Assembly (NCBI RefSeq): GCF_001598215.1
Contig: NZ_BCXJ01000002.1
Coordinates: forward strand, 434,001-498,000
DNA length: 64,000 bases
Direction: 5' to 3'
DNA from: Shouchella clausii
Lineage (GTDB): Bacteria > Bacillota > Bacilli > Bacillales > Bacillaceae_D
In this document: one piece after another, positions 1-64,000 of the stretch
How positions within the stretch are numbered: the first letter of the stretch is position 1
Layout: each line of letters starts with the position of its first letter
Notes under the pieces: generated by a model
Database searches by the model: none
What the model saw: only the letters and a program-made list of their open reading frames with translations
Told to the model about the DNA's origin: nothing
Position numbers and translations under genes: made by a program

Positions 1-1077
1 TCCTCAGCAATTGCAACGATGAATGGGATGAAGCGCCTAGGAAAAATAATGGGCACCATGTTTGCAGTCTTTTTTGTGACAGCGGCAATTGCCGGCGTTT
101 TGGCACTTTTTGGGTCTTCGCTTGTCCCGCCTTTATCAGAGACTGAAACGGCTTCGCTGCAACAAGAGCTCTCTTCCTATACGCCTGAAGAGCCTAATGA
201 AGAATTCAATTTGCTTGAAGAGCTTGTCCAAACCGTTACCGTCCCAGACTTCGCCGATCTTTTTTCCCGAAGCAACATGCTACAACTGATTGTTCTATCT
301 GTTTTTGTTGGTTTGGCCACTACTGCCGTTGGTGAACAAGGCAAGCCGTTCGCCCAATTTTTACGTTCAGGTCAGGCGGTCATGATGAAAATTATTTCTT
401 ATATTATGTATTACGCTCCGATCGGTTTAGGTTGTTATTTCGCCGCTATTATTGGTGAACTTGGAAGCCAACTTCTTGGAGGATATTTACGCGTGCTCCT
501 CCTGTATATCGGCATTACAGTGGTTTATTTTTTTGGTTTTTTTACTTTATATGCATACGTTGCCAGCGGCAAGCTTGGCATCAAGACGTTTTGGAAACAT
601 GCGGTCGCACCATCAACAACTGCGCTGGCCACGTGTTCAAGCGCAGCGAGCATTCCCGTTAATTTGCAGGCAGCAAAACGGATGGGCGTTCCAAAGGACA
701 TTGCTGAAACGGTGATCCCCCTAGGGGCTAATACCCATAAAGACGGATCTGTGATTGGCGGCGTTTTAAAGATCGTCTTTCTCTTTACGCTTTTTGGTAA
801 AGAAATGGCAAGCCCTACCGCGGTTTTAAGCATCTTGGCAGTCGCTTTTTTAGTTGGCGCAGTGATGGGAGCCATTCCTGGCGGCGGCCTTGTTGGCGAA
901 ATGCTTATTCTTAGCATTTTTGGCTTCCCACCAGAAGCACTGCCGTTAATTGCTGTCATTTCAACGATTATTGACGCCCCAGCTACACTGCTCAACTCAT
1001 GCGGTAACACCGTCTGTTCGATGTTGACTACCCGTTTTGTTGAAGGGCGACAGTGGCTTAGTGCCCATCGGCCATAA
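1..1077 (+). CDS. Na+(H+):dicarboxylate/amino-acid symporter, DAACS family (5' end outside window)
   Basis: The frame is open to the first base of the window, so this is the C-terminal ~358 residues of a symporter of the dicarboxylate/amino acid:cation (DAACS, GltP/DctA-like) family. Hydrophobic helices fill the sequence. A small-residue stretch, TTALATCSSAASIP (codons near 610-660), corresponds to the serine-rich re-entrant loop of the family. PLGANTHKDGS matches the conserved TM7 region, which is usually PLGATINMDG; the change from NMDG to KDGS suggests a divergent subgroup. The family imports acidic or small neutral amino acids or C4-dicarboxylates using ion gradients; the substrate cannot be told from sequence. 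A strong hairpin follows the stop codon. The first in-frame ATG at 19 is internal, not the start. Confidence 0.85.
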   Translation, partial: SSAIATMNGMKRLGKIMGTMFAVFFVTAAIAGVLALFGSSLVPPLSETETASLQQELSSYTPEEPNEEFNLLEELVQTVTVPDFADLFSRSNMLQLIVLSVFVGLATTAVGEQGKPFAQFLRSGQAVMMKIISYIMYYAPIGLGCYFAAIIGELGSQLLGGYLRVLLLYIGITVVYFFGFFTLYAYVASGKLGIKTFWKHAVAPSTTALATCSSAASIPVNLQAAKRMGVPKDIAETVIPLGANTHKDGSVIGGVLKIVFLFTLFGKEMASPTAVLSILAVAFLVGAVMGAIPGGGLVGEMLILSIFGFPPEALPLIAVISTIIDAPATLLNSCGNTVCSMLTTRFVEGRQWLSAHRP

Positions 1078-1088
1078 GGGCATACGCG

Positions 1089-1135
1089 AGCCTGGCGCAA
1101 GGAACCCTCCTTGGGCCAGGCTGCTTTCTAGTTTT
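1089..1135 (+). terminator. Intrinsic terminator after the symporter gene
   Basis: AGCCTGGC (1089-1096) pairs with GCCAGGCT (1115-1122), with further pairing inside, and is followed by a T-rich tract ending in TTTTTT. It lies between convergent genes and may act in both directions. Confidence 0.8.
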
Positions 1136-1892
1136 TTACAAGCTCTAGCAAGATCGATTGCCCACAAAATGTAGAGACCTCTCCATCCACTTCTTTGATC
1201 GCATATGCTAGTTTCTCCCTTTCTCCTGCTGCTAACATCCACTTTCCTAAATCGCGTGTTTTTGCTTCGTTCAACTGTACCCTTGTTGTCCAGTCATGAA
1301 AATCAAATCGTTTGCAAAACGTGTGCAGCTGTTTGACAGAGAACCCAGCTTCTTCCGCCATTTTTAACCATTCTGATTTTTTATAAGCGCGGACATGGCT
1401 CGGATCACGGTATGTTTCAAGCTGATTATAAAAGCGGTCAAGGGCGTCTTCCTCAAAAGCAACATTATCGAGCAAATAGAGCTGCCCTCCTTGTTTGAGA
1501 ACTCTGTAAGCTTCCCTTAAAAAAGCAGGCACTTCGTCAAAATGGTGGGCGGCAATGCGGCAAACGGCTAGATCAAACGAAAAAGCGGAAAATGGTAGCT
1601 TTTCAGCAGTAGCTTCGACAAATTCAATATTGGTTATGTGATTCGTCGCTGCTACATTTTTAGCGACAGCTAGCATTTCTGGCGTCACATCGACAGCTAT
1701 GACGTTCTGCACATAAGGGGCAATCGTTTTAGCAGCATGCCCCGCCCCAGTCGCGATATCAAGCGCCGTCTTCGCTTCGCTGTTGCTAATAAGCGCCTTT
1801 AACAGTTCTAAATCTTCTCCTTTCGCATGGTTCTTGCTTGTTACATAGGCATTTGCATTCGGTCCAAACGTGTCTCTTGCTTTTTGTGTCAT
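1128..1892 (-). CDS. Class I SAM-dependent methyltransferase
   Basis: A 254-residue protein of the UbiE/Methyltransf_11 type. Motif I is ALDIATGAGHAAKTIAP, followed by the acidic strand IAVDVTPEML and the post-I region FSFDLAVCRIAAHHF; this is the standard SAM-binding Rossmann fold. Substrate is unknown: UbiE-like small-molecule methylation is possible. A longer reading frame exists to 1961, but the ATG at 1892 has a strong ribosome-binding site (GGGAGGGG) about 6 bases upstream, so that start is chosen. It is a single gene between two terminators and is not part of the neighbouring heat-shock operon. Cytosolic, no membrane segment. Confidence 0.85.
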   Translation of the reverse strand: MTQKARDTFGPNANAYVTSKNHAKGEDLELLKALISNSEAKTALDIATGAGHAAKTIAPYVQNVIAVDVTPEMLAVAKNVAATNHITNIEFVEATAEKLPFSAFSFDLAVCRIAAHHFDEVPAFLREAYRVLKQGGQLYLLDNVAFEEDALDRFYNQLETYRDPSHVRAYKKSEWLKMAEEAGFSVKQLHTFCKRFDFHDWTTRVQLNEAKTRDLGKWMLAAGEREKLAYAIKEVDGEVSTFCGQSILLELVKN

Positions 1893-1968
1893 CCCTTCCC
1901 CTCCCTTTGCTTTTAGTATAAAACGCGGCGGTAGGGAAAGATATTCGGAATAAATTATCACCCTCTAT

Positions 1969-2002
1969 AAAAAAAACGCATCCCGGAACTTTCCGGAATG
2001 CG
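1969..2002 (-). terminator. Terminator of the hrcA-dnaK-mtaB operon
   Basis: On the minus strand a near-perfect 12-bp stem (1977-1988 with 1991-2002) is followed by a T run (A run at 1969-1976 on plus). It lies directly after the mtaB stop codon. Confidence 0.85.
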
Positions 2003-2006
2003 GTTT

Positions 2007-3344
2007 TTACACAATTTGCTTGTAATCTTCTAAAACGCGGACAAATTCGCCACGGTTATATGGATAGCCCGCCTCTTTGATTTTTACGCGCACCAATTTT
2101 CCAATCATTGTTTCATCAGCCTCTAGTTTCACTTTTAAATAGTTATCTGTATAGCCGACAAACAAGCCGCTTTCAGGGTTGTCTTTATCTCGCTCTTCTG
2201 GTATAACTTCAAGCACTTCATTCTCAAAACTTGAGGCATATTCTTTCGCTAATTGGTTTGACAATTCAATTAAGCGGTGCACACGTTCATTTTTTGTAGC
2301 CTCATCAACTTGGTCTGTCATCCGGGCAGCTGGCGTACCTGTACGCATCGAATAAGGGAATACATGCAATTCACTGAACTTATGTTTGGCGATAAAGTCA
2401 TATGTTTCTTGGAACTCTTCCTCTGTTTCGCCAGGAAAACCAACAATGACATCGGACGTAATCGCGAGCCTCGGAAGGGCTTGTTTTAACTTTTCGATCC
2501 GTTCTTCATAAGCGGCCATCGTATATTTCCGGCGCATCCGTTTCAGCACCGTATCCGATCCAGATTGGAGAGGGATGTGCATATGGCGGACCACTTTGCT
2601 TGATTTGCCGATCACCGCAATGACCTCGTCGGTTAATTGGCTCGCCTCAATCGAAGAAATACGAAGCCGTTTCAGCCCCTCTACCTTTTCCAAATCCTCT
2701 AACAGACGGGCAAGGCTGTAATCCTTCAAATCCTCGCCGTAGCCGCCAGTATGAATGCCCGTCAACACGATTTCTTTGTAGCCAGCATGAACAAGTTGCT
2801 GGGCTTGGCGCACGACTTCTTGTGGATCTCGGGAACGCATCAACCCGCGCGCCCAAGGAATGATGCAAAATGTGCAGAAATTGTTGCAGCCTTCTTGAAT
2901 TTTTAAGGACGCCCGTGTCCGATCCGTAAATGAAGGCACATCCAATTCTTCATATACCCTTGATTTCATAATATTGCCGACAGCGTTGATTGGCTGCCGC
3001 TCTTTTTTATATTGGTCGATGTAACCAAGCATTTTCGAGCGGTCTTGCGTACCGACAACAATATCGACCCCAGGAATGGCCATCACTTCCGCAGGGGACG
3101 TTTGCGCATAACAGCCAGTTACACAAATAACAGCGTCTGGGTTTTTGCGAATCGCGCGGCGAATGACTTGCCTGCTTTTTTTGTCACCTGTATTGGTAAC
3201 CGTACATGTATTAATGACATAGACGTCTGCAGTCTGTTCAAACTCGACTTTTTCATAGCCTTCTTGTTTAAACAGCTGCCAAATCGCTTCCGTCTCGTAA
3301 TGGTTTACTTTACAGCCTAATGTATGAAACGCAACAGTTGACAA
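2007..3344 (-). CDS. mtaB: tRNA (N6-threonylcarbamoyladenosine-C2)-methylthiotransferase MtaB
   Basis: A 445-residue radical-SAM methylthiotransferase (YqeV in B. subtilis) that converts t6A37 to ms2t6A in ANN-decoding tRNAs. The N-terminal UPF0004 domain begins TLGCKVNHYE and carries the first cluster cysteines (GC, NTCTV, TGCYAQ). The radical SAM motif is CNNFCTFC near residue 148, followed by PWARG. A TRAM-like C-terminal RNA-binding domain ends the protein. Length is normal for the family. The start is a TTG at 3344 preceded by GAGGTGA at good spacing. It is the last gene of the heat-shock operon, 11 bases after rsmE, as in the seven-gene B. subtilis operon. Confidence 0.95.
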   Translation of the reverse strand: MSTVAFHTLGCKVNHYETEAIWQLFKQEGYEKVEFEQTADVYVINTCTVTNTGDKKSRQVIRRAIRKNPDAVICVTGCYAQTSPAEVMAIPGVDIVVGTQDRSKMLGYIDQYKKERQPINAVGNIMKSRVYEELDVPSFTDRTRASLKIQEGCNNFCTFCIIPWARGLMRSRDPQEVVRQAQQLVHAGYKEIVLTGIHTGGYGEDLKDYSLARLLEDLEKVEGLKRLRISSIEASQLTDEVIAVIGKSSKVVRHMHIPLQSGSDTVLKRMRRKYTMAAYEERIEKLKQALPRLAITSDVIVGFPGETEEEFQETYDFIAKHKFSELHVFPYSMRTGTPAARMTDQVDEATKNERVHRLIELSNQLAKEYASSFENEVLEVIPEERDKDNPESGLFVGYTDNYLKVKLEADETMIGKLVRVKIKEAGYPYNRGEFVRVLEDYKQIV

Positions 3345-3355
3345 CTGGATTCACC

Positions 3356-4102
3356 TCATAATTCAAATTGGTACGAAAGAGCAGCTAACACGTACATAGC
3401 AGCCGTTTCGGTACGGACAATGCGAGGGCCTATACTGCAAGAGACCGCGCCCTTCGCCGACAAAAGCGCCACTTCCTCACGAGTCAGCCCGCCTTCAGGT
3501 CCGACAATGACCAAAAGGGACATGCCTGGTTTGAGCATAGCAAAGGCGCGCTTTAAGTTTGCCTTTTCGCCTTGCTTCGCTTCTTCTTCATCACAAACAA
3601 TGCAGACATCGTAATGAGTAAGGGCATCAGCAACCGCTTTTAGGGGTACAGGCTTGGCCACTGTTGGCACATAAAGGCGATGTGCTTGTTCTGCGGCTTC
3701 CTTAGCAATCTTTTGCAAACGCTCCGTTTTCTTGGCACCCTTCTTATCATCCCATTTTACTATAGATCGACTCGCAGAAAAAGGCGCGAATGAGTACGCG
3801 CCGAGTTCTGTTCCTTTTTGGACGATGGTTTCAAGCTTATCGCCTTTTGGCAGGCCTTGCGCGACCGTCACCCGGATCGGCAATTCTGTCTCGTCATCCA
3901 ACTCGTTGAGAACGGTGCCTTTGACGCTAGATGGGTCGAATTGCGAAAGCTGAACAAGCACGGCTTTGCCGTCTTCATTGACGCAAATGACTTCATCGCC
4001 TGCTTGCATTCGCATCACTTTTGTAATGTGGGCGGCGTCGTCTCCAGTTATTTCGACAACTTCATTTGTCAACTGTTCATTTTTAATAAAATAACGCTGC
4101 AT
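3356..4102 (-). CDS. rsmE: 16S rRNA (uracil1498-N3)-methyltransferase RsmE
   Basis: A 248-residue SPOUT-class methyltransferase (YqeU). It has an N-terminal PUA-like domain (MQRYFIKN through the HITKVMRMQAGDEV region). The C-terminal knotted SAM-binding region contains VIVGPEGGLTREEV and SIGPRIVRTETA, the diagnostic SPOUT loops. It methylates U1498 in helix 44 of 16S rRNA in assembled 30S subunits. Its place after prmA and before mtaB matches the B. subtilis dnaK operon, which couples chaperones with ribosome and tRNA modification. ATG start with AGGTG upstream. Confidence 0.95.
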   Translation of the reverse strand: MQRYFIKNEQLTNEVVEITGDDAAHITKVMRMQAGDEVICVNEDGKAVLVQLSQFDPSSVKGTVLNELDDETELPIRVTVAQGLPKGDKLETIVQKGTELGAYSFAPFSASRSIVKWDDKKGAKKTERLQKIAKEAAEQAHRLYVPTVAKPVPLKAVADALTHYDVCIVCDEEEAKQGEKANLKRAFAMLKPGMSLLVIVGPEGGLTREEVALLSAKGAVSCSIGPRIVRTETAAMYVLAALSYQFEL

Positions 4103-4116
4103 GCCTTTGCACCTGC

Positions 4117-5064
4117 CTACGCTTGGCTGGGTTTTTGCGCAACAATTGCTACCCAGTCGTCCAATTCGTTCACTTCCTGAATCGCAAAACCTGCTGCCTT
4201 TAACGCCCCTTCGACAGCTTCTCTTTTGCTAGAAATGATTCCTGAAGTTAAAAAGAGACCGCCTCGTTTGACAATACGGTAAGCATCTGTCGTAAACTGC
4301 AAAATGACTTCTGCTAGAATGTTGCTAACGAGCACATCGGCACTCTCGCTAGCGACACCGTCTAGAAGATTGCCTTGCTGCACATCGACAAAGTCACTAG
4401 CGCCGTTTAGGGCCACATTCGCCTTTGCGCTATTCACAGCTACCTCATCCAAGTCCAACGCTGTAATTCCCTCGGCGCCGAATTTCCATGCAGCAATCGC
4501 AAGTATACCTGAACCGGTGCCAACATCGATGACCGCATCCCCTTGCTTGACCGCATGCTCAAGTGCTTGAAGCGACAGAATCGTTGTTGGATGTGTTCCA
4601 GTGCCAAACGCCATCCCTGGATCTAATTCGATGATGATTTCCCCTGGACGGGCGCTATACTCTTCCCATGTTGGCACAATGGTGACTTGCTCCGTTACTT
4701 GAACGGGGTGGTAAAAGCTCTTCCATGCCGTTGCCCAGTCTTCTTCTTTTACTTCTGTATAATCCATTGTCCCGTGGCCAATGTCAATTTGAAAGGAAAC
4801 GAGATTATGGACGCGCCTTCTTACTTCAGCAATCGTTTCCTTAAAAGTGGCGCCCATTGGAAAATAGGCTTTAACCATCACACCTTCATCTGGGTAATCC
4901 TCAGGGGAGAGCTCATACACTTCCCCATACTTTACACTCCACTCTGTCACAAGGTCCTGGGGATCCTCAATCGCTACGCCTGCGGCACCTAATTCATGGA
5001 GAATATTTGATACAGGCTCCACCGCTTCCTGCGTCGTATGGACGCGAAATTCAGCCCACTTCAT
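4117..5064 (-). CDS. prmA: Ribosomal protein L11 methyltransferase PrmA
   Basis: A 315-residue enzyme (YqeT) that trimethylates ribosomal protein L11. The N-terminal substrate-recognition domain is followed by the SAM fold: FGTGTHPTT, then VIDVGTGSGILAIAA (motif I), ALDLDEVAV, and VSNILAEV (the NxLA-type motif IV). An upstream in-frame ATG at 5091 overlaps the dnaJ stop, but GAGGTGG at 5073-5079 lies 8 bases from the ATG at 5064, so the shorter form is chosen. The window also carries an L11 paralogue at 60.5 kb whose modification by this enzyme would be worth testing. Confidence 0.95.
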   Translation of the reverse strand: MKWAEFRVHTTQEAVEPVSNILHELGAAGVAIEDPQDLVTEWSVKYGEVYELSPEDYPDEGVMVKAYFPMGATFKETIAEVRRRVHNLVSFQIDIGHGTMDYTEVKEEDWATAWKSFYHPVQVTEQVTIVPTWEEYSARPGEIIIELDPGMAFGTGTHPTTILSLQALEHAVKQGDAVIDVGTGSGILAIAAWKFGAEGITALDLDEVAVNSAKANVALNGASDFVDVQQGNLLDGVASESADVLVSNILAEVILQFTTDAYRIVKRGGLFLTSGIISSKREAVEGALKAAGFAIQEVNELDDWVAIVAQKPSQA

Positions 5065-5087
5065 TTGTTCGGCCACCTCGCTTGATC

Positions 5088-6206
5088 TCAATCGCCTTTG
5101 AACGCACGGCGCAGTTTGTCAAAAAATCCGTCATTTTGCTCCTCTGGCCTTCCGCCGCTCATACCGGCAAATTCACGCATCAATTCTTTTTCATTTTCAG
5201 TTAAATTTTTCGGCGTTACGACACGGACTTGCACATGCTGATCGCCTTGGCCGCGCCCATGGACATTCGGCACTCCTTTTCCTCTCAGGCGGAAACTAGT
5301 GCCTGTTTGCGTGCCTGCTGGAATTTTTAATTTAACTTTCCCAGTCAGAGTTGGCACTTCAATTTCATCACCTAAGGCAACTTGCGGAAATGTGAGCGGT
5401 ACTTCACAATAAATGTCTTCTCCATCACGTTCAAAAAATTCATGTGGCTTCACTTGGAAGACAACGTAAAGGTCGCCTGGAGGGCCCCCGTTTGCACCAG
5501 CTTCACCTTGTCCAGCTACGCGAAGTTGTTGCCCATTATCAATCCCTGCTGGCACTTTGATATTGATTTTTTTGCGTTTCCGCACTTTGCCATTGCCGCT
5601 GCATGTAGAACATTTTTGCTTAATGATTTTCCCAGTTCCTTCACAATAGTTACAAACACGGCGATTAACAACACGGCCAAATGGCGTGTTTTGTTCAACA
5701 TTCAGTTGACCTGACCCACCACAATGGGAACAAGTATCTGGCTTTGTACCTGGTTTGGCCCCTGATCCATGGCACGTACCGCATGTTTCTTCACGCGGAA
5801 TTTCAATTTCGGTTTCCTTGCCAAATACCGCTTCTTTAAACTCCAATGTCATCGTATATTGAAGGTCATCCCCTTGGCGCGGTGCATTTGGATTGCGGCG
5901 CCCACCTCCGCCGCCAAAAAACATATCAAAAATGTCGCTAAAACCACCAAAATCGCCACTTGCGCCGGCTCCTCCAAACCCTTGGTTTGGATCAGCATGG
6001 CCAAACTGGTCATAACGGGCTTTCTTTTGGGGATCGCTCAATGTATCATAGGCTTCTTTTACTTCCTTAAATTTCGCCTCAGCGTCCTCTTCCTTATTGA
6101 CATCAGGGTGATATTTTCGCGCTAGTTTTCGATAAGCTTTTTTTACTTCTTCTACTGAAGCATTCCGGTCTACGCCAAGCACTTCATAGTAATCTCGTTT
6201 GCTCAC
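5088..6206 (-). CDS. dnaJ: Chaperone protein DnaJ (Hsp40)
   Basis: A 372-residue type I J-protein, the DnaK co-chaperone that stimulates its ATPase and delivers substrates. The J domain (residues 1-70) includes the HPD motif in [10 protein letters not shown] Gly/Phe linker ([12 protein letters not shown]) follows. Four CxxCxGxG zinc repeats lie at about residues 141-210 ([32 protein letters not shown]). The C-terminal substrate-binding domains complete the protein. The start is GTG at 6206 with GAGGG upstream. It is separated from dnaK by about 160 bases containing a weak hairpin. Confidence 0.98.
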
Positions 6207-6315
6207 GTGCAGTTTCCCTCCCGACTGAAGCTGTCTATCGCTTCACGTTTTCTCACATAACGTTCATCATACCACCATATAAAGCGCGGTTGCAATCTCA
6301 ACGCTTTTTCCAGAG

Positions 6316-6348
6316 AAAAAAGCCAAAGCCACTACTGACTTTGACTTT
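6316..6348 (-). terminator. Hairpin between dnaK and dnaJ (probable leaky terminator)
   Basis: On the minus strand AAGTCAAAGTCA (6347-6336) can pair with TGGCTTTGGCTT through some G-U pairs, followed by a T tract. It sits just after dnaK and may lower the level of the downstream genes relative to dnaK or stabilise the dnaK mRNA 3' end. Confidence 0.55.
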
Positions 6349-6364
6349 CTTCCATTAAGCAAGC

Positions 6365-8200
6365 TTATTTTTTGTCGTCGTCGTTCACTTCTTCATAATC
6401 TGCATCAACAACGTTGTCGTCTTGCTTATCTGCACTTTCATTGCCGCTGTCTTGTTGAGCTTGTGCCGCTTGCGCTGCTTGCTCATACAATTTTGTTGTC
6501 AAAGCAGTGACGATTTCCTGAAGTTCGTCCTTGGCAGCTTTAATGTCGTCCGTATTGTCGGCTTCAAGTGCTTTTTTCAACTTGTCTTTCGCCGCTTCTG
6601 CTTTGTCTTTTTCAGATTGCTCAACATTGTCGCCTAAATCTTTTAGCGTTTTTTCAGTTGAAAAGACGAGCTGATCTGCTTCGTTACGCAGCTCTACTTG
6701 TTCACGGCGCTTTTTGTCCGCTTCAGCATTCGCTTCGGCTTCTTGTACCATTTTTTCAATTTCATCTTCTGATAGGCCTGAAGAAGAAGTGATTGTAATT
6801 GATTGTTCTTTGTTGGTGCCAAGATCTTTTGCCTTAACATTGACAATGCCGTTGGCGTCAATATCAAATGTCACTTCAATTTGTGGAACTCCCCGTGGTG
6901 CTGGCGGGATGTCTGTTAATTGGAAACGGCCAAGTGTTTTGTTGTCGGCAGCCATTTCCCGTTCCCCTTGAAGCACGTGAATATCAACGGAAGGCTGATT
7001 GTCAGCAGCTGTTGAAAACACTTGCGATTTTGACGTAGGAATCGTCGTGTTGCGTTCGATTAGTTTTGTAAATACGCCGCCCATTGTCTCAATTCCAAGG
7101 GACAACGGTGTTACGTCAAGAAGCACAACGTCTTTTACATCACCGGTCAAGACACCTGCTTGCACAGCAGCTCCAAGCGCTACCACCTCGTCAGGGTTAA
7201 CGCCTTTATGAGGGTCTTTGCCCGTTAGTTTTTTGATTGCCTCTTGTACAGCTGGAATACGAGTCGATCCACCAACAAGGACGACTTTGTCGATGTCCGA
7301 TGCGGACAGACCAGCATCAGAGAGCGCACGGCGTGTTGGGCCAAGTGTCCGTTCGACAAGGTCAGCAGACAGCTCATCGAATTTTGCACGAGTCAATGTT
7401 AACTCTAAGTGCTTAGGACCTGTTGCATCGGCAGTAATAAATGGCAACGAAATTTGTGTTTGCGTAACGCCAGATAAATCTTTTTTCGCTTTCTCAGCAG
7501 CATCTTTCAGGCGTTGCATCGCCATTTTATCTTGTGACAAGTCGATGCCATTTTCTTTTTTAAACTCTGCTACAAGATGATCCATGATCACTTCATCAAA
7601 ATCATCGCCGCCTAGTTTGTTGTCGCCAGAAGTGGCTTTTACTTCGAAGAAGCCGTCTCCTAGCTCTAGAATGGAAACGTCGAATGTTCCACCGCCAAGG
7701 TCATAAACCAAGATTGTTTGGTCATCTTCTTTTTCAAGGCCATATGCAAGAGCAGCAGCTGTCGGCTCATTGACGATACGATCCACTTCTAGACCAGCAA
7801 TTTTGCCTGCGTCTTTTGTAGCTTGGCGTTGGGAATCATTGAAATAAGCTGGAACGGTAATGACCGCTTTGGTAACTTTCTCGCCAAGATATGCTTCTGC
7901 ATCGGCTTTTAATTTTTGCAAAATGATCGCTGAAATTTCTTGAGGGGAGTAACTTTTCCCTTCAATATCTACTTTGTAATCAGTGCCCATATGGCGTTTA
8001 ATGGAAATGACCGTATTTGGGTTGGTGATCGCTTGGCGCTTTGCCACTTCTCCAACGAGGCGTTCTCCGTCTTTAAATGCGACTACAGAAGGCGTTGTCC
8101 GGTTGCCTTCTGGGTTTGGGATAACCGTGGCTTCGCCGCCCTCCATTACGGCCACACAAGAGTTTGTTGTCCCTAAGTCAATACCAATTATTTTGCTCAT
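6365..8200 (-). CDS. dnaK: Molecular chaperone DnaK (Hsp70)
   Basis: A 611-residue Hsp70. The nucleotide-binding domain begins [17 protein letters not shown] and includes the phosphate loop [14 protein letters not shown] and the conserved [15 protein letters not shown]. The interdomain linker is [15 protein letters not shown]. The beta-sandwich substrate domain and helical lid follow, ending in a Q- and acid-rich tail. It refolds nascent and stress-denatured proteins with DnaJ and GrpE. The frame extends to 8215, but ATG 8200 is preceded by GGAGGA at correct spacing and starts at the family's usual position. CIRCE/HrcA control through the operon promoter. Confidence 0.99.
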
Positions 8201-8218
8201 GCGTCGTTCCTCCAAGTC

Positions 8219-8800
8219 CTATTGATTTACTTTCACCATTGAGTGACGAATCACTCGATCTTTTAGTTTATACCCTTTTTGAAGTTCCTCAACAATTTGG
8301 TTCGGCTCATAGCCTTCCTCTGACACTTGCATCACTGCTTGGTGGAGATGTGGGTCGAACAACTCACCTTCTGTAGGAATCGGCTCTACCCCTTCTTGTT
8401 TTAATGCTTCTTCTACTTGACGGTACACCATTTCCATTCCTTGGAGCAATTGCTTTGCTTCTTCATTTTTAGGTTCGACCAACAAAGCGCGTTCGAAGTT
8501 ATCAAGTGCAGGAAGCAATTTTTCAATAAAGCCTTGGGCGCGGTATTTTGCCTGCGCCTCTTTCTCCTCTTTTGTGCGACGGCGAAAATTTTCATAATCA
8601 GCACGAACCCGAGCGAGACGGTCTTTTAATTCATTAAGCTCTATTTCAAGAGGGTGAACCTCTGGCTCTTCTTGTTCTTCAACTTCAGTCCCGCTATTGA
8701 TTTCAGTCTCTTCTTGCTCAGCGGAATCGCCGTGGCCGTCTTCTACTTTCGTTTGTTCTGTTTCTTCTGTTTGCAGTTCTTCGTTCTTCTCTTCTGCCAC
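8219..8800 (-). CDS. grpE: Nucleotide exchange factor GrpE
   Basis: A 193-residue GrpE, which releases ADP from DnaK. The first ~60 residues are very rich in Glu (low complexity), then a long coiled-coil dimerisation helix ([21 protein letters not shown]) and a C-terminal beta-wing domain ([11 protein letters not shown], signature region) follow. The start is GTG at 8800 with GGAGGTGA 6 bases upstream. It lies between hrcA and dnaK in the standard order. Confidence 0.97.
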
Positions 8801-8905
8801 GTTTGTTCACCTCCTGTAAAATCATCGTCTATAGTTTGGCGGGCTTTACTCATTTGCCCACGCCTTCTATGTATAGCAGCAGATGACTGCTGCGTATACG
8901 AATTA

Positions 8906-9934
8906 CTAACGTTCAAAACCGGTTAACCGTTTTGTCAGATCTTTCGACAAGGAGTCAACCACTTTAATCATCCGCTTATATTCCATTCTTGTCGGGCCAA
9001 TCACGCCTAGCGTCCCGACATGTCGGCCGTCAATGGCATAAGACGCTGTAATGACACTGCAAGACTCGAACGCTTCCAGTTCGTTTTCTTGGCCAATCGA
9101 AACATGAAGCCCGTCTGTTTGTTGCGCGCGCAGCCATTTTTGCAATAAATTTTCCTCTTCAAGTGCTTTATAGAGAAGCCTCATTTTCTCAACATCTTGA
9201 AATTCAGGCTGTTCCATTAAATTGGTTTTCCCTGAAAAGAATAGTTTCTCTCCTGAAGCGGGAACCATTGACTGCTGAAGCATACGGAGAATATGTTCGT
9301 AGTTATTAATATGCGCTTTGAAGAGTTGGGCAAGTTCTGTATTCAACTTCCGTTGCAATGAAGACAACGGCGTGCCAACAAGGCGTTCATTTAACAAATT
9401 GACCGTCCGCTCTAAATCGGAAGGCGTGACATTTTCATCCACTTGGACAAGCCGGTTTTCGACATGCCCGTTTTCGCTTACAAGGATAACGACGGCCTTT
9501 TGGTTGCTCATCGGGATGATTTGTATATGGCGCAAACGTTCATTTATCGATTCTGGGCCAAGTACAATCGACACATAGCTAGTCATTTCTGACAAAATCC
9601 GCGCCGATTCTTGGAACACCTCTTCCATTGCCTGGAGCCTGGCTGTTGTCAGCCTGGAAAGGCCAGCTCGCTCAGCTACAGTCAAACGGTGCGGCGACAA
9701 TAAATGGTCGACATAGTACCGGTACCCTTGTTGAGAGGGGACACGGCCAGCTGAACTGTGGGGTTTTTCCAAAAATCCCAGTTCTTCAAGATCAGCCATT
9801 TCGTTCCGAATCGTTGCTGGACTGTAAGGGATATCCTCTCGTTTCGAGATGCTGCGCGAACCAACTGGCTCAGCAGAGCGAACATAGTCGTCAACGATCG
9901 CATGTAACACCAACAGTTGTCTTTCCGTTAACAT
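8906..9934 (-). CDS. hrcA: Heat-inducible transcription repressor HrcA
   Basis: A 342-residue repressor of class I heat-shock genes. The N-terminal winged helix is LTERQLLVLHAIVDDYV through SPATIRNEMADLEELG, and the HrcA dimerisation/GAF-like domain follows. It binds CIRCE as a dimer and is thought to need GroEL for folding, which makes it a chaperone-availability sensor. A CIRCE element overlaps its own 5' region (9949-9975), so the operon is autoregulated. The frame reaches 9955, but AGGAGGTG lies before ATG 9934, which is the chosen start. Confidence 0.97.
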   Translation of the reverse strand: MLTERQLLVLHAIVDDYVRSAEPVGSRSISKREDIPYSPATIRNEMADLEELGFLEKPHSSAGRVPSQQGYRYYVDHLLSPHRLTVAERAGLSRLTTARLQAMEEVFQESARILSEMTSYVSIVLGPESINERLRHIQIIPMSNQKAVVILVSENGHVENRLVQVDENVTPSDLERTVNLLNERLVGTPLSSLQRKLNTELAQLFKAHINNYEHILRMLQQSMVPASGEKLFFSGKTNLMEQPEFQDVEKMRLLYKALEEENLLQKWLRAQQTDGLHVSIGQENELEAFESCSVITASYAIDGRHVGTLGVIGPTRMEYKRMIKVVDSLSKDLTKRLTGFER

Positions 9935-9948
9935 CCCAGCACCTCCTG

Positions 9949-9975
9949 TTAGCACTCAAATGCAACGAGTGCTAA
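9949..9975. promoter_or_regulatory. CIRCE operator
   Basis: A perfect TTAGCACTC-N9-GAGTGCTAA inverted repeat (arms 9949-9957 and 9967-9975) lies between the operon promoter and the hrcA start. This is the HrcA binding site. Only one copy was seen in the window. Confidence 0.99.
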
Positions 9976-9985
9976 TACTATTGAT

Positions 9986-10014
9986 ACACTATCAAACAGG
10001 TCTCCATTTGTCAA
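9986..10014 (-). promoter_or_regulatory. Probable sigma-A promoter of the hrcA operon
   Basis: On the minus strand TTGACA (10014-10009, perfect -35), a 17-base spacer, then TAGTGT (9991-9986) as a modest -10. Transcription would start at or next to CIRCE, as in other Bacilli. Confidence 0.75.
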
Positions 10015-10025
10015 TGAAAAAACGC

Positions 10026-11213
10026 TCAATGACCGTCTTGCAGCTCGCTGTCTTCTAAAACTGCCACAAACAATGCAAATGCTTCATTCCCAAGCAACAA
10101 CCCATTCTCTGTCAGACGAATGACGTGGTCGGTTTCTTCTACAAGCCCTTTTCGTTTTCCCTCTGCGATTTCTTTGGCAAACAGCGACTCCACTTCTATC
10201 CCATAACGGGCTAAAAAATCAGCTTTGTTTACACCGCTGCGAATGCGGAGCCCTAAAAAAACAGCCTCTTCTAAACACTCAGCCCGCGTGACGACATGGG
10301 TTCGCAACCGCGGCTCCCCTGTATCCCACACAGCATCAATGTATTTCGCAACTGGATTGATATTTTGGTAGCGCACTTGATTTTCATAGCCAGAAGCACC
10401 GGCGCCAAAACCAGCGTATGGTTCATTGCGCCAATAGACAAGATTATGTTTGCTCTCATAGCCAGGTTTGCCGAAATTGCTAATTTCATACTGGTTAAGC
10501 CCAGCAGCCGCCGTTTTTTCCTTAAGCAGCGCATACATCGCTACATCATCGTCTTCAGGAGGTAAGTGGAGCTGCCCTTTTTTGTAACGGTTATAAAAGA
10601 CAGTTTGTTTTTCAATTTTTAATGCATAAGCGGAAATATGCTCTACGTCTAGGGACAAGGCGCGATCGACTGAGCGTGCAAAGTCGGCAACTGATTGGTT
10701 TGGCAAGCCAAGCATTAAATCAATAGAAAGATTGGTAAACCCTAGTGAGCGCGCCTGGCGAACCGCCTCCTCGACCCCTTCGGGCGAATGGGTTCGCCCA
10801 ATATCGGCTAACAGCTTTTGATTAAATGTTTGTGCGCCTATGCTTAAGCGGTTGACACCGTAACGTTTCATGACTTCGAGCTTGTCCTCGTCGGCGCTGT
10901 CCGGGTTCACTTCAACCGTCCATTCTTCGAGTTCGCTTAAATCGTAGAGGCGCTCTATCGCCGAAAACAGCCGTTCTAGTTGTGTGGCCGTTAACGCTGT
11001 CGGCGTTCCACCGCCGACATAAATGGTTTTAACTAGGCCATCTCCCAGACGGGCACGGGCTCGTCTCATTTCTTCAATTAAAGCATCGATGTAAGTATCC
11101 ACAGGCTGGTTTTCGATAAATACTTTATTAAAATCACAATAATGACAGATATGTTCACAAAATGGAATATGCACATACAACGAATGGCCCACGCGTCTCT
11201 CCTCCTTGCTCAT
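10026..11213 (-). CDS. hemW: Heme chaperone HemW (radical SAM, HemN-like)
   Basis: A 395-residue radical-SAM protein. The motif HIPFCEHICHYCDF holds the CxxxCxxC cluster site, with GGGTPTAL (SAM-binding GGE-type motif) downstream and the C-terminal HemN domain (YEISNFGKPGYESKHN) after it. The family was long annotated as coproporphyrinogen III oxidase, but members of this length that lack the extra cysteine of true HemN act as heme chaperones. It lies between lepA and hrcA as in B. subtilis, with its own ribosome-binding site (GAGGAAAGGA). Confidence 0.93.
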   Translation of the reverse strand: MSKEERRVGHSLYVHIPFCEHICHYCDFNKVFIENQPVDTYIDALIEEMRRARARLGDGLVKTIYVGGGTPTALTATQLERLFSAIERLYDLSELEEWTVEVNPDSADEDKLEVMKRYGVNRLSIGAQTFNQKLLADIGRTHSPEGVEEAVRQARSLGFTNLSIDLMLGLPNQSVADFARSVDRALSLDVEHISAYALKIEKQTVFYNRYKKGQLHLPPEDDDVAMYALLKEKTAAAGLNQYEISNFGKPGYESKHNLVYWRNEPYAGFGAGASGYENQVRYQNINPVAKYIDAVWDTGEPRLRTHVVTRAECLEEAVFLGLRIRSGVNKADFLARYGIEVESLFAKEIAEGKRKGLVEETDHVIRLTENGLLLGNEAFALFVAVLEDSELQDGH

Positions 11214-11305
11214 TTAAGTGTCCTTTCCTCAAGCCTACCCTTGGTGGAGGCGTAGCAGCCCCAGCAAATTTGTGGCTTGTTCAGCAAAAGGAATTGATTT
11301 GACAG

Positions 11306-11367
11306 AAAAAAGCCGACCTCCTTAATGCAGAAGGTGGCCTCTACGTATTTTCATTTAGAGGTCGGCT
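11306..11367 (-). terminator. Terminator between lepA and hemW
   Basis: AGCCGACCTC on the minus strand (11367-11358) pairs perfectly with GAGGTCGGCT (11320-11311), followed by a T run at 11310-11306. The 37-base loop contains a second, partly competing stem (GACCTCTA with TAGAGGCC). Confidence 0.8.
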
Positions 11368-11420
11368 CTTTTATGGCAGGAAGCGGGCAATCCTAAAGGG
11401 CATCATGTACAAGTATTACC

Positions 11421-13244
11421 TTACTTGTCATCCATGCGCAGTACAGCCATAAAGGCTTCCTGTGGAATTTCGACGTTTCCAACAGCTTTCATTCGCTTCT
11501 TGCCTTCTTTTTGTTTCTCAAGAAGCTTACGTTTACGGGAAATGTCGCCGCCATAACATTTAGCTAACACATTTTTGCGGATTGCTTTGATCGTCGAACG
11601 AGCAATAATTTTTGTGCCAATACTTGCTTGGACAGGCACTTCAAATTGCTGGCGCGGAATCAACTCTTTTAGTTTTTCGACAATCACTTTTCCCCGTTCA
11701 TAAGCAGAATCGCGATGGACAATGACCGACAGAGCATCAACTTTCTCGCCGTTCAATAAAATGTCCATTTTTACTAATTTTGATTGCCTATAGCCGATCA
11801 GTTCATAATCAAAAGATGCATACCCTTTCGTATTTGATTTCAACTGATCAAAGAAATCGTAGACAATTTCCGACAGAGGGATCTCATAAATGATTTGCAC
11901 GCGGTTTTCATCCAAATACTGCATGTCCCCAAAAATGCCGCGCTTGCTTTGGCAAAGCTCCATGACCGCACCAACGTAGTCATTAGGCACCATCACAGTC
12001 GATTTGACATACGGTTCTTCGACATGGTCCATTTTTTGGGGGTCAGGCATATTTGTCGGGTTGTCAATCTGGATCGTATTGCCGTCCGTAAGCGTCACAT
12101 CGTAAATAACCGATGGCGCTGTGGTAATCAAGGAAATCCCGAATTCCCGTTCAATTCGCTCCTGAATGATTTCCATGTGAAGCAACCCTAAAAAGCCGCA
12201 GCGGAAACCAAAGCCAAGTGCTTGTGATGTTTCTGGTTCATACTGGAGAGAGGCATCATTCAGCTCGAGGCGTTCTAACGCTTCGCGTAAATCGTTGTAA
12301 TCATTTGTATCGATCGGATAAAGGCCACAATAGACCATTGGATTCATCCGACGATAGCCAGGCAACGCCTCTGATGCTGGATTAACGGCGCTTGTAATCG
12401 TGTCGCCGACACGAGAGTCGCTGACATTTTTGATCGCTGCCGTCAAGAAGCCTACATCACCTACGGTTAATTCTTCGCATTTAACTGCTTTTGGCGTGAA
12501 TACGCCAACTTCATTTACTTCAAATTCTTTCCCGGTTTGCATCATCCTAATTTTTTCGCCTGGGCGTACGGTGCCCTCAACGATGCGAATATAAGCAATG
12601 ACGCCACGGTATGGATCATAGAGCGAGTCAAATATTAACGCTTTAAGCGGTGCCGTTGGATCGCCAGCAGGGGCAGGCACTTTCTCAACGACCTGTTCCA
12701 AAATATCTTCAATGCCAATGCCATTTTTGGCAGAAGCCAGTACAGCATCTGAAGCGTCAAGCCCAATGACATCTTCCACTTCTTTTTTTACACGTTCTGG
12801 CTCTGCACTTGGCAAGTCGATTTTATTAATAACAGGCAAAATTTCCAAGTCATTGTCTAATGCCAAGTAAACGTTGGCGAGCGTTTGCGCTTCAATTCCT
12901 TGGGCGCTATCAACGATAAGAAGCGCCCCTTCACAAGCAGCGAGGCTGCGGGACACTTCATAAGTAAAATCGACATGTCCTGGCGTATCAATTAAATGAA
13001 AAATATACTCGTTGCCGTCTTTAGCTTTGTATTTCAATTGGACTGCGTTCAGCTTAATCGTTATGCCACGCTCGCGTTCCAAGTCCATTGCATCAAGCGC
13101 TTGCTCTTTCATTTCACGGTCAGTCAATGCCCCAGTCCTTTCAAGGATGCGGTCTGCCAATGTTGATTTCCCGTGGTCAATATGGGCGATAATCGAGAAA
13201 TTCCGGATTCTCGATTGCCGCTCAAGTCGTTGATCGTTGTTCAT
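11421..13244 (-). CDS. lepA: Elongation factor 4 (LepA)
   Basis: A 607-residue ribosome-bound GTPase that back-translocates or remodels stalled ribosomes and aids 30S biogenesis. G1 is [11 protein letters not shown]3 is DTPGHVDF, G4 is NKIDLPSA; domains II, III and V follow, and the LepA-specific C-terminal domain contains [17 protein letters not shown]. The ORF stays open to 13370, but the family start is [10 protein letters not shown] at 13244 with GGGGTGAG upstream. Soluble or membrane-associated. Confidence 0.98.
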
Positions 13245-13314
13245 TTTTCTTGACTCACCCCTAAAATGCGTACATGTACACTGCCCCTTATTATAGCAAG
13301 CCAATGGCGGCGCT

Positions 13315-13662
13315 TCAATAAGAGCTTTCAGCGGATTCGTCATGGCGTTCGCTTTCTTTATTGATCCCATTGCGCACCGCTGTCATCAGCCCCTCCAAAC
13401 CGCTTCTCGCCGCAGACTCTGCTCCGCTTGCAAGCGTTAATCCTAATTCAGAAAAAAAATTTGTCGCGCCAGTAAATTCTGTGTCTGCCACTGCAGGTGT
13501 AGGAGTAGGGGCAGGCATCTCCTTAACAGGCTCTTCCTTGTTCAGCTCAAGTGGTTTGGTTTCGCCCAATCCGGCGTGTTCGCTCATAAGCTGGACTCCG
13601 AGCATCATGCCAAACAGCATACACACAGTAAGCAACACCCCGAATTTCCCCAAGCGCTTCAT
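13315..13662 (-). CDS. yqxA: YqxA family protein (DUF3679-like)
   Basis: A 115-residue protein with an N-terminal hydrophobic segment (about residues 7-26: [20 protein letters not shown]), which is a signal anchor, then a Pro/Glu-rich linker and a short amphipathic C-terminus. Its start overlaps the spoIIP stop codon (ATGA), so the two are translationally coupled. The spoIIP-yqxA-lepA order is conserved in Bacillus. Function is not established; by context it is probably expressed during sporulation. Confidence 0.8.
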
Positions 13663-14837
13663 TCGCTCTCCCCTTCTTTCTCGTTATAGTAGTAATCAGC
13701 GAACACTTCAGCAAACGCATCGATTGAACGGTACGCTTCTTCAAGCGAGTTGTCGACTCCCCCGACTTCGAGCAAAATCGAATTGGCGAACAAATCTTGG
13801 TTAAACCGCCCATTTGTACTGGCTCCACTTTTCTTAAAGACGCCACGACTTAATGACGGATATGCTTCTTCTAGCTTTTTATGAAGCTCATTGGCAATTT
13901 GCAAATTCGATTCAAAATCAGCGTAGTTTTGGCCAACTACAAAGAATGGACGCGCAAATGTTTCGCCATTTATGGTCACCGTTGTTTTATCTCTACGGAT
14001 TGAATCCCTGTGCAGGTCAAAGAAATACATTAAGTCTTCGTTTTCAGCTTTGGCTGACTTAATAAATTCACGGGAGACGTCATAGGAAGCCTCATATCCT
14101 AATCCCCGTTCAACTAACGTCGCCTGGACATCACGCTCCTCTACTTGTGCGTAAATGCCATGTTGTTCCAACGCTTGCTTTAAGTGATCCGCTACCATTG
14201 TCATATTGATCTCCTTGTGCGTCGCTTTATTGGCGTTTTCTGTATCATCAATCTCCAATTCAGGAAAGAATGATTCATACGTGTGCGTTGTGCCAATGTA
14301 CACATCAACAACTTTGTTTTCATCGGCTTTGTTTGCTTGCTCCGTTTCTTTTTTCTTCGCTGCTTCCTCTTCTGCTTTTTTGCGATCAAGCGCCTCTTGT
14401 TTTGCTTTCTGTTCGCTGGCGAGCAAATCGTCAGGTGGAGATGATTCGACAGGCAAATTTGTATAATCAGTGCCTTCGCCGGCGATATGAATGGTCGTGT
14501 CAAACAATGAAAAACCAGGAAGCTCACGCCCAAGTAGGCTTCTTGGATCATCTGGGTTGATGCTTGTCGTAATGGCAAAAAACAACGAGCCCAACGAAAA
14601 CGAACCACTATCTTCATCTGGCAACGCTTCAGTAAAAACGCGGTTTTCCGTGCCCATCAACTTTAGGAAATGTGCCCCGCTTAACGTGGTTGTCCAATTT
14701 GCCAGCGCACGGGAAGAGAATGTTTTGCTTGGTCCTGATGACACCAATACACTCGTGCAAAGAAAGACCGCCATCAACGTAATGACCAAGCTAGCTGCAA
14801 TACGCATAAAGCGCGAATGTGGTTGGCCTTGTTTCAT
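13659..14837 (-). CDS. spoIIP: Stage II sporulation protein P (peptidoglycan hydrolase)
   Basis: A 392-residue membrane-anchored amidase/endopeptidase of the SpoIIDMP engulfment complex. There is an N-terminal transmembrane anchor (about residues 11-32, FMRIAASLVITLMAVFLCTSVLV), then an Ala/Glu/Lys-rich linker and the SpoIIP catalytic domain. Its conserved motifs are YIGTTHTYESFFPEL (zinc-binding His/Glu), FFDLHRDSIRRDKT and LLEVGGVDNSLEEA. It strips septal peptidoglycan so the mother-cell membrane can engulf the forespore. The start is ATG 14837 with GGGGAGGT upstream. No convincing sigma-E promoter could be fixed by eye. Confidence 0.95.
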   Translation of the reverse strand: MKQGQPHSRFMRIAASLVITLMAVFLCTSVLVSSGPSKTFSSRALANWTTTLSGAHFLKLMGTENRVFTEALPDEDSGSFSLGSLFFAITTSINPDDPRSLLGRELPGFSLFDTTIHIAGEGTDYTNLPVESSPPDDLLASEQKAKQEALDRKKAEEEAAKKKETEQANKADENKVVDVYIGTTHTYESFFPELEIDDTENANKATHKEINMTMVADHLKQALEQHGIYAQVEERDVQATLVERGLGYEASYDVSREFIKSAKAENEDLMYFFDLHRDSIRRDKTTVTINGETFARPFFVVGQNYADFESNLQIANELHKKLEEAYPSLSRGVFKKSGASTNGRFNQDLFANSILLEVGGVDNSLEEAYRSIDAFAEVFADYYYNEKEGESE

Positions 14838-14905
14838 ATTTGACGACCTCCCCTCGTTGTGCTTGTCCTTCCATCTTATGTATCGAGGAGATGCCATAGA
14901 ACAGA

Positions 14906-14937
14906 AAAGAAAGCAGGCGCGCTCGCCTGCTTTCTTT
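14906..14937 (-). terminator. Hairpin after gpr
   Basis: A 14-bp perfect stem (14906-14919 with 14924-14937, loop CGCT) lies directly after the gpr stop codon, with a pyrimidine/T-rich 3' arm on the minus strand. It separates gpr from spoIIP. Confidence 0.75.
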
Positions 14938-14939
14938 CA

Positions 14940-16058
14940 TTAATGGGTATAAGCACCGACGTTTTTTTGATCGACTTGGCCATGCAAAGCTGCGTTTAGC
15001 CCGCCAGCTACAACATGGGCCATGTCTTCAATAAAGACGTCTATTTCTTTTGGTGTTACCATTAAGTTATGGCCAAGGGGAGCGAGCACTTCTTGGATCA
15101 ATTGCCGCTTTTCAGTGCCTTCAAGCCCTCCGACCATCCCCATAATCGCTTGTCTGCCCTTTTCATCGGGCAAATCTTCATCCGATAATTGCCGCTTCTC
15201 GCCAAACATCATCCCAGCTGGCGCTAACCTTTTTGACGGCTTGTTGCCTTCACGCATTTCTTTGCCCAAATGTTTCATCACATAATCAATCGCATCTGAC
15301 GTAATTGTTACAGCATCAACGACCGTAGGAATGCCGATGGCAATAACGGGTATGCCTAGTGTTTCTTCGTTCATTGCTTTGCGATTGTTGCCGACGCCAC
15401 TCCCTGGATGGATGCCTGTATCCGCAACTTGAATGGTCGTATTTACCCGTTCAATGGAACGAGAAGCAAGAGCGTCAATAACAACGACAAAGTCCGGTTT
15501 TGTTTTCTCAATAACACCAAAAACAATGTCGCTTGTTTCAATACCAGTTGTCCCCATCACGCCTGGTGTCAATGCACTTACTGGTCGGTAGCCCTCCTCT
15601 ATTTCTTCGGGAGCCAATTGAAACAAATGCCTAGTAACAAGTAATTCTTCCACCGCTAACGGCCCTAGAGCATCAGGTGTCACATTCCAATTGCCCAATC
15701 CGACAACTAAACAAGTGTCTGAGTCTTTAATTCCTTTATTGCGTAAAAAAGCAGCAAACTCTTTTGCAAAAATGCGTTCGATGTTATCTTGGAGGGCCGT
15801 ATCTTTTTTCCTTATTCCTTGCGCTTCAAACGTCAAGTAATGACCAGCACGTTTATTTAACCGTTTCGCTCCTTCTTCCCCTATTTCTACAGTCGTGATT
15901 TTAACGCCTTCCACCGTTTCCTCTTTTACAACTACGTCTGTTACGGCACTTGAACTTTCTTCACCCGCTTTTTCACGTTGTTCTTCAACCGCCATTTCGT
16001 GCGCTTCAAGTGCTAAATCCGTTCTAATTTGAAATGGTTCCATATTTAAATCAGGCAT
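14940..16058 (-). CDS. gpr: Germination protease GPR (spore protease)
   Basis: A 372-residue atypical aspartic-type protease that degrades small acid-soluble spore proteins in the first minutes of germination. It is made as a zymogen in the forespore; the N-terminal propeptide region is [21 protein letters not shown]. Core motifs include [41 protein letters not shown] and [14 protein letters not shown], all typical of the family. ATG 16058 is chosen over the longer frame (16160) because AAAGGAGGCGG lies just upstream. Divergent from rpsT. Confidence 0.97.
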
Positions 16059-16154
16059 CCAAAACCGCCTCCTTTTTATCAGTGGACTACTTGTATTGTC
16101 TCTCATGCACGAAAAAACATTCGCTCCTTTTGCAAGCTGTTTCCCTCGTTTGTA

Positions 16155-16183
16155 TTGCAATGGGCTTCTAGTTTTGATAAAAT
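16155..16183 (+). promoter_or_regulatory. Probable sigma-A promoter of rpsT
   Basis: TTGCAA (16155-16160), a 17-base spacer, TAAAAT (16178-16183). The leader of about 65 bases contains ATGGCT...AGCCAT, a 6-bp stem just upstream of the ribosome-binding site. Confidence 0.7.
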
Positions 16184-16253
16184 GCAGATTGTTGTACTAG
16201 CGCTTAATGATGGCTATAAGTGGAATAAGCCATTTAAGTTGGAGGTGAAATAA

Positions 16254-16520
16254 ATGCCAAATATTAAATCTGCGATTAAACGTGTTAAAACAAACGAAAA
16301 ACGCCGCGCGCAAAATGCAGCGCAAAAATCAGCGCTCCGCACAGCAGTGAAACATTTTGAAACTGCTGCAGCAAATGGGGATGTAGAAAAAGCGCAAGCT
16401 GCGTTTGTTGAAGCAACGAAAAAGCTTGATAAAGCCGCTACAAAAGGTCTTATCCATAAAAACGCTGCATCTCGTCAAAAGTCGCGCCTAGCGAAAAAAT
16501 TGAACGGATTGTCTGCTTAA
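16254..16520 (+). CDS. rpsT: 30S ribosomal protein S20
   Basis: An 88-residue, strongly basic helical protein beginning [18 protein letters not shown], the standard S20 N-terminus, and ending in a lysine-rich helix ([15 protein letters not shown]). It is a primary 16S rRNA-binding protein of the 30S body. The GGAGGTGAA ribosome-binding site lies 5-6 bases upstream. It stands between gpr and holA, opposite in direction to both, as in B. subtilis. Confidence 0.98.
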
Positions 16521-16531
16521 TAAGACTTGCT

Positions 16532-16563
16532 AGATCTCGGGCATTGCCCCGTGATCTTTTTTA
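16532..16563 (+). terminator. Terminator of rpsT
   Basis: AGATCTCGGG and CCCGTGATCT pair with one mismatch across a short loop, followed by TTTTTT. Confidence 0.85.
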
Positions 16564-16573
16564 TGCCAAAAAC

Positions 16574-16608
16574 AAAAAAGCCTGAGACTAGCGTCTAAGG
16601 CTTTTTTT
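16574..16608 (-). terminator. Terminator of holA (bidirectional)
   Basis: GCCTGAGAC-TAGC-GTCTAAGGC (16580-16601) is flanked by A6 on the left and T7 on the right, so it can end transcription from either side. It overlaps the end of holA at 16607. Confidence 0.85.
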
Positions 16609-17629
16609 ATGGGCTCGCTAATCGAAGCAGCAACAGCTCGACGGCCAGCTCTTTGTCTGCCTGCCCTGTCTTAATGGCATAGTCGGTTTCTTCGCAAACG
16701 ATAAGGGCTTGTCTTAATTGCTTGGTCGTAAACGCTTTGACTTGCTGCATGGCGAGCTTTACTACATAAGGATGCAACTTAAGCTGTGACGCCATCTCTT
16801 TTTGCGTGTACCCTTTAGCTAGCCTCGTTTTCACCTGGAAAAATTGCCGAAATTGCCGCGTCAACAATGCCAGTATGGCTAGCGGCTCTTCTTTTTGCCG
16901 CAACAGCTGGTGGTAAAGCCGCACCGCGTCACCTGCACGGCCTTTCGCCGTGTAGTCTATAACAGTAAATACACTTTGTTCAACTGTCTCAGCCACGAGT
17001 TGGTCAACGATGCTTGCTGTTACCGGAGCCCCATCTTCGCAATACAGCATACACTTCTCCAATTCCCGGTGCAACAACATCAAGTTGGGGCCTGTACGCT
17101 TAAACAGCAATTGCTTTGCGTCTTGATCAATAGCAACGCCTTCCTGCTTGGCTATCGCCTCCATCCACGCAAATGTCTCCTTTTCATCTAATGGATTCAC
17201 ATCGATGGCGCTCGTTTGTTTCTTTAATTTTTTTGTAATTTTCTTGCGTTCATCCAATTTTTCATACGGTGCGACAACAACAAGTACGGTTTCTTGTGCA
17301 GGCGAGTCGAGATAGGCTTCCAACGCGGGAATGTCATGCTCCAGTTTTGTCACTACTTTCTGGCTAGTTGCCAAATAAAAGTCCTGGATCACAACAAGCT
17401 TTCGCCTTGAGAAAAACGGAACAGTCTCCGCTTCCTCCACGACTTCCCCTAGCGGCGTATCTTGTAAGCGAAAGCGAATATCATTCATTTCGCCTTCTTC
17501 TCCTGCAAATAATGCTTCACTTGCTTTTTGTAAAAATTGCTCGATTAAGTAGCGTTCCGTTCCATACAAAAAGTATACCGGCGCCATTGTCTCACTCGAC
17601 AATTGCTTCATTTCCGTAATGATGCTCAT
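16607..17629 (-). CDS. holA: DNA polymerase III subunit delta
   Basis: A 340-residue clamp-loader subunit (YqeN) that opens the beta clamp. The AAA+-like N-terminal domain begins near APVYFLYGTERYLIEQFLQKA; the later part (GRAGDAVRLYHQLLRQKEEPLAILALLTRQFRQFF) is the conserved delta domain III. A TTG at 17635 is also in frame, but ATG 17629 has better spacing from GGGGATAGG. The usual upstream neighbour on this strand, comEC, is separated from it by yqzM and an inserted IS element. Confidence 0.93.
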   Translation of the reverse strand: MSIITEMKQLSSETMAPVYFLYGTERYLIEQFLQKASEALFAGEEGEMNDIRFRLQDTPLGEVVEEAETVPFFSRRKLVVIQDFYLATSQKVVTKLEHDIPALEAYLDSPAQETVLVVVAPYEKLDERKKITKKLKKQTSAIDVNPLDEKETFAWMEAIAKQEGVAIDQDAKQLLFKRTGPNLMLLHRELEKCMLYCEDGAPVTASIVDQLVAETVEQSVFTVIDYTAKGRAGDAVRLYHQLLRQKEEPLAILALLTRQFRQFFQVKTRLAKGYTQKEMASQLKLHPYVVKLAMQQVKAFTTKQLRQALIVCEETDYAIKTGQADKELAVELLLLRLASP

Positions 17630-17816
17630 ATCCAACCTATCCCCTATAGTCCTGATCTGTTCTTTTTTATTTTAACATATTTCCGAAAGAAGTCTCCCTC
17701 TTCAAGCGTGTGAAGGGCGTAGCCGGGCGGTAAGGGGAGATAATATCGGTGGGGTGATAACCGAAAAGCTTTTCATATGATAGGAATGTACATTCGGTTA
17801 AAGGAGGGGATTTGAT

Positions 17817-18916
17817 ATGGCCAAACGAAATAAAGCATATATGTTCAGATTGTATCCAACTGGTGACCAGGCTCTGCTTATACGTAAAACGTTCGGATGT
17901 ATTCGCTTTGTCTATAACAAGATGTTAGCTGCCCGTAAAGAAACTTATGAGTTATTGAGAGATAATAAAGAAGCTTTTAAAAAAAGGGGAAGCGCCCTAC
18001 TCCTGCCAAATACAAAAAAGAGTATGAGTGGTTGAAAGAAGTACATTAGCGTTAGCGAACGCACAACTTAAAGCTTACAAAGCATTCTTCAAAGGGAAGA
18101 CCCAGTTCCCAACATTCAAAAGCAAGCGACATAAACAAAGCTACACAACGAATGTCGTCAATGGGAATATTCAATTGTTAGATGGTCATATCAAATGACC
18201 TAAAGTAAAAAGGGTCAAAATCAGACAACATCGAGGAATCCCTTCAGAATACAAACTCAAATCGTGCACGATTTCGCTGCCTTCATCGGGAAAATATTAT
18301 ATACCGATTGTTACAGAGTATGAGAAGGAGATTGAGAGTAAGGAAATGAAAAAAGTGGTTGGATTAGATTTTGCGATGAACGGGTTATTTGTCGATAGAA
18401 GGGAAGATAGCCCATTACCCTAAGTTTTACAGACAAATGCTGGATCGATTAGCAAAAGAACAACGCAAACTATCCCCTAAGAAAAAAGGTTCTTCGAATT
18501 GGCACAAACAACGGATTCGAGTAGCCAATATACATGAAAAAGTCGTTAATCAACGGAAGTACTTTCTTCACCATAAATCAAAGGAATTAGCAGCTAACTT
18601 TGATGCGGTTGTGATTGAAGATTTAGATATGAAAGGAGTGGCACAAGCACTGAAGTTTGGTAAAAGTGTCGCTGATAATGGGTGGGGAATGTTCAGTTCT
18701 TTCTTACGGTACAAACGAAACGAACAAGGGAAACAACTGACCAAAATCGATAAATGGTTTCCATCCACAAAGACGTGTTCGCACTGTGGTTCCATACAAG
18801 AAATGGCCTTATCCGAACGAACGTATCAATGTGTTTGTGGCGTAAGCCTTGATCGAGATGGCAATTCTGCACTAAATATCAAAAAAGAAGGGATTCGCTT
18901 ATTAGCCACTGCCTAA
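17817..18916 (+). pseudogene. tnpB: tnpB (RNA-guided endonuclease, IS605 OrfB), multiply frameshifted
   Basis: The pieces read MAKRNKAYMFRLYPTGDQ... (17817 on), then PTPAKYKKEYEWLKEV in another frame, then LALANAQLKAYKAFFKGK, an in-frame TGA near 18197, and finally a clean 3' frame from 18389. At least three frameshifts and one stop are therefore needed to disrupt it. Motifs of the RuvC-like nuclease persist: VGLDFAMNG (first Asp), VVIEDLDMKG (Glu) and DRDGNSALN (last Asp), plus the zinc ribbon CSHCG...CVCG. An intact copy would be about 370 residues. TnpB proteins cut DNA guided by an RNA from the element's right end. This copy cannot make a full protein. Confidence 0.88.
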
Positions 18917-19043
18917 TGAATCAATAAACTCTTGGAATAAGAGGGTTCGCTTGGTCCATTTCGCCAGCTACCAAAAGGGGCGATTACCCAAGAAGCCCCC
19001 ACTTCAAGCGACCTGCAAAGGTGATAAGTGGCGGGCAGTTCAT
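18917..19043 (+). other. Right end of the IS element, position of the guide (omega) RNA
   Basis: In IS605 elements the tnpB 3' end and right end encode the omega RNA, whose last ~16 bases come from flanking DNA. This stretch has the characteristic folded right end (CCACTT at 18999-19004 pairing with AAGTGG at 19026-19031). Transcription was not assessable; the assignment is by family analogy. Confidence 0.4.
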
Positions 19044-19061
19044 GGCCTTGATTGCCCATAA

Positions 19062-19095
19062 AGCAAGAGGCAGGCAATCCGCCTCCCTCTTTGCT
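19062..19095. terminator. Hairpin beyond the IS right end
   Basis: AGCAAGAGG (19062-19070) pairs with CCTCTTTGCT (19086-19095) with one bulge, with AGGC/GCCT inside. The T tract is poor, so its role as a terminator is uncertain. Confidence 0.4.
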
Positions 19096-19226
19096 ATTTG
19101 ATCTATAATGAACGCATGCCGCTAAGAACCCTAGGTATTCTGAAGCATGCGGGCAACCCTATCGTCTATGGCATTGTATGCATGTAAAAAGGAAAGGGTG
19201 CTTTTTATTGACGCTTTCAGACAGCC

Positions 19227-19255
19227 TTTTCATTTTTAGGCGAATCGCGTATACT
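19227..19255 (+). promoter_or_regulatory. Candidate promoter of yqzM
   Basis: TTTTCA (19227-19232), a 17-base spacer, TATACT (19250-19255), 23 bases before the yqzM start codon. A forespore-type promoter is an alternative that cannot be excluded. Confidence 0.5.
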
Positions 19256-19278
19256 AGACGTAGACAAGGAGGTGCCTT

Positions 19279-19416
19279 ATGAACAAATTTGAACAGGACG
19301 TTCAGGATAAAGCAAATGACATCGTCCCTTCTGGTATCGGCTTTATTGCTTCATTTGCTTTTTTCACGATCATCTTCCTTATCGCCAATATTGTCGACGT
19401 GGCAAGCTATTACTAA
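19279..19416 (+). CDS. yqzM: YqzM family small membrane protein
   Basis: A 45-residue protein beginning MNKFEQDVQDKANDIVPSG, with a single transmembrane helix (about residues 20-41, GFIASFAFFTIIFLIANIVDV). It matches the small YqzM proteins found between holA and comEC in Bacillus, in the same orientation relative to both. AAGGAGGTG lies 5 bases before the ATG. Function is unknown. A terminator follows. Confidence 0.85.
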   Translation: MNKFEQDVQDKANDIVPSGIGFIASFAFFTIIFLIANIVDVASYY

Positions 19417-19494
19417 TGTATCGATTCAGACTGATAGAAAACGCTTGTCAGCCGAGGCGAACAATGAAGGGTGCGAGCGTTTGTCTACAGTCAG

Positions 19495-19520
19495 GGCAGA
19501 TTTATTTTCTGCCTTTTTTT
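19495..19520 (+). terminator. Terminator of yqzM
   Basis: GGCAGA (19495-19500) pairs with TCTGCC (19508-19513), followed by T7. It is immediately before the convergent comEC stop codon. Confidence 0.8.
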
Positions 19521-19524
19521 ATGT

Positions 19525-21787
19525 TTACGGTTTTAGCATCGTCTCCACCGCCTCCACTTCTCCGTTCCTAAGCGTAAGTTCAACCATTCCATGTACGTCC
19601 GTTCGCCACACGATGATATTCGCTTTTTCTAGCCGCTCAACCACTTCAGGGTGAGGGTGGCCAAATCGGTTTTGTGCACCTGCCGAGATGAATGCATAGC
19701 GCGGTGCCACTTGGCTAATAAACGGTTCTGTCGTAGACGATAAACTGCCATGATGGCCAACTTTTAGCACATCTGCCTGCATGCCGGGATACGAGCGAAT
19801 AAGCCTCTGTTCTCCTGTCTCTTCCAAATCTCCAGTGAATAGAAACGTTATTCCTTCAATTTCAACAAATAACACGACAGAACCGTCATTTCCTTTAAAA
19901 CGATCTCCCTCTGGGGGATGCAACACATACACCTTCTCAGCAAGCACCTCATTTGCCGTCGTAAAGTGGAGATTGGTTGGCGATGCTTCAATGTTTTCAA
20001 GGAGCTCGATTTCAGTCTCCTTTTCAACTGGCCCTTTCGGATAAATAACCTGTTCGACATTGATTTCATTCAGCAATCCAGTTGCTCCGCCAATATGGTC
20101 GTAATCGCCATGCGTTAAAACAAGCATATCAATTTTGCCGATGCCTTTCGCTTTTAAAAATGGAGCAATCACATCCCTACCTGGGTCAAACGTGTTTTTC
20201 CGTTGTTGCCAGTCTTCTTCCTCTCCATAAGTTACCGCTCCCCCCGTGTCGATCATATAAACCCCTTTTCTGTAAGGGAGCTCAATCAAAAAACTATCGC
20301 CTTGGCCGACATCAATCATGGTCACAACTGCTTTTGACTGAACGTAAGGCGCGCCAGCTCCAACGATCAAACATGCAACAAAAGGCAGAAAGGCGATCCG
20401 CAATGGCCATTTTTGTTCCTGCCAATGGACAAAAACAAAAGCAAGGGTGCCATACATCGCAACTACAAGCCATATCGGAGGTTTCCCAAGCACAAGCTGA
20501 AAAGTAGATTCGCTTAGCTCAAGGAGAGCAGGATGAACAAACGTCAAAAGCGATTCGAGCCATACAAGAAATAGATTCGCTTGTTCAGGAAACCATGCAA
20601 AAGAAAACAAAGAGAGAAAACTTAAGGGAAGAACGACAAAAGAAACAAGTGGAATATAAACAAGGTTTAGGAGAAGGCTTAGAGGTGACCATTCGTAGAA
20701 ATGGAAAAAGATAAGCGGCAGCCCGGCAAACTGGGCGATTGTGGTAACCATAAACATCTGCCGCAAATACCCACCATTTGCGGTTTGAATTGTTTTAGCC
20801 GAGAAAATCAGGGCGAACGATACAAGAAACGAAAGTTGAAAACCAACCTGGAACAATTTGTAATAAGGGGTGGACTCGCCATTTGCGTAAGGCAAACAGA
20901 AAAAACACAAATGCCATGGAGGACGCACGTACTACTGGAGGCGCTGCCCCTGCGAGAATCACAAAAATAGGCAGGAGAATTAGCATGAATAGCGCGGCAC
21001 GCTCACGCGTCAAGCCGATGCGGATACAGATAAAGAAAGCCGCTCCAGTTACCAAGCCAACATGCAAGCCAGAGATCGCCAGCAAGTGGATAATGCCTAG
21101 TGTTGAGTAAGCTTTAATCACATCTTCTTCTACATAGAAACGCTCTCCAAGGGTAAGCGCTATCACAATACCTCCTGCTTCTTCTGGAAAAGCAGCAACC
21201 GCCTCGTGAAGCAATTGCGCTCGAAAGGCCTGCAAATGCGTCAATAACGAAAGCCTGTCCGGGCGTTTGCATGCAAAGGACGCAGGCTCTGCCTCCAACA
21301 GCCAGTGGATTCGTTGCTCATATAAAAAGCGGCTATAGTCAAATGCATAGCGGTTGCGTGAAGGTTCTGGCTGGCTCAGCTTGCCTTTTACACGGCAATG
21401 ATCTCCTGGCAATAATTGCCCTAAACGTTGTTCGCTTTCTGCTTGCAAACGGCTTGCTATTTGTAATCGCTCGCCAGCGGTTGTCTCAACGACAGCCCGG
21501 AAGTGATTTCCGTCAAGGCGAGGTGCTTCTTTCAGCTCTACGATAAATGCTGTTTCTTCACCTGAAAGTATGCTGACGTTGCTTTTATTGTGCAAGGTCG
21601 CCACACTAGCAAACAGAAGCAACGGCAGTACAAATGCCGCCACTGCTGCTAGCCGGCCACTCCGCCAAGCTGATGGCACGAGGGCCATTGCACTTATAAG
21701 CAAAGCACTGGCAACGCCAACATGGCTGCTTAAAACGAACACAACTGCTGCGCTCGCTGTGAGCAAACTGATGCACAGGCGATTCAT
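19525..21787 (-). pseudogene. comEC: comEC, DNA uptake channel, split by a frameshifting deletion
   Basis: Two overlapping minus-strand frames together form ComEC. The 5' frame (from 21787) gives the N-terminal membrane and OB-like region and the Competence domain (LGIIHLLAISGLHVGL); it is coherent up to FALRKWRVHP near 20868. The 3' frame becomes coherent at YYKLFQVGFQLSF and ends with the metallo-beta-lactamase domain (LTHGDYDHIGG, VGHHGSLSST). Between them the conserved stretch before the FQVGFQLSF motif, normally a loop and helix ending in DP, is missing. A deletion of roughly 40-60 bases that is not a multiple of three best explains this. The summed length (~750) is about 20 short of the usual ~770. 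As read, no full channel can be made; a sequencing error cannot be excluded. Confidence 0.85.
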
Positions 21788-22374
21788 TTCTCTTCTGGCT
21801 CATCATTGCTTGCTGAAAAATACAAGCTCTTTGTTCGCTTTACATAGGCGTCCAATTCTTCTTCACTTGCCCCTAACCGTTCGATTTCCTGCAAAAGCGC
21901 TGTTGTTAAGGCGAGCTTTTCATGGAACTGTTGGTCTATAGCCGCTTCATCTAGTTCCACTTCTATGCATGGAATGCCCGCTTCGCTGAACAGCTCTTCT
22001 GCATAAGGATGGTTTTTATAGTCCTTTGCATAATAGACGCGGGCAATACCAGCTTGGATCAACGATTTGGTACAATGGATGCAAGGAAAATGCGTAATAT
22101 AAACTTCCGCGCCAGCGGTTGGCACACCAAATTTGGCACATTGCAGCAACGCATTTACTTCTGCATGAACGGTACGGATACAATGGTTGTCGACTACATA
22201 ACAACCTTTGTCGAGGCAATGGTCCGACCCGGAAACAGAGCCGTTGTAGCCACCAGCAATAATGCGCTTGTCTCTCACAATTGTTGCGCCTACCTTTAAG
22301 CGTGGGCATGTGCTTCGCAGCGAAAGCAATTTGCTTTGCGCTAAAAAATATTGATCCCATGAAATACGTTCCAT
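21784..22374 (-). CDS. comEB: ComE operon protein 2, dCMP deaminase family
   Basis: A 196-residue cytidine/deoxycytidylate deaminase-like protein. Zinc site: TVHAEVNALL (HxE) and THFPCIHCTKSL (PCxxC). The SGSDHCLDKGC insertion is typical of dCMP deaminases with a second zinc site. Despite its place in comE it is not needed for DNA uptake in B. subtilis; it supplies dUMP from dCMP. ATG 22374 is preceded by AAAGGAG and begins at the usual family position, so the longer frame to 22425 is rejected. Its stop overlaps the comEC start. Confidence 0.93.
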   Translation of the reverse strand: MERISWDQYFLAQSKLLSLRSTCPRLKVGATIVRDKRIIAGGYNGSVSGSDHCLDKGCYVVDNHCIRTVHAEVNALLQCAKFGVPTAGAEVYITHFPCIHCTKSLIQAGIARVYYAKDYKNHPYAEELFSEAGIPCIEVELDEAAIDQQFHEKLALTTALLQEIERLGASEEELDAYVKRTKSLYFSASNDEPEEK

Positions 22375-22428
22375 TGCTTTTCTCCTTTCGCTTAAATTGT
22401 AGAAGCCATCGCCAACATAAGTCAATCT

Positions 22429-23046
22429 TTACTTCACCCGAATAAATGGTTCAAGTGCTTCAAACGTTTTTTCGCCAATCCCGCTCACATTCATCAGCTC
22501 TTCAACTGTGGCAAACGCGCCGTTTTCTTCCCTGTAACCAATAATCGCCGCCGCTTTTGACGGGCCAATTCCTTGTAATGTTAGCAAATCTGATTCAGTG
22601 GCTTCGTTTATATTAATGGTGACTTCATGATCTGTCTCATTCATTTCAACAGCAAGAACCGGCCCTGCCCCTTCTTCCTCCTCTCCTTCTTTTGGCACAT
22701 ACACGACCATTTCATCTTCAAGACGTAAAGCTAAATTGACCGCCTCTCGATTGGCGCTGTCTGTAAAACCACCTGCTTTTTCAATCGCTTCAAATAAACG
22801 GCTGCCCACCTCCAACTCGTAAACGCCTGGCGAAGCTACCATTCCTTTTACGTCGACGACAAGAACGCCATCCTCTGCTTCCTCCTCAAGTTCTGCTTCC
22901 TCGCTTTCCTCCAACCATGGCGGGATTTCACTGACAGTGCCACTATCCCCTCGAAAGTCGACAAACACCAAAACGATCACAATGAGGGCACAAATAACGA
23001 CTCCGCCGCCATACAGCGCATACTTTTTTATCGGGAACGTCTTCAT
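22429..23046 (-). CDS. comEA: Competence protein ComEA (DNA receptor)
   Basis: A 205-residue membrane-anchored DNA receptor. One transmembrane helix (about residues 10-30, YALYGGGVVICALIVIVLVFV) is followed by an acidic linker, a SLBB domain (LVVDVKGMVASPGVYEL) and a C-terminal double helix-hairpin-helix (ININEATESDLLTLQGIGPSKAAAII) that binds double-stranded DNA. It hands DNA to ComEC. GGAGG lies before the ATG. It looks intact although comEC downstream is broken. Confidence 0.95.
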   Translation of the reverse strand: MKTFPIKKYALYGGGVVICALIVIVLVFVDFRGDSGTVSEIPPWLEESEEAELEEEAEDGVLVVDVKGMVASPGVYELEVGSRLFEAIEKAGGFTDSANREAVNLALRLEDEMVVYVPKEGEEEEGAGPVLAVEMNETDHEVTININEATESDLLTLQGIGPSKAAAIIGYREENGAFATVEELMNVSGIGEKTFEALEPFIRVK

Positions 23047-23125
23047 AAATTCCTCCTTTTTGGAATGATGAACAGGCAGGTTGGCATACGTTCATGAAAG
23101 AGCAGCTATCGAGGAGTGTGAGAAT

Positions 23126-23956
23126 ATGAGGGTCGGTTTTATCGGCACAGGAAGTATGGGAAGTTTATTAATTGAATCATTTATTGATGCCGGAGCGCTG
23201 AAACAGTCGAATATTTCCATCATTAACCGCTCCCCTGAAAAAGCCGCTGTGCTTAAGGCAACGTATCCAGGGATTACGGTGTCTCCTTCTCTTAAGGAGA
23301 TTGCATCTACATGCGAATGGCTGTTCCTTTGTGTGAAGCCAAAAGAAATGCCCGCATTGTTTCATACTCTACAGCCACATATGGTTGCTGATCAAATCGC
23401 CATTTCGATTACCAGCCCTATTTCTGTTGAGTCCCTTGATGCAGCTTTGCCTTGCAAGACATGCCGTATTATCCCCAGCATTTTAAACCGTACCTTGTCT
23501 GGTTCAACATTAGTGACGTTTGGGAACAAATGTACGCAGGAAGACCAAGCGAATTTATTGCGTTTCGTGTCGGCGGTTTCAGAACCTTTGCAAATTGAAG
23601 AGGAGATTACTCGTGTTGCGTCCGACATTGTTAGTTGCGGACCTGCGTTTTTTTCCTTCCTTGCGCAACGATTTATCGATGGAGCAGTAAGCGAAACGTC
23701 GATCTCACAAGAAGAAGCGACCGAGTTGACAACTTCAATGATCATTGGCTTAGGAAAATTATTGGAGAGTGGCCATTACACGCTTCCCGCATTGCAAAAA
23801 CGGGTCTGCGTCCCTGGCGGAATCACTGGAGAAGGCCTTGCTGTTTTAGACGATGAATTAGGGAATGGCTTTTGTTCTCTTTTCAAACGCACGCATGAAA
23901 AATACGCAGCTGAAAAAGAAAAGCTATTAGCGGAAGTTTTATACGAACCAAAGTAA
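23126..23956 (+). CDS. comER: Late competence protein ComER (pyrroline-5-carboxylate reductase-like)
   Basis: A 276-residue NAD(P)-binding protein of the ProC family starting MRVGFIGTGSMGSLLIESF (Rossmann GxGxxG), with the PDCR-type dimerisation region at PGGITGEGLAVLD. It is divergent from comEA as in B. subtilis. Its role in competence is not settled; links to sporulation and biofilm signalling have been reported in Bacillus. ATG 23126 has GAGGAG upstream; the extra 15 codons of the longer frame lack family similarity. Confidence 0.9.
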   Translation: MRVGFIGTGSMGSLLIESFIDAGALKQSNISIINRSPEKAAVLKATYPGITVSPSLKEIASTCEWLFLCVKPKEMPALFHTLQPHMVADQIAISITSPISVESLDAALPCKTCRIIPSILNRTLSGSTLVTFGNKCTQEDQANLLRFVSAVSEPLQIEEEITRVASDIVSCGPAFFSFLAQRFIDGAVSETSISQEEATELTTSMIIGLGKLLESGHYTLPALQKRVCVPGGITGEGLAVLDDELGNGFCSLFKRTHEKYAAEKEKLLAEVLYEPK

Positions 23957-23993
23957 AAAGCAGGAGGTTTGGCTTTCCCTCCTGCTTTTTTCG
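23956..23993. terminator. Bidirectional terminator between comER and yqeM
   Basis: AAAAGCAGGAGG (23956-23967) and CCTCCTGCTTTT form a 12-bp stem with T6 to the right and A5 to the left. Confidence 0.9.
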
Positions 23994-24015
23994 TGCTATT
24001 TCGCCTTTTTCCTGC

Positions 24016-24756
24016 TTAGACTTTTCGACAAGAGAAAAACAGCCGTTCACTCTTGCTTGTCGGTGGTTCATTTGTAAAGTCGGCGGTCACATTTAGATCG
24101 GCAAACCCTGCTTGTTTCAGCATTTCTTTATACGTTTCTACTGTATACGTCCGCTCAAAATGCGCTTCTTCCAGCCGTTCATACCGTCCATCTTGCTGCC
24201 GGACAAAAAAAGTCAGTTCGTGCACAACACTTAAGGGAACTTCCCCTGCAAAACTATGCCAAATGTACGAAACTTCTTCATCTGTATGAGCGTGCACTTC
24301 TCCAGGGAAGGCTTCCATGCGTGTAGGAGAATGGACATCAAAGAGAAGCAGTCCCCCCTTATTTAACAGGTTAAAACAAGAGGCAAGAGTGCGTGTCACA
24401 CTTGCCTCGTCTTGTAAGTAGTTTAATGAATCGCAAAAAATCGTCACGACATCAAATGAACCAACTGGCGGCAAGTCGCTCATATCGCCTTGATATAACA
24501 GAGGTTGGTAACCTGCTTCCTGCAATTTCGCCTGCGCTACCGCAAGCATTTGTTCTGAAAGGTCAACCCCTACTGCCGTCAAACCACGTTTATGCATCTC
24601 TAACAGCCATTCACCTGTACCGCAGCCTAGATCTAGCACTCGGTTAACCTGAACGCCGTACATGTTGCATGTGCGTTCAAAATAAGTGGCCCATTTTGTG
24701 TAATCCACATGACTCATGAATGCATCGTACCAGAAAGATAAATGGCTATAGCTCAT
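24016..24756 (-). CDS. yqeM: YqeM-type SAM-dependent methyltransferase
   Basis: A 246-residue class I methyltransferase. Motif I is VLDLGCGTGEWLLEM, followed by AVGVDLSEQML and FDVVTIFCDSLNYL. Its first residues (MSYSHLSFWYDAFM) match YqeM, which sits at this place in Bacillus genomes. Its target is not known. The ATG overlaps the stop of the upstream cvfB gene (ATGA), indicating coupling. Confidence 0.9.
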   Translation of the reverse strand: MSYSHLSFWYDAFMSHVDYTKWATYFERTCNMYGVQVNRVLDLGCGTGEWLLEMHKRGLTAVGVDLSEQMLAVAQAKLQEAGYQPLLYQGDMSDLPPVGSFDVVTIFCDSLNYLQDEASVTRTLASCFNLLNKGGLLLFDVHSPTRMEAFPGEVHAHTDEEVSYIWHSFAGEVPLSVVHELTFFVRQQDGRYERLEEAHFERTYTVETYKEMLKQAGFADLNVTADFTNEPPTSKSERLFFSCRKV

Positions 24757-25610
24757 TCCTTTTCCACCCGATACGTAAAACCGTCACGCTGTTCGACTTT
24801 GCCGTCTTTGATCAGTTTGCCAAGCGCCCGCTTAAATGACGCCTTGCTCATGCCGAAACGGGCTTTAATGTCTTCAGGAGGCGATTTATCCGTATAAGGC
24901 ATTCCGCCTTTTCGTTCTGCCAAAAAAGCGAGAATGCGATCAGCATCTTCTTTTTGTTGTTCTGTGCGAAGCAGCCGTTGCGTTACATTCACACGCCCAT
25001 CGTCTCGTACAAATTGGACACGGCCACGAATCGTCTGTCCAAGGCGCGGAACTTCGGCAGCTTCATCTTGGTGAAGGAAACCAACAGGGCCATTTTCAAT
25101 AAGCAACGCTGCCCCTTCGTCAAGAAAGTGGTAAATGACGCCTTCTACTTCTTTATTTAGCCATGATCGATCTGCAGCAATTGCCTGTGAAGTGACAGGC
25201 GACCCTTTGACTAACTTGCCCATTAAGCGCCCTTTTTTATCCCAAGTCAATGAACAAAACAACCGATCCCCTTCCGCCGGCCACTCACGCCGATCAAAAG
25301 GCAATTCATCCATCGACACAAATAAGTCTCTTGAAATTCCATTATCGACAAAAACGCCATGCCCCGGGCGTACACTGACAACCTTTAGCCAGTCCATTTC
25401 ACCGTTTTTAATAATTGGTTCGTGCATCGTTGCCGAGAGACGATTTTGATGGTCATGATAAAGAAACACACGCACTTTTTCTTCCAATTCGAGAGGCTTT
25501 GTCGCCTCGTTTTGATGGAGGAGGATATCGGTATGCCCGTCACTTAAGAAATAACCAAATGAGGCTTCCCGTACAACAGCCAAGTCCGCTGTAATTCCCG
25601 GCTTTAGCAT
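24753..25610 (-). CDS. cvfB: CvfB/YitL-type S1 RNA-binding protein
   Basis: A 285-residue protein with tandem S1-like OB domains (about residues 1-215; e.g. GYFLSDGHTDILLHQNEA and GAALLIENGPVGFLHQDEAAE) and a C-terminal winged helix (DIKARFGMSKASFKRALGKLIKDGKVEQ). This is the architecture of CvfB of S. aureus and YitL of B. subtilis, which bind RNA and influence virulence and stress genes. The start at 25610 lies inside the rsfS stop region with AGAGGTG upstream; the stop overlaps yqeM. In B. subtilis rsfS and yqeM are adjacent and yitL lies elsewhere, so this is a relocation into the cluster. Confidence 0.88.
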   Translation of the reverse strand: MLKPGITADLAVVREASFGYFLSDGHTDILLHQNEATKPLELEEKVRVFLYHDHQNRLSATMHEPIIKNGEMDWLKVVSVRPGHGVFVDNGISRDLFVSMDELPFDRREWPAEGDRLFCSLTWDKKGRLMGKLVKGSPVTSQAIAADRSWLNKEVEGVIYHFLDEGAALLIENGPVGFLHQDEAAEVPRLGQTIRGRVQFVRDDGRVNVTQRLLRTEQQKEDADRILAFLAERKGGMPYTDKSPPEDIKARFGMSKASFKRALGKLIKDGKVEQRDGFTYRVEKE

Positions 25611-25957
25611 TCGTTCAGCACCTCTTGTAAGTTGACTTGAGCAGCGTCCCCCCACAACTTCTCAAGGTTGTAATAGAGACGTTCGTCTTTATGAAAAATA
25701 TGGATAACAACATCGCCTATGTCAATCAGCACCCAACGGGCTACGTCGTATCCTTCTAATCGTTTAATATCAAGCCCTGCTTCTTGGGACACTTTTTTCA
25801 ATTCATGGGCAATCGCTTGCACTTGCTTTTCAGAATTTCCGTGGCAAATGATAAAATAATCGGCAATCGGTGAAATGCCTCGCATATCCAGTGCGTTAAT
25901 TTGCATCGCTTTTTTGTCGTCTAGTGCTGAAATCGCCATTTTTAGATGTTCATTCAA
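25604..25957 (-). CDS. rsfS: Ribosomal silencing factor RsfS
   Basis: A 117-residue RsfS/YqeL/Iojap protein. Conserved core: ALDMRGISPIADYFIICHGNSEKQVQAI and the segment ending DVVIHIFHKDERLYYNLEKLWGDA. It binds L14 and blocks 50S-30S joining in starvation. The start is TTG 25957, with AAAGGAG 9 bases upstream inside yqeK; the next ATG (25939) has no ribosome-binding site. Confidence 0.95.
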   Translation of the reverse strand: MNEHLKMAISALDDKKAMQINALDMRGISPIADYFIICHGNSEKQVQAIAHELKKVSQEAGLDIKRLEGYDVARWVLIDIGDVVIHIFHKDERLYYNLEKLWGDAAQVNLQEVLNEC

Positions 25958-26534
25958 ATTCCATTGCTCCTTTCTGTTTATAAAAAGCGTTATAAGCGGA
26001 TACGGTTTCCGGGTGAATCAGCTGTTCTCTATCCAACAAAAAAAACATCGTTTGCCTTAGGGCAAAACAACAAGCCGCATCTAAGCTTTCCTCAGCTAGT
26101 TTTCTTGCTTGTTCCACACCTGGAAAACGCCGATTCGGTTCAATATAATCGGCAACAAATAAGACTTTTTCTAACAAACCCATGCCGGCACGCCCCGTCG
26201 TATGAGAACGGATGGCAAGCAAAATATCTTTGTCTTTAACGCCTAATTGATGTTCTACAAAGTAGGCTCCACAAGGGGCATGGAGCAGCTCATTTCCGTA
26301 TTCGCCCCAATGAGGCTCATGCAGCTTGTTTCGAACAATCTCTTGCATCGTTTGTACATCGTGGTATTTACAAATATCATGGAGAATCGCTGCAAGTTCA
26401 GCCTTCGATTCATCAGCGCCATAATGCTTGGCAAGGGCGAGCGCCGTATCTCGGACGCCGAGAGTGTGGGTATAACGGACATCGGTCAAATGCTGCTTTA
26501 CTTCCTGGAGTGCTTCATTCGTTGTTATCGCCAT
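25950..26534 (-). CDS. yqeK: HD-domain phosphohydrolase YqeK
   Basis: A 194-residue HD-superfamily metal enzyme with THTLGVRDTALALAKH (first His), LAAILHDICKYH (HD) and later HTTGRAGM and FVADYIEPNR. The YqeK family hydrolyses Ap4A symmetrically in several Firmicutes. It overlaps nadD upstream by 20 bases and rsfS downstream by 8, so the three are tightly coupled. ATG 26534 is chosen because GAGGAGCGG precedes it. Confidence 0.93.
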   Translation of the reverse strand: MAITTNEALQEVKQHLTDVRYTHTLGVRDTALALAKHYGADESKAELAAILHDICKYHDVQTMQEIVRNKLHEPHWGEYGNELLHAPCGAYFVEHQLGVKDKDILLAIRSHTTGRAGMGLLEKVLFVADYIEPNRRFPGVEQARKLAEESLDAACCFALRQTMFFLLDREQLIHPETVSAYNAFYKQKGAMEFE

Positions 26535-27093
26535 AAAGATTCCGCTCCTCAATTAATTGTTCAACTTCCGGCGTAACAAAATAGCGAATCGGTTTGCCTT
26601 TTGCAAGCCGTTCCCTAATTAGCGAAGAAGAGATGTTTACTTCGACAAACGGAACGAAATGGACGTCCGGCCGGCTTTTCACGCTTGCACCAGGACGGTT
26701 AAAGGCAACAAACGTCACCAATTGTTTCAGTTCATCGATTCCACGCCATTCTGGCAACATATCCACCATGTCGCCGCCAATCAAAAAAAAGAACTCATCA
26801 TTAGGATAGGTTCGCTTCAGCTCGCGAACTGTATCAATCGTATACGATTTTCCTTTGCGGATTAGTTCGATGTCACAAACTCGAAAACGCCCCTCCTGAA
26901 GGAGAGCAGCTTTCACCATGTCGTAGCGGTCTTTGCCAGACGTTAAACCAGTTCGGTCTTTATGGGGAGGCGTCGACACTGGCACAAACCAGACTTCATC
27001 CAGTTTGATTGTCGTTAATGCCTCTTGCGCGATAAGCAAATGGCCGAGATGAGGGGGGTCAAACGTGCCGCCAAATAATCCAATCCGCTTCAC
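26515..27093 (-). CDS. nadD: Nicotinate-nucleotide adenylyltransferase
   Basis: A 192-residue nucleotidyltransferase that makes deamido-NAD from nicotinate mononucleotide and ATP. It has the signature GLFGGTFDPPHLGHL (TxGH-type ATP site) and the ISSSLIRERL motif near the C-terminus. Normal length. GTG start at 27093 with GGAGTGAGG upstream. NadD lies between yhbY and yqeK as in other Bacilli. Confidence 0.97.
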   Translation of the reverse strand: MKRIGLFGGTFDPPHLGHLLIAQEALTTIKLDEVWFVPVSTPPHKDRTGLTSGKDRYDMVKAALLQEGRFRVCDIELIRKGKSYTIDTVRELKRTYPNDEFFFLIGGDMVDMLPEWRGIDELKQLVTFVAFNRPGASVKSRPDVHFVPFVEVNISSSLIRERLAKGKPIRYFVTPEVEQLIEERNLYGDNNE

Positions 27094-27111
27094 TCTTACC
27101 TCACTCCTCTG

Positions 27112-27408
27112 TTACCGGCCAGGCAACTCGATCTGTTTGTTTTCTCTTGACGGTTTATAAAGAATGATCATATTGCCAATGACTTGCACTAGGAAAGAGC
27201 GTGTCTTGTTGACAATTTCTTCCGCAACGTAATGTTTATCCTCAAGGCAGTTTTGCAATACGCTAATTTTAATCAATTCTCGTGCTTCAAGGGCTTCGTT
27301 GATTTGCACAATCATGTTTTGGTTGACGCCCCCTTTGCCGACTTGAAAAATCGGCTGGACCGCGTGTGACTTGGCCCGTAAAAACCGCTTCTGTTTATTC
27401 GTTAACAT
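27112..27408 (-). CDS. yhbY: YhbY-type RNA-binding protein (YqeI)
   Basis: A 98-residue CRS1/YhbY (CRM) domain protein: LTNKQKRFLRAKSHAVQPIFQVGKGGVN contains the GxxG-type RNA-binding loop (GKGG). Members associate with pre-50S particles. The gene lies between aroE and nadD. ATG start with GGGAGATG upstream. Confidence 0.93.
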   Translation of the reverse strand: MLTNKQKRFLRAKSHAVQPIFQVGKGGVNQNMIVQINEALEARELIKISVLQNCLEDKHYVAEEIVNKTRSFLVQVIGNMIILYKPSRENKQIELPGR

Positions 27409-27426
27409 TTGCTATTACATCTCCCA

Positions 27427-28254
27427 TTAAGTTAAATGCATACGCACAACGCGTTCCATGCATTTGCGGTTTGGTTTGTGCCCTGTCCAGTGCTCAATGG
27501 ACAACGCTCCTTGATTGACAAACATGCCAATGCCATTTAAAATCCGGTTTCCTCTTTGTTTCGCTTCTTGCAAAAGCGCTGTCTCGTATGGGTTATAAAT
27601 TAAATCACTAACAATCGTCGCTCGTTTAAGACGGTCTAAGGCGATCGGCTGTTTGCTCGTATCAGGGTACATACCAACGGAAGTCGTATTAATTAATACG
27701 TCGTATGTACCAAGAGTTGATTCCGCCTCGTCAAGCGAGATTGCCTCAATATCCAAATGACTAAACAGCCGCGCCAGCTCCTGGGCTTTTTCCGCCGTCC
27801 GGTTTGAAACAGAAATAGTGGCACGTTGTTTGCCAAGGGCGTGAATAACAGCCCTCGCTGCGCCTCCTGCGCCAATGACAAGCACACGGCTTCCTTTAAG
27901 CGATTGGTCGCTTACAACCGGAAGAAGGGATTCCATGTAACCATCCGCATCTGTGTTTTTGCCGACCCAACGGCCGTTCTGACAAACGACTGTATTGACC
28001 GCCCCCATCGCTTCGGCATCCTCATCAATTTCGTCTAAATACTCGATGATTGCGACTTTATGGGGGATGGTTACGTTAAACCCGTCGATGCCTTGCGCTT
28101 TCATTGTACGTATAGCATTTCCCAATTCCCTTGGAGAAATGTCATAGGCACGATAAACAGCATCTAACCCCATGTCTTTATAGGCTGCCTCATGCATGAC
28201 TGGGCTTTTGCTATGGCCTAGTGGATGACCAATTAAACCAAATTGGCGGGTCAT
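27427..28254 (-). CDS. aroE: Shikimate dehydrogenase
   Basis: A 275-residue NADP-dependent enzyme reducing 3-dehydroshikimate. Shikimate site: LIGHPLGHSKSPVMH and FNVTIPHK (catalytic Lys). Cofactor site: VLVIGAGGAARAVIHAL, then SNRTAEKAQELA. Normal length. A GTG at 28263 is also in frame, but AGGAGG sits 8 bases before ATG 28254. Confidence 0.97.
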   Translation of the reverse strand: MTRQFGLIGHPLGHSKSPVMHEAAYKDMGLDAVYRAYDISPRELGNAIRTMKAQGIDGFNVTIPHKVAIIEYLDEIDEDAEAMGAVNTVVCQNGRWVGKNTDADGYMESLLPVVSDQSLKGSRVLVIGAGGAARAVIHALGKQRATISVSNRTAEKAQELARLFSHLDIEAISLDEAESTLGTYDVLINTTSVGMYPDTSKQPIALDRLKRATIVSDLIYNPYETALLQEAKQRGNRILNGIGMFVNQGALSIEHWTGHKPNRKCMERVVRMHLT

Positions 28255-28278
28255 TTCCTCCACCTCCTGCTCCCTTTT

Positions 28279-29397
28279 TTACGTATGGATAGAACGGCGA
28301 ATCGCAACGCCGACTTCTTTTGGGGCGTGTGCTTCAATGATGGCACCTTCTGTCTGGATCCGAATCCAACCTAAACCTGAGAAGACAATATCCATCGGCT
28401 CTTTGTCCACTTTAAACGAATGCTTTACGAGCGGTCGGACTTGTTCGCCAGCTTCTAAATAAGGAGGGACGAGCAGCTCGCCTCCATGCTTGCTGTACAA
28501 ATCGTCTGCTTTTTCTAATTTGGTGCGATGAATATGCAAACGATTTGCCGTATAAACAACAAACGAGGAAGGCGCTCCCTTTACAAAATCAAATCGAGCT
28601 AAGCCGCCTAAAAATAGGGTCTGTCCTTCTTTTAATTGATACACAATTGGTTTAATTTCTTTTTTGGGCGTAATTTCCTTTAACCCTTTTACACTAAGCA
28701 AATGGGCATACTGGTGGCGGTTAACCAGTCCAGGTGTATCGACTAACGACTTGCCGTCGCCTAGAGGAATGTCAATCATCGCCAGCGTCGTCCCTGGAAA
28801 GTGAGAAGTGGTGATCATCGCTTCATCCGCTTGTCCATGCATAGCGAGGATTCTGTTGATAAACGATGACTTGCCAACATTTGTACAGCCAACGACATAA
28901 ACATCTCGGCCTCTTCGCATTTCGTCAATGGTTAAGGCGACATCATCGATCCCTTCCCCAGTAACAGTACTCATTAATTTTACTTCAAGTGGCTTTAATC
29001 CTAAATCACGAGCGGACTTTTTAAGCCAGTTTATCAGCTTGTTGCGGTTCGTAGATTTAGGAAGAAGGTCAACTTTATTAGCCACAAGCAATACAGGGTT
29101 TTTTCCGACGAAACGGTGGACCCCTGAAATCCAACTGCCATAGAAATCGACGACATCAACGACTTTAACAATTAGTGCCTTTTTATAGTGAAGGGACTCA
29201 AACATCGCTTGAAAATCCTCGTCGCCAATTGAAACTGACTCAATTTCATTGTAATGTTTGAGCCTGTAACACCGTTTGCAAACCACTACGTCTCGCTTTA
29301 AAGCCGACTCTGGTGCGTAACCAAGCTTTTTCGGATCTTCCGTTTGGATGGAGACACCGCAACCTGAGCAGTGCCATTCTTCCTTCGATTCCGTCAT
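28279..29397 (-). CDS. yqeH: Ribosome biogenesis GTPase YqeH
   Basis: A 372-residue circularly permuted GTPase: G4 (VANKVDLLPKS) comes before G1 (VVGCTNVGKSSFIN) and G3 (DTPGLVNRH). An N-terminal four-cysteine zinc finger (CSGCG at residues 10-14 and CKRC around 41-44) precedes it. It is needed for 30S assembly and influences replication control in B. subtilis. Its ATG overlaps the yqeG stop codon. Confidence 0.96.
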   Translation of the reverse strand: MTESKEEWHCSGCGVSIQTEDPKKLGYAPESALKRDVVVCKRCYRLKHYNEIESVSIGDEDFQAMFESLHYKKALIVKVVDVVDFYGSWISGVHRFVGKNPVLLVANKVDLLPKSTNRNKLINWLKKSARDLGLKPLEVKLMSTVTGEGIDDVALTIDEMRRGRDVYVVGCTNVGKSSFINRILAMHGQADEAMITTSHFPGTTLAMIDIPLGDGKSLVDTPGLVNRHQYAHLLSVKGLKEITPKKEIKPIVYQLKEGQTLFLGGLARFDFVKGAPSSFVVYTANRLHIHRTKLEKADDLYSKHGGELLVPPYLEAGEQVRPLVKHSFKVDKEPMDIVFSGLGWIRIQTEGAIIEAHAPKEVGVAIRRSIHT

Positions 29398-29915
29398 GCC
29401 TCATCCTCCCAATGTATGTACCCTTTTCTTCTCATCCATTTTAATACAATCCGTTCAACCCGTCGATTTACTTTTGTCATCCAGCCATCGGTGCTTGCAA
29501 CAGGCACGACCAAAATCGTATACAGCCCAGCACGGTTACCGCCGAGAACATCTGTGAATATTTGGTCACCAATAACGACCGCTTCATCAGTGCGAACACC
29601 CATTTGTGTGCACGCCTGCTTAAACGCTCTCCTCATAGGCTTTTTAGCGCTATGGATAAAGACCACTTTCTCAGGGTCACAAAAGGTTTTTACACGCTTT
29701 TCATTGTTGTTTGAAACAATCGTTACGTGTAAACCCGTTTTCTCTAGCTCTTTCAACCATTGTTTGACTTCTGGCGTCGCGCCTGGCCGATGCCATTCAA
29801 CTAAAGTATTATCTAAATCGGTAATGACCGCCTTTATTCCACGGTCACGGAGCGCATTCAAATCAATGTCATAAATGCTTTTTACATATTGATTAGGGAG
29901 TAACTCGCTGAACAC
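29394..29915 (-). CDS. yqeG: YqeG family HAD-type phosphatase
   Basis: A 173-residue HAD IIIA-subclass phosphatase with the nucleophile motif AVITDLDNTLVEW (DxDNT), TIVSNNNEKR (motif II) and VVIGDQIFTDVLGGNRAG (motif IV). The family is related to phosphatidylglycerophosphatases, but the substrate here is unknown. It is the first gene of the yqeG-yqeH-aroE-yhbY-nadD-yqeK-rsfS-cvfB-yqeM run. GTG start at 29915 with GAGGTG upstream. Confidence 0.92.
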   Translation of the reverse strand: MFSELLPNQYVKSIYDIDLNALRDRGIKAVITDLDNTLVEWHRPGATPEVKQWLKELEKTGLHVTIVSNNNEKRVKTFCDPEKVVFIHSAKKPMRRAFKQACTQMGVRTDEAVVIGDQIFTDVLGGNRAGLYTILVVPVASTDGWMTKVNRRVERIVLKWMRRKGYIHWEDEA

Positions 29916-30084
29916 ATCAGCACCTCATTTCTAAACATTCCACATTAACTAACCAATCATCAACTATACCGTTCATCCCCCATTTTATCAAACATAATCC
30001 TTTTTTATAAAGATCCTTATTCATGATTCGACAAAAACCATTATGAACGAAAAACTTTTCGACAAATACTCCTATGTTCCTTTC

Positions 30085-30199
30085 TGTGGATAACTTTGTT
30101 CACTTTATAAACACTTGTACATTGGGAGTTTGAGACAAAAACCCACAAAATGCTAACAGGTTATCAACGAGTCCATGTGGATAAACGAACGGTTGTTCT
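30085..30199. promoter_or_regulatory. DnaA boxes (and a weak LexA-like site) upstream of sda
   Basis: TGTGGATAA, the complement of the consensus TTATCCACA, occurs perfectly at 30085-30093 and 30176-30184, and TTATCAACG (one or two mismatches) at 30161-30169. Sda synthesis in B. subtilis is activated by DnaA at such sites. The adjoining CGAACGGTTGTTCT (30186-30199) is a 12/14 match to the Bacillus SOS box and may be chance. The rest of the 29916-30306 interval shows no gene. Confidence 0.8.
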
Positions 30200-30306
30200 A
30201 GTCCCTAATACATGATAGGATTTGATTAATCATATAAGTGATTGCAAGGTCGCGGTCATTTCTATCGACGAGGAGGTGAACCTGCTGACGCTTTAGCGGG
30301 GGGACA

Positions 30307-30447
30307 ATGGAAAATTTATCGGACGAGTTGCTAATTGAAACGTACCATAAAGCCATTGAGCTTGAACTTAACCAAGACTTCATTGATTTGATTCACGATG
30401 AACTCCTTAGGCGTTCATTAACGGACAGGATTAAACTCTCTTCATGA
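30307..30447 (+). CDS. sda: Sporulation checkpoint inhibitor Sda
   Basis: A 46-residue helical hairpin protein, [18 protein letters not shown]..., with the conserved core [17 protein letters not shown] and RRSL. Sda binds histidine kinases (KinA/KinB) and stops phosphorelay signalling when replication is blocked or ongoing. The length is the same as the B. subtilis protein. The ATG is preceded by GGGGGG at only 3 bases; a much better AGGAGGTGA lies 30 bases upstream, which is odd. DnaA boxes upstream support cell-cycle control. Confidence 0.93.
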
Positions 30448-30481
30448 AGATTGATAGAAATAGCCCGCCTTGTGAGCCTTG

Positions 30482-30517
30482 AAGAAAAAGACGACTTTTA
30501 AAAGTCGTCTTTTTCTT
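30482..30517. terminator. Bidirectional terminator after sda
   Basis: AAAAAGACGACTTTT and its perfect complement make a long palindrome (30482-30517) flanked by A- and T-rich sequence. It also contains the last codons of the opposing small frame. Confidence 0.85.
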
Positions 30518-30704
30518 CTGTCTCTTTTGGCAAAAGCTTTATATATTCACGCGGCGCAAATTCAACGGAATCATACTCTTGTATAGTGAATCCTTCCCTC
30601 TTTTCTTTCCACGTTTTATCCATATCATAATCCAACCACCAACTGCCTAAAAAAATGATCGTAAATACGATCCCACATAAGATCCCTTTCGTTTGAGTTC
30701 GAAT
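30498..30704 (-). CDS. Possible small membrane protein, start unclear (may be broken)
   Basis: A minus-strand frame of up to ~68 residues reads like a real protein: a hydrophobic helix (GILCGIVFTIIFLGSWW) then a charged tail rich in Lys/Glu (WKEKREGF, ending ETEEKDDF). No ATG, GTG or TTG lies before the helix in this frame; only an ATT at 30704 follows a GGCGGGG stretch. A frameshift near the 5' end joining it to an ATG at about 30707 is possible. Not recognised. Low confidence. Confidence 0.35.
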   Translation of the reverse strand: MRTQTKGILCGIVFTIIFLGSWWLDYDMDKTWKEKREGFTIQEYDSVEFAPREYIKLLPKETEEKDDF

Positions 30705-30872
30705 GGAACATCCCCGCCTTCTTTTTTACATATAGCGTCGTCTGATCAAGGGGCAGTTTATACATTCAAAAAAAATTTTAGGCGCTCCCCACGCCTTTTA
30801 TCCTATTTAATAGATATGTCCAACATCGTAAATCCTTGACGCTCTAAGGATGCACGGCTTTTTTTTTTGCGT

Positions 30873-30878
30873 TATAAT
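30873..30878 (+). promoter_or_regulatory. -10 box of the mrp operon promoter
   Basis: A perfect TATAAT lies 37 bases before mrpA. No good -35 is found at 16-18 bases (ATGCAC at 17); a T10 tract lies just upstream. The nearest TTGACG (30836-30841) is 31 bases away, too far. Activator or UP-type help is possible. Confidence 0.45.
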
Positions 30879-30914
30879 GGCTGAGATCCATTTTTACTTC
30901 AAAGGAGGCAAGGC

Positions 30915-33326
30915 ATGTCCAGTTTGCATATCGCCATCCTCATTCCATTTATGATGGCTATTCTTATACCACTAATTTACCCGTATACAAAAAAAATCCA
31001 CACTGGTTGGTTTGTTTTATGTGTTCCAACTGCGCTTTTCCTGTACTTTTTAACGTTTTTACCGACGACGATGGAGGGCGGTTACGAATATGTATCCCTT
31101 TCCTGGGTTCCCTCACTCGGCATTAACGTTGATTTGTATGTTGACGGTCTTAGCTTACTATTTGCCTTGTTAATTACAGGAATTGGCGCATTGGTCGTGT
31201 TGTACTCTATTTACTACTTGGACAAAATGTCAGAACGCCTACACCATTTTTACGTTTACTTGCTAATGTTTATGGGAGCCATGGTTGGCGTCGTACTATC
31301 CGATAATTTGATTGTTTTGTATATCTTTTGGGAGCTAACCAGCCTTGCTTCAGCACTGCTTATCAGCTATTGGTTCCATCGGAAAGCTTCTGTATATGGT
31401 GCACAAAAATCAATGCTGATCACGGTGTTCGGTGGCTTTGCGATGCTAGCTGGCTTCTGTATCCTCTACGGGATGACAGGGACTTTCAGTGTCCGCGATA
31501 TTATCGCGCAGACAGAAGGCTTGGCCGGTAGCACACTATTTTTAGCGGCAATGATTTTAGTGCTCCTAGGGGCTTTTACAAAATCAGCTCAATTCCCGTT
31601 CCATATTTGGTTGCCTGATGCAATGGAAGCGCCTACTCCAGTTTCAGCCTATTTGCATTCAGCAACAATGGTTAAAGCAGGCATTTATTTAGTAGCCCGC
31701 TTAACACCCGTGTTCGGCGGCGAAGCTGTATGGTTCTGGACGCTGGTTATTGCCGGCCTTGTTACGCTTACGTATGGATCGATTACAGCTGTACGCCAAA
31801 AAGATTTAAAAGGAATCTTGGCTTACTCAACCATCAGCCAACTAGGGCTGATCATGAGCTTACTCGGAGTCGGTTCTGCTGCTCTTTATGTAGAATCAGG
31901 CGAAGGGGCCCTCTTTTATTCACTTGCTATTACAACTGCCGTCTTCCATTTGTTAAACCACGCGACTTTCAAAGGCAGTTTGTTTATGGCAGTCGGCATT
32001 ATTGACCATGAAACCGGCACTAGGGATATCCGCAAATTAGGCGGATTAATGACGATCATGCCAATCACTTTTGCTATTTCGGCCATAGGGCTGGCTTCCA
32101 TGGCTGGATTGCCGCCATTTAACGGCTTTCTTTCAAAAGAAATGTTTTTTACGAGCTTGCTGCGAGCAGCAGAAGGTGATTTCTTTTCATTAGAAACGGT
32201 AGGCCTTTTGCTTCCGGTTATTGCTTGGGTTGCTAGTGTGTTTACGTTTCTGTACTGTGCGATCACATTCTTCAAGACGTTCTTCGGAAAATTCGAGCAA
32301 AGCCATTACAAAAAGCCCGTTCATGAAGCTCCTTTCGGAATGCTGATTAGCCCAGTGATTCTAGTAGCTTTAGTTGTTACGCTCGGTATATTTCCAAACG
32401 TCGTCGCACAATCGCTTGTTGCCCCCGCTGTCACCAGCATACTCCCTCGTTTTTCTGCGGACGAGCTTGACATCAAGTTTTCGCTATGGCACGGGATCAA
32501 TACGGAATTGCTAATGACATTGGCTATCATTTTATGCGGAAGCGTCCTCTTGATCACGATGAAAAAATGGTCGCAGTTTCATATCTATAAACGTGAAAGA
32601 GACCCACTCAATTGGTTTTACGATCAAGGCTTAGATGGTCTTATTCACTTTTCGCAAACAGTCACAAGAGCACAAATGACAGGGTTGCTAAGGGATTATT
32701 TTGTTTATATGTGTGCGTTTATCCTTTTGCTCCTCGGTTGGACATTTTGGTATGCCGATGCATGGTCTTTTAACATAAGTGCCGTAGCGACGACTCCGTT
32801 TTTTGTCTATATCGTAACAGCAGTGTTTATAGTGACCACTTTGTGCCTGCCGTTTATTCAAAAACGGATGACGTTGATTATCTTTGCAGGAATCATCGGC
32901 TATATTATGGCACTCTATTTTGCAATGTTTCGCGCACCGGACTTAGCGCTTACACAGCTTTTAATTGAAACGGTAACGGTTGTGCTATTAATGCTAGCAT
33001 TCAGGCACTTGCCAGAAATGGCGCCTGAAAAGGCCGCTCCTTCAAAAAAACTGAGCAATATTGTGATCTCAGCTGCTGTAGGAGTCACCATTACCGTTGT
33101 CGGTATTAGCGCTTATTCGCTTGGCACCGATGCAAATTTTTCGTCGATCTCCGACTATTACATCGAAAACGTTTATAAACTTGGAGGCGGAACCAATATG
33201 GTAAACGTCATCCTCGTCGATTTCCGGGGACTTGATACAATGCTTGAAGTCCTTGTGCTTGGCATTGTCTCACTTGCCGTCATCATGTTAATCAAACACC
33301 GCTTTAAAGGAGGGGAAGATGTGTGA
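30915..33326 (+). CDS. mrpA: Na+/H+ antiporter subunit A (MrpA)
   Basis: An 803-residue polytopic membrane subunit of the Mrp (Sha) cation/proton antiporter. The NuoL-like core has conserved acidic and lysine residues in membrane helices (LYIFWELTSLASALLI; TKSAQFPFHIWLPDAMEAPTPVSAYLHSATMVKAG). The C-terminal extension carries the MrpB-like DUF4040 segment (MFRAPDLALTQLLIETVTVVLL), part of the MrpA-specific ion path. In alkaliphiles this complex is required for growth at high pH by importing H+ against Na+ efflux. AAAGGAGG precedes the ATG. First gene of a seven-gene operon. Confidence 0.98.
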   Translation: MSSLHIAILIPFMMAILIPLIYPYTKKIHTGWFVLCVPTALFLYFLTFLPTTMEGGYEYVSLSWVPSLGINVDLYVDGLSLLFALLITGIGALVVLYSIYYLDKMSERLHHFYVYLLMFMGAMVGVVLSDNLIVLYIFWELTSLASALLISYWFHRKASVYGAQKSMLITVFGGFAMLAGFCILYGMTGTFSVRDIIAQTEGLAGSTLFLAAMILVLLGAFTKSAQFPFHIWLPDAMEAPTPVSAYLHSATMVKAGIYLVARLTPVFGGEAVWFWTLVIAGLVTLTYGSITAVRQKDLKGILAYSTISQLGLIMSLLGVGSAALYVESGEGALFYSLAITTAVFHLLNHATFKGSLFMAVGIIDHETGTRDIRKLGGLMTIMPITFAISAIGLASMAGLPPFNGFLSKEMFFTSLLRAAEGDFFSLETVGLLLPVIAWVASVFTFLYCAITFFKTFFGKFEQSHYKKPVHEAPFGMLISPVILVALVVTLGIFPNVVAQSLVAPAVTSILPRFSADELDIKFSLWHGINTELLMTLAIILCGSVLLITMKKWSQFHIYKRERDPLNWFYDQGLDGLIHFSQTVTRAQMTGLLRDYFVYMCAFILLLLGWTFWYADAWSFNISAVATTPFFVYIVTAVFIVTTLCLPFIQKRMTLIIFAGIIGYIMALYFAMFRAPDLALTQLLIETVTVVLLMLAFRHLPEMAPEKAAPSKKLSNIVISAAVGVTITVVGISAYSLGTDANFSSISDYYIENVYKLGGGTNMVNVILVDFRGLDTMLEVLVLGIVSLAVIMLIKHRFKGGEDV

Positions 33327-33757
33327 AGTATTCCAAATCCCATGACGTGCTTCAGCAAACGCTAATTACTGTAGCCGCCTATTTTATTCTCGCCTTTTCC
33401 TTTTACTTGTTTTTTGCCGGACATAACGATCCAGGTGGAGGATTCATTGGCGGATTAATGGCCGCCTGTGCCTTTATCCTTATTTATGTCGTTTTTGACC
33501 GTAAAAAAGCCCAGGAAGCAATCAAGATTTCATTTGTGCCATTTATTGCGATTGGCTTGTTGCTGACAATTGCCGTAGGTTTTATTGGCATCCTTTTTGG
33601 ACGGGCTTATTTGGAACAATTTTTTGATTACTTCCATTTCCCTTTTTTTGGTAAAATCGAATTAACAACAGCGTTGCCTTTCGACTTAGGGATCTTTTTT
33701 GTTGTCGTAGCCATGGCGATGGTTGTAACCTTAACAATTGCGGAGGATAAAGGCTAA
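33323..33757 (+). CDS. mrpB: Na+/H+ antiporter subunit B (MrpB)
   Basis: A 144-residue subunit with four membrane helices; the signature FAGHNDPGGGFIGGLMAACAF matches MrpB. The start (GTG, 33323) overlaps the mrpA stop, so the genes are coupled. It forms part of the MrpABCD module that contacts MrpA. Confidence 0.96.
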   Translation: MKYSKSHDVLQQTLITVAAYFILAFSFYLFFAGHNDPGGGFIGGLMAACAFILIYVVFDRKKAQEAIKISFVPFIAIGLLLTIAVGFIGILFGRAYLEQFFDYFHFPFFGKIELTTALPFDLGIFFVVVAMAMVVTLTIAEDKG

Positions 33758-34095
33758 TGGAAATTTTAATGTTTATCGTCATCGGCGTTCTTTTTTCGAT
33801 TGGCACTTACCTTTTATTAGCACGCAGCTTGCTTCGTGTCATCGTATCGTTAATGATTCTTTCCCACGGCGCCCATTTGCTGCTTTTGACGATGGCTGGT
33901 CTCAATGCTGAAGCTCCACCGCTTGAGCATATGGCAGACGGTGGCTACACAGACCCACTGCCCCAAGCGCTTATTTTGACAGCAATTGTTATTAGCTTTG
34001 GAATCACTGCCTTTTTGGTTGTGCTTGGCTACCGGACGTACAAAGTGCATAACACCGACGACTTAGAGAAATTAAGGGGTTCTGCCGATGAATAA
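33757..34095 (+). CDS. mrpC: Na+/H+ antiporter subunit C (MrpC)
   Basis: A 112-residue NuoK-like subunit with three membrane helices (LMFIVIGVLFSIGTYLLLARS; VIVSLMILSHGAHLLLLTM; QALILTAIVISFGITAFLVVL). The ATG overlaps the mrpB stop codon by one base (TAATG). Confidence 0.96.
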   Translation: MEILMFIVIGVLFSIGTYLLLARSLLRVIVSLMILSHGAHLLLLTMAGLNAEAPPLEHMADGGYTDPLPQALILTAIVISFGITAFLVVLGYRTYKVHNTDDLEKLRGSADE

Positions 34096-35569
34096 TATGC
34101 TTATCATTCCTGTAATCTTACCATTTGCTGTAGGAGCAACATTGATTTTGTTCGCCAAATATCGCAGAACGCAACGCTTCATTAGCTTGTTCGCCTCCAT
34201 TGCGATATTGGCAAGCGCACTGTTTCTCGCATACGACGCTTATGCTAACGGCATTACGACACTCGAGTTCGGAAATTGGAATGCCCCATTTGGCATTGTC
34301 TTCGTAGCTGATTTGTTTTCCACATTTATGGTACTACTCTCAGCTATTATTGGGCTCGTCTGTTTGCTTTTTGCCTTTTGGACCATCCATCCTGAACGGG
34401 AAAAATTTTATTTCTATCCCTTTTACTTCTTTCTATTGACTGGAGTAAACGGCGCTTTTCTTACAGGGGATTTATTTAACTTGTTTGTTTTCTTTGAAGT
34501 GATGCTGTTGTCATCGTATGCATTAATCGTTATTGGAGGAACAGGCTACCAATTGCGAGAATCATTCAAGTATGCAACGATTAACGTATTTGCTTCGATT
34601 CTCTTTTTAGTAGGCGTTGCCTATCTCTACGGGATTACGGGCACGTTAAATATGGCCCACTTAGCGATTCGGATCGGGGAAATGGAGCAAACAGGGGCTT
34701 TGCAAGTGGTAGCGATGATTTTCTTTCTCGTGTTTGCGATGAAAGGGGCGTTATTTCCCCTTTACTTCTGGCTCCCCCGCTCTTACTATGGACCACCAGC
34801 GGCGGTTGCCGCCCTGTTTGGTGGGTTGTTGACGAAGGTTGGCATTTACGCGATCATCCGTACATTTACGCTCATTTTTACAAATGACCCAGGATTTACC
34901 CATACGTTTATTCTATGGATTGCGGGATTCACGATGTTTTTTGGCGTTCTTGGAGCCGTATCGCAATTTGATTTCAAACGGATTCTATCCTACCATATCA
35001 TTAGCCAGGTTGGTTATATGGTAATGGGCCTTGGGCTATATACACGGGCGGCTATTGCTGGGGCAGTCTTTTACATTGCCCACCACATTATTGTAAAAAC
35101 AGCACTTTTTCTGTTTGCTGGTGCAACGGAAAAAGTGACAGGCACAACCGATCTTAAAAAAATGGGCGGTTTGCTGAAAACCCACCCTTGGCTTGCGTGG
35201 CTATTTTTAATCAGCGCATTATCACTTGCTGGGATTCCTCCGCTAAGCGGCTTTTTCAGTAAATTTCCGCTCATCTTGGAAAGCTTAGTAGTCGAAAGTT
35301 ATGGCATCGCATTCGTCGCGTTGCTCGTCGGCTTACTGACGTTGTTTTCAATGATCAAGATTTTTGTATATGCATTCTGGGGAAAGCAAGCACATACGGA
35401 CGAACAGGCGTCTTTTTCCGTAACAAAATTCTTGCTGCCGATCGTTCCCCTTGTGATGTTAACGATTGCCTTAGGCATCGCTGCTGAACCTGTATTCACC
35501 TATTCGCTTGCTGTAGCTGACCAGCTACTCAATCCGGAAATTTATATTCAATCTGTTTTGGGAGAGTGA
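34088..35569 (+). CDS. mrpD: Na+/H+ antiporter subunit D (MrpD)
   Basis: A 493-residue NuoN-like polytopic subunit. The conserved glutamate-bearing helix is NLFVFFEVMLLSSYALIVIG, and the broken-helix region contains FAMKGALFPLYFWLPRSYYGPP. SAL-SLAGIPPLSGFFSKFP matches the proton antiporter-like family end. It overlaps mrpC by 8 bases. With MrpA it forms the ion-translocating core. Confidence 0.97.
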   Translation: MNNMLIIPVILPFAVGATLILFAKYRRTQRFISLFASIAILASALFLAYDAYANGITTLEFGNWNAPFGIVFVADLFSTFMVLLSAIIGLVCLLFAFWTIHPEREKFYFYPFYFFLLTGVNGAFLTGDLFNLFVFFEVMLLSSYALIVIGGTGYQLRESFKYATINVFASILFLVGVAYLYGITGTLNMAHLAIRIGEMEQTGALQVVAMIFFLVFAMKGALFPLYFWLPRSYYGPPAAVAALFGGLLTKVGIYAIIRTFTLIFTNDPGFTHTFILWIAGFTMFFGVLGAVSQFDFKRILSYHIISQVGYMVMGLGLYTRAAIAGAVFYIAHHIIVKTALFLFAGATEKVTGTTDLKKMGGLLKTHPWLAWLFLISALSLAGIPPLSGFFSKFPLILESLVVESYGIAFVALLVGLLTLFSMIKIFVYAFWGKQAHTDEQASFSVTKFLLPIVPLVMLTIALGIAAEPVFTYSLAVADQLLNPEIYIQSVLGE

Positions 35570-35573
35570 GAAA

Positions 35574-36062
35574 ATGGCATTTCAGATAATCATAAATACG
35601 TTAATTGCGTTTTTGTGGATGCTCTTTCAAAACAGCTTTAGCGCCCAGTCTTTCGTCTTTGGTTATATCATAGGAATGCTTGTCGTTCTTTGCTTGATCC
35701 GTTTTAAAGGCCGCTATTTTTATATGCTTCGGGTTTGGTCCTTTTTAAAGCTGATGGTTGTGTTTGCCAAAGAATTGACGATTGCAAACCTCGATGTTGC
35801 TAAAATTGTCATCAGCCCTAAAATGAAAATTGCCCCGGGGATCATTGCCGTGCCAACTGAACTAGAGACAAGAGCGGAAAAAACCTTGTTTGCCGTCATG
35901 ATGACATTGACACCAGGGACGATGTCGATCGAGTTTTCAGAAGACGGCCGCTACATTTTTGTCCATGCCTTACATGCCGAAGACAAAGACAGTATGGTTA
36001 AACAAGCCAAAAATACATTTGAGGCAGGCATTTTGGAGGTGACTCGTCGCTATCATGTTTAA
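35574..36062 (+). CDS. mrpE: Na+/H+ antiporter subunit E (MrpE)
   Basis: A 162-residue subunit with two N-terminal membrane helices (IIINTLIAFLWMLFQNSF; FVFGYIIGMLVVLCLI) and a cytosolic domain (LTPGTMSIEFSEDGRYIFVHAL, the MrpE signature). It starts 4 bases after mrpD with GGGAG upstream. Needed for assembly of the complex. Confidence 0.96.
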   Translation: MAFQIIINTLIAFLWMLFQNSFSAQSFVFGYIIGMLVVLCLIRFKGRYFYMLRVWSFLKLMVVFAKELTIANLDVAKIVISPKMKIAPGIIAVPTELETRAEKTLFAVMMTLTPGTMSIEFSEDGRYIFVHALHAEDKDSMVKQAKNTFEAGILEVTRRYHV

Positions 36063-36330
36063 TCTGTTGCTCTCTATTGCTTTAGTGATATTAAGCCTTG
36101 CGGCGCTCCTTTGTTTTGTCCGTGCCCTTCTTGGACCGACGAATCATGACCGGATCGTGGCGCTTGATACCGTTGGCATCTTATTAATTGGCTTTGTCGG
36201 CATTTTAATGATCCTTCAAGACACGCGCGCCTATACCGAGGTTCTTCTCGTCGTAGGCATCCTCGCTTTTGTTGGCTCTGCCGCCATGGCGAAATTCCTT
36301 GAGAGGGGGAATTTGTTTGACGACGATTGA
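36055..36330 (+). CDS. mrpF: Na+/H+ antiporter subunit F (MrpF)
   Basis: A 91-residue subunit with three membrane helices; the loop FVRALLGPTNHDRIVALDTVG is diagnostic of MrpF. It overlaps mrpE by 8 bases and mrpG by 14. Confidence 0.96.
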   Translation: MFNLLLSIALVILSLAALLCFVRALLGPTNHDRIVALDTVGILLIGFVGILMILQDTRAYTEVLLVVGILAFVGSAAMAKFLERGNLFDDD

Positions 36331-36706
36331 ATGGCTAATCGCGGTTTTGGCTTTACTAGGGTCCATTTTTGGCTTCCTTTCCGCTGTAGGCATTGTCCGA
36401 TTGCCTGATGTGTACTCCCGGCTCCATGCAACCGGAAAAAATTCGACATTTGGCGTTATGATGATCATGGCCGCTGTGTTTCTCTACTTTTTTGTATTAA
36501 AAGGCGAGTTTATTGGTAAGTTGTTGTTAACCATTCTATTTGTATTTATTACGGTGCCGATTGCAGCATTAATGATTTCTCGATCCGCTTACCGTACCGG
36601 CGTTCCGATGGATGCTTCCAGTGTCTGCGACGAAATGAAGCCTTTTTATGACAAAGAAAAGAAAACCTATAAGAACAACAGTAAAAAAACAACGAATCCA
36701 CAATAG
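36317..36706 (+). CDS. mrpG: Na+/H+ antiporter subunit G (MrpG)
   Basis: A 129-residue subunit with three membrane helices and the signature GIVRLPDVYSRLHATGKNSTFG. The best start is TTG at 36317 (peptide begins LTTIEWLIAVLALLG) with AGAGGGGG upstream, inside the mrpF end; a longer frame from 36269 would add 16 residues unlike the family. The C-terminus is Lys/Asn-rich. Last gene of the operon; no strong T-tailed hairpin was found directly after it. Confidence 0.93.
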   Translation: MTTIEWLIAVLALLGSIFGFLSAVGIVRLPDVYSRLHATGKNSTFGVMMIMAAVFLYFFVLKGEFIGKLLLTILFVFITVPIAALMISRSAYRTGVPMDASSVCDEMKPFYDKEKKTYKNNSKKTTNPQ

Positions 36707-36859
36707 GTGTCATGAAAAAACGCTACCAAAATGTTAACTACGGAAAAATACCCCCTAAAAAAAGGACATGTTTGACTACAAGTACAGTGCCGATTTTAGG
36801 GAAAAACGTTACAAAGTCATTAAAAATCAGGTGTTCAGCCTTATTTTGGCCTTTAAGTC

Positions 36860-36888
36860 TTGACACAACAAGGATTCATGAGTAAATT
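36860..36888 (+). promoter_or_regulatory. sigma-A promoter of hbs
   Basis: TTGACA (36860-36865), a 17-base spacer, TAAATT (36883-36888), followed by a ~105-base leader. The preceding part of the 36707-36997 interval shows no gene; a second upstream promoter is possible. Confidence 0.7.
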
Positions 36889-36997
36889 AAGGGCAGGCAT
36901 TGTCGCTATAAGCCGCACACAGCGAATATAGCAATATGTTGGTCTGTAAGAAGAAAAGAATGAAACAACTTTACGATAAGAAAAGGAGTTTTTTAAG

Positions 36998-37273
36998 ATG
37001 AACAAAACAGATTTAATCAATGCAGTATCAGAACAAGCAGAAATCTCTAAAAAAGACGCTTCTAAAGCGGTTGACGCTGTTTTTAATGGCATTACGGAAT
37101 CACTCGTAAAAGGAGCAAAAGTACAACTAGTTGGTTTTGGCAGCTTTGAAGTTCGCGAGCGTTCTGCCCGCAAAGGCCGCAACCCGCAAACTGGCGAAGA
37201 AATTGAAATCCCAGCTACAAAAAATCCTGCATTCAAACCAGGTAAACAGCTAAAAGACGCTGTTAACGAGTAA
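36998..37273 (+). CDS. hbs: DNA-binding protein HU
   Basis: A 91-residue HU/IHF-family protein: [21 protein letters not shown] at the N-terminus, [23 protein letters not shown] in the DNA-binding arm and [16 protein letters not shown] at the end. Essential nucleoid protein in Bacillus. AAAAGGAG lies 9 bases upstream. The gene is not next to spoIVA/folE as it is in B. subtilis, but lies alone between mrp and thiD. Confidence 0.97.
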
Positions 37274-37293
37274 AACAATAGTAAACAAATAGA

Positions 37294-37379
37294 TTCCACT
37301 AGGGGTGCTTCGTGCTGAGAAAAGGTTCGCCTTTAACTCTTCAACCTGATCTAGTTCATACTAGCGTAGGGAAGTGGAA
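37294..37379 (+). promoter_or_regulatory. TPP riboswitch (THI element)
   Basis: All landmarks are present: GGGGTGC, GTGCTGAGA, AACCTGATCTAGTT, ATACTAGCGTAGGGAAG, closed by a P1 stem TTCCACT (37294-37300) with AGTGGAA (37373-37379). It lies upstream of thiD and senses thiamin pyrophosphate. Confidence 0.97.
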
Positions 37380-37410
37380 ACGTAAAAAATACATTTGTTT
37401 TTTACATTAC

Positions 37411-37446
37411 AACAGTCGCCTCCACAAGAACAGGCGGCTGTTTTTT
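37411..37446 (+). terminator. Terminator of the TPP riboswitch expression platform
   Basis: AACAGTCGCCT (37411-37421) pairs with AGGCGGCTGTT (37432-37442), followed by a T run, 17 bases before thiD. Ligand binding would allow this hairpin and end transcription early. Confidence 0.85.
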
Positions 37447-37462
37447 ATTTTAGACAGAAAGG

Positions 37463-38299
37463 ATGATGGTGTTGTCAACGATTTATCGCGCCTTAACGAT
37501 CGCCGGAACCGATCCTACAGGAGGAGCTGGCATCCAAGCCGATCTCAAGACTTTTCAAGAATTAGAAGTGTATGGAATGAGTGTGATTACCTCTTTAGTG
37601 GCGCAAAATACGACAGGTGTACGGGCCATCCACCACGTGCCTCTTGAATTTATCGACCAACAATTCCAAGCGGTTGTCGATGATATTTATCCAAGCGCTA
37701 TTAAAACCGGCATGATCGCGCTCCCAGAAATGATGGAACTTCTACAACAACAGCTAAATTCCCACAAAAACGTCCCTTATGTTTGCGACCCAGTGATGAT
37801 GGCCAAAAACGGCGACCCACTGCTAGAAAAGCATGTACGCGCTAAGCTTCGAGAGTCACTTGTGCCTTTAGCAACGATTGTGACGCCTAATATTGCAGAA
37901 GCTGAAGATTTAATTGACATGAAAATTGATGATGTTGACGATATGGAAAAAGCAGCCATACGGATTGTCAAAGAATTAGGGGCACAAAGCGTTGTTGTGA
38001 AAGGGGGAAGTTTAACAGGCGATGCGGTTGATGTGTTTTACAGTAAAGAGACCGGATTGTTTAAACTTGATGCGCCCCGTACGGATACAAAACATACACA
38101 TGGGACAGGCTGTACCTTCTCAGCGGCTATTTGTGCACAATTGGCTAAAGGCATAGGGCTATTGAGTGCAGTCCAAAAAGCAAAAGTTTTTACAGCAGAT
38201 GCCATCACATGGTCTTTGCAGATCGGGAATGGTTATGGCCCGACCAACCATTGGGGTCATCGACTCAATGGGCTACCAGGTAAAAACGCTAGCCAATAA
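37463..38299 (+). CDS. thiD: Hydroxymethylpyrimidine/phosphomethylpyrimidine kinase
   Basis: A ~278-residue ribokinase-fold kinase that phosphorylates HMP and HMP-P for thiamin synthesis. Substrate loop: ALTIAGTDPTGGAGIQADLKTF; QNTTGVRAIHHVP; PVMMAKNGDPLL; and the anion hole DTKHTHGTGCTFSAAI. ATG (37463), ATG (37466), GTG (37469) and TTG (37472) follow each other; GAAAGG is nearest the first, so the later GTG may be the true start. Controlled by the upstream TPP riboswitch. The 3' end overlaps the convergent WYL-like gene by 11 bases. Confidence 0.94.
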   Translation: MMVLSTIYRALTIAGTDPTGGAGIQADLKTFQELEVYGMSVITSLVAQNTTGVRAIHHVPLEFIDQQFQAVVDDIYPSAIKTGMIALPEMMELLQQQLNSHKNVPYVCDPVMMAKNGDPLLEKHVRAKLRESLVPLATIVTPNIAEAEDLIDMKIDDVDDMEKAAIRIVKELGAQSVVVKGGSLTGDAVDVFYSKETGLFKLDAPRTDTKHTHGTGCTFSAAICAQLAKGIGLLSAVQKAKVFTADAITWSLQIGNGYGPTNHWGHRLNGLPGKNASQ

Positions 38300-38519
38300 G
38301 GGAACGATTCCCACGTTTATTTGTCGCCCAGGCGCATGACAGGATATGGTCGAGTGCGAATGCTCTGTACGCATTTTTTAAATGGCAATAACAAAAAGCA
38401 TGCGTCTCGGTAACGGTGTATACCGTAACTTCCCTTTGCGTTAACTTTTTATTTTTTGCTTCATAGATGAGTTCTACCCGTCCATGCTCAGTAGCAGCCC
38501 TGTTTAATAACCGGATCAT
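38289..38519 (-). CDS. Small WYL-like protein under LexA/SOS-type control
   Basis: A 76-residue protein, MIRLLNRAATEHGRVELIYEAKNKKLTQREVTVY..., that looks like a stand-alone, shortened WYL domain. It has a beta-rich core with LIYEAK, a QREV strand, AFCYCHLKNAYRAFALDHIL and no helix-turn-helix. WYL domains bind nucleic acid or nucleotide ligands and regulate defence and DNA-damage genes. ATG 38519 has GGAG upstream; a GTG at 38528 is in frame but too close to it. The promoter carries a LexA box in its spacer, so DNA damage should induce it. The function is not known; it might instead be a distant YolD-like protein. Confidence 0.7.
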   Translation of the reverse strand: MIRLLNRAATEHGRVELIYEAKNKKLTQREVTVYTVTETHAFCYCHLKNAYRAFALDHILSCAWATNKRGNRSLIG

Positions 38520-38543
38520 ATCGGTCACACTCCTTTTAGTTTC

Positions 38544-38572
38544 ATTATAATGAGCGAACGAATGTTCGTCAA
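38544..38572 (-). promoter_or_regulatory. sigma-A promoter of the WYL-like gene
   Basis: On the minus strand TTGACG (38572-38567), a 17-base spacer, TATAAT (38549-38544), 24 bases upstream of the ATG. This is one of the best sigma-A promoters in the window. Confidence 0.85.
38555..38568. promoter_or_regulatory. LexA (SOS, Cheo) box
   Basis: CGAACGAATGTTCG fits the Bacillus consensus CGAACRNRYGTTYG/C at every position and occupies the spacer between -35 and -10. A weaker second copy, AGAATATTTGTTCG (38581-38594, 12 of 14 on the other strand), lies just upstream of -35. Confidence 0.85.
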
Positions 38573-38604
38573 TAGAAATAAGAATATTTGTTCGCTAAAG
38601 TTCT

Positions 38605-38640
38605 CCCGCATCTTTAATGAAAAGAATGCGGGCTTTCTGT
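38605..38640 (+). terminator. Hairpin beyond the WYL-like promoter
   Basis: CCCGCAT (38605-38611) pairs with ATGCGGG (38626-38632), followed by CTTTCTGTTTT. It could end plus-strand transcripts reading through from thiD. Confidence 0.55.
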
Positions 38641-38735
38641 TTTAAAATCTTTTATTGTGCTTAAATCCTCCTTGTTTCCCATTCCTTCTTCCTAACATCA
38701 ACGTATTTATTTTCATGGCTTTTTGTTCTAGTTCA

Positions 38736-38764
38736 TAGACGCATACATGGGAGTTAAGTATAAT
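38736..38764 (+). promoter_or_regulatory. Promoter of the BCCT transporter gene
   Basis: TAGACG (38736-38741), a 17-base spacer, TATAAT (38759-38764), and a leader of about 95 bases with no recognisable riboswitch. Confidence 0.75.
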
Positions 38765-38868
38765 GGGAAAAGTATTTGGAAATGACCTCCCAGGTTATAA
38801 ACGCGAATAAATGGGTATGTAAAAGTTTATTCCGTCATCACAGTTGATTTCAAACAAGGAGCGCACTA

Positions 38869-40530
38869 ATGAATTCAAATGACACACGAACGAAGATTGA
38901 CCCCGTATTTTACTGGGTGCTTGGCATCCTCCTAATCTTTATTGCTTTTGGCATCTTTGCTCCGGCGCGTCTTGAAGCCATTACGGCCGCTGCCCAAGCC
39001 TTTATTGCCGATCGGTTTGGCTGGTATTACTTAATTGTCGTTACCTTCTTTTTGCTCGTTTGCCTCTTTTTCGTCTTTAGCCCTTATGGAAAGATACGCT
39101 TAGGCAAGGAGGAAGACCGACCTGAATACAGTTACCTAACGTGGTTTGCTTTTTTATTTAGCGCCGGGCTTGGCGTCGGACTTCTGTTTTTCGGGGCAGC
39201 AGAACCAATTGCTCATTATGCAGTGAGCTCACCGACTGTAGAAGAAAGAACGGGAGCAGCAGCGCTAGAGTCAATGAAGTACGTATTTCTACATTGGGGC
39301 TTTCATGGTTGGGCCATTTATGCGCTTGTGGCGATTTGTTTGGCTTACTTTAATTTCCGCAAAGAACAACCTGGCCTGATTAGCGCGACGCTGTCGCCAC
39401 TAATCAATCCAAATGGCTTCGTCGGCAAAACGATCGATGTGATCGCTATTATTGCCACATTGTCGGGAATTGCAACGACGCTCGGATTTGGGGCAGCACA
39501 AATGAACGGCGGCATCTCCTTCCTGACAAACCTAGAAAACAGCTTTATGCTCCAGCTAGTGATTATTGTGGTTATTACTGTGCTTTTCCTCATTTCGTCA
39601 TCTACTGGACTTGATAAAGGAATTCGTATTTTAAGCACTGTCAATATGACACTTGTTGTGCTTATGCTGCTGTTTTTCGCGATATTTGGCGCAACTATGT
39701 ACTCGTTAAATCTATTCACAAATACACTTGGTCAGTACATACAGTCCATGCCTGAACTGAGTTTTACCATCGCTCCAAACAGCGCAGAACACCGTGCTTG
39801 GATTAATGCGTGGACCTTGTTTTATTGGGCCTGGTGGATGGCATGGTCTCCTTACGTTGGCACATTTATCGCCCGCGTATCAAGAGGCCGAACACTGCGA
39901 GAGTTTGTCATAGGTGTACTGCTTGTTCCTTCGCTACTAGGCTTTGTTTGGTTTTCTTTCCTAGGGGGGACATCGATTGCTGTCGAGTCTTCGGGCGCTG
40001 CCACGATCTCAACATTGGCTAATGAAGAGATGCTGTTCGGCGTGTTAAGCACAATGCCTTTTAGCACCATTACTTCCTATATAACGATCTTTTTAATCGC
40101 TGTATTTTTTATTACATCAGCTGATTCAGCAACATTTGTGCTAGGAAGCCAGTCTACAAGAGGATCATTAAATCCACCTAACAAAATTAAAATAACGTGG
40201 GGACTGTTAATGTCAGCGACTGCCGCTGTCCTCCTCTATAGCGGTGGCCTGCAAGCTTTGCAAAACACGATGATCGTCGTGGCGTTTCCTTTTTCCATTA
40301 TCATCGTGCTTATGGTGATTTCTCTTTTAAAAGCACTGCGCCAAGAAGGGCTAAAAGAACAGGTCAAAGAGCGGCGGCTACGGCGTGAATTGGTCGAGCT
40401 TCGCAACTTTAAAAACAAGCATGAACGCGAAGAGAAAAAACGCTTAAAACAGGAACAAAAAAAACAGCACAAACGTGCCGCCTCAAAAAGCAATCACCAA
40501 AAAACAAAACCACCAAAAAAGAACGACTAA
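38869..40530 (+). CDS. BCCT family betaine/choline/carnitine transporter
   Basis: A 553-residue, 12-helix secondary transporter. Family landmarks: FSAGLGVGLLFFGAAEPIAHY in TM3, the tryptophan-rich TM8 box FYWAWWMAWSPYVGTFIARVSRGRT, and ISSSTGLDKGIRILS. It takes up glycine betaine or related trimethylammonium solutes for osmotic protection, like OpuD or BetL. The last ~60 residues form a very basic cytosolic tail (RRLRRELVELRNFK, KKRLKQEQKKQHKR). In such carriers this tail can sense osmotic stress. GGAGCG ribosome-binding site. Exact substrate uncertain. Confidence 0.92.
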   Translation: MNSNDTRTKIDPVFYWVLGILLIFIAFGIFAPARLEAITAAAQAFIADRFGWYYLIVVTFFLLVCLFFVFSPYGKIRLGKEEDRPEYSYLTWFAFLFSAGLGVGLLFFGAAEPIAHYAVSSPTVEERTGAAALESMKYVFLHWGFHGWAIYALVAICLAYFNFRKEQPGLISATLSPLINPNGFVGKTIDVIAIIATLSGIATTLGFGAAQMNGGISFLTNLENSFMLQLVIIVVITVLFLISSSTGLDKGIRILSTVNMTLVVLMLLFFAIFGATMYSLNLFTNTLGQYIQSMPELSFTIAPNSAEHRAWINAWTLFYWAWWMAWSPYVGTFIARVSRGRTLREFVIGVLLVPSLLGFVWFSFLGGTSIAVESSGAATISTLANEEMLFGVLSTMPFSTITSYITIFLIAVFFITSADSATFVLGSQSTRGSLNPPNKIKITWGLLMSATAAVLLYSGGLQALQNTMIVVAFPFSIIIVLMVISLLKALRQEGLKEQVKERRLRRELVELRNFKNKHEREEKKRLKQEQKKQHKRAASKSNHQKTKPPKKND

Positions 40531-40572
40531 AAAGCTTGATACAGGCGATAACCTTTTTCACCATATATGCTA

Positions 40573-40597
40573 GGGCCAGCGTTCGCTGGCCCCATTT
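40573..40597. terminator. Terminator between the BCCT gene and narK
   Basis: GGGCCAGC-GTTC-GCTGGCCC followed by CATTTTTAT. A convergent location; likely serves the plus-strand gene and possibly the nas operon end. Confidence 0.8.
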
Positions 40598-40639
40598 TTA
40601 TCTTGCGTATGCCTCTTGCTTCTTTCCGTAGGACTGCTC

Positions 40640-41845
40640 TTAGATGGACGTCGTCTGCTTTGTCTCCGTCCATGCCTTCTTCCACGAGTGCTGAGCAAAC
40701 AGCAACAGCCCAAGGGCGAAACAGGCTGAAAGGGCGAATAAAAGAAATCCGCTAGCATACGTTCCTGTTATATCCTTAAACAAGCCAAGAATATTTGGCA
40801 AGAAAAAGCCGCCAACACCTCCGGCAGCCCCGACAATGCCAGTCACCATGCCGATTTCTTTGCGGAAACGCTGAGGGACAAGTTGAAACACAGCGCCGTT
40901 GCCCATGCCGAGACAGCCCATCCCTACAAATAACGCAGTGAGAGCAAAAGCAATAGGCGGGAGAAAACTAACGGCAAACATGCAAAGGGCTACGCCAACA
41001 AAAAGTACAGTGAGCAAGCGAGCGCCGCCAATTTTGTCAGCAATCAAACCGCCAACTGGACGTAATAAACTGCCCGCCGCAACGACAAGTGTGACAAACT
41101 CTCCTGCTCTTACCCCTGAAACAGCGTACTGGTTAACAAAGAAATAGCTTAAAAAGCTTGACAACCCTACAAATCCACCAAATGTAACACTGTAAAGCAA
41201 GCAAAAGTACCATGTATCCCGCTCTTGGAATACACGGAAATACACTTTTAACGGCTTCGGCGCTGGCTGGTTTGGTGGCTCCTTCGCCATAAGGATGTAA
41301 GAGATGAGCACAAGGGAAAGAGGGATAAGTGCTAGTCCCATCACGCCATTCCAACCGACCACTTCCGCTAGCCTTGGCCCGAACAATGTCGCAAATAAGG
41401 TGCCGCTATTTCCAGCTCCTGCTATTCCCATTGCCACCCCTTGTAAATGGGGTGGGTACCACCGGCTAGCCATTGGTAGTGAAGCTGAAAAACTAGCCCC
41501 TGCAACGCCAAGCAGCAGCCCGATCGCGACCAATTCTGACACGCTCGTGCCGAATAACCAGCCCCACAACAGCGGCACCATCGTTACAACCATCCCTGCT
41601 ATGCTCGTCTTTTTTGGCCCATAGCGATCTGTCAGAATGCCAACAAGGATACGAAAAACAGAGCCTGCTAAAATTGGAATCCCAACAATGAACCCAATTT
41701 GTGAAGCGGTCAAGCCAAAATCAGCAGTAATATATGCTCCAAGCGCACCAAGCAATACCCAAATCATAAAGCTTACATCGAAGTATAAAAAAGCGGAAAA
41801 CAACGAAGGCGCATGCCCGCTTTTACGCAACTCAGAAAGTTTCAT
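40640..41845 (-). CDS. narK: Nitrate/nitrite transporter, MFS (NarK/NasA family)
   Basis: A 401-residue MFS transporter with 12 predicted helices. Nitrate-porter signatures are seen in both halves: [33 protein letters not shown] and [35 protein letters not shown]. The start ATG overlaps the nasC stop (ATGA). As last gene of the nas operon it supplies nitrate for assimilation, the role of nasA in B. subtilis. Confidence 0.94.
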
Positions 41846-44001
41846 GTTCCTAACACTCCTTCCATTTGCTCGTGAATAACTAATGGTTCGGCCCTTACTG
41901 AACTAACTTTAAAAGCTGGCATGCGACAATCAGGATCTAAATTGCCTGTAATTATACGATTGACGTTTTGCTTGCCACTCCAGTGAAAGGGGACAAAAAT
42001 AGTGTCCTCACGAATCGTTTCTGTAAAATGACAACGGACGATCATACTGCCTTGTTTAGTAGTCAGCTTGATAAGTGCTTGATCAGCGATTCCATGCTTT
42101 TTAGCAGTGCCTGGATGTATTTCTGCAAAAGATTCAAAGCTTCGCGCCATAAGGGAGGCGCTATTTCTTGTCTGTACGCCAGTCAAATAGTGAGCAAGGA
42201 CTCTGCCTGTCGTTAAATAAAGAGGATAATCTCGACTTGGTTCTTCTTTTGGCACAGGCGCCTCATTCGGAACAACGGTCATAAGCGCTTTTTTGTTTGG
42301 ACGATAAAAACAATCCGCAAATAACATTGGCGTCCCTGGATGTTCCAGGCTAGGGCATGGCCAAAAAATCCCCTTTTCTTTCCTAAGCCGCTCATACGTG
42401 ATTCCATAGTAGTCAGCGATTCCGCCTTTGCTGGCCATTCTTAATTCAGTAAAGATGTCTTCCGCACAGGAATAGGAAAAATCATTTCCTTTGCCAAGAG
42501 CAGCAGCAATGTTACAGATAATTTGCCAATCATGTCGGGCTTCTCCATAAGGGGCCATGCTAGCTTCGCGCAACGTCACTCTGCCTTCTACATTTGTCAT
42601 CGTTCCTTCATCTTCTAAATAAGATGTTGATGGCAAGATCAAGTCAGCAAGCTGAGCTGTTTCAGAGACAAACAAATCGACAGCGACAAGAAATTTCAGC
42701 TTTTTTAAAGCGTTTTTGACAAAATCGGCTTGTGGATGGGATACTACCGGATTGGAGCACATTAAAAGCATTCCGGTAATTTCCCCCTTGTCTGCTTTTT
42801 CCATCATTTCAAAAGCAGAGACACCCTTCCTTGGCAACTGTTCAGGCAAAATCCCCCAAATAGCGGCAACATGAGCGCGATGTGCTTCATTTTCGATTGA
42901 ACGGTATCCTGGAAGCTGATCGGCTTTTTGACCATGTTCCCTTGCCCCTTGGCCGTTACTTTGTCCAGTAACCGCCGCAAATCCACAGGCATGTTTGCCT
43001 AACTTCCCTGTAACCATTAGAACATTCAGGAAATTGCGGACAGCCATTGATCCGTTTGTTTGCTGCTCAACGCCTCTTGCCGTAAAAATCATCCCTGTTC
43101 TTGCCTTAGCAAATGTTTCAGCCGCCTTGATGATCACATCGCCACAGACGCCTGTTTGCTCGGCTATGTTTTCAAGTTTAAGCTTGTCAATATGGGCTTT
43201 GACTTCCTCAAACCCTTCAACCCGTTTTTGGATGAAAGCGGCATTTTCGTAGCCACCTTCCAAGATACATTTCAACAACCCATTTGCTAAAGCCGCGTCT
43301 GTACCTGGTTTTAGCTTTATGTGCAAATCGGCCAGCTGCGCAGTTGCCGTTTCCCTTGGATCAACAACAATCAGAAAAGCGCCGTTCTTTTTCGCTTCTT
43401 CAATGTAAGGCATCAGCGTTGGTTGGCATTCAGCTAAATTAGTTCCTACCAACATCACACATTCCGCAAACAGAACGTCTTCAAGCGAATTGGTTAAACC
43501 TCGATCTATTCCAAATGCAGATGTAGCAGCTGAAGCAGCAGCCGACATACAAAGCCGTCCGTTATAGTCAATATGCCTTGATTTCAAGGCTACACGGGCA
43601 AATTTCCCAAGCAAATATGCTTCTTCATTTGTAATTGAGGCGCTTCCATATACGGCCATTGCATCATGCCCATCTTTTTGTTGAATCGCCTGAACGTTTT
43701 CAGCGATTTGTTTCAGTGCATCATCCCAACTAATGGGCAGCCATGTTCCATTTACTTTGGCCAGCGGTTGTGTAAGCCGATTGGCATGAAATGCGTGTTG
43801 GTGAGCATTCAGCCCTTTTACACATAAACGGCCTTTAGATGTAGGATTCTCTATGCCAACAACGTCGTATGATGTTTTATGTTCGTACTTGCGTTCAATC
43901 AATTGCATCTTGCATTGTACACTACAAAAAGGGCATTGGCTGTTATAGACGATTTCACGATCAGGCGCTTGTCTTTTTTCCTGCAAATGGGCAGACTGCA
44001 T
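41842..44001 (-). CDS. nasC: Assimilatory nitrate reductase, catalytic (Mo) subunit
   Basis: A 719-residue molybdopterin (bis-MGD) oxidoreductase. The N-terminal [4Fe-4S] site is [10 protein letters not shown]...[12 protein letters not shown], followed by [21 protein letters not shown]. The C-terminal molydopterin dinucleotide-binding domain ([22 protein letters not shown]) is complete. It reduces nitrate to nitrite in the cytoplasm using electrons from NasB. A TTG at 44025 is possible, but ATG 44001 with GGAGGG upstream is preferred. Length fits B. subtilis NasC. Confidence 0.95.
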
Positions 44002-44037
44002 TCGAGTATGATCCCTCCACTCCAAATTTTTATCTCT

Positions 44038-46341
44038 TTAAACGACTGGAATTCGTTCTGTCAGCTTACGGTTAAGTGCCGTTGTTTCCGCTAGCTGTTT
44101 ATTCAATTTTGCCTGGCAAGCAGTGTCAAACACGACTTCACGAACATGGACGGCGCCTTTACGTATAAGCCAAGCAGCGATATTTTCACTGTACTGCGCT
44201 GATTGCCTAAAGTATTGCAGCAACGCACAAGTAAGTTGAAAGGCTGCTTCAACAGAATGGTTCGTACAAATGAATTCAGAACCAATAGTGACTTCCCAGT
44301 TTAATGGCGACCGGGAGAGACGAATAGCAGCCAGCTCGTGACGACGACCAGCTAACGTAAAGCATACTTCTGTTTCTGCAGGAAAAGGCACACAATCAAA
44401 TAAATCGAGCAGCCTTTCAGCCAAGTGCCTCCCTTCCGGCCAGCTATAGTGGCTTTCGTCAATAGCAACCCGCAAACGATTGCCTGCCAAAACAACAGGC
44501 GGCATGCCTAGCTGTTCAAAGACGTCTGGCAGTTGCTTTTCTGTCAACCCTCTCAGCTGCACTTGGTTGCGTGCTGAAAAATGGATTCTCGGCAATTGCA
44601 GTTCCTTAGCCGTTAGGGCAAATTGTTTTAATTGGTCAGTGCTCAAGCTGCCAGCAATGTGAGGGGGTGCAATTGTATAACTGCCATCGTTTTCTTGTTT
44701 TCCATTTAGTACCTTTGGCGCTACCTTAGGGAAGAACATGCCTGCATAATAGGCAGACGCCTCTCGGCAGATTCGGCACCCACTTTTGTTTTTCCAGCCT
44801 AGCTTTTGGCTCATTTCAGAAAACGCAACGAGCTGCTTCTCGACGATTGATTGGGCGACTTGTTGTTCGGTCAGTGACGTGCATGGGCATAACGGTGTTC
44901 TTTCAGCTATATCGACAGTGGTTTGCAACTGTCCACCCATAAAGCTTTCTAGCATAGCGGCAACTCTCGCCTCGCATCCACCGCATGAACTTGCCGCTTT
45001 TGTTTCTGCTTTTATCTTTCCGACTGTGTGCTGTCCAGCTGCCATTGCCTTCATAATGTCGCCCTTTGATACAGCATTACAATGGCAAATGAGATGAGAA
45101 GCTGGCTGAGAAGCTAGCTCTCGTTCTAATGCTGTTCCGTCTTCTGTTAACAGGTGCGTCTTTTCGTCATCTGACAATGGCGTGTTTACCCGGATCAACT
45201 GCAACAGCTGGTCGCTTTGACGGGTATCGCCAATCAATACTGCTCCGGCAAGGCACTCCCCTTTAAAAAGGAGTTTCTTATACTGCCCAGTAATTTCGTT
45301 TAAAGTTGTCAAGACAGTATAAGAGCGAGAACCTGTCGCATCGCCTGCAGAAAAGACGTTCACACCTGATATTTTTAATTGTGCAGCTAACACAGTGCCG
45401 TTATAATACAGCCCAGGCTGCCCACAAAGCTCACGGGCCAGCACTTTTGCTTGTTCATATAAGGGCGACACTAACCCATAGCTGATTCCGTTATGTTCAG
45501 CACATTCCCCAACGGCATACACACCTGAAACGTCCGTGCGTAGGCGGTCGTCAACGACAATTCCCCGCTTTGTTGGAATGTTGCTTTCCTTGGCAATGGC
45601 AATGTTCGGCCGGACCCCAGCTGCCATGACAACAAAATCAGCAGAAAGAGACGTCCCATCTTGAAAACCAAGACCTGTTACTCGCTCTTCGCCGATCATT
45701 TCCGCAGTTTGTTTTTTTAACAAAAAGCGAATCCCTTTGCTCTCGAGTTTCTGTTTCAACAGCCTGGCGGCAGTTTCGTCGAGCTGCCGCTCCATAATTC
45801 GGCCAGAAAGATGAATAACGCTAACGTCAATGCCTAAATGAGACAATCCTTGGGCGGCTTCAAGACCAAGCAAACCACCACCAATGACAGCCGCTTTTTG
45901 GCAACGAGTAGCCCATTCAGCTAACTGTTCACAGTCACGGACTGTTCGAAAAACAAATACGCCTTCTTTCTCCACCCCTGGCACTGGTAGGACAAAAGGC
46001 TCCGAGCCAGTAGCGATCACTAGCTTATCGTAAGCCCATTCCCCTTTGTCCGTATACACTTTCTGGGCCACAGTGTCAATTCTGGTCGCTTTCTCCCCTA
46101 ATCGCAGCTCAATGCCATGGTCAACATACCATTGGGACGGATGGATGCCGATGCTTTGAAGCGTCTGTTTCCCTTGCAAAACGGAGGAAAGCAAGATGCG
46201 GTTGTAGCTCGGGCGATCTTCCTCAGATAGAATCGTAATCGCAAACTGGTACGGAGCTAGTTTTAACACTTCCTCAACAACGCGGACGCCTGCCATGCCA
46301 TTGCCAATAAAGACAAGGCGCTGTCTTGACTCCCGGCCCAT
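44038..46341 (-). CDS. nasB: Assimilatory nitrate reductase electron-transfer subunit (NirB-like)
   Basis: A 767-residue flavoprotein related to NirB. FAD site: LVFIGNGMAGVRVVEEVL; NADH site: AAVIGGGLLGLEAAQGL; GVYAVGECAEH; a BFD-type [2Fe-2S] region (CHCNAVSKGD, ASSCGGCEARV) and a second cysteine set (CPCTSL, CRICREA). The C-terminal part resembles the nitrite reductase half-domain but lacks the C-x5-C/C-x3-C siroheme-cluster cysteines found in the neighbouring nirB product. It should therefore pass NADH electrons to NasC. ATG 46341 has GGAG at 7 bases; an earlier ATG (46365) overlaps the nirD stop. Confidence 0.92.
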   Translation of the reverse strand: MGRESRQRLVFIGNGMAGVRVVEEVLKLAPYQFAITILSEEDRPSYNRILLSSVLQGKQTLQSIGIHPSQWYVDHGIELRLGEKATRIDTVAQKVYTDKGEWAYDKLVIATGSEPFVLPVPGVEKEGVFVFRTVRDCEQLAEWATRCQKAAVIGGGLLGLEAAQGLSHLGIDVSVIHLSGRIMERQLDETAARLLKQKLESKGIRFLLKKQTAEMIGEERVTGLGFQDGTSLSADFVVMAAGVRPNIAIAKESNIPTKRGIVVDDRLRTDVSGVYAVGECAEHNGISYGLVSPLYEQAKVLARELCGQPGLYYNGTVLAAQLKISGVNVFSAGDATGSRSYTVLTTLNEITGQYKKLLFKGECLAGAVLIGDTRQSDQLLQLIRVNTPLSDDEKTHLLTEDGTALERELASQPASHLICHCNAVSKGDIMKAMAAGQHTVGKIKAETKAASSCGGCEARVAAMLESFMGGQLQTTVDIAERTPLCPCTSLTEQQVAQSIVEKQLVAFSEMSQKLGWKNKSGCRICREASAYYAGMFFPKVAPKVLNGKQENDGSYTIAPPHIAGSLSTDQLKQFALTAKELQLPRIHFSARNQVQLRGLTEKQLPDVFEQLGMPPVVLAGNRLRVAIDESHYSWPEGRHLAERLLDLFDCVPFPAETEVCFTLAGRRHELAAIRLSRSPLNWEVTIGSEFICTNHSVEAAFQLTCALLQYFRQSAQYSENIAAWLIRKGAVHVREVVFDTACQAKLNKQLAETTALNRKLTERIPVV

Positions 46342-46364
46342 CCAATCACTCCTTTTAATAAGCA

Positions 46365-46688
46365 TTAAATAAACACATAAATATTGTCTCCTTCAACTTT
46401 CACAGTAAAACAGGCTACGTTTCCTTGATCTCCACCTTGCGCGCTGCCCGTTTTCATGCAAATCTTCCAATCATGCAGCGGACAATAAACATAATTGCCG
46501 CTAACAATGCCTTCGGACAGGGGCCCGCCTTTATGAGGACATTTGTTGTCAAGAATACGAACGGAACCATCCTCTTGCATAAATAAAGCAAGTTCCCTCC
46601 CTTCGATTTCGACTTTCTTTCCTAATCCGACAGTCAGCTCATTTCGATTGGCGACAAACACTTTTCTAACAGCTTCCACGAATGCCAT
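46365..46688 (-). CDS. nirD: Nitrite reductase small subunit (Rieske-type)
   Basis: A 107-residue Rieske [2Fe-2S] protein: CPHKGGPLSEG and CPLHDWKICMKTG supply the Cys-His pairs. Partner of NirB in NADH-dependent nitrite reduction to ammonium (NasE in B. subtilis). The ATG overlaps the nirB stop as TGATG, with AGGAGG 6 bases upstream. Confidence 0.95.
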   Translation of the reverse strand: MAFVEAVRKVFVANRNELTVGLGKKVEIEGRELALFMQEDGSVRILDNKCPHKGGPLSEGIVSGNYVYCPLHDWKICMKTGSAQGGDQGNVACFTVKVEGDNIYVFI

Positions 46689-49129
46689 CACACGCCTCCT
46701 CCATGTTTAACAGCAATTTTTTTCTTTTCAAACAATAGATTTTGCTTTTCTTCGTTCTCAACAATTTCTGTCCACGGATCTTTGTGCCTAGATAACGCCG
46801 TTTCCATCCGTTCGATTAGCGCTACTCGCTCTATGCTATCGCCGAAAATCACCTTTTTAATCGAGTCAAGCCCGACTCGCTCAATCCAATGGGAAGTCCG
46901 TTCTAAATAGGTGGCTTGTTCCCGGTAATATTGCAAGAATGCACTGATCGTTTCCATTACTTCTGCTTTCGTTTCCACTTTGCAAAGCAGCTCAGCGCTT
47001 CTTAAATCAACGCCTCCATTCCCGCCTACATAGATTTCCCATGCTCCTTCTACGCCCACAATTCCGACATCTTTTATTCCTGATTCCGCACAATTACGCG
47101 GACAAGCGGAAACGGCCATTTTTACTTTGTGGGGCGTATTCAAACCCTCGTATTTTTTCTCAATTTCGATTCCGAGGCTAATCGAGTCCTGTGTGCCAAA
47201 GCGGCAGAAATCTTGACCGACACACGTTTTGACTGTTCGCAATGTTTTGCCATACGCATAGCCAGAGCGCATTCCTAAATCGCGCCATACGTTAGGCAAT
47301 TTTTCTTTTTCCACGCCGAGCAAGTCAATGCGTTGACCGCCGGTGACTTTTAATAAAGGCACATTGTATTTTTCAGCAACGTCAGCGATTTTTCGTAGTT
47401 GTCCTGGATTGGTCACACCGCCGTACATCCGGGGAACCACAGAGAACGTGCCGTCTTTTTGGATATTGGCATGGACTCGTTCATTGACAAACCGTGAATG
47501 AGCATCATCTGTATAATCAAGGGGGCTAATGAGACCTAAATAGTAATTGAGAGCAGGGCGGCACTTTGAACAACCTTCTTCTGACTTCCAGCCAAGCACA
47601 TTCATGACTTCTCGGACATAGGACAATCCCATTTCGCGGATTGAGGCAACAACTGCTTCGTGGGTGAATTCTGTACAGCCGCAAAGAGGTTCTGGTTTCG
47701 CCATTGTGTCCGTCCCGGTCGTAAGTGCCAACAATTCAGCTACTTCCGGCTTGCAGCCACCACAAGACCTTGAAGCATTCGTACATTGCCTAATTTCTGC
47801 TACCGTAGAAAGCCCCTGCTCTTTAATCGCACAGACAATCTCACCTTTGCTTACACCGTTACAGCCGCAAATCGTTTCTTCGTCAGCCATTGCTGCTACT
47901 AGTGATGGACTGCTGTCATTCGACTCAGACGGAAACAGTGCCACTTTATTCATGGTCGAAATGTCTTCACCAGACTGGATGAGGGAAAGAACTCGATTCG
48001 CATCATTGGTGTCGCCAAATAAGACAGCCCCTACAACTTGGTTGTTTTTAACAACTAGCTTTTTGTATACCCCAGCAAATTCGTCATGGATACGAATCGA
48101 TTTCGTCTCGTCTTGATCGCGAAACGCACCTGCTGAAAAGACATTTACCCCTGAAACTTTTAATTTAGTGGAGACGATTGAACCTTTATAGCCGCTGACC
48201 TCGTTGCTCGTATTTGTGCAGATGTGTTCAGCAAGCGCTTTGCCTTGTTCATACAAAGGAGCGACAAGCCCATAAACGATGCCACAATGTTCTGCACATT
48301 CACCAACTGCATATACATCTTTTTCACTTGTTTCCATATGGTCATTGACGACGATTGCTTGATTGACTTCAAGTCCTGATTGCTTAGCCAATTGAACATT
48401 GGGGCGAATGCCAACAGCCATAACAACTAAATCAGCTTTTATACTTGTTTGGTCACTGAAGGAAATGCTCTTGACCCGTTTATGGCCATTGATTTTGACG
48501 GTTTTCTTATTTAAATGAAACTGCATCCCCTGTTGTTCAAGCTCGGCCTTCAACATTTTTCCTGCATCTGAATCCAGTTGCCGGTCCATTAAATGATCGG
48601 CGATATGGATAACATCAACGTCCATCTTTAAGTTCAACAGGCCTCTAGCTGCTTCAAGGCCTAACAGCCCTCCACCAATGACAACCGCTTTTTGATACGA
48701 TTTCGCCGCTTTGATCATTGATTCGCAATCGGCGATGTTGCGAAACGCAATGACACCTTCTTTCTCTGCTCCTGGCAAAGGGAGCATAAATGGCTCGGAG
48801 CCTGTGGCAAAGATTAAACGATCATAGGTACGTTTAATGCCACTGGCGCTCCACACTTCTTTTTTGCGACAATGAACTCGTACGACTGCGTCTCCTGTAA
48901 ACAATTCAATTTGGTTTCTTTCATACCAACCGTAATCGTTTAAGACGATGTCGGTTACGCTTGCATCCCCTTGAAGGACAGACGACAACAATACTCGATT
49001 GTAGTTAGGATGTGGCTCTGCACCGAAAACAGTGAATTGAAAACGGTTAGGCTCTCGTTTAATCATTTCTTCGAGTGTGCGGATGCCCGCCATGCCATTG
49101 CCAATTAGAACAACCTTTTCTTTATTCAC
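46688..49129 (-). CDS. nirB: NADH-dependent assimilatory nitrite reductase, large subunit
   Basis: An 813-residue siroheme/FAD enzyme. FAD: VVLIGNGMAGIRTLEEM; NAD: AVVIGGGLLGLEAARGL; BFD [2Fe-2S]: CGCNGVSKGEI and SRSCGGCKPEV. The siroheme-[4Fe-4S] ligands are present: CVGQDFC (C-x5-C) and SACPRNCAESG (C-x3-C). It reduces nitrite to ammonium with six electrons. GTG start at 49129, GGAG upstream. It is the nasD equivalent, just after the siroheme-pathway gene. Confidence 0.96.
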   Translation of the reverse strand: MNKEKVVLIGNGMAGIRTLEEMIKREPNRFQFTVFGAEPHPNYNRVLLSSVLQGDASVTDIVLNDYGWYERNQIELFTGDAVVRVHCRKKEVWSASGIKRTYDRLIFATGSEPFMLPLPGAEKEGVIAFRNIADCESMIKAAKSYQKAVVIGGGLLGLEAARGLLNLKMDVDVIHIADHLMDRQLDSDAGKMLKAELEQQGMQFHLNKKTVKINGHKRVKSISFSDQTSIKADLVVMAVGIRPNVQLAKQSGLEVNQAIVVNDHMETSEKDVYAVGECAEHCGIVYGLVAPLYEQGKALAEHICTNTSNEVSGYKGSIVSTKLKVSGVNVFSAGAFRDQDETKSIRIHDEFAGVYKKLVVKNNQVVGAVLFGDTNDANRVLSLIQSGEDISTMNKVALFPSESNDSSPSLVAAMADEETICGCNGVSKGEIVCAIKEQGLSTVAEIRQCTNASRSCGGCKPEVAELLALTTGTDTMAKPEPLCGCTEFTHEAVVASIREMGLSYVREVMNVLGWKSEEGCSKCRPALNYYLGLISPLDYTDDAHSRFVNERVHANIQKDGTFSVVPRMYGGVTNPGQLRKIADVAEKYNVPLLKVTGGQRIDLLGVEKEKLPNVWRDLGMRSGYAYGKTLRTVKTCVGQDFCRFGTQDSISLGIEIEKKYEGLNTPHKVKMAVSACPRNCAESGIKDVGIVGVEGAWEIYVGGNGGVDLRSAELLCKVETKAEVMETISAFLQYYREQATYLERTSHWIERVGLDSIKKVIFGDSIERVALIERMETALSRHKDPWTEIVENEEKQNLLFEKKKIAVKHGGGV

Positions 49130-49168
49130 ATTTCAAAACTCCTTTTTTAAAAAATCCAATTACCTCGT

Positions 49169-50542
49169 TTAAGACATTGTCTGATCGAGTGGTTGATGGT
49201 GCAAAACGACAGAAGCGTTCATAGAAAGGGACTTAGCATAGGCTTGAACTTGATCGCTCGTCGTTAAAATAGGCAATGCAGCTTCATTTGCACATTCTGC
49301 CAATACGAGTCGTAAATCGTCAATTTCTTGCTCCGTTTCACAAAAGGCGTGTGTTAAGTGGCCTTCTTCTAGCAGGCGGCGAATCGCAACTGTTATTTTT
49401 TGTGGTAAAAATCGGCTGTTAATTGCATCTGTACCCATTACGACCGACGAAAGGTTTGTTTTTTTTGAATAAATCACCAATTGCAAACCGAGTGAGCGAG
49501 CAATTTGTTCTACCTCCTGCGTTCCCGCCATCAGTTGCCCCTGTACAGAACGAATATCATAGCCTTTCTCGCCAAGCTTTGCTAAAAACGCCAACAACAC
49601 CTCCTTGGCAAAAAACAGGACTGCTTGATTTTTGCTAGCTTGAAGAGCGGCAGCGATGTCCGTATCAGTAACGACTTTCCCCTTGTTTTGTTGGAGGGGA
49701 GCCGCAAAGACATCCGCCCCTTGCGCCCGCAGCGCTTCCGTTACTTCAGTCTTTCCTCTAAGCGATAAGATGCCCATGCCCGAAAGGGGCTGGTGCTCAA
49801 ACCATGATACGGCCTCACGGACAGCGACAACATCGCCGATTAAAATAACAGCAGGATTCGCCAAATTAGCGCTAGCGACATTGGCCACAATTGTTGCAAG
49901 TGTTCCTTCGACGGACCGCTGTCGACTGTATGTACCCCACTCGACAATAAGCACAGGCGTAACGGCTGGCTTTCCATGTTTCATTAACTGGTCAACAATG
50001 ACAGCTAATTGTTTCATGCCCATATAAATCATTAGCGTGTCAACCGATTGAGCAAGCGCTTGCCAATTAAGGTTTTCCTGTTTTCCATCTCTGTCTCCAT
50101 GGGCAGTCACGACTGCAAACGAACTGGAAAACGTTCTATGGGTTGCCGGCACACCTGCATAAATAGAAGCGGCTGTACCCGCTGTCACACCAGGGACAAT
50201 TTCAAATGGAATGTGATGGGCTTTTAAATAGGCAGCTTCCTCTCCTACTCTGCCGAACACGGCAGGATCGCCCCCTTTTAAGCGAACAACCGTTTTTCCT
50301 TTTTTCGCGTGGACAAGCATTTCTGTTTGGATATCTCCTTGGCGCAACACATGTTTACACGGCTGCTTGCCTGCATACACCAACTTGGCATGATCGCTAA
50401 CTTCCATGATGAGCGCCGGATTGACAAGCCTGTCAAAAATCACAACGTCTGCTTGCTGTAATATCTTTCGTGCTTTAACAGTCAACAGTTCGGCGTCTCC
50501 AGGTCCTGCACCGACGAGGTACACTTTTCCTTGTATGGACAT
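49169..50542 (-). CDS. sumT: Uroporphyrinogen-III C-methyltransferase fused to a HemD-like domain
   Basis: A 457-residue protein. Residues 1-245 are a SUMT/CobA methyltransferase (VYLVGAGPGDAELLTVKA; VVRLKGGDPAVFGRVGEEA; VPGVTAGTAASIYAGVPATHR), which makes precorrin-2 for siroheme. Residues ~250-457 resemble a uroporphyrinogen-III synthase (HemD) domain, weakly conserved. The same fusion is known as NasF in B. subtilis. It is the first gene of the nas operon and supplies the NirB cofactor. AAAGGAG before the ATG. Confidence 0.92.
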   Translation of the reverse strand: MSIQGKVYLVGAGPGDAELLTVKARKILQQADVVIFDRLVNPALIMEVSDHAKLVYAGKQPCKHVLRQGDIQTEMLVHAKKGKTVVRLKGGDPAVFGRVGEEAAYLKAHHIPFEIVPGVTAGTAASIYAGVPATHRTFSSSFAVVTAHGDRDGKQENLNWQALAQSVDTLMIYMGMKQLAVIVDQLMKHGKPAVTPVLIVEWGTYSRQRSVEGTLATIVANVASANLANPAVILIGDVVAVREAVSWFEHQPLSGMGILSLRGKTEVTEALRAQGADVFAAPLQQNKGKVVTDTDIAAALQASKNQAVLFFAKEVLLAFLAKLGEKGYDIRSVQGQLMAGTQEVEQIARSLGLQLVIYSKKTNLSSVVMGTDAINSRFLPQKITVAIRRLLEEGHLTHAFCETEQEIDDLRLVLAECANEAALPILTTSDQVQAYAKSLSMNASVVLHHQPLDQTMS

Positions 50543-50580
50543 GTATAACTCCTTTTTTAATATCTAAAATGATTTCCCCT

Positions 50581-50586
50581 AGTCTA
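50581..50586 (-). promoter_or_regulatory. Inferred -10 box of the nas operon
   Basis: TAGACT on the minus strand, with a poor -35 (GCCAGT at 17 bases). This fits a promoter that needs an activator at the TnrA box centred 40 bases upstream of the -10. Confidence 0.5.
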
Positions 50587-50615
50587 ACGTGGATCGTTCT
50601 TCCACTGGCACCGAT

Positions 50616-50632
50616 TGTGATATTTTGTGACA
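50616..50632. promoter_or_regulatory. TnrA/GlnR-type nitrogen box
   Basis: TGTGATATTTTGTGACA fits TGTNANAWWWTNTNACA at every defined position. Its centre is near -50 relative to the start inferred from the -10 at 50581-50586, the spacing used by TnrA for activation during nitrogen limitation. Confidence 0.88.
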
Positions 50633-50690
50633 TACTAACGTTCGACAAAAGTCGCGTATCCGATCTGCAATGCCCCCTCTTCTGAATGCA

Positions 50691-50730
50691 AAAAACCGAG
50701 GCTAAGCGATGGCTTAGCCTCGGTTTTTTT
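50691..50730. terminator. Bidirectional terminator
   Basis: CCGAGGCTAAGC (50696-50707), loop GATG, perfect complement (50712-50723), flanked by A5 and T7. It lies after the minus-strand membrane protein gene (stop 50747) and upstream of the nas promoter. Confidence 0.92.
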
Positions 50731-50746
50731 GACTTATTTGCTTACG

Positions 50747-51097
50747 TTAACCTTGAATCTCTGGATTTTTCTGGACTTGAGAACCATTTTTCTTATTGAC
50801 TAAAGCTAAAATTCCAGCAATTAGCAAGAAAATAAATGCTAACGTAAAAAACAACCCATTTAAAAAGAAGCCTGTAACAGAAATAATAATTAATGCAATA
50901 CCACTAATGATTCTTAACTTAGGTGCCCATGATAAAAATCCTAAAGCAATCGCTAAAAAGGATAGCCAAAATACAGAAGAACCGTCGTTTGCCATTGCTT
51001 CTTCTCCAATAACAACCCCACCAGCCGTCACAAGAAAGCCACTAATGATTCCGCAAATTCCTCCGAGAATAGAAAGAACTGCAATCCACGTTTTCAT
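50747..51097 (-). CDS. Small multi-pass membrane protein (DUF4064-like)
   Basis: A 116-residue protein with four hydrophobic segments: about 4-30 (WIAVLSILGGICGIISGFLV), 42-60, 64-82 (GIALIIISVTGFFL) and 84-103. It ends in a polar tail (NKKNGSQVQKNPEIQG). The pattern resembles DUF4064-type Firmicutes proteins; the function is unknown. ATG 51097 has TAGGAGG at 6-7 bases; the longer frame to 51145 adds residues with no ribosome-binding site. Its own transcription unit, ended by the hairpin at 50691-50730. Confidence 0.75.
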   Translation of the reverse strand: MKTWIAVLSILGGICGIISGFLVTAGGVVIGEEAMANDGSSVFWLSFLAIALGFLSWAPKLRIISGIALIIISVTGFFLNGLFFTLAFIFLLIAGILALVNKKNGSQVQKNPEIQG

Positions 51098-51449
51098 TGA
51101 AAACCTCCTAAAGTTAGATAAATATAGTAATAGTTCACGATCCATTTTACATGCATTTTCTTATTTTTTCCATTGTTTATTTAAAATTTTCCATGTTTTT
51201 ATTTATAAAGAGCCAGTCAAATAGGCTTAACAATCCACAAATTGTTTTCCCATCCCGAAAAGCTTTTATCATTAACAACAATTTCCTAGTGCACCCAGAA
51301 GGATAGTGCTAAAAACAAATGATAGCCTCTTTTTGCCGTTCCAAAATAAAACAATTATAATTATTTTGGCTAATTATCCATCTAGGAGAGATGAAGGCTT
51401 TTCTCACCATTACTTAAGTTCTAATTTAGATTCACCACTACCCCGCCCT
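51098..51449. other. AT-rich intergenic stretch without a recognised gene
   Basis: About 350 bases, clearly more AT-rich than the flanking genes, with no ORF of convincing content. It must hold the promoter of the minus-strand membrane gene; none could be assigned with confidence. Confidence 0.5.
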
Positions 51450-51477
51450 TTTACATCATGCTAAAATTCCATATATA
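51450..51477 (+). promoter_or_regulatory. Candidate promoter of the 54-residue ORF
   Basis: TTTACA (51450-51455), a 16-base spacer, TATATA (51472-51477), only 14 bases before the ATG; GGGGAG (51478-51483) lies between. Confidence 0.5.
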
Positions 51478-51490
51478 GGGGAGTGTTTAT

Positions 51491-51655
51491 ATGTATAAAA
51501 TCATTTGCAACAATAACGGCAAACTAAAAGATTTATGTGAATCTAACAGTACAGTCATTAAAACTTTCTGGTGTTACAAAGAAGCGAAGCGCATGGCTGA
51601 GAAATTAAACTCAAATACCACTCCTGACTTTATCTGGACCGTTGTAGAAATTTAA
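51491..51655 (+). CDS. Hypothetical 54-residue protein
   Basis: MYKIICNNNGKLKDLCESN... ending DFIWTVVEI, not recognised. No membrane segment; a mixed alpha/beta pattern with an amphipathic stretch YKEAKRMAEKLN, which resembles short proteins that carry one strand-helix-strand unit. Support for being real: GGGGAG at good spacing, a promoter-like sequence upstream and a strong terminator right after the stop codon. Confidence 0.65.
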   Translation: MYKIICNNNGKLKDLCESNSTVIKTFWCYKEAKRMAEKLNSNTTPDFIWTVVEI

Positions 51656-51695
51656 AAAAAACGAGCATTAGCTCATGCTAATCGCTCGTTTTTTT
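51656..51695 (+). terminator. Terminator of the 54-residue ORF
   Basis: ACGAGCATTAGC-TCAT-GCTAAT(C)GCTCGT with one bulge, followed by T7. Confidence 0.85.
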
Positions 51696-51805
51696 ACGAC
51701 ATAATTCGGTTAACTATTAAGCATATAGGATGAATTGACTTCCTTATTGAAACCAACTTTCTCGTATTTTCGTAAAAACATAGAGAAAATGAGGAGGAAG
51801 AAAAA

Positions 51806-51976
51806 ATGGACAACGAATACGTAGTCGGCTGGGGCACCCTTGCCTTAATTAATGCTGGCCTCGCACAAGGAAAGAACCGAACAGGACTCAATTGGTTCTT
51901 GCTGTCACTGTTGCTAGGCCCGGTGGCCACATTAATTTTGCTTTTTGTCGAAAAGCGCCCGAATCCGAATGATTGA
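51806..51976 (+). CDS. Hypothetical 56-residue small membrane protein
   Basis: MDNEYVVGWGTLALINAGLAQGKNRTGLNWFLLSLLLGPVATLILLFVEKRPNPND. The first half has small residues and a GKNR turn; residues ~28-47 form one transmembrane helix with a charged C-terminus. This layout (AQGKxRxGxxWFxLSLLLGPxAxLIL) resembles short Bacillaceae membrane proteins of unknown role that also occur in phage contexts. GAGGAGG lies 8-9 bases upstream. Its 3' end is repeated in decayed form at 52198-52245. Confidence 0.7.
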   Translation: MDNEYVVGWGTLALINAGLAQGKNRTGLNWFLLSLLLGPVATLILLFVEKRPNPND

Positions 51977-52197
51977 AGTACGGATGTAGGCGTGATCATA
52001 CAAAATTCATTGTGCAATAAAATTGCTTTTAATACCTTAATAATACGCCATACAAAAAGTGCAGCGTACATTCCTGAACTTTCGTTGTATTTTTTTCGAG
52101 TTTAAGCCAAGCTTGCTTTATGTGCAGTAACAAAACAAGTCTTCTTAAACAAAAATTCACTGATTCGTTTCGTTCGTTTGCACGGGTCCATCTGATC

Positions 52198-52245
52198 TGT
52201 AGCCACATTAATTTTGCTTTTTGTAAAAAGCGCCCTAATTCAAAT
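52198..52245 (+). repeat. Decayed partial copy of the 3' end of the 56-residue ORF
   Basis: GTAGCCACATTAATTTTGCT continues into a stretch that parallels 51926-51974 with a few substitutions and a one- or two-base deletion, up to the AATG near the stop. It has no start codon and no upstream part, so it is a pseudogene fragment from a local duplication. The rest of 51977-52314 shows no gene. Confidence 0.75.
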
Positions 52246-52314
52246 GCGGCCCTTCGTTGTTTAGGCATGTTTCCTAGTTTTACATAAACATAAGCGGGAC
52301 TGCTTTAATCATAT

Positions 52315-52343
52315 TTGAGTCCCTTTATAAAATTAGTTATAAT
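52315..52343 (+). promoter_or_regulatory. Probable promoter of the CNNM/CorC gene
   Basis: TTGAGT (52315-52320), a 17-base spacer, TATAAT (52338-52343). The leader is about 120 bases with no recognised riboswitch. The -35 overlaps the 3' arm of a GGGACT...AGTCCC hairpin (52296-52323). Confidence 0.7.
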
Positions 52344-52471
52344 TAATGCTAAGGTTTTTGCTAACTTTGCCCGCATGCCTTTTTCTCCTCATACTTTCAT
52401 CAAAACGCGCTGTAAAGAGGCTGTATGACCACGTTATTGACATTTCTTTATCACTTTAGGAGGGGCGTTCC

Positions 52472-53725
52472 GTGATATTTGCAATTATTGCCTGCTTGTT
52501 TGCTTCGCTTTTCTTCTCTGGAAGTGAGACTGCACTAACTGCGGCGAATAAGATGAAAATTCAATCAAAGGCTTCAAGAGGAGATAAAAACTCACAAAAA
52601 CTACTTTATCTTATCTCAAAACCGGACCAATTTATTACAACTATTTTAATCGGCAATAATATTGCAAATATTCTACTGCCGACACTTGTTACAATGATTG
52701 CGATTGATTACGGTATTAATGTCGCTTTAGCTACGGCTATATTAACTGTCACCATCATTATCCTTGCTGAAGTATTGCCAAAATCAATTGCTGCATCGTT
52801 TCCTGATAAAATCGCATATTTCGTTTCCCCTATTATACGGGCAATGATCATTCTTCTTAAGCCGATTACTTATTTGCTTAATTTGGGAACAGGGGCCCTT
52901 ATCCACTTCCTTTCAAAAAGCCAACCAAAGGAAAAATCGTTTTCAAAAGAAGAGTTGCGAACCATTGTCGACATTGCAAGCGGGGAAGGCACATTTGAAA
53001 AAGAAGAATCTCACAGGATTAAAGGCATTCTTGATTTTCGAAATCTTAATGTAAACGATGCTATAAAAACCCCAAGAATTGAAATAGTCGGCATACAAGA
53101 AAATACACCTTTTGAGGAAGTAAGAGACTTTATTATCCAGAATCGTTACACACGTTATCCTATTTATCGAGAAGATATGGATAGTATCATTGGAATATTC
53201 CATTCGAAATCACTGGCGTCCTGGTCGTTAGAGCCAGATAGACCTCTAACCGATTTTAGCGACATGGAACCACTTGTTGTATTTGAATTTCAGTCAATCG
53301 AATTGGTTTTTAAAAAGATGATGCAAGAACGAAAACATATGGCAATTGTTTATGACGAATATGGAGGAACCGAAGGGCTAATTACACATGAAGATATCAT
53401 TGAAGTAATGATTGGACAAGAAATTGAAGACGAAACGGATTTAGAAAATAATAGCCTCATGGATTTAGTCAATGATAGAGAAATCATCTGCCACGGGAAG
53501 CTTCCTCTCCAAAACCTGAACAATTTTTTTGCTACGGATATTCCTGAGGAAGAAAATAACCTTGCTGGCTATGTGCTAAAACATTTTGGTCGTCTCCCCA
53601 CTGAAGGCGAGCAATTCGAAACAAAAGGATTACTCTTTTCTGTGCTTGAAGTAGATGTAGAGCGCAAGCGCATAGTAAAAGTCCACATTCTCAAGCAGAC
53701 TTCTTCAACGGAAAACCAGTCATGA
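52472..53725 (+). CDS. CNNM/CorC-type transporter with CBS domains (HlyC/CorC family)
   Basis: A 417-residue membrane protein. The N-terminal DUF21/CNNM domain has about four hydrophobic segments (IFAIIACLFASLFFSGSETALTAA contains the family SxSETA motif) and runs to about residue 150. A CBS pair follows (~175-305; TPRIEIVGIQ, YTRYPIYRED, MAIVYDEYGGTEGLITHEDIIE), then a CorC_HlyC domain (~325-405). Members export Mg2+ or protect against high Mg2+ (MpfA in S. aureus, YhdP in Bacillus). GTG start at 52472 with AGGAGGGG upstream. Ion specificity is inferred. Confidence 0.9.
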   Translation: MIFAIIACLFASLFFSGSETALTAANKMKIQSKASRGDKNSQKLLYLISKPDQFITTILIGNNIANILLPTLVTMIAIDYGINVALATAILTVTIIILAEVLPKSIAASFPDKIAYFVSPIIRAMIILLKPITYLLNLGTGALIHFLSKSQPKEKSFSKEELRTIVDIASGEGTFEKEESHRIKGILDFRNLNVNDAIKTPRIEIVGIQENTPFEEVRDFIIQNRYTRYPIYREDMDSIIGIFHSKSLASWSLEPDRPLTDFSDMEPLVVFEFQSIELVFKKMMQERKHMAIVYDEYGGTEGLITHEDIIEVMIGQEIEDETDLENNSLMDLVNDREIICHGKLPLQNLNNFFATDIPEEENNLAGYVLKHFGRLPTEGEQFETKGLLFSVLEVDVERKRIVKVHILKQTSSTENQS

Positions 53726-54011
53726 AATCGGTGTTCAGTTAAAAGGCATGCCTTATTACGAATAGGTATGTCTTTTTATACAATCCCCTTAATTTACTAT
53801 TTTAAGCAAGAAATAGTAAAATGGGTAAACCCCTCTTTCCCCTGCTGCCAACATACCTACATTCCGTACTGGCCATTTATCATTTACAAAAAGGTGTTCA
53901 CCCCACTTCCTCTATAGAAACGCAACCGGACCATCAGCAAAACATTCCTTCGTACAGACACAACCAAGCCCAGTGTTGCATAGATATAACCATTCTTGTG
54001 GAGGTGAGCAT

Positions 54012-54719
54012 ATGTCCGGCATCCTCGCTGCACTCACATATTTTATGAAAGAAGTGTTCGTTTTTGTTTCCTATGTCAAAAACAACGCTTTCCCGCAGCC
54101 ACTAAGCAAAGAAGACGAAAAAAAATACTTAGCCCGGATGGCAGAAGGCGATGCTTCTGCACGGAACATGTTAATTGAACATAATCTTCGCCTTGTTGCC
54201 CATATCGTCAAAAAATTTGAAAACACAAGGGAAGATGTCGAGGATTTAATTTCCATTGGTACGATCGGTTTGATTAAAGCGATTGAAAGTTATTCCGAAG
54301 GCAAGGGAACGAAATTAGCGACGTACGCGGCCCGTTGTATTGAAAATGAAATTCTAATGCATTTGCGGGCTTTGAAAAAAGTAAAAAAGGACGTTTCTTT
54401 GCACGATCCAATTGGCACAGACAAAGAAGGCAATGAAATCACATTGATCGATATTCTCAAGGACGACGGCGATGACATTGTTGATGTCTTGCAGACGGAA
54501 ATGGAAAAAAAGCAAATTTACGAGTACATTCATGTGCTCGATGAACGTGAAAAAGAGGTCATTGTTGGCCGATTCGGTTTGAATATGGAGGAAGAGCGGA
54601 CACAGCGAGAAATTGCGAAAGAATTAAATATCTCCCGCAGCTATGTTTCCCGGATTGAAAAACGAGCGTTAATGAAACTGTTTCATGAGTTTTACAAACA
54701 TAGCCGCGGCCGCAGTTAA
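54012..54719 (+). CDS. sigK: Sporulation sigma factor SigK (pro-sigma-K), uninterrupted
   Basis: A 235-residue sigma-70 family factor for late mother-cell genes. The hydrophobic N-terminal prosequence ([22 protein letters not shown], cleaved by SpoIVFB in the family) is followed by region 2 ([34 protein letters not shown]) and region 4 ([13 protein letters not shown] through [17 protein letters not shown]). In B. subtilis sigK is split by the skin element until it is excised; here it is continuous. GAGGTGA ribosome-binding site. The 53726-54011 leader shows no gene. Confidence 0.96.
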
Positions 54720-54723
54720 ATAA

Positions 54724-54757
54724 ACAGAGATGCCTGAATGTCAGGCATCTCTGTTTT
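54724..54757. terminator. Terminator of sigK
   Basis: ACAGAGATGCCTGA-ATG-TCAGGCATCTCTGT, a 14-bp perfect stem, followed by T5. It contains the last codons of the convergent BASS gene. Confidence 0.9.
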
Positions 54758-55703
54758 TCGCGGCGTCGTATGGATTGGTAGAGTGCTTAGGCGACAGCGA
54801 CTGCCATTTCCCAAACAAGGCCGCCAATACTTGTTGAAACAGTGTCCCGGCAATGACAGGCAATGTGGCAGCCGGTGGAAAATAGACAATCGCAATCGCT
54901 GCCCCTACACCGATATTGCGCATGCCTGAGAGCAGCATCATGCTGATCTGGTCCTCTTTAGGAGAGCCTGTAGCCTTTCCAAGCCATAAGCCTGTTAAGT
55001 AGCCGATAATGGCCAAAGCGAGTACCGTTGCAATAATAGTGGCCAATTTTATATCGAGCGCCAAAAAATAAGGTGCTGCGACTGAACTATTTAACATGAT
55101 GACTACAAGTAAACCAAGCTTTGTAAAGGGTGCGCCAACTACGTTAATGACGCTGGCCCACGCCGGTTTTGCTGCGTTAATAGTCAAGGCGGCAAGGGAT
55201 GGCGCCACGACCATCCAAAAGACGCCCATAAAAATTCCGAATGTGTCAAGGGGCAGCTCGGTTCCGAGAAACACGGCTAGCGTTAACGGTATACAGATGG
55301 GCGCAAGCAGTGTGTTTGCCAATATTAAACAGAGCGCCAACGTCCGGTTTCCTCCATAAATCGAAATCCACATGAGCGAAACGATACCTGTAGGAATGGA
55401 AAAAGCGAGCAAAAGCCCTGTTTGTGTCCATACATCATCTGGAAACAACAAAATGCCAGCAATATACGCACAAAACGGCAAAATGAGCTGCAGCGAGACA
55501 AAAGTAAGGAAAAAGGATCGTGGAAATTGAAAGACTTGCTTTATTTCCCGCGGATGGATCGTAATGCTGTTTGCAAACGACATACAGGCAAAAATCCATG
55601 GCACTAAAAAGGCTGCAGGTTCGAGCATTTGATTTGCAAGTACGCCAGCGATTACAGCAAGTGGCGTCATGGCTGGGAGCCACTTTTGTAGAAACTGGTT
55701 CAT
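54741..55703 (-). CDS. BASS family transporter (bile acid:Na+ symporter-like)
   Basis: A ~320-residue protein with about ten hydrophobic helices. The family crossover patterns appear as AFSIPTGIVSLMWISIYGGNRTLALCLILANTLLAPICIPL and LLSGMRNIGVGAAIAIVYF. Known members carry bile acids, pantoate or keto acids; the substrate here is unknown. The start is uncertain: TTG 55724 or ATG 55703, both with weak ribosome-binding sites. It lies downstream of the amidohydrolase gene on the same strand and might share its transcript. Confidence 0.82.
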   Translation of the reverse strand: MNQFLQKWLPAMTPLAVIAGVLANQMLEPAAFLVPWIFACMSFANSITIHPREIKQVFQFPRSFFLTFVSLQLILPFCAYIAGILLFPDDVWTQTGLLLAFSIPTGIVSLMWISIYGGNRTLALCLILANTLLAPICIPLTLAVFLGTELPLDTFGIFMGVFWMVVAPSLAALTINAAKPAWASVINVVGAPFTKLGLLVVIMLNSSVAAPYFLALDIKLATIIATVLALAIIGYLTGLWLGKATGSPKEDQISMMLLSGMRNIGVGAAIAIVYFPPAATLPVIAGTLFQQVLAALFGKWQSLSPKHSTNPYDAAKNRDA

Positions 55704-55796
55704 CGCTTTGTTCTCGTCTTCCAATCTCTTGCTCGTATTCGCCGTTTTATTCGGCTGGTTGTTTCTTGCATAGCGCTTCTCCTTTCGAACGCTCTC

Positions 55797-56969
55797 TTAC
55801 TGTTTTTCTTTCCACGTTCTATATTCTTGTTTAATCGTCTCTAGAAGCGCTTGATCTGTCAACACATCAAAGGCAGTATGCGCCATTGTCTTTGCGCCTA
55901 GCATCAGTCCTTCAAATCCTTGTTTGCTTAATGCGGCATCACGGAATTCAGGCGTATGGCACGCATAACCGCCGTCTGTAATTTTCACGTACGGATGGAT
56001 GGCGGGAACGCGCTGGCTGACATTGCCCATATCCAACGAGCCTCCAAGTGTCTTTTCGCGAATATCGTCGTCGTCAACGCCCAATGCGACCAAATTAGCA
56101 GTAAATTGTTTAGATAGCGCTTCATTTGTATTCATATCGTCATAGGAAAACTCGTAGAACGAAATTTCCAACTGTGCGCCAGTCGCAAGGGCTGCCGCCT
56201 TCGCACAGTTTTTCACCCTTTCAAGCAAAGGTTGAAGCGTTTTTCTTGAAGCGGCGCGAACGTAAAATTGTGCTCTGGCAAAATCAGGAACCACATTTGC
56301 GGCCTGTCCCCCTTCTGGGATAATGCCATGTATGCGCACATCTGGCGTAACGTGTTGTCTAAGTGCATTAATTTGATTAAATGTCGCTATGACTGCATCC
56401 AATGCATTGATTCCCTCGTGGGGGCTAGCTGCTGCATGAGCCGTCTTTCCAAAAAAGTCGAACTGAATGGCGTCCATTGCCAACGAAGTTCCGCTTTCCT
56501 CATAGTGTGCATTCGGATGGACCATCATGGCTACGTCAAGATCATCAAACAATCCTGCTTCCGCCATGGTCACTTTCGCTCCACGGGTCTCTTCCGCTGG
56601 TGTGCCATAGACGTATATCGTGCCCCCTGTTTTTTGCAAAACGTCACTGAGTCCAATCGCCGCTGCTGCCGACATCGTGCCAATTAAATTATGGCCGCAG
56701 GCATGGCCGATTTGCGGGAGGGCGTCATATTCGGCCATAAAGCCCACTTTCGGCCCAGGTTGGCCGCTGTCAAATGTCGCTGTAAAAGCCGTTTCTAACC
56801 CGCACGTCCCCACTTCTACTGTAAATCCGTGTGATTTTAATAGGTCAGTCAGTGTTTTACAAGCAATAAACTCTTCGTGTCCAAGCTCTGGATTGTGGCC
56901 AATATGCTGGCTAACTTCCCAAAACGCTGAACGGAGCTGTTCAATTTTTTCACTAATTTGTTCTTTCAT
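55797..56969 (-). CDS. M20 family amidohydrolase (AbgB/AmhX-like)
   Basis: A 390-residue zinc peptidase-like hydrolase. Metal-site motifs: MAEYDALPQIGHACGHNL (HxCGHN), GTPAEETRGAKVTM (EE), DVAMMVHPNAH; the dimerisation domain starts near FDFFGKTAHAAASPHEGINALDA. The family hydrolyses N-acyl or N-aminobenzoyl amino acids and similar amides. It is divergent from a YfcC transporter 123 bases away, which suggests import of an acylated amino acid or peptide followed by cleavage. GAGGAG before the ATG. Confidence 0.9.
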   Translation of the reverse strand: MKEQISEKIEQLRSAFWEVSQHIGHNPELGHEEFIACKTLTDLLKSHGFTVEVGTCGLETAFTATFDSGQPGPKVGFMAEYDALPQIGHACGHNLIGTMSAAAAIGLSDVLQKTGGTIYVYGTPAEETRGAKVTMAEAGLFDDLDVAMMVHPNAHYEESGTSLAMDAIQFDFFGKTAHAAASPHEGINALDAVIATFNQINALRQHVTPDVRIHGIIPEGGQAANVVPDFARAQFYVRAASRKTLQPLLERVKNCAKAAALATGAQLEISFYEFSYDDMNTNEALSKQFTANLVALGVDDDDIREKTLGGSLDMGNVSQRVPAIHPYVKITDGGYACHTPEFRDAALSKQGFEGLMLGAKTMAHTAFDVLTDQALLETIKQEYRTWKEKQ

Positions 56970-57007
56970 TCGTTTCTCCTCGATTCATCGTATCTTTATT
57001 CTGCTAC

Positions 57008-57052
57008 TTGACATTTATCTATTATACTTTATATTTAAATAAAGTTAAATAT
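57008..57052 (+). promoter_or_regulatory. Promoter and candidate operator between the M20 and YfcC genes
   Basis: TTGACA (57008-57013), a 16-base spacer, TATATT (57030-57035) for yfcC. ATATTTAA-ATAAAG-TTAAATAT (57031-57052) is a perfect 8+8 inverted repeat overlapping the -10 and start point, a natural position for a repressor. The regulator is not identified. Confidence 0.65.
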
Positions 57053-57092
57053 AAATTCAAATGTATATTTATACCGATAGGAGCTTTCAACA

Positions 57093-58499
57093 ATGGAACA
57101 GAAAGACACCCGCAACTTAGAAAAAGCAGCACCAATTTCGAAAGTCCCCCATACGTACGCGATTTTGTTTGCAATGATTGTCCTGGCAATGTTAGCCACT
57201 TACGTTGTCTCTCCAGGCGCGTTTGAGCGGGTTGAACAAGACGGTCAGACACTCCTTGTCGAAAACAGCTACACGCCCCTTGAAGCGAGCCCTGTTACCC
57301 CTTTTGAAATGTTTCAAGCAATTCCAACAGGCCTTATGGATTCTGCTCAAATTGTCTTTTATATTTTTCTAGTAGGTGGCACGTTCGGCGTTATTTTAAA
57401 AACGGGAACCATTGACGCTACTGTTTATAGTTTGATTGGCAGGCTCCAATCAAAAGGGATTTATTTAATTCCAGTTATGATGATTGTGTTTTCCATTCCT
57501 GGAGCAACGATTGGCATGTCGGAGGAAATTATTATATTTGTACCAATTGGCATTGCCGTTGCCAAAGCTCTTGGGTACGACACCATTACTGGAACGGCTA
57601 TGGTCAGCCTTGGTGCGATGGCCGGTTTTGTCGGCGGCATGATGAACCCGTTTACTGTCGGCGTTGCCCAATCAATTGCTGAATTGCCTCTTTTTAGCGG
57701 GATCGCTTTCCGGTTCGCTATGTTTTTGTTGTTTCTTGGCTCAGCGATTTGGGTGGTTGTCCGCTATGCTCTGAAAGTAACAAAAGATCCGTCTGCTAGC
57801 CTTATGCATGGCTTTGAAACTGGGAAACAGACTAGCGCACAAGCTGTCCCGCGTTTTTCTGGGCGGCACGCTTGTGTCCTAGCAATTATTGCTGTCGGTT
57901 TTTCCCTTAATATGTATGGCGTATTCGAATGGGACTGGTATTTAACAGAAATGGCAGCTATCTTTATTATTATTGGCTTTCTAGTCGGCCTCACTGGCGG
58001 GCTTGGCGTTAACGGCATGTTTACCGCCTTTACAGATGGAATGAAAATGGTCACATTCGGCGCACTCGTCGTTGGTTTTGCCAGAGCGATTTTAGTTGTA
58101 ATGGAACAAGGCCAAATCATGGATACGCTTGTTTATCAGCTTTCTAATTGGATTAGCGTGATCCCTAGCCAACTGACGGTCATCGGCATGTTTATTTTGC
58201 AGTTGATCATTAACTTTTTTATTCCATCAGGGAGTGGGCAAGCAGCAGTAACGATGCCGTTAATGACCCCTCTTGCCGACATGTTGGACATCCAACGGCA
58301 AGCAGCTGTATTGGCTTTTCAGTATGGAGATGGCATCATGAACACCATCAATCCAACTTCTGCGCCGTTGATGGCCTTTTTAGCAATAGCTGGCATCCCT
58401 TATTTACGTTGGGTGAAATTTATTTGGAAACTTGTCGTTATTTGGTTTGTTATTTCAGCGATTGCTTTGCTAGTGGCAGTAGCGCTCAACATCTCTTAA
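57093..58499 (+). CDS. YfcC family transporter (DcuC/AbgT-like)
   Basis: A 468-residue polytopic membrane protein. The family pattern is clear: VPHTYAILFAMIVLAMLATYVVSPGAFER at the start, PGATIGMSEEIIIFVPIGIA, and a C-terminal FFIPSGSGQAAVTMPLMTPLADML near residue 370. Family members are thought to carry basic amino acids, peptides or C4-dicarboxylates; none is proven here. Pairing with the divergent M20 hydrolase suggests an amide or dipeptide. TAGGAG lies before the ATG. Confidence 0.88.
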   Translation: MEQKDTRNLEKAAPISKVPHTYAILFAMIVLAMLATYVVSPGAFERVEQDGQTLLVENSYTPLEASPVTPFEMFQAIPTGLMDSAQIVFYIFLVGGTFGVILKTGTIDATVYSLIGRLQSKGIYLIPVMMIVFSIPGATIGMSEEIIIFVPIGIAVAKALGYDTITGTAMVSLGAMAGFVGGMMNPFTVGVAQSIAELPLFSGIAFRFAMFLLFLGSAIWVVVRYALKVTKDPSASLMHGFETGKQTSAQAVPRFSGRHACVLAIIAVGFSLNMYGVFEWDWYLTEMAAIFIIIGFLVGLTGGLGVNGMFTAFTDGMKMVTFGALVVGFARAILVVMEQGQIMDTLVYQLSNWISVIPSQLTVIGMFILQLIINFFIPSGSGQAAVTMPLMTPLADMLDIQRQAAVLAFQYGDGIMNTINPTSAPLMAFLAIAGIPYLRWVKFIWKLVVIWFVISAIALLVAVALNIS

Positions 58500-58519
58500 A
58501 AATTCGTTTACCTGTTTGG

Positions 58520-58547
58520 GCCGTTAGCCGTTTGCTAGCGGCTTTTT
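58520..58547 (+). terminator. Terminator of the YfcC gene
   Basis: GCCGTTAGC (58520-58528) with GCTAGCGGC (58534-58542), one G-U pair, followed by TTTTT. Confidence 0.85.
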
Positions 58548-58624
58548 CCATGCGAATAACTCGATTTCCAGGCAACAAATCAGTATACTAAAGGGGATCG
58601 TCACATGAAAGGAGACATGAACCA

Positions 58625-59617
58625 ATGAAATTCATTGACAACGCAGGCATTACAGATCCACGAATAAATTTAGCCATTGAAGAGTGGGCATTAAAAAACT
58701 TAGACCCAGACGAAACATACCTCCTCTTCTATATAAATGAGCCATCGATCATTATTGGCAAAAACCAAAATACGTTTGAAGAAATTAATTTAGATTATGT
58801 AAATGACAACAACCTTCACGTTGTTCGGCGTTTGTCAGGCGGCGGCGCGGTCTACCATGACTTGGGCAACTTAAACTTTAGCTTTATCACAAAAGATGAT
58901 GGAGATTCCTTTCACAATTTCAAAAAATTTACTGAACCTGTTGTTCAAGCATTGCAAAAACTCGGCGTAAACGCGCAATTAAGCGGACGAAACGACCTTC
59001 AAGTAGGCGAACGTAAAATTTCTGGCAATGCCCAATTTACGACAAAAGGCCGTATGTTTTCCCATGGCACGCTCATGCTTAACTCAGAGATTGAAAACGT
59101 CGTTTCCGCGTTGAAAGTGAAAGATGACAAAATTAAATCAAAAGGAATCAAATCGATTCGCAGCCGAGTAGCCAACATTGCTGAATTTTTAAGTGAGCCA
59201 CTGACAATGGAAGAATTCAAAACGATGCTGTTGCGTTATATTTTTAATACGGAGAGCGATGCTGTTCCTGAATATACATTAACAGAGACAGAATGGGAGG
59301 AAATCCACGCTCTATCAAAAGAGCGTTATCAAAACTGGGATTGGAATTATGGCAAATCGCCTGCTTTTGATATTCAACGGTCTAAGCGTTTTCCGATTGG
59401 CTCAATCGATTTGCGTTTAAATGTGAAAAAAGGCGTCATTGTAGAATGCAAAATTTATGGTGACTTTTTTGGCGTAGCAGACGTATCTGAACTGGAAGAC
59501 AAGCTTGTCGGCAAACGCTACGATGCGGACGAACTTAGAGATGCATTAAACGACACGGAGATTAAAGCTTATTTTGGAAACATCAATAAAGATGATTTCT
59601 TATCATTAATCTATTAA
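58625..59617 (+). CDS. lplJ: Lipoate-protein ligase
   Basis: A 330-residue ligase that activates free lipoate with ATP and joins it to E2 subunits or GcvH. Motifs: IIGKNQNTFEEIN, the lipoate-binding VVRRLSGGGAVYHDLGNLNFSF, and KISGNAQFTTKGRMFSHGTLML. The C-terminal accessory domain (~250-330) is present, as in LplA/LplJ. Family length is normal. AAAGGAG ribosome-binding site lies upstream and a TATACT (58586-58591) may be its -10. Scavenges lipoate for pyruvate and 2-oxoglutarate dehydrogenases. Confidence 0.95.
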   Translation: MKFIDNAGITDPRINLAIEEWALKNLDPDETYLLFYINEPSIIIGKNQNTFEEINLDYVNDNNLHVVRRLSGGGAVYHDLGNLNFSFITKDDGDSFHNFKKFTEPVVQALQKLGVNAQLSGRNDLQVGERKISGNAQFTTKGRMFSHGTLMLNSEIENVVSALKVKDDKIKSKGIKSIRSRVANIAEFLSEPLTMEEFKTMLLRYIFNTESDAVPEYTLTETEWEEIHALSKERYQNWDWNYGKSPAFDIQRSKRFPIGSIDLRLNVKKGVIVECKIYGDFFGVADVSELEDKLVGKRYDADELRDALNDTEIKAYFGNINKDDFLSLIY

Positions 59618-59627
59618 AATTCTGTAG

Positions 59628-59656
59628 CAAAAAAATGGCGGCCTTTATGGCCGCCC
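59628..59656. terminator. GC-rich hairpin after lplJ
   Basis: GGCGGCC-TTTAT-GGCCGCC (59638-59656) is preceded by an A run rather than followed by T, so it is a classical terminator only for the minus strand. It may still protect or end the lplJ mRNA. Confidence 0.5.
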
Positions 59657-59797
59657 AATTGGGGAGAGAGACAAGAAAGAACAATTCGGAAGCAAGGGTT
59701 GCATCCTTTCCTTGTTTCTAATGTACTTCACTTCTTTTGTTTTTGCAGCACGATTGTCATAAGATCTGACACATTACTTTTGATAAGGAGAATACCG

Positions 59798-60415
59798 GTG
59801 TTAACAATTGAGGAGATTAAAGCCAAATTAAAGGCAGCGGACACTTATAACAAACAGGCGGGAAGAGAAGCAGCCGTCCTTCTTCCCCTCGTTACGATCA
59901 ATCGGGAACTCCATATCCTCTTTCAGGTCCGGTCTTTGGCTTTAAGAGCTCAGCCTGGAGAAATCTGCTTTCCTGGAGGAAAGATTGAACCTGCGGATCG
60001 TGATGCAAAAGCAGCGGCCATTCGCGAATGCACGGAGGAGTTAGGCATTGACGAATCCGCCATTACCGTTATCGCTGCCCTTCCTCCTGTACACACGCCA
60101 CAGCGCACATTCATCTATCCGTTTTTAGCTGAAATTTCGTCAGTAGCAGATATTTCCATTAACAATACAGAGGTTGATAGCTGGTTTACCATCCCAGTCG
60201 CTTACTTACTGTGTCATCCCCCACAGCTGGGCTATATGAGCATCACCGTCCAACCAGGCAAAGGCTTTCCAATTGAAAAAATAGCGAACCGACATGCTTA
60301 CGAAGGACAGATCTACCAAATGCCAGAATACTTTTACGAATACAACGACTATATTATTTGGGGACTGACAGGCCGGATATTAAAACAGTTTCTTGACATG
60401 CTTGAACATGAGTAA
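59798..60415 (+). CDS. Nudix hydrolase, probable CoA pyrophosphatase (NudL-like)
   Basis: A 205-residue Nudix protein. The UPF0035-type motif QVRSLALRAQPGEICFPGGK leads into the Nudix box GGKIEPADRDAKAAAIRECTEELGI, the combination used by enzymes that hydrolyse CoA and its derivatives to 3',5'-ADP and phosphopantetheine. GTG 59798 has AAGGAG 8 bases upstream; the longer frame (59699) adds a non-conserved hydrophobic stretch and is rejected. Substrate inferred from family. Confidence 0.85.
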   Translation: MLTIEEIKAKLKAADTYNKQAGREAAVLLPLVTINRELHILFQVRSLALRAQPGEICFPGGKIEPADRDAKAAAIRECTEELGIDESAITVIAALPPVHTPQRTFIYPFLAEISSVADISINNTEVDSWFTIPVAYLLCHPPQLGYMSITVQPGKGFPIEKIANRHAYEGQIYQMPEYFYEYNDYIIWGLTGRILKQFLDMLEHE

Positions 60416-60486
60416 GCATAGCTAATTGACGAGCGAGCTTATCCTTTAAGCAGCTCACTATGTCGGAAATCGATGCACAGCGTGTG

Positions 60487-60924
60487 TTATTCCTGACTGT
60501 ATTGCTCACCGATCTCGATCCCCATGTTTTTCGCTGTTGCTGCGATGATTTTCATGGCGCTATCAATCCTAGTCGTATTTAAATCTGGAAGCTTTATTTT
60601 AGCGATTGCCCGTAGCTGATCTGGTGTGATCAAACCGACAACTTCTTTTCCTGGATTTGCGGCCCCCTTTTCTACACCAGCATATTGTTTCAGCAAAAAA
60701 GCAGTAGGTGGTGTCTTGAGCTCTACAGAAAAGCTACGATCATCATAGATCGTAACCTTTGCAGGAATAACAAATCCCAGTTGACTTTTTGTCATCTCAT
60801 TGTATTGATTGCAAAAGCTTAGAATGTTTACCCCCGTTGGAGCAAGATCTTTCCCGACTTTTGCTGGGTTGGCTTTTCCTGCTTGCAAATGAATGGTCAT
60901 GATTCGTTTTATTGCTTTTTCCAT
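60487..60924 (-). CDS. Ribosomal protein L11 paralogue (divergent)
   Basis: A 145-residue protein with both L11 domains. The N-terminal domain reads RIMTIHLQAGKANPAKVGKDLAPTGVNILSFC; the C-terminal RNA-binding domain has LITPDQLRAIAKIKLPDLNTTRIDSAMKIIAATAKNMGI. Housekeeping rplK lies in the nusG-rplKAJL-rpoB cluster, not seen here, so this is a second copy. It lacks the conserved prolines of the PAPPVGPALGQAG loop (here PAKVGKDLAPTG), the loop that contacts thiopeptide antibiotics, release factor and EF-G. Possible roles: a stress ribosome or thiopeptide tolerance. The ribosome-binding site AAGGGTGAG forms one arm of an inverted repeat. Confidence 0.85.
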   Translation of the reverse strand: MEKAIKRIMTIHLQAGKANPAKVGKDLAPTGVNILSFCNQYNEMTKSQLGFVIPAKVTIYDDRSFSVELKTPPTAFLLKQYAGVEKGAANPGKEVVGLITPDQLRAIAKIKLPDLNTTRIDSAMKIIAATAKNMGIEIGEQYSQE

Positions 60925-60929
60925 TGTTG

Positions 60930-61031
60930 CTCACCCTTTTCGTTTTTCTAAGGGTGAGTATAATGTTTGACGTTACGTTAAGGTCAAGGCTGATTTTATC
61001 ATCGCCGTTACTCAACAAACAGCCTTGACCT
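60930..61031 (-). promoter_or_regulatory. Two inverted repeats in front of the L11 paralogue
   Basis: (1) CTCACCCTT (60958-60950) and AAGGGTGAG (60938-60930), a 9-bp stem with an 11-base loop that contains the ribosome-binding site. (2) AGGTCAAGGCTG (61031-61020) and its perfect complement (60992-60981), a 12-bp stem with a 27-base loop. TTGACC inside the second and TATACT (60962-60957) next to the first are spaced 19 bases, a weak promoter. The repeats may be operators or RNA structures. Confidence 0.6.
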
Positions 61032-61146
61032 ACACAAAAATTGAGCTACTTTCCGATACCGACCCTTTGGCGTCGCCTCCACTTCTTTTGCCAGCGTTCT
61101 TTCGCTAACCACTATACCTGTGCCGTAGAAGGCTCCAAACGATCCC
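61032..61146. other. Intergenic region between the amylase and the L11 paralogue
   Basis: About 115 bases with no ORF of note and no clear T-tailed hairpin after the amylase stop. Read-through from the amylase into the L11 paralogue is therefore conceivable. Confidence 0.4.
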
Positions 61147-64000
61147 TTACTTAGGTGTGCCCCTTACTACCACTCCATCTGCTAATGTATTTACTCCTGA
61201 ATGGAAGACATAGTCTCTTCCGTGATTGTTGTCCCATTGTCCATGTCCATTATGAAAAGCCGCCCTGAGCTCGCTTTCCTCTTCTGCTTCAATTGTTATT
61301 TTCCCATACCCTTCATACTCCGACGAGTTTAGGGGAACCCCTGGTAAAGTGGTCCAAGCTTCTTGGTTGAGAGAATAATGAATGTGTGGATCGGTCCAGC
61401 CAGTCTTATAATAAATCGTAATGTCATTTGCTGGGACAGGTTTTTCGGGATGCCACTCCCCATCAAACCAACCGTCTTGTTCTCGATAAAACCCATCCTC
61501 TCCAGGTCCTGGCCATTGATTAGCGCCATCATCTTTAAATAACACCCGTGCCCTTTCTGCTCCTTCGATTGTGTACATATACCAGCCATTCTCGAAAAGC
61601 TCCATTTCTGGCGCTGAATCCCATGATGGTTCTTCCACTTTAGGATCTGCATCGTAATAGTAAATGTGCGGAGTCCCCCATGTGCCAGGCTTTTTGAAGT
61701 AAACGGTTAGCCCTGGCGATTTAGCAAACGTGTACATTTCTTCAGTAGATCCGAATTCATTCTCCGCCTTGAGCTGAAGCGTTACTTCTTCTCCGGCTTC
61801 CACCCCTTCTCCAATTGTAATGGCATCGCCATCAATAAAGGATTGTTCGGCAGCGCCATTAATCGAGTATGTCCCTTCTCCTACGTTTTGCACGTGAAGC
61901 GTCACCTCTAACGAATCACCGGAAAAGGAACCGCCAGGCGGATCAGCAAAAACTTGCGGATAGGGCGGTACCTTCGTAAAGGTATATTCCGCTTCCGCTT
62001 CACCTGCTTCATTTCCTGCAAAAAGCCGTAATGTCAGCGATTCATCAATAGCCAAGTCGCTGCCAATTGTCAACACATCCCCATCGGCAAAGGCTGTTCC
62101 ATTCTCTTTCGGATCAGAACCGTCAATCGTATATGCAGCCGACATCGCTTGCAGCACACTGAGTGTGATTTCAAGTTCTTCACTAGAAAACTCCCCACCT
62201 TGAGGAGAAGCAGATACGGAAGGAAGCGTCTCGTCTTCTGTTTCCACTAAAATTACGCCATTTTGATGGGCTGCAAATGTCGCTTTCCCATTCTCAACAA
62301 CTGTGCTGTCTCCCGTGTAGAAGTCACGGACTGTCTGCCCGTCGGAAAAGACAGAGGAAACATCAATCGTCGTTTCTCCCGTTGCACCGACCGCCACGAC
62401 AACACGATCATCGACGCCATCCTCCACATAGGTGCGGCTAAATGTATACGGATTTGTGCCAATTTGCTTGTGCGCTCCTGCCCCTATCGCTAAATGGTTA
62501 TTCCGAAATTGCCCCAACTTTTGCCAATGGCTTAATACGTCCTTATTTATAGAATCCCAGTTCATCGCTGAACGAGTGCCTTGCTGGGGATCAGATCCAG
62601 TTGGCCCAAATGGCCGCGCTGTCTCATCGCCATAAAACAATTTGACCCCGCCAGGGAGTAACAGTAAATATGTTCCGCCATCGACCAGGCGCTCCCGTGG
62701 ATATAAGTACGTGTCATGCTGAGAAAGGTAGCTTAACACATTGAAAGACGCGTCTGTATTGATCTGATTCGCGTAGCGGGAAAAAGTGTCTTCCATTGTG
62801 TCCAATCGGTAAGCCGGGCCGTTCCCATGTTCCCCTTGGAACGTAAAATTAATGATCGAATCGAATCCATGATCAAAGTATTCGCTCCGCCCGACACCAT
62901 GGCCCCAAACTTCGCCTACCATCCAAAAGTCATCCGTCCAGCTCGCTCCTGGTGCATCTGGATTTTCTACACGCCATGCCCACAGGGCTTCATTCGCTGC
63001 ATCCTTTAACTGCTGCCAACGGAACAACTCCACGTGTTTGGCCGTGTCGATACGGAAGCCATCAATTCCAAATTCTTCAACCCAAGCCGCAAGCCATTGC
63101 ACAATATAATCAGCCGGAGCCACGTCTAGATCACGGCGTAAATCGCTCGCAGCTGGAACGATCCAGTCCTCATAGCCCTCTTGTCGCTCTTGGTTCCACT
63201 TCGTCTCTAACAAGGGAGGCAAGCCGACACGATGTGTTAACTCCGTCCGAAAGTCGGGCAAACCGGCTAAGCACATTGTAATCTCACTGTTTCCACACGA
63301 TTCATACCCGCCAATTCCTGCGCGGATCCAAGGCCCCCACCATGTGCTCCACGCCGATGCATCCTCATAATGAATATGGTCGTGGACATCGTGCCAAGTT
63401 TGCCCTTCACCTGGCACCCAATCCTCGGATACGCCTGGATTCCCGAATCCATATTGATTCATATCTTTAATGGTGTTGTAGCCTGGATGGTTCATCACTA
63501 CATCTAAGACAACGCGAATTCCTTGTTCGTGAGCCGTGTTGACGAACTCGCGCATTTCCTCGACTGTCCCCATATTTTGGTCGACTGTTGTATAGTCCAA
63601 CGCATAGTAACCATGGTACGCATAATGGGCAAAATCGCCATCTGGGCCACCGCCGACCCAGCCGTGAATCTGTTCGTAAGGAGCCGAGATCCAAATCGTG
63701 TTGATCCCTAACTCTGTAAAATAACCCTCATTGAGCTTATCGGTTAACCCTTGGAGATCCCCGCCATGAAACGTTCCGATGTTTTGACCCCATGCGTCTT
63801 CTTGCGGCCGGCCATATGAATCGTTGTTGGATGGATTTCCGTCGTTAAAGCGGTCAGTTATCGCAAAATAAACCGTTGCGTTATCCCATGAAAATGGTTT
63901 CTGATCGATGTTTTGCGAAGCATATGCGTCATTCATAGAGGGAGGAGACAACAAAAATGAAAACGTTATCATAAATATAAACGCTAAAAAAGTGCTGAAT
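61147..64000 (-). CDS. Secreted multidomain alpha-amylase, GH13 (5' end outside window)
   Basis: The frame is open to the window edge; at least 950 residues are present. The first visible part, TFLAFIFMITFSFLL...NDAYASQ, is a signal peptide with an AYA cleavage site. The GH13 barrel (about 25-560, numbered from the ATG at 63972) has VVLDVVMNHP (region I), GFRIDTAKHVE (nucleophile Asp), VGEVW (acid Glu) and LSQHD (region IV). Then come two Ig-like/CHB_HEX_C repeats (~565-745: SPQGGEFSSEELEITL, DPPGGSFSGDSLEVTL) and two starch-binding CBM25/26-type modules (~750-830 and ~845-930; YFKKPGTWGTPHIYYY, YYKTGWTDPHIHYS). It degrades raw starch outside the cell. Very acidic composition suits alkaline surroundings. 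Confidence 0.94.
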   Translation of the reverse strand, partial: FSTFLAFIFMITFSFLLSPPSMNDAYASQNIDQKPFSWDNATVYFAITDRFNDGNPSNNDSYGRPQEDAWGQNIGTFHGGDLQGLTDKLNEGYFTELGINTIWISAPYEQIHGWVGGGPDGDFAHYAYHGYYALDYTTVDQNMGTVEEMREFVNTAHEQGIRVVLDVVMNHPGYNTIKDMNQYGFGNPGVSEDWVPGEGQTWHDVHDHIHYEDASAWSTWWGPWIRAGIGGYESCGNSEITMCLAGLPDFRTELTHRVGLPPLLETKWNQERQEGYEDWIVPAASDLRRDLDVAPADYIVQWLAAWVEEFGIDGFRIDTAKHVELFRWQQLKDAANEALWAWRVENPDAPGASWTDDFWMVGEVWGHGVGRSEYFDHGFDSIINFTFQGEHGNGPAYRLDTMEDTFSRYANQINTDASFNVLSYLSQHDTYLYPRERLVDGGTYLLLLPGGVKLFYGDETARPFGPTGSDPQQGTRSAMNWDSINKDVLSHWQKLGQFRNNHLAIGAGAHKQIGTNPYTFSRTYVEDGVDDRVVVAVGATGETTIDVSSVFSDGQTVRDFYTGDSTVVENGKATFAAHQNGVILVETEDETLPSVSASPQGGEFSSEELEITLSVLQAMSAAYTIDGSDPKENGTAFADGDVLTIGSDLAIDESLTLRLFAGNEAGEAEAEYTFTKVPPYPQVFADPPGGSFSGDSLEVTLHVQNVGEGTYSINGAAEQSFIDGDAITIGEGVEAGEEVTLQLKAENEFGSTEEMYTFAKSPGLTVYFKKPGTWGTPHIYYYDADPKVEEPSWDSAPEMELFENGWYMYTIEGAERARVLFKDDGANQWPGPGEDGFYREQDGWFDGEWHPEKPVPANDITIYYKTGWTDPHIHYSLNQEAWTTLPGVPLNSSEYEGYGKITIEAEEESELRAAFHNGHGQWDNNHGRDYVFHSGVNTLADGVVVRGTPK

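Follow-up and report, generated by a model that had tools for sequence, protein, structure and literature searches.

What does a 76-amino-acid protein resembling a bare WYL domain do, and why does its promoter carry a LexA box? The question comes from a small gene, here called mini-WYL, in a 64,000-nucleotide stretch of the Shouchella clausii genome (the window), where an earlier note had pointed out its unusual promoter. The features of the locus are listed below.

38289..38519, minus strand: mini-WYL coding sequence, ATG start, 76 amino acids, stop codon included in the coordinates
38530..38537, minus strand: ribosome-binding site AAAAGGAG, read from the sequence
38544..38549, minus strand: -10 hexamer TATAAT, read from the sequence
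38555..38568, minus strand: LexA (SOS) box 1, CGAACATTCGTTCG, conserved in the genus and the family
38567..38572, minus strand: -35 hexamer TTGACG, 17 nt from the -10 hexamer, with TTGACGAAC kept in loci L003-L006
38581..38594, minus strand: weak LexA box 2, CGAACAAATATTCT, 2 mismatches, 26 bp upstream of box 1

An alternative GTG start at 38528 would yield 79 amino acids, but the ATG is preferred because AAAAGGAG lies 10 nt from it as opposed to 1 nt from the GTG. The gene stands alone, with its 3′ end overlapping by 11 bp the 3′ end of a thiD-like ORF (37463-38299, plus strand), and a BCCT-type transporter gene on the other strand starts ~275 bp past box 2; both names are our own reading of the sequence. 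Third codon positions hold 14 of 19 base differences from relative L032 and 45 of 69 from L033, so purifying selection is visible, and this bias together with conservation in relatives rules out an artefact ORF. An identical protein (100%) is present in Shouchella tritolerans. The description of the product as a mini WYL-like domain with no helix-turn-helix (HTH) was borne out, as the Pfam search of the 76-residue protein returned the WYL domain PF13280 (E 6.7e-7; 29.7 bits, above the cut-off of 21.8) and no HTH, and the structural model has one domain. The same search did not match PF08863 (YolD). PHROG 6785, a 396-position family with no assigned function, also matches mini-WYL (E 7.5e-11). 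Just upstream of the SOS boxes is a plus-strand hairpin (CCCGCAT...ATGCGGG, then CTTTCTGTTTT; window 38605-38632) that may terminate plus-strand transcripts running past thiD.

On the minus strand, TTGACG (38572-38567) and TATAAT (38549-38544) lie 17 nt apart and form the promoter that the earlier note described. Its spacer was said to be filled by the box, which is nearly exact: box 1 occupies 12 of the 17 spacer bases, its other two bases being the final two of the -35 hexamer. The full match to the SOS consensus CGAACRNRYGTTYG holds with 0 mismatches when box 1 is read on the plus strand and with 1 on the minus strand, and the 12/14 second copy reported just upstream was found as box 2. Matches to CGAACRNRYGTTYG at 2 mismatches number 31 in the window compared with a mean of 17.6 in shuffles, so weak box 2 alone means little. 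Box 1, on the other hand, is the sole perfect occurrence of CGAACNNNNGTTCG in a genome of 4,657,378 bases, where the same pattern reversed, used as a control, occurs perfectly 16 times. A chance box is ruled out by this uniqueness and by conservation upstream of relatives. Within the genus, TTGACGAACNNNNGTTC is conserved in L003-L006 (proteins 59-96% identical) while the flanks differ.

Elsewhere in the genome, sites with one mismatch number 86 versus 343 for the reversed-pattern control, and 16 of the 29 that were inspected lie inside frames of at least 100 codons. One-mismatch boxes precede a Y-family polymerase gene (L062), a yolD gene (L074) and a gyrB/parE-type gene (L077), while looser boxes precede lexA (L104) and a second yolD (L082), so a LexA regulon of the usual kind, with this type of box, is present in the genome. 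Paired boxes were considered as a feature special to mini-WYL, and this was ruled out, since the lexA, yolD and Y-family polymerase genes of the same genome have pairs as well. Another two one-mismatch boxes, 29 bp apart (L078 1187 and 1216; G000:C3:69386-69428), lie before the gene for a 192-amino-acid sigma-70-like factor (L078 1306-1884, plus strand; PF08281, E 6.8e-11), which makes it a possible SOS-controlled sigma factor in Shouchella.

Relatives of ~60-100 residues occur in 46 of 60 related genomes and, in a sample of the class at E 1e-6, in 221 of 398 genomes and 90 of 146 genera, both surveys including some WYL domains of longer proteins. Public records call them ‘hypothetical protein’, ‘WYL domain-containing protein’ or transcriptional regulator, and some leave them unlabelled. 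From 120 frames we left out four long ones (L039, L115 and L151, owing to a start-calling fault, and L055, a longer WYL protein); the remaining 116 gave 109 distinct sequences, two of them doubtful (L054, cut by a stop, and L099, with a start called upstream of stops), and 108 were scored for a box because L093 has no upstream DNA. In 90 of the 108 distinct small relatives, the 130 bp upstream contain a box with no more than 2 mismatches, compared with 3.3% of shuffles; the best box has 0 mismatches in 5 relatives, 1 in 55, 2 in 30 and more in 18. Sixty further loci, chosen after the box rule was fixed and mostly in rank order from places that the class survey gave without a locus, had a box in 47 cases; of 1,932 control windows drawn from these loci, 4.5% had one. 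The rows behind these counts span many genomes and phages but are kin, so the contrasts are large without being independent trials, and binomial values computed from them overstate the evidence. Homologues had been proposed as a check on the SOS box, and they do keep it, which defines a family of SOS-boxed genes across Bacilli. Half of the 18 boxless relatives (9) sit directly behind a small LexA-like HTH gene that has boxes upstream of it, in L123 and L127 the boxes, with 2 mismatches, lie farther away, 196-377 bp upstream, six (L022, L046, L112, L130, L131 and L143) have no box under the rule, and the last is the truncated L054.

The layout of the boxes varies more than their presence. Where relatives have two boxes, the spacing is 23-32 bp in 34 of 39. 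Of the 90 boxed relatives, 50 have a -10-like hexamer after the proximal box, versus 25% in shuffles, at a distance of 2 nt in 31 of the 50 and of 5 nt in the Shouchella gene. A TTGA directly 5′ of the box, the arrangement seen in Shouchella, is found in just 8 of the 90, which makes this spacer layout typical of the genus and not of the family. A phylum sample at E 1e-8 gave matches in 30 of 398 genomes, and outside Bacilli most of these were WYL domains within longer frames. In one family outside Bacilli, five stand-alone relatives (L156-L158, L161, L162) have no box with 2 or fewer mismatches, and the SOS link is therefore limited to Bacilli as far as seen. In all five, a stretch resembling CTAARACTAGTTC recurs at -127 to -154. 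Taken from sequence, these data strongly support mini-WYL as a putative LexA-repressed SOS gene.

An AlphaFold2 model built with 18 sequences (pLDDT 88.8) has a single domain of one helix and five strands, with a tail that is loose from residue 69, and it confidently predicts a bare WYL/Sm-like barrel, in line with the WYL-like fold that the earlier note expected. The top structural matches in the VIA list are mostly WYL domains, namely BrxR (10.3), PafBC (10.1), CapW with ssDNA (9.7) and DriD with ssDNA (8.7), though a designed SH3 barrel (9.9) and Sm and Hfq chains (8-9) in the same list score similarly, so the fold alone is insufficient to settle the family. Another reading is an Sm/Hfq-like ring that would act as a general RNA or ssDNA chaperone during damage, with neither a polymerase nor an HTH partner, a role we consider improbable. 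The model shares the Sm-like SH3 barrel of known WYL structures; the winged HTH (wHTH) and WCX domain that WYL transcription factors carry in the same chain are absent from this one-domain protein. PafBC, DriD, CapW and BrxR each have both, and unlike these regulators, the mini-WYL gene itself has a LexA box. Since BrxR and CapW are among the closest folds, PADLOC WYL models match the protein (E 5.1e-9) and relatives occur in prophages and phages, we also considered an anti-phage or prophage-control gene, in which a WYL sensor as in CapW/BrxR would be combined with an SOS box answering phage damage. The matched PADLOC models are generic WYL, however, and the recurrent neighbours of the family, in counts that covered YolD, Y-family polymerase and small HTH genes, are repair and SOS genes, making this very improbable.

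By sequence profile, the best matches among entries with solved structures are C-terminal WYL domains of Pif1 (8bnv, E 1.5e-9; 8bns, 1e-7). The Pif1 domains (DdPif1, SsPif1, TePif1) are nearest in sequence but are fused to a helicase, whereas mini-WYL is free. Passages of PMC9964779 describe the TePif1 WYL domain as an accessory ssDNA-binding module with ssDNA arginines R464, R491, R495, R498 and R501, and state that the crystallised Pif1 constructs were without the WYL domain, which was modelled only. In our Pif1 alignment these arginines align to mini-WYL R29, K48, R52, A55 and H58, respectively. WYL domains are presented as ssDNA sensors in PMC11804915, where the ssDNA residues given for PafB are R181, R204, R208, R211 and R214 together with Y196; matching by spacing, which is our own, puts the arginines at the same mini-WYL positions and Y196 at Y44. 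Across the family, position 29 is basic in 109 of 109, 48 in 105 of 108, 52 in 108 of 108, 55 in 72 of 108 and 58 in 9 of 108, while Y/F44 is found in 104 and C45 in 107 of 108 relatives. Thus the first three basic positions of a PafB-type site are kept, the fourth is variable (A here) and the fifth is mostly lost; the aromatic at position 44 is firmly kept, unlike the R211/R214 pair that was essential in PafB. Judging from these residues, mini-WYL most likely binds single-stranded DNA.

The neighbours of the family suggest where such binding might be used. Within 1.5 kb, on flanks of unequal length, 24 of 114 loci have YolD, 4 a Y-family polymerase and 27 either one, and within 2.5 kb the 60 further loci have 12, 4 and 14, respectively. 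With 99 YolD copies in 247 Mb of related genomes, a neighbour frequency of ~0.2% would be expected. On viral contigs YolD is found in 12 of 16 loci, and in 8 of these it comes right after mini-WYL, adjoining or overlapping it. The clearest layout is L228, where mini-WYL (19.7 bits against PF13280, just under the cut-off) is followed by a Y-family polymerase overlapping it by 4 bp (PF00817, E 6e-30; UvrX-like by our reading) and by YolD (PF08863, E 3.9e-13). Judged by position, L225 repeats this gene order, and L219 has the first two of the three genes. At Shouchella’s own mini-WYL locus, neither YolD nor a Y-family polymerase adjoins. YolD/YqjX (PF08863) is described in passages of PMC6511836 and PMC4012209 as a small SOS protein with a predicted SH3-like barrel, a WYL-like superfamily partner encoded with the UvrX/YqjW polymerases, and PMC6511836 attributes only a small effect to YqjX deletion. 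The earlier note’s YolD lead proved right in one respect, as YolD is a recurrent neighbour, but not in sequence kinship: hhalign profile comparison gives a probability of 1.5%, which rules out membership of the YolD family even though both are small barrels and are co-encoded. YolD is a separate gene in the same operon, and its N-terminal half is absent from mini-WYL.

Because YolD or a polymerase lies close by at 27 of 114 and 14 of 60 loci, the likely job of mini-WYL is that of a small DNA-binding translesion accessory subunit. The best reading of the gene, to which we give about an even chance, is a LexA-repressed, ssDNA-binding accessory factor of the translesion polymerase/YolD module. 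Starting from what the analysis gives directly (the gene, its box, their conservation, the fold prediction and the neighbours), we infer induction, DNA binding, the partner and an effect on mutagenesis. DNA damage makes LexA cut itself. By analogy with known LexA biology and from the position of the box, LexA at box 1 would cover the -35 hexamer and spacer and block RNA polymerase until damage triggers this self-cleavage, and damage would then switch on mini-WYL together with yolD and the polymerase. These genes lie apart from one another in Shouchella, yet LexA boxes precede both copies of yolD as well as a Y-family polymerase gene, so they would be co-induced. The barrel appears to keep much of the basic groove that the PafB, DriD and Pif1 WYL domains use on ssDNA; it would most likely bind ssDNA at a stalled fork or gap, where it may help place or hold the YolD-polymerase machinery.

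The survey also turned up partners that go beyond the earlier note, which had not named YolD as a neighbour, Y-family polymerases or free LexA DNA-binding domains. A LexA-like DNA-binding gene lies within 1.5 kb in 11 of the 114 loci (ten small HTH genes and one complete lexA, L021), and the 60 further loci have five small winged-HTH genes, two LexA-like (L175, L199) and three of another type (L181, L193, L216). The LexA_DNA_bind domain (PF01726) was identified in partners at L142 (E 4.2e-29), L175 (1.2e-20), L011 (4.7e-19) and L102 (2.2e-14) and on the B. subtilis plasmid pNIB353_1 (2.7e-20); these five tested partners are without the S24 protease part, and both gene orders occur. The partner in a P. 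larvae phage (L073) is MarR-like, under the Pfam cut-off. Orphan LexA-like genes of ~65-84 amino acids with no S24 protease lie beside mini-WYL at L011, L102, L142, L175, L199 and L230, and boxes precede the HTH/mini-WYL pair in the cassettes that were checked upstream, the L199 HTH gene being outside that check. At L102 a polymerase-YolD pair and the pair of a LexA-type HTH with mini-WYL point away from each other, and boxes lie between the two. In a FastTree tree of 167 rows, which is weak because it rests on ~70 columns, the 15 HTH-paired rows need 13 changes and the 41 YolD/polymerase rows need 23, so pairing has often been gained or lost.

In several cassettes, then, free-standing copies of the LexA DNA-binding domain adjoin mini-WYL as a partner gene for a separate protein. 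These cassettes make plausible the strongest rival, a regulator split over two genes, in which mini-WYL would sense ssDNA and would need a small winged-HTH partner; in several relatives that partner would be a protease-less LexA DNA-binding domain. The number of paired loci, the strength of the LexA_DNA_bind matches, the plasmid pair, the MarR-like case and the repeated changes on the tree all speak for it. However, no HTH gene adjoins mini-WYL in Shouchella or in most relatives, and the paired cases L088, L099, L102, L073 and L230 come from records of prophages, phages or plasmids. For Shouchella, this reading would require a partner encoded at another place or LexA itself in that role, which mini-WYL would then tune as feedback on the SOS response. 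We regard a two-gene regulator as rather unlikely for these reasons, and it shares the ssDNA-binding step with the accessory factor that we prefer. A still less likely idea is that mini-WYL is a movable ssDNA-sensing SOS module, which would form a split regulator with a protease-less LexA domain and, in a polymerase-YolD operon or alone, couple the signal to the polymerase or to LexA. If true, the split regulator would read SOS boxes and answer ssDNA directly, not through RecA-stimulated cleavage, providing a RecA-independent second channel within the LexA network of Bacilli.

In Caulobacter and mycobacteria, WYL ssDNA sensors run LexA-independent damage responses. A single-barrel WYL protein that is a conserved apparent LexA target in Bacilli, beside translesion genes and orphan LexA domains, would link two ways of responding to DNA damage that are usually viewed as alternatives. 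Both the domain and the regulon have been described before, but a bare WYL protein behind a LexA box, with its partners, appears to be undescribed: the open-licence literature searched gave no account of LexA controlling a stand-alone WYL protein, although subscription papers could hold one. Mini-WYL thus looks like a widespread, unstudied part of the bacterial damage response, and offers a concrete small protein for studying the recruitment of the YolD/polymerase machinery to DNA.

Two further arrangements were seen among the relatives. In Aeribacillus phage AP45 (L233 957-1438), mini-WYL overlaps a downstream 89-amino-acid gene that is marginally YolD-like and matches no Pfam family. At L021 (1489-2378), the 3′ ends of mini-WYL and the complete lexA face each other, with coding sequence for a yneB-like recombinase beyond.
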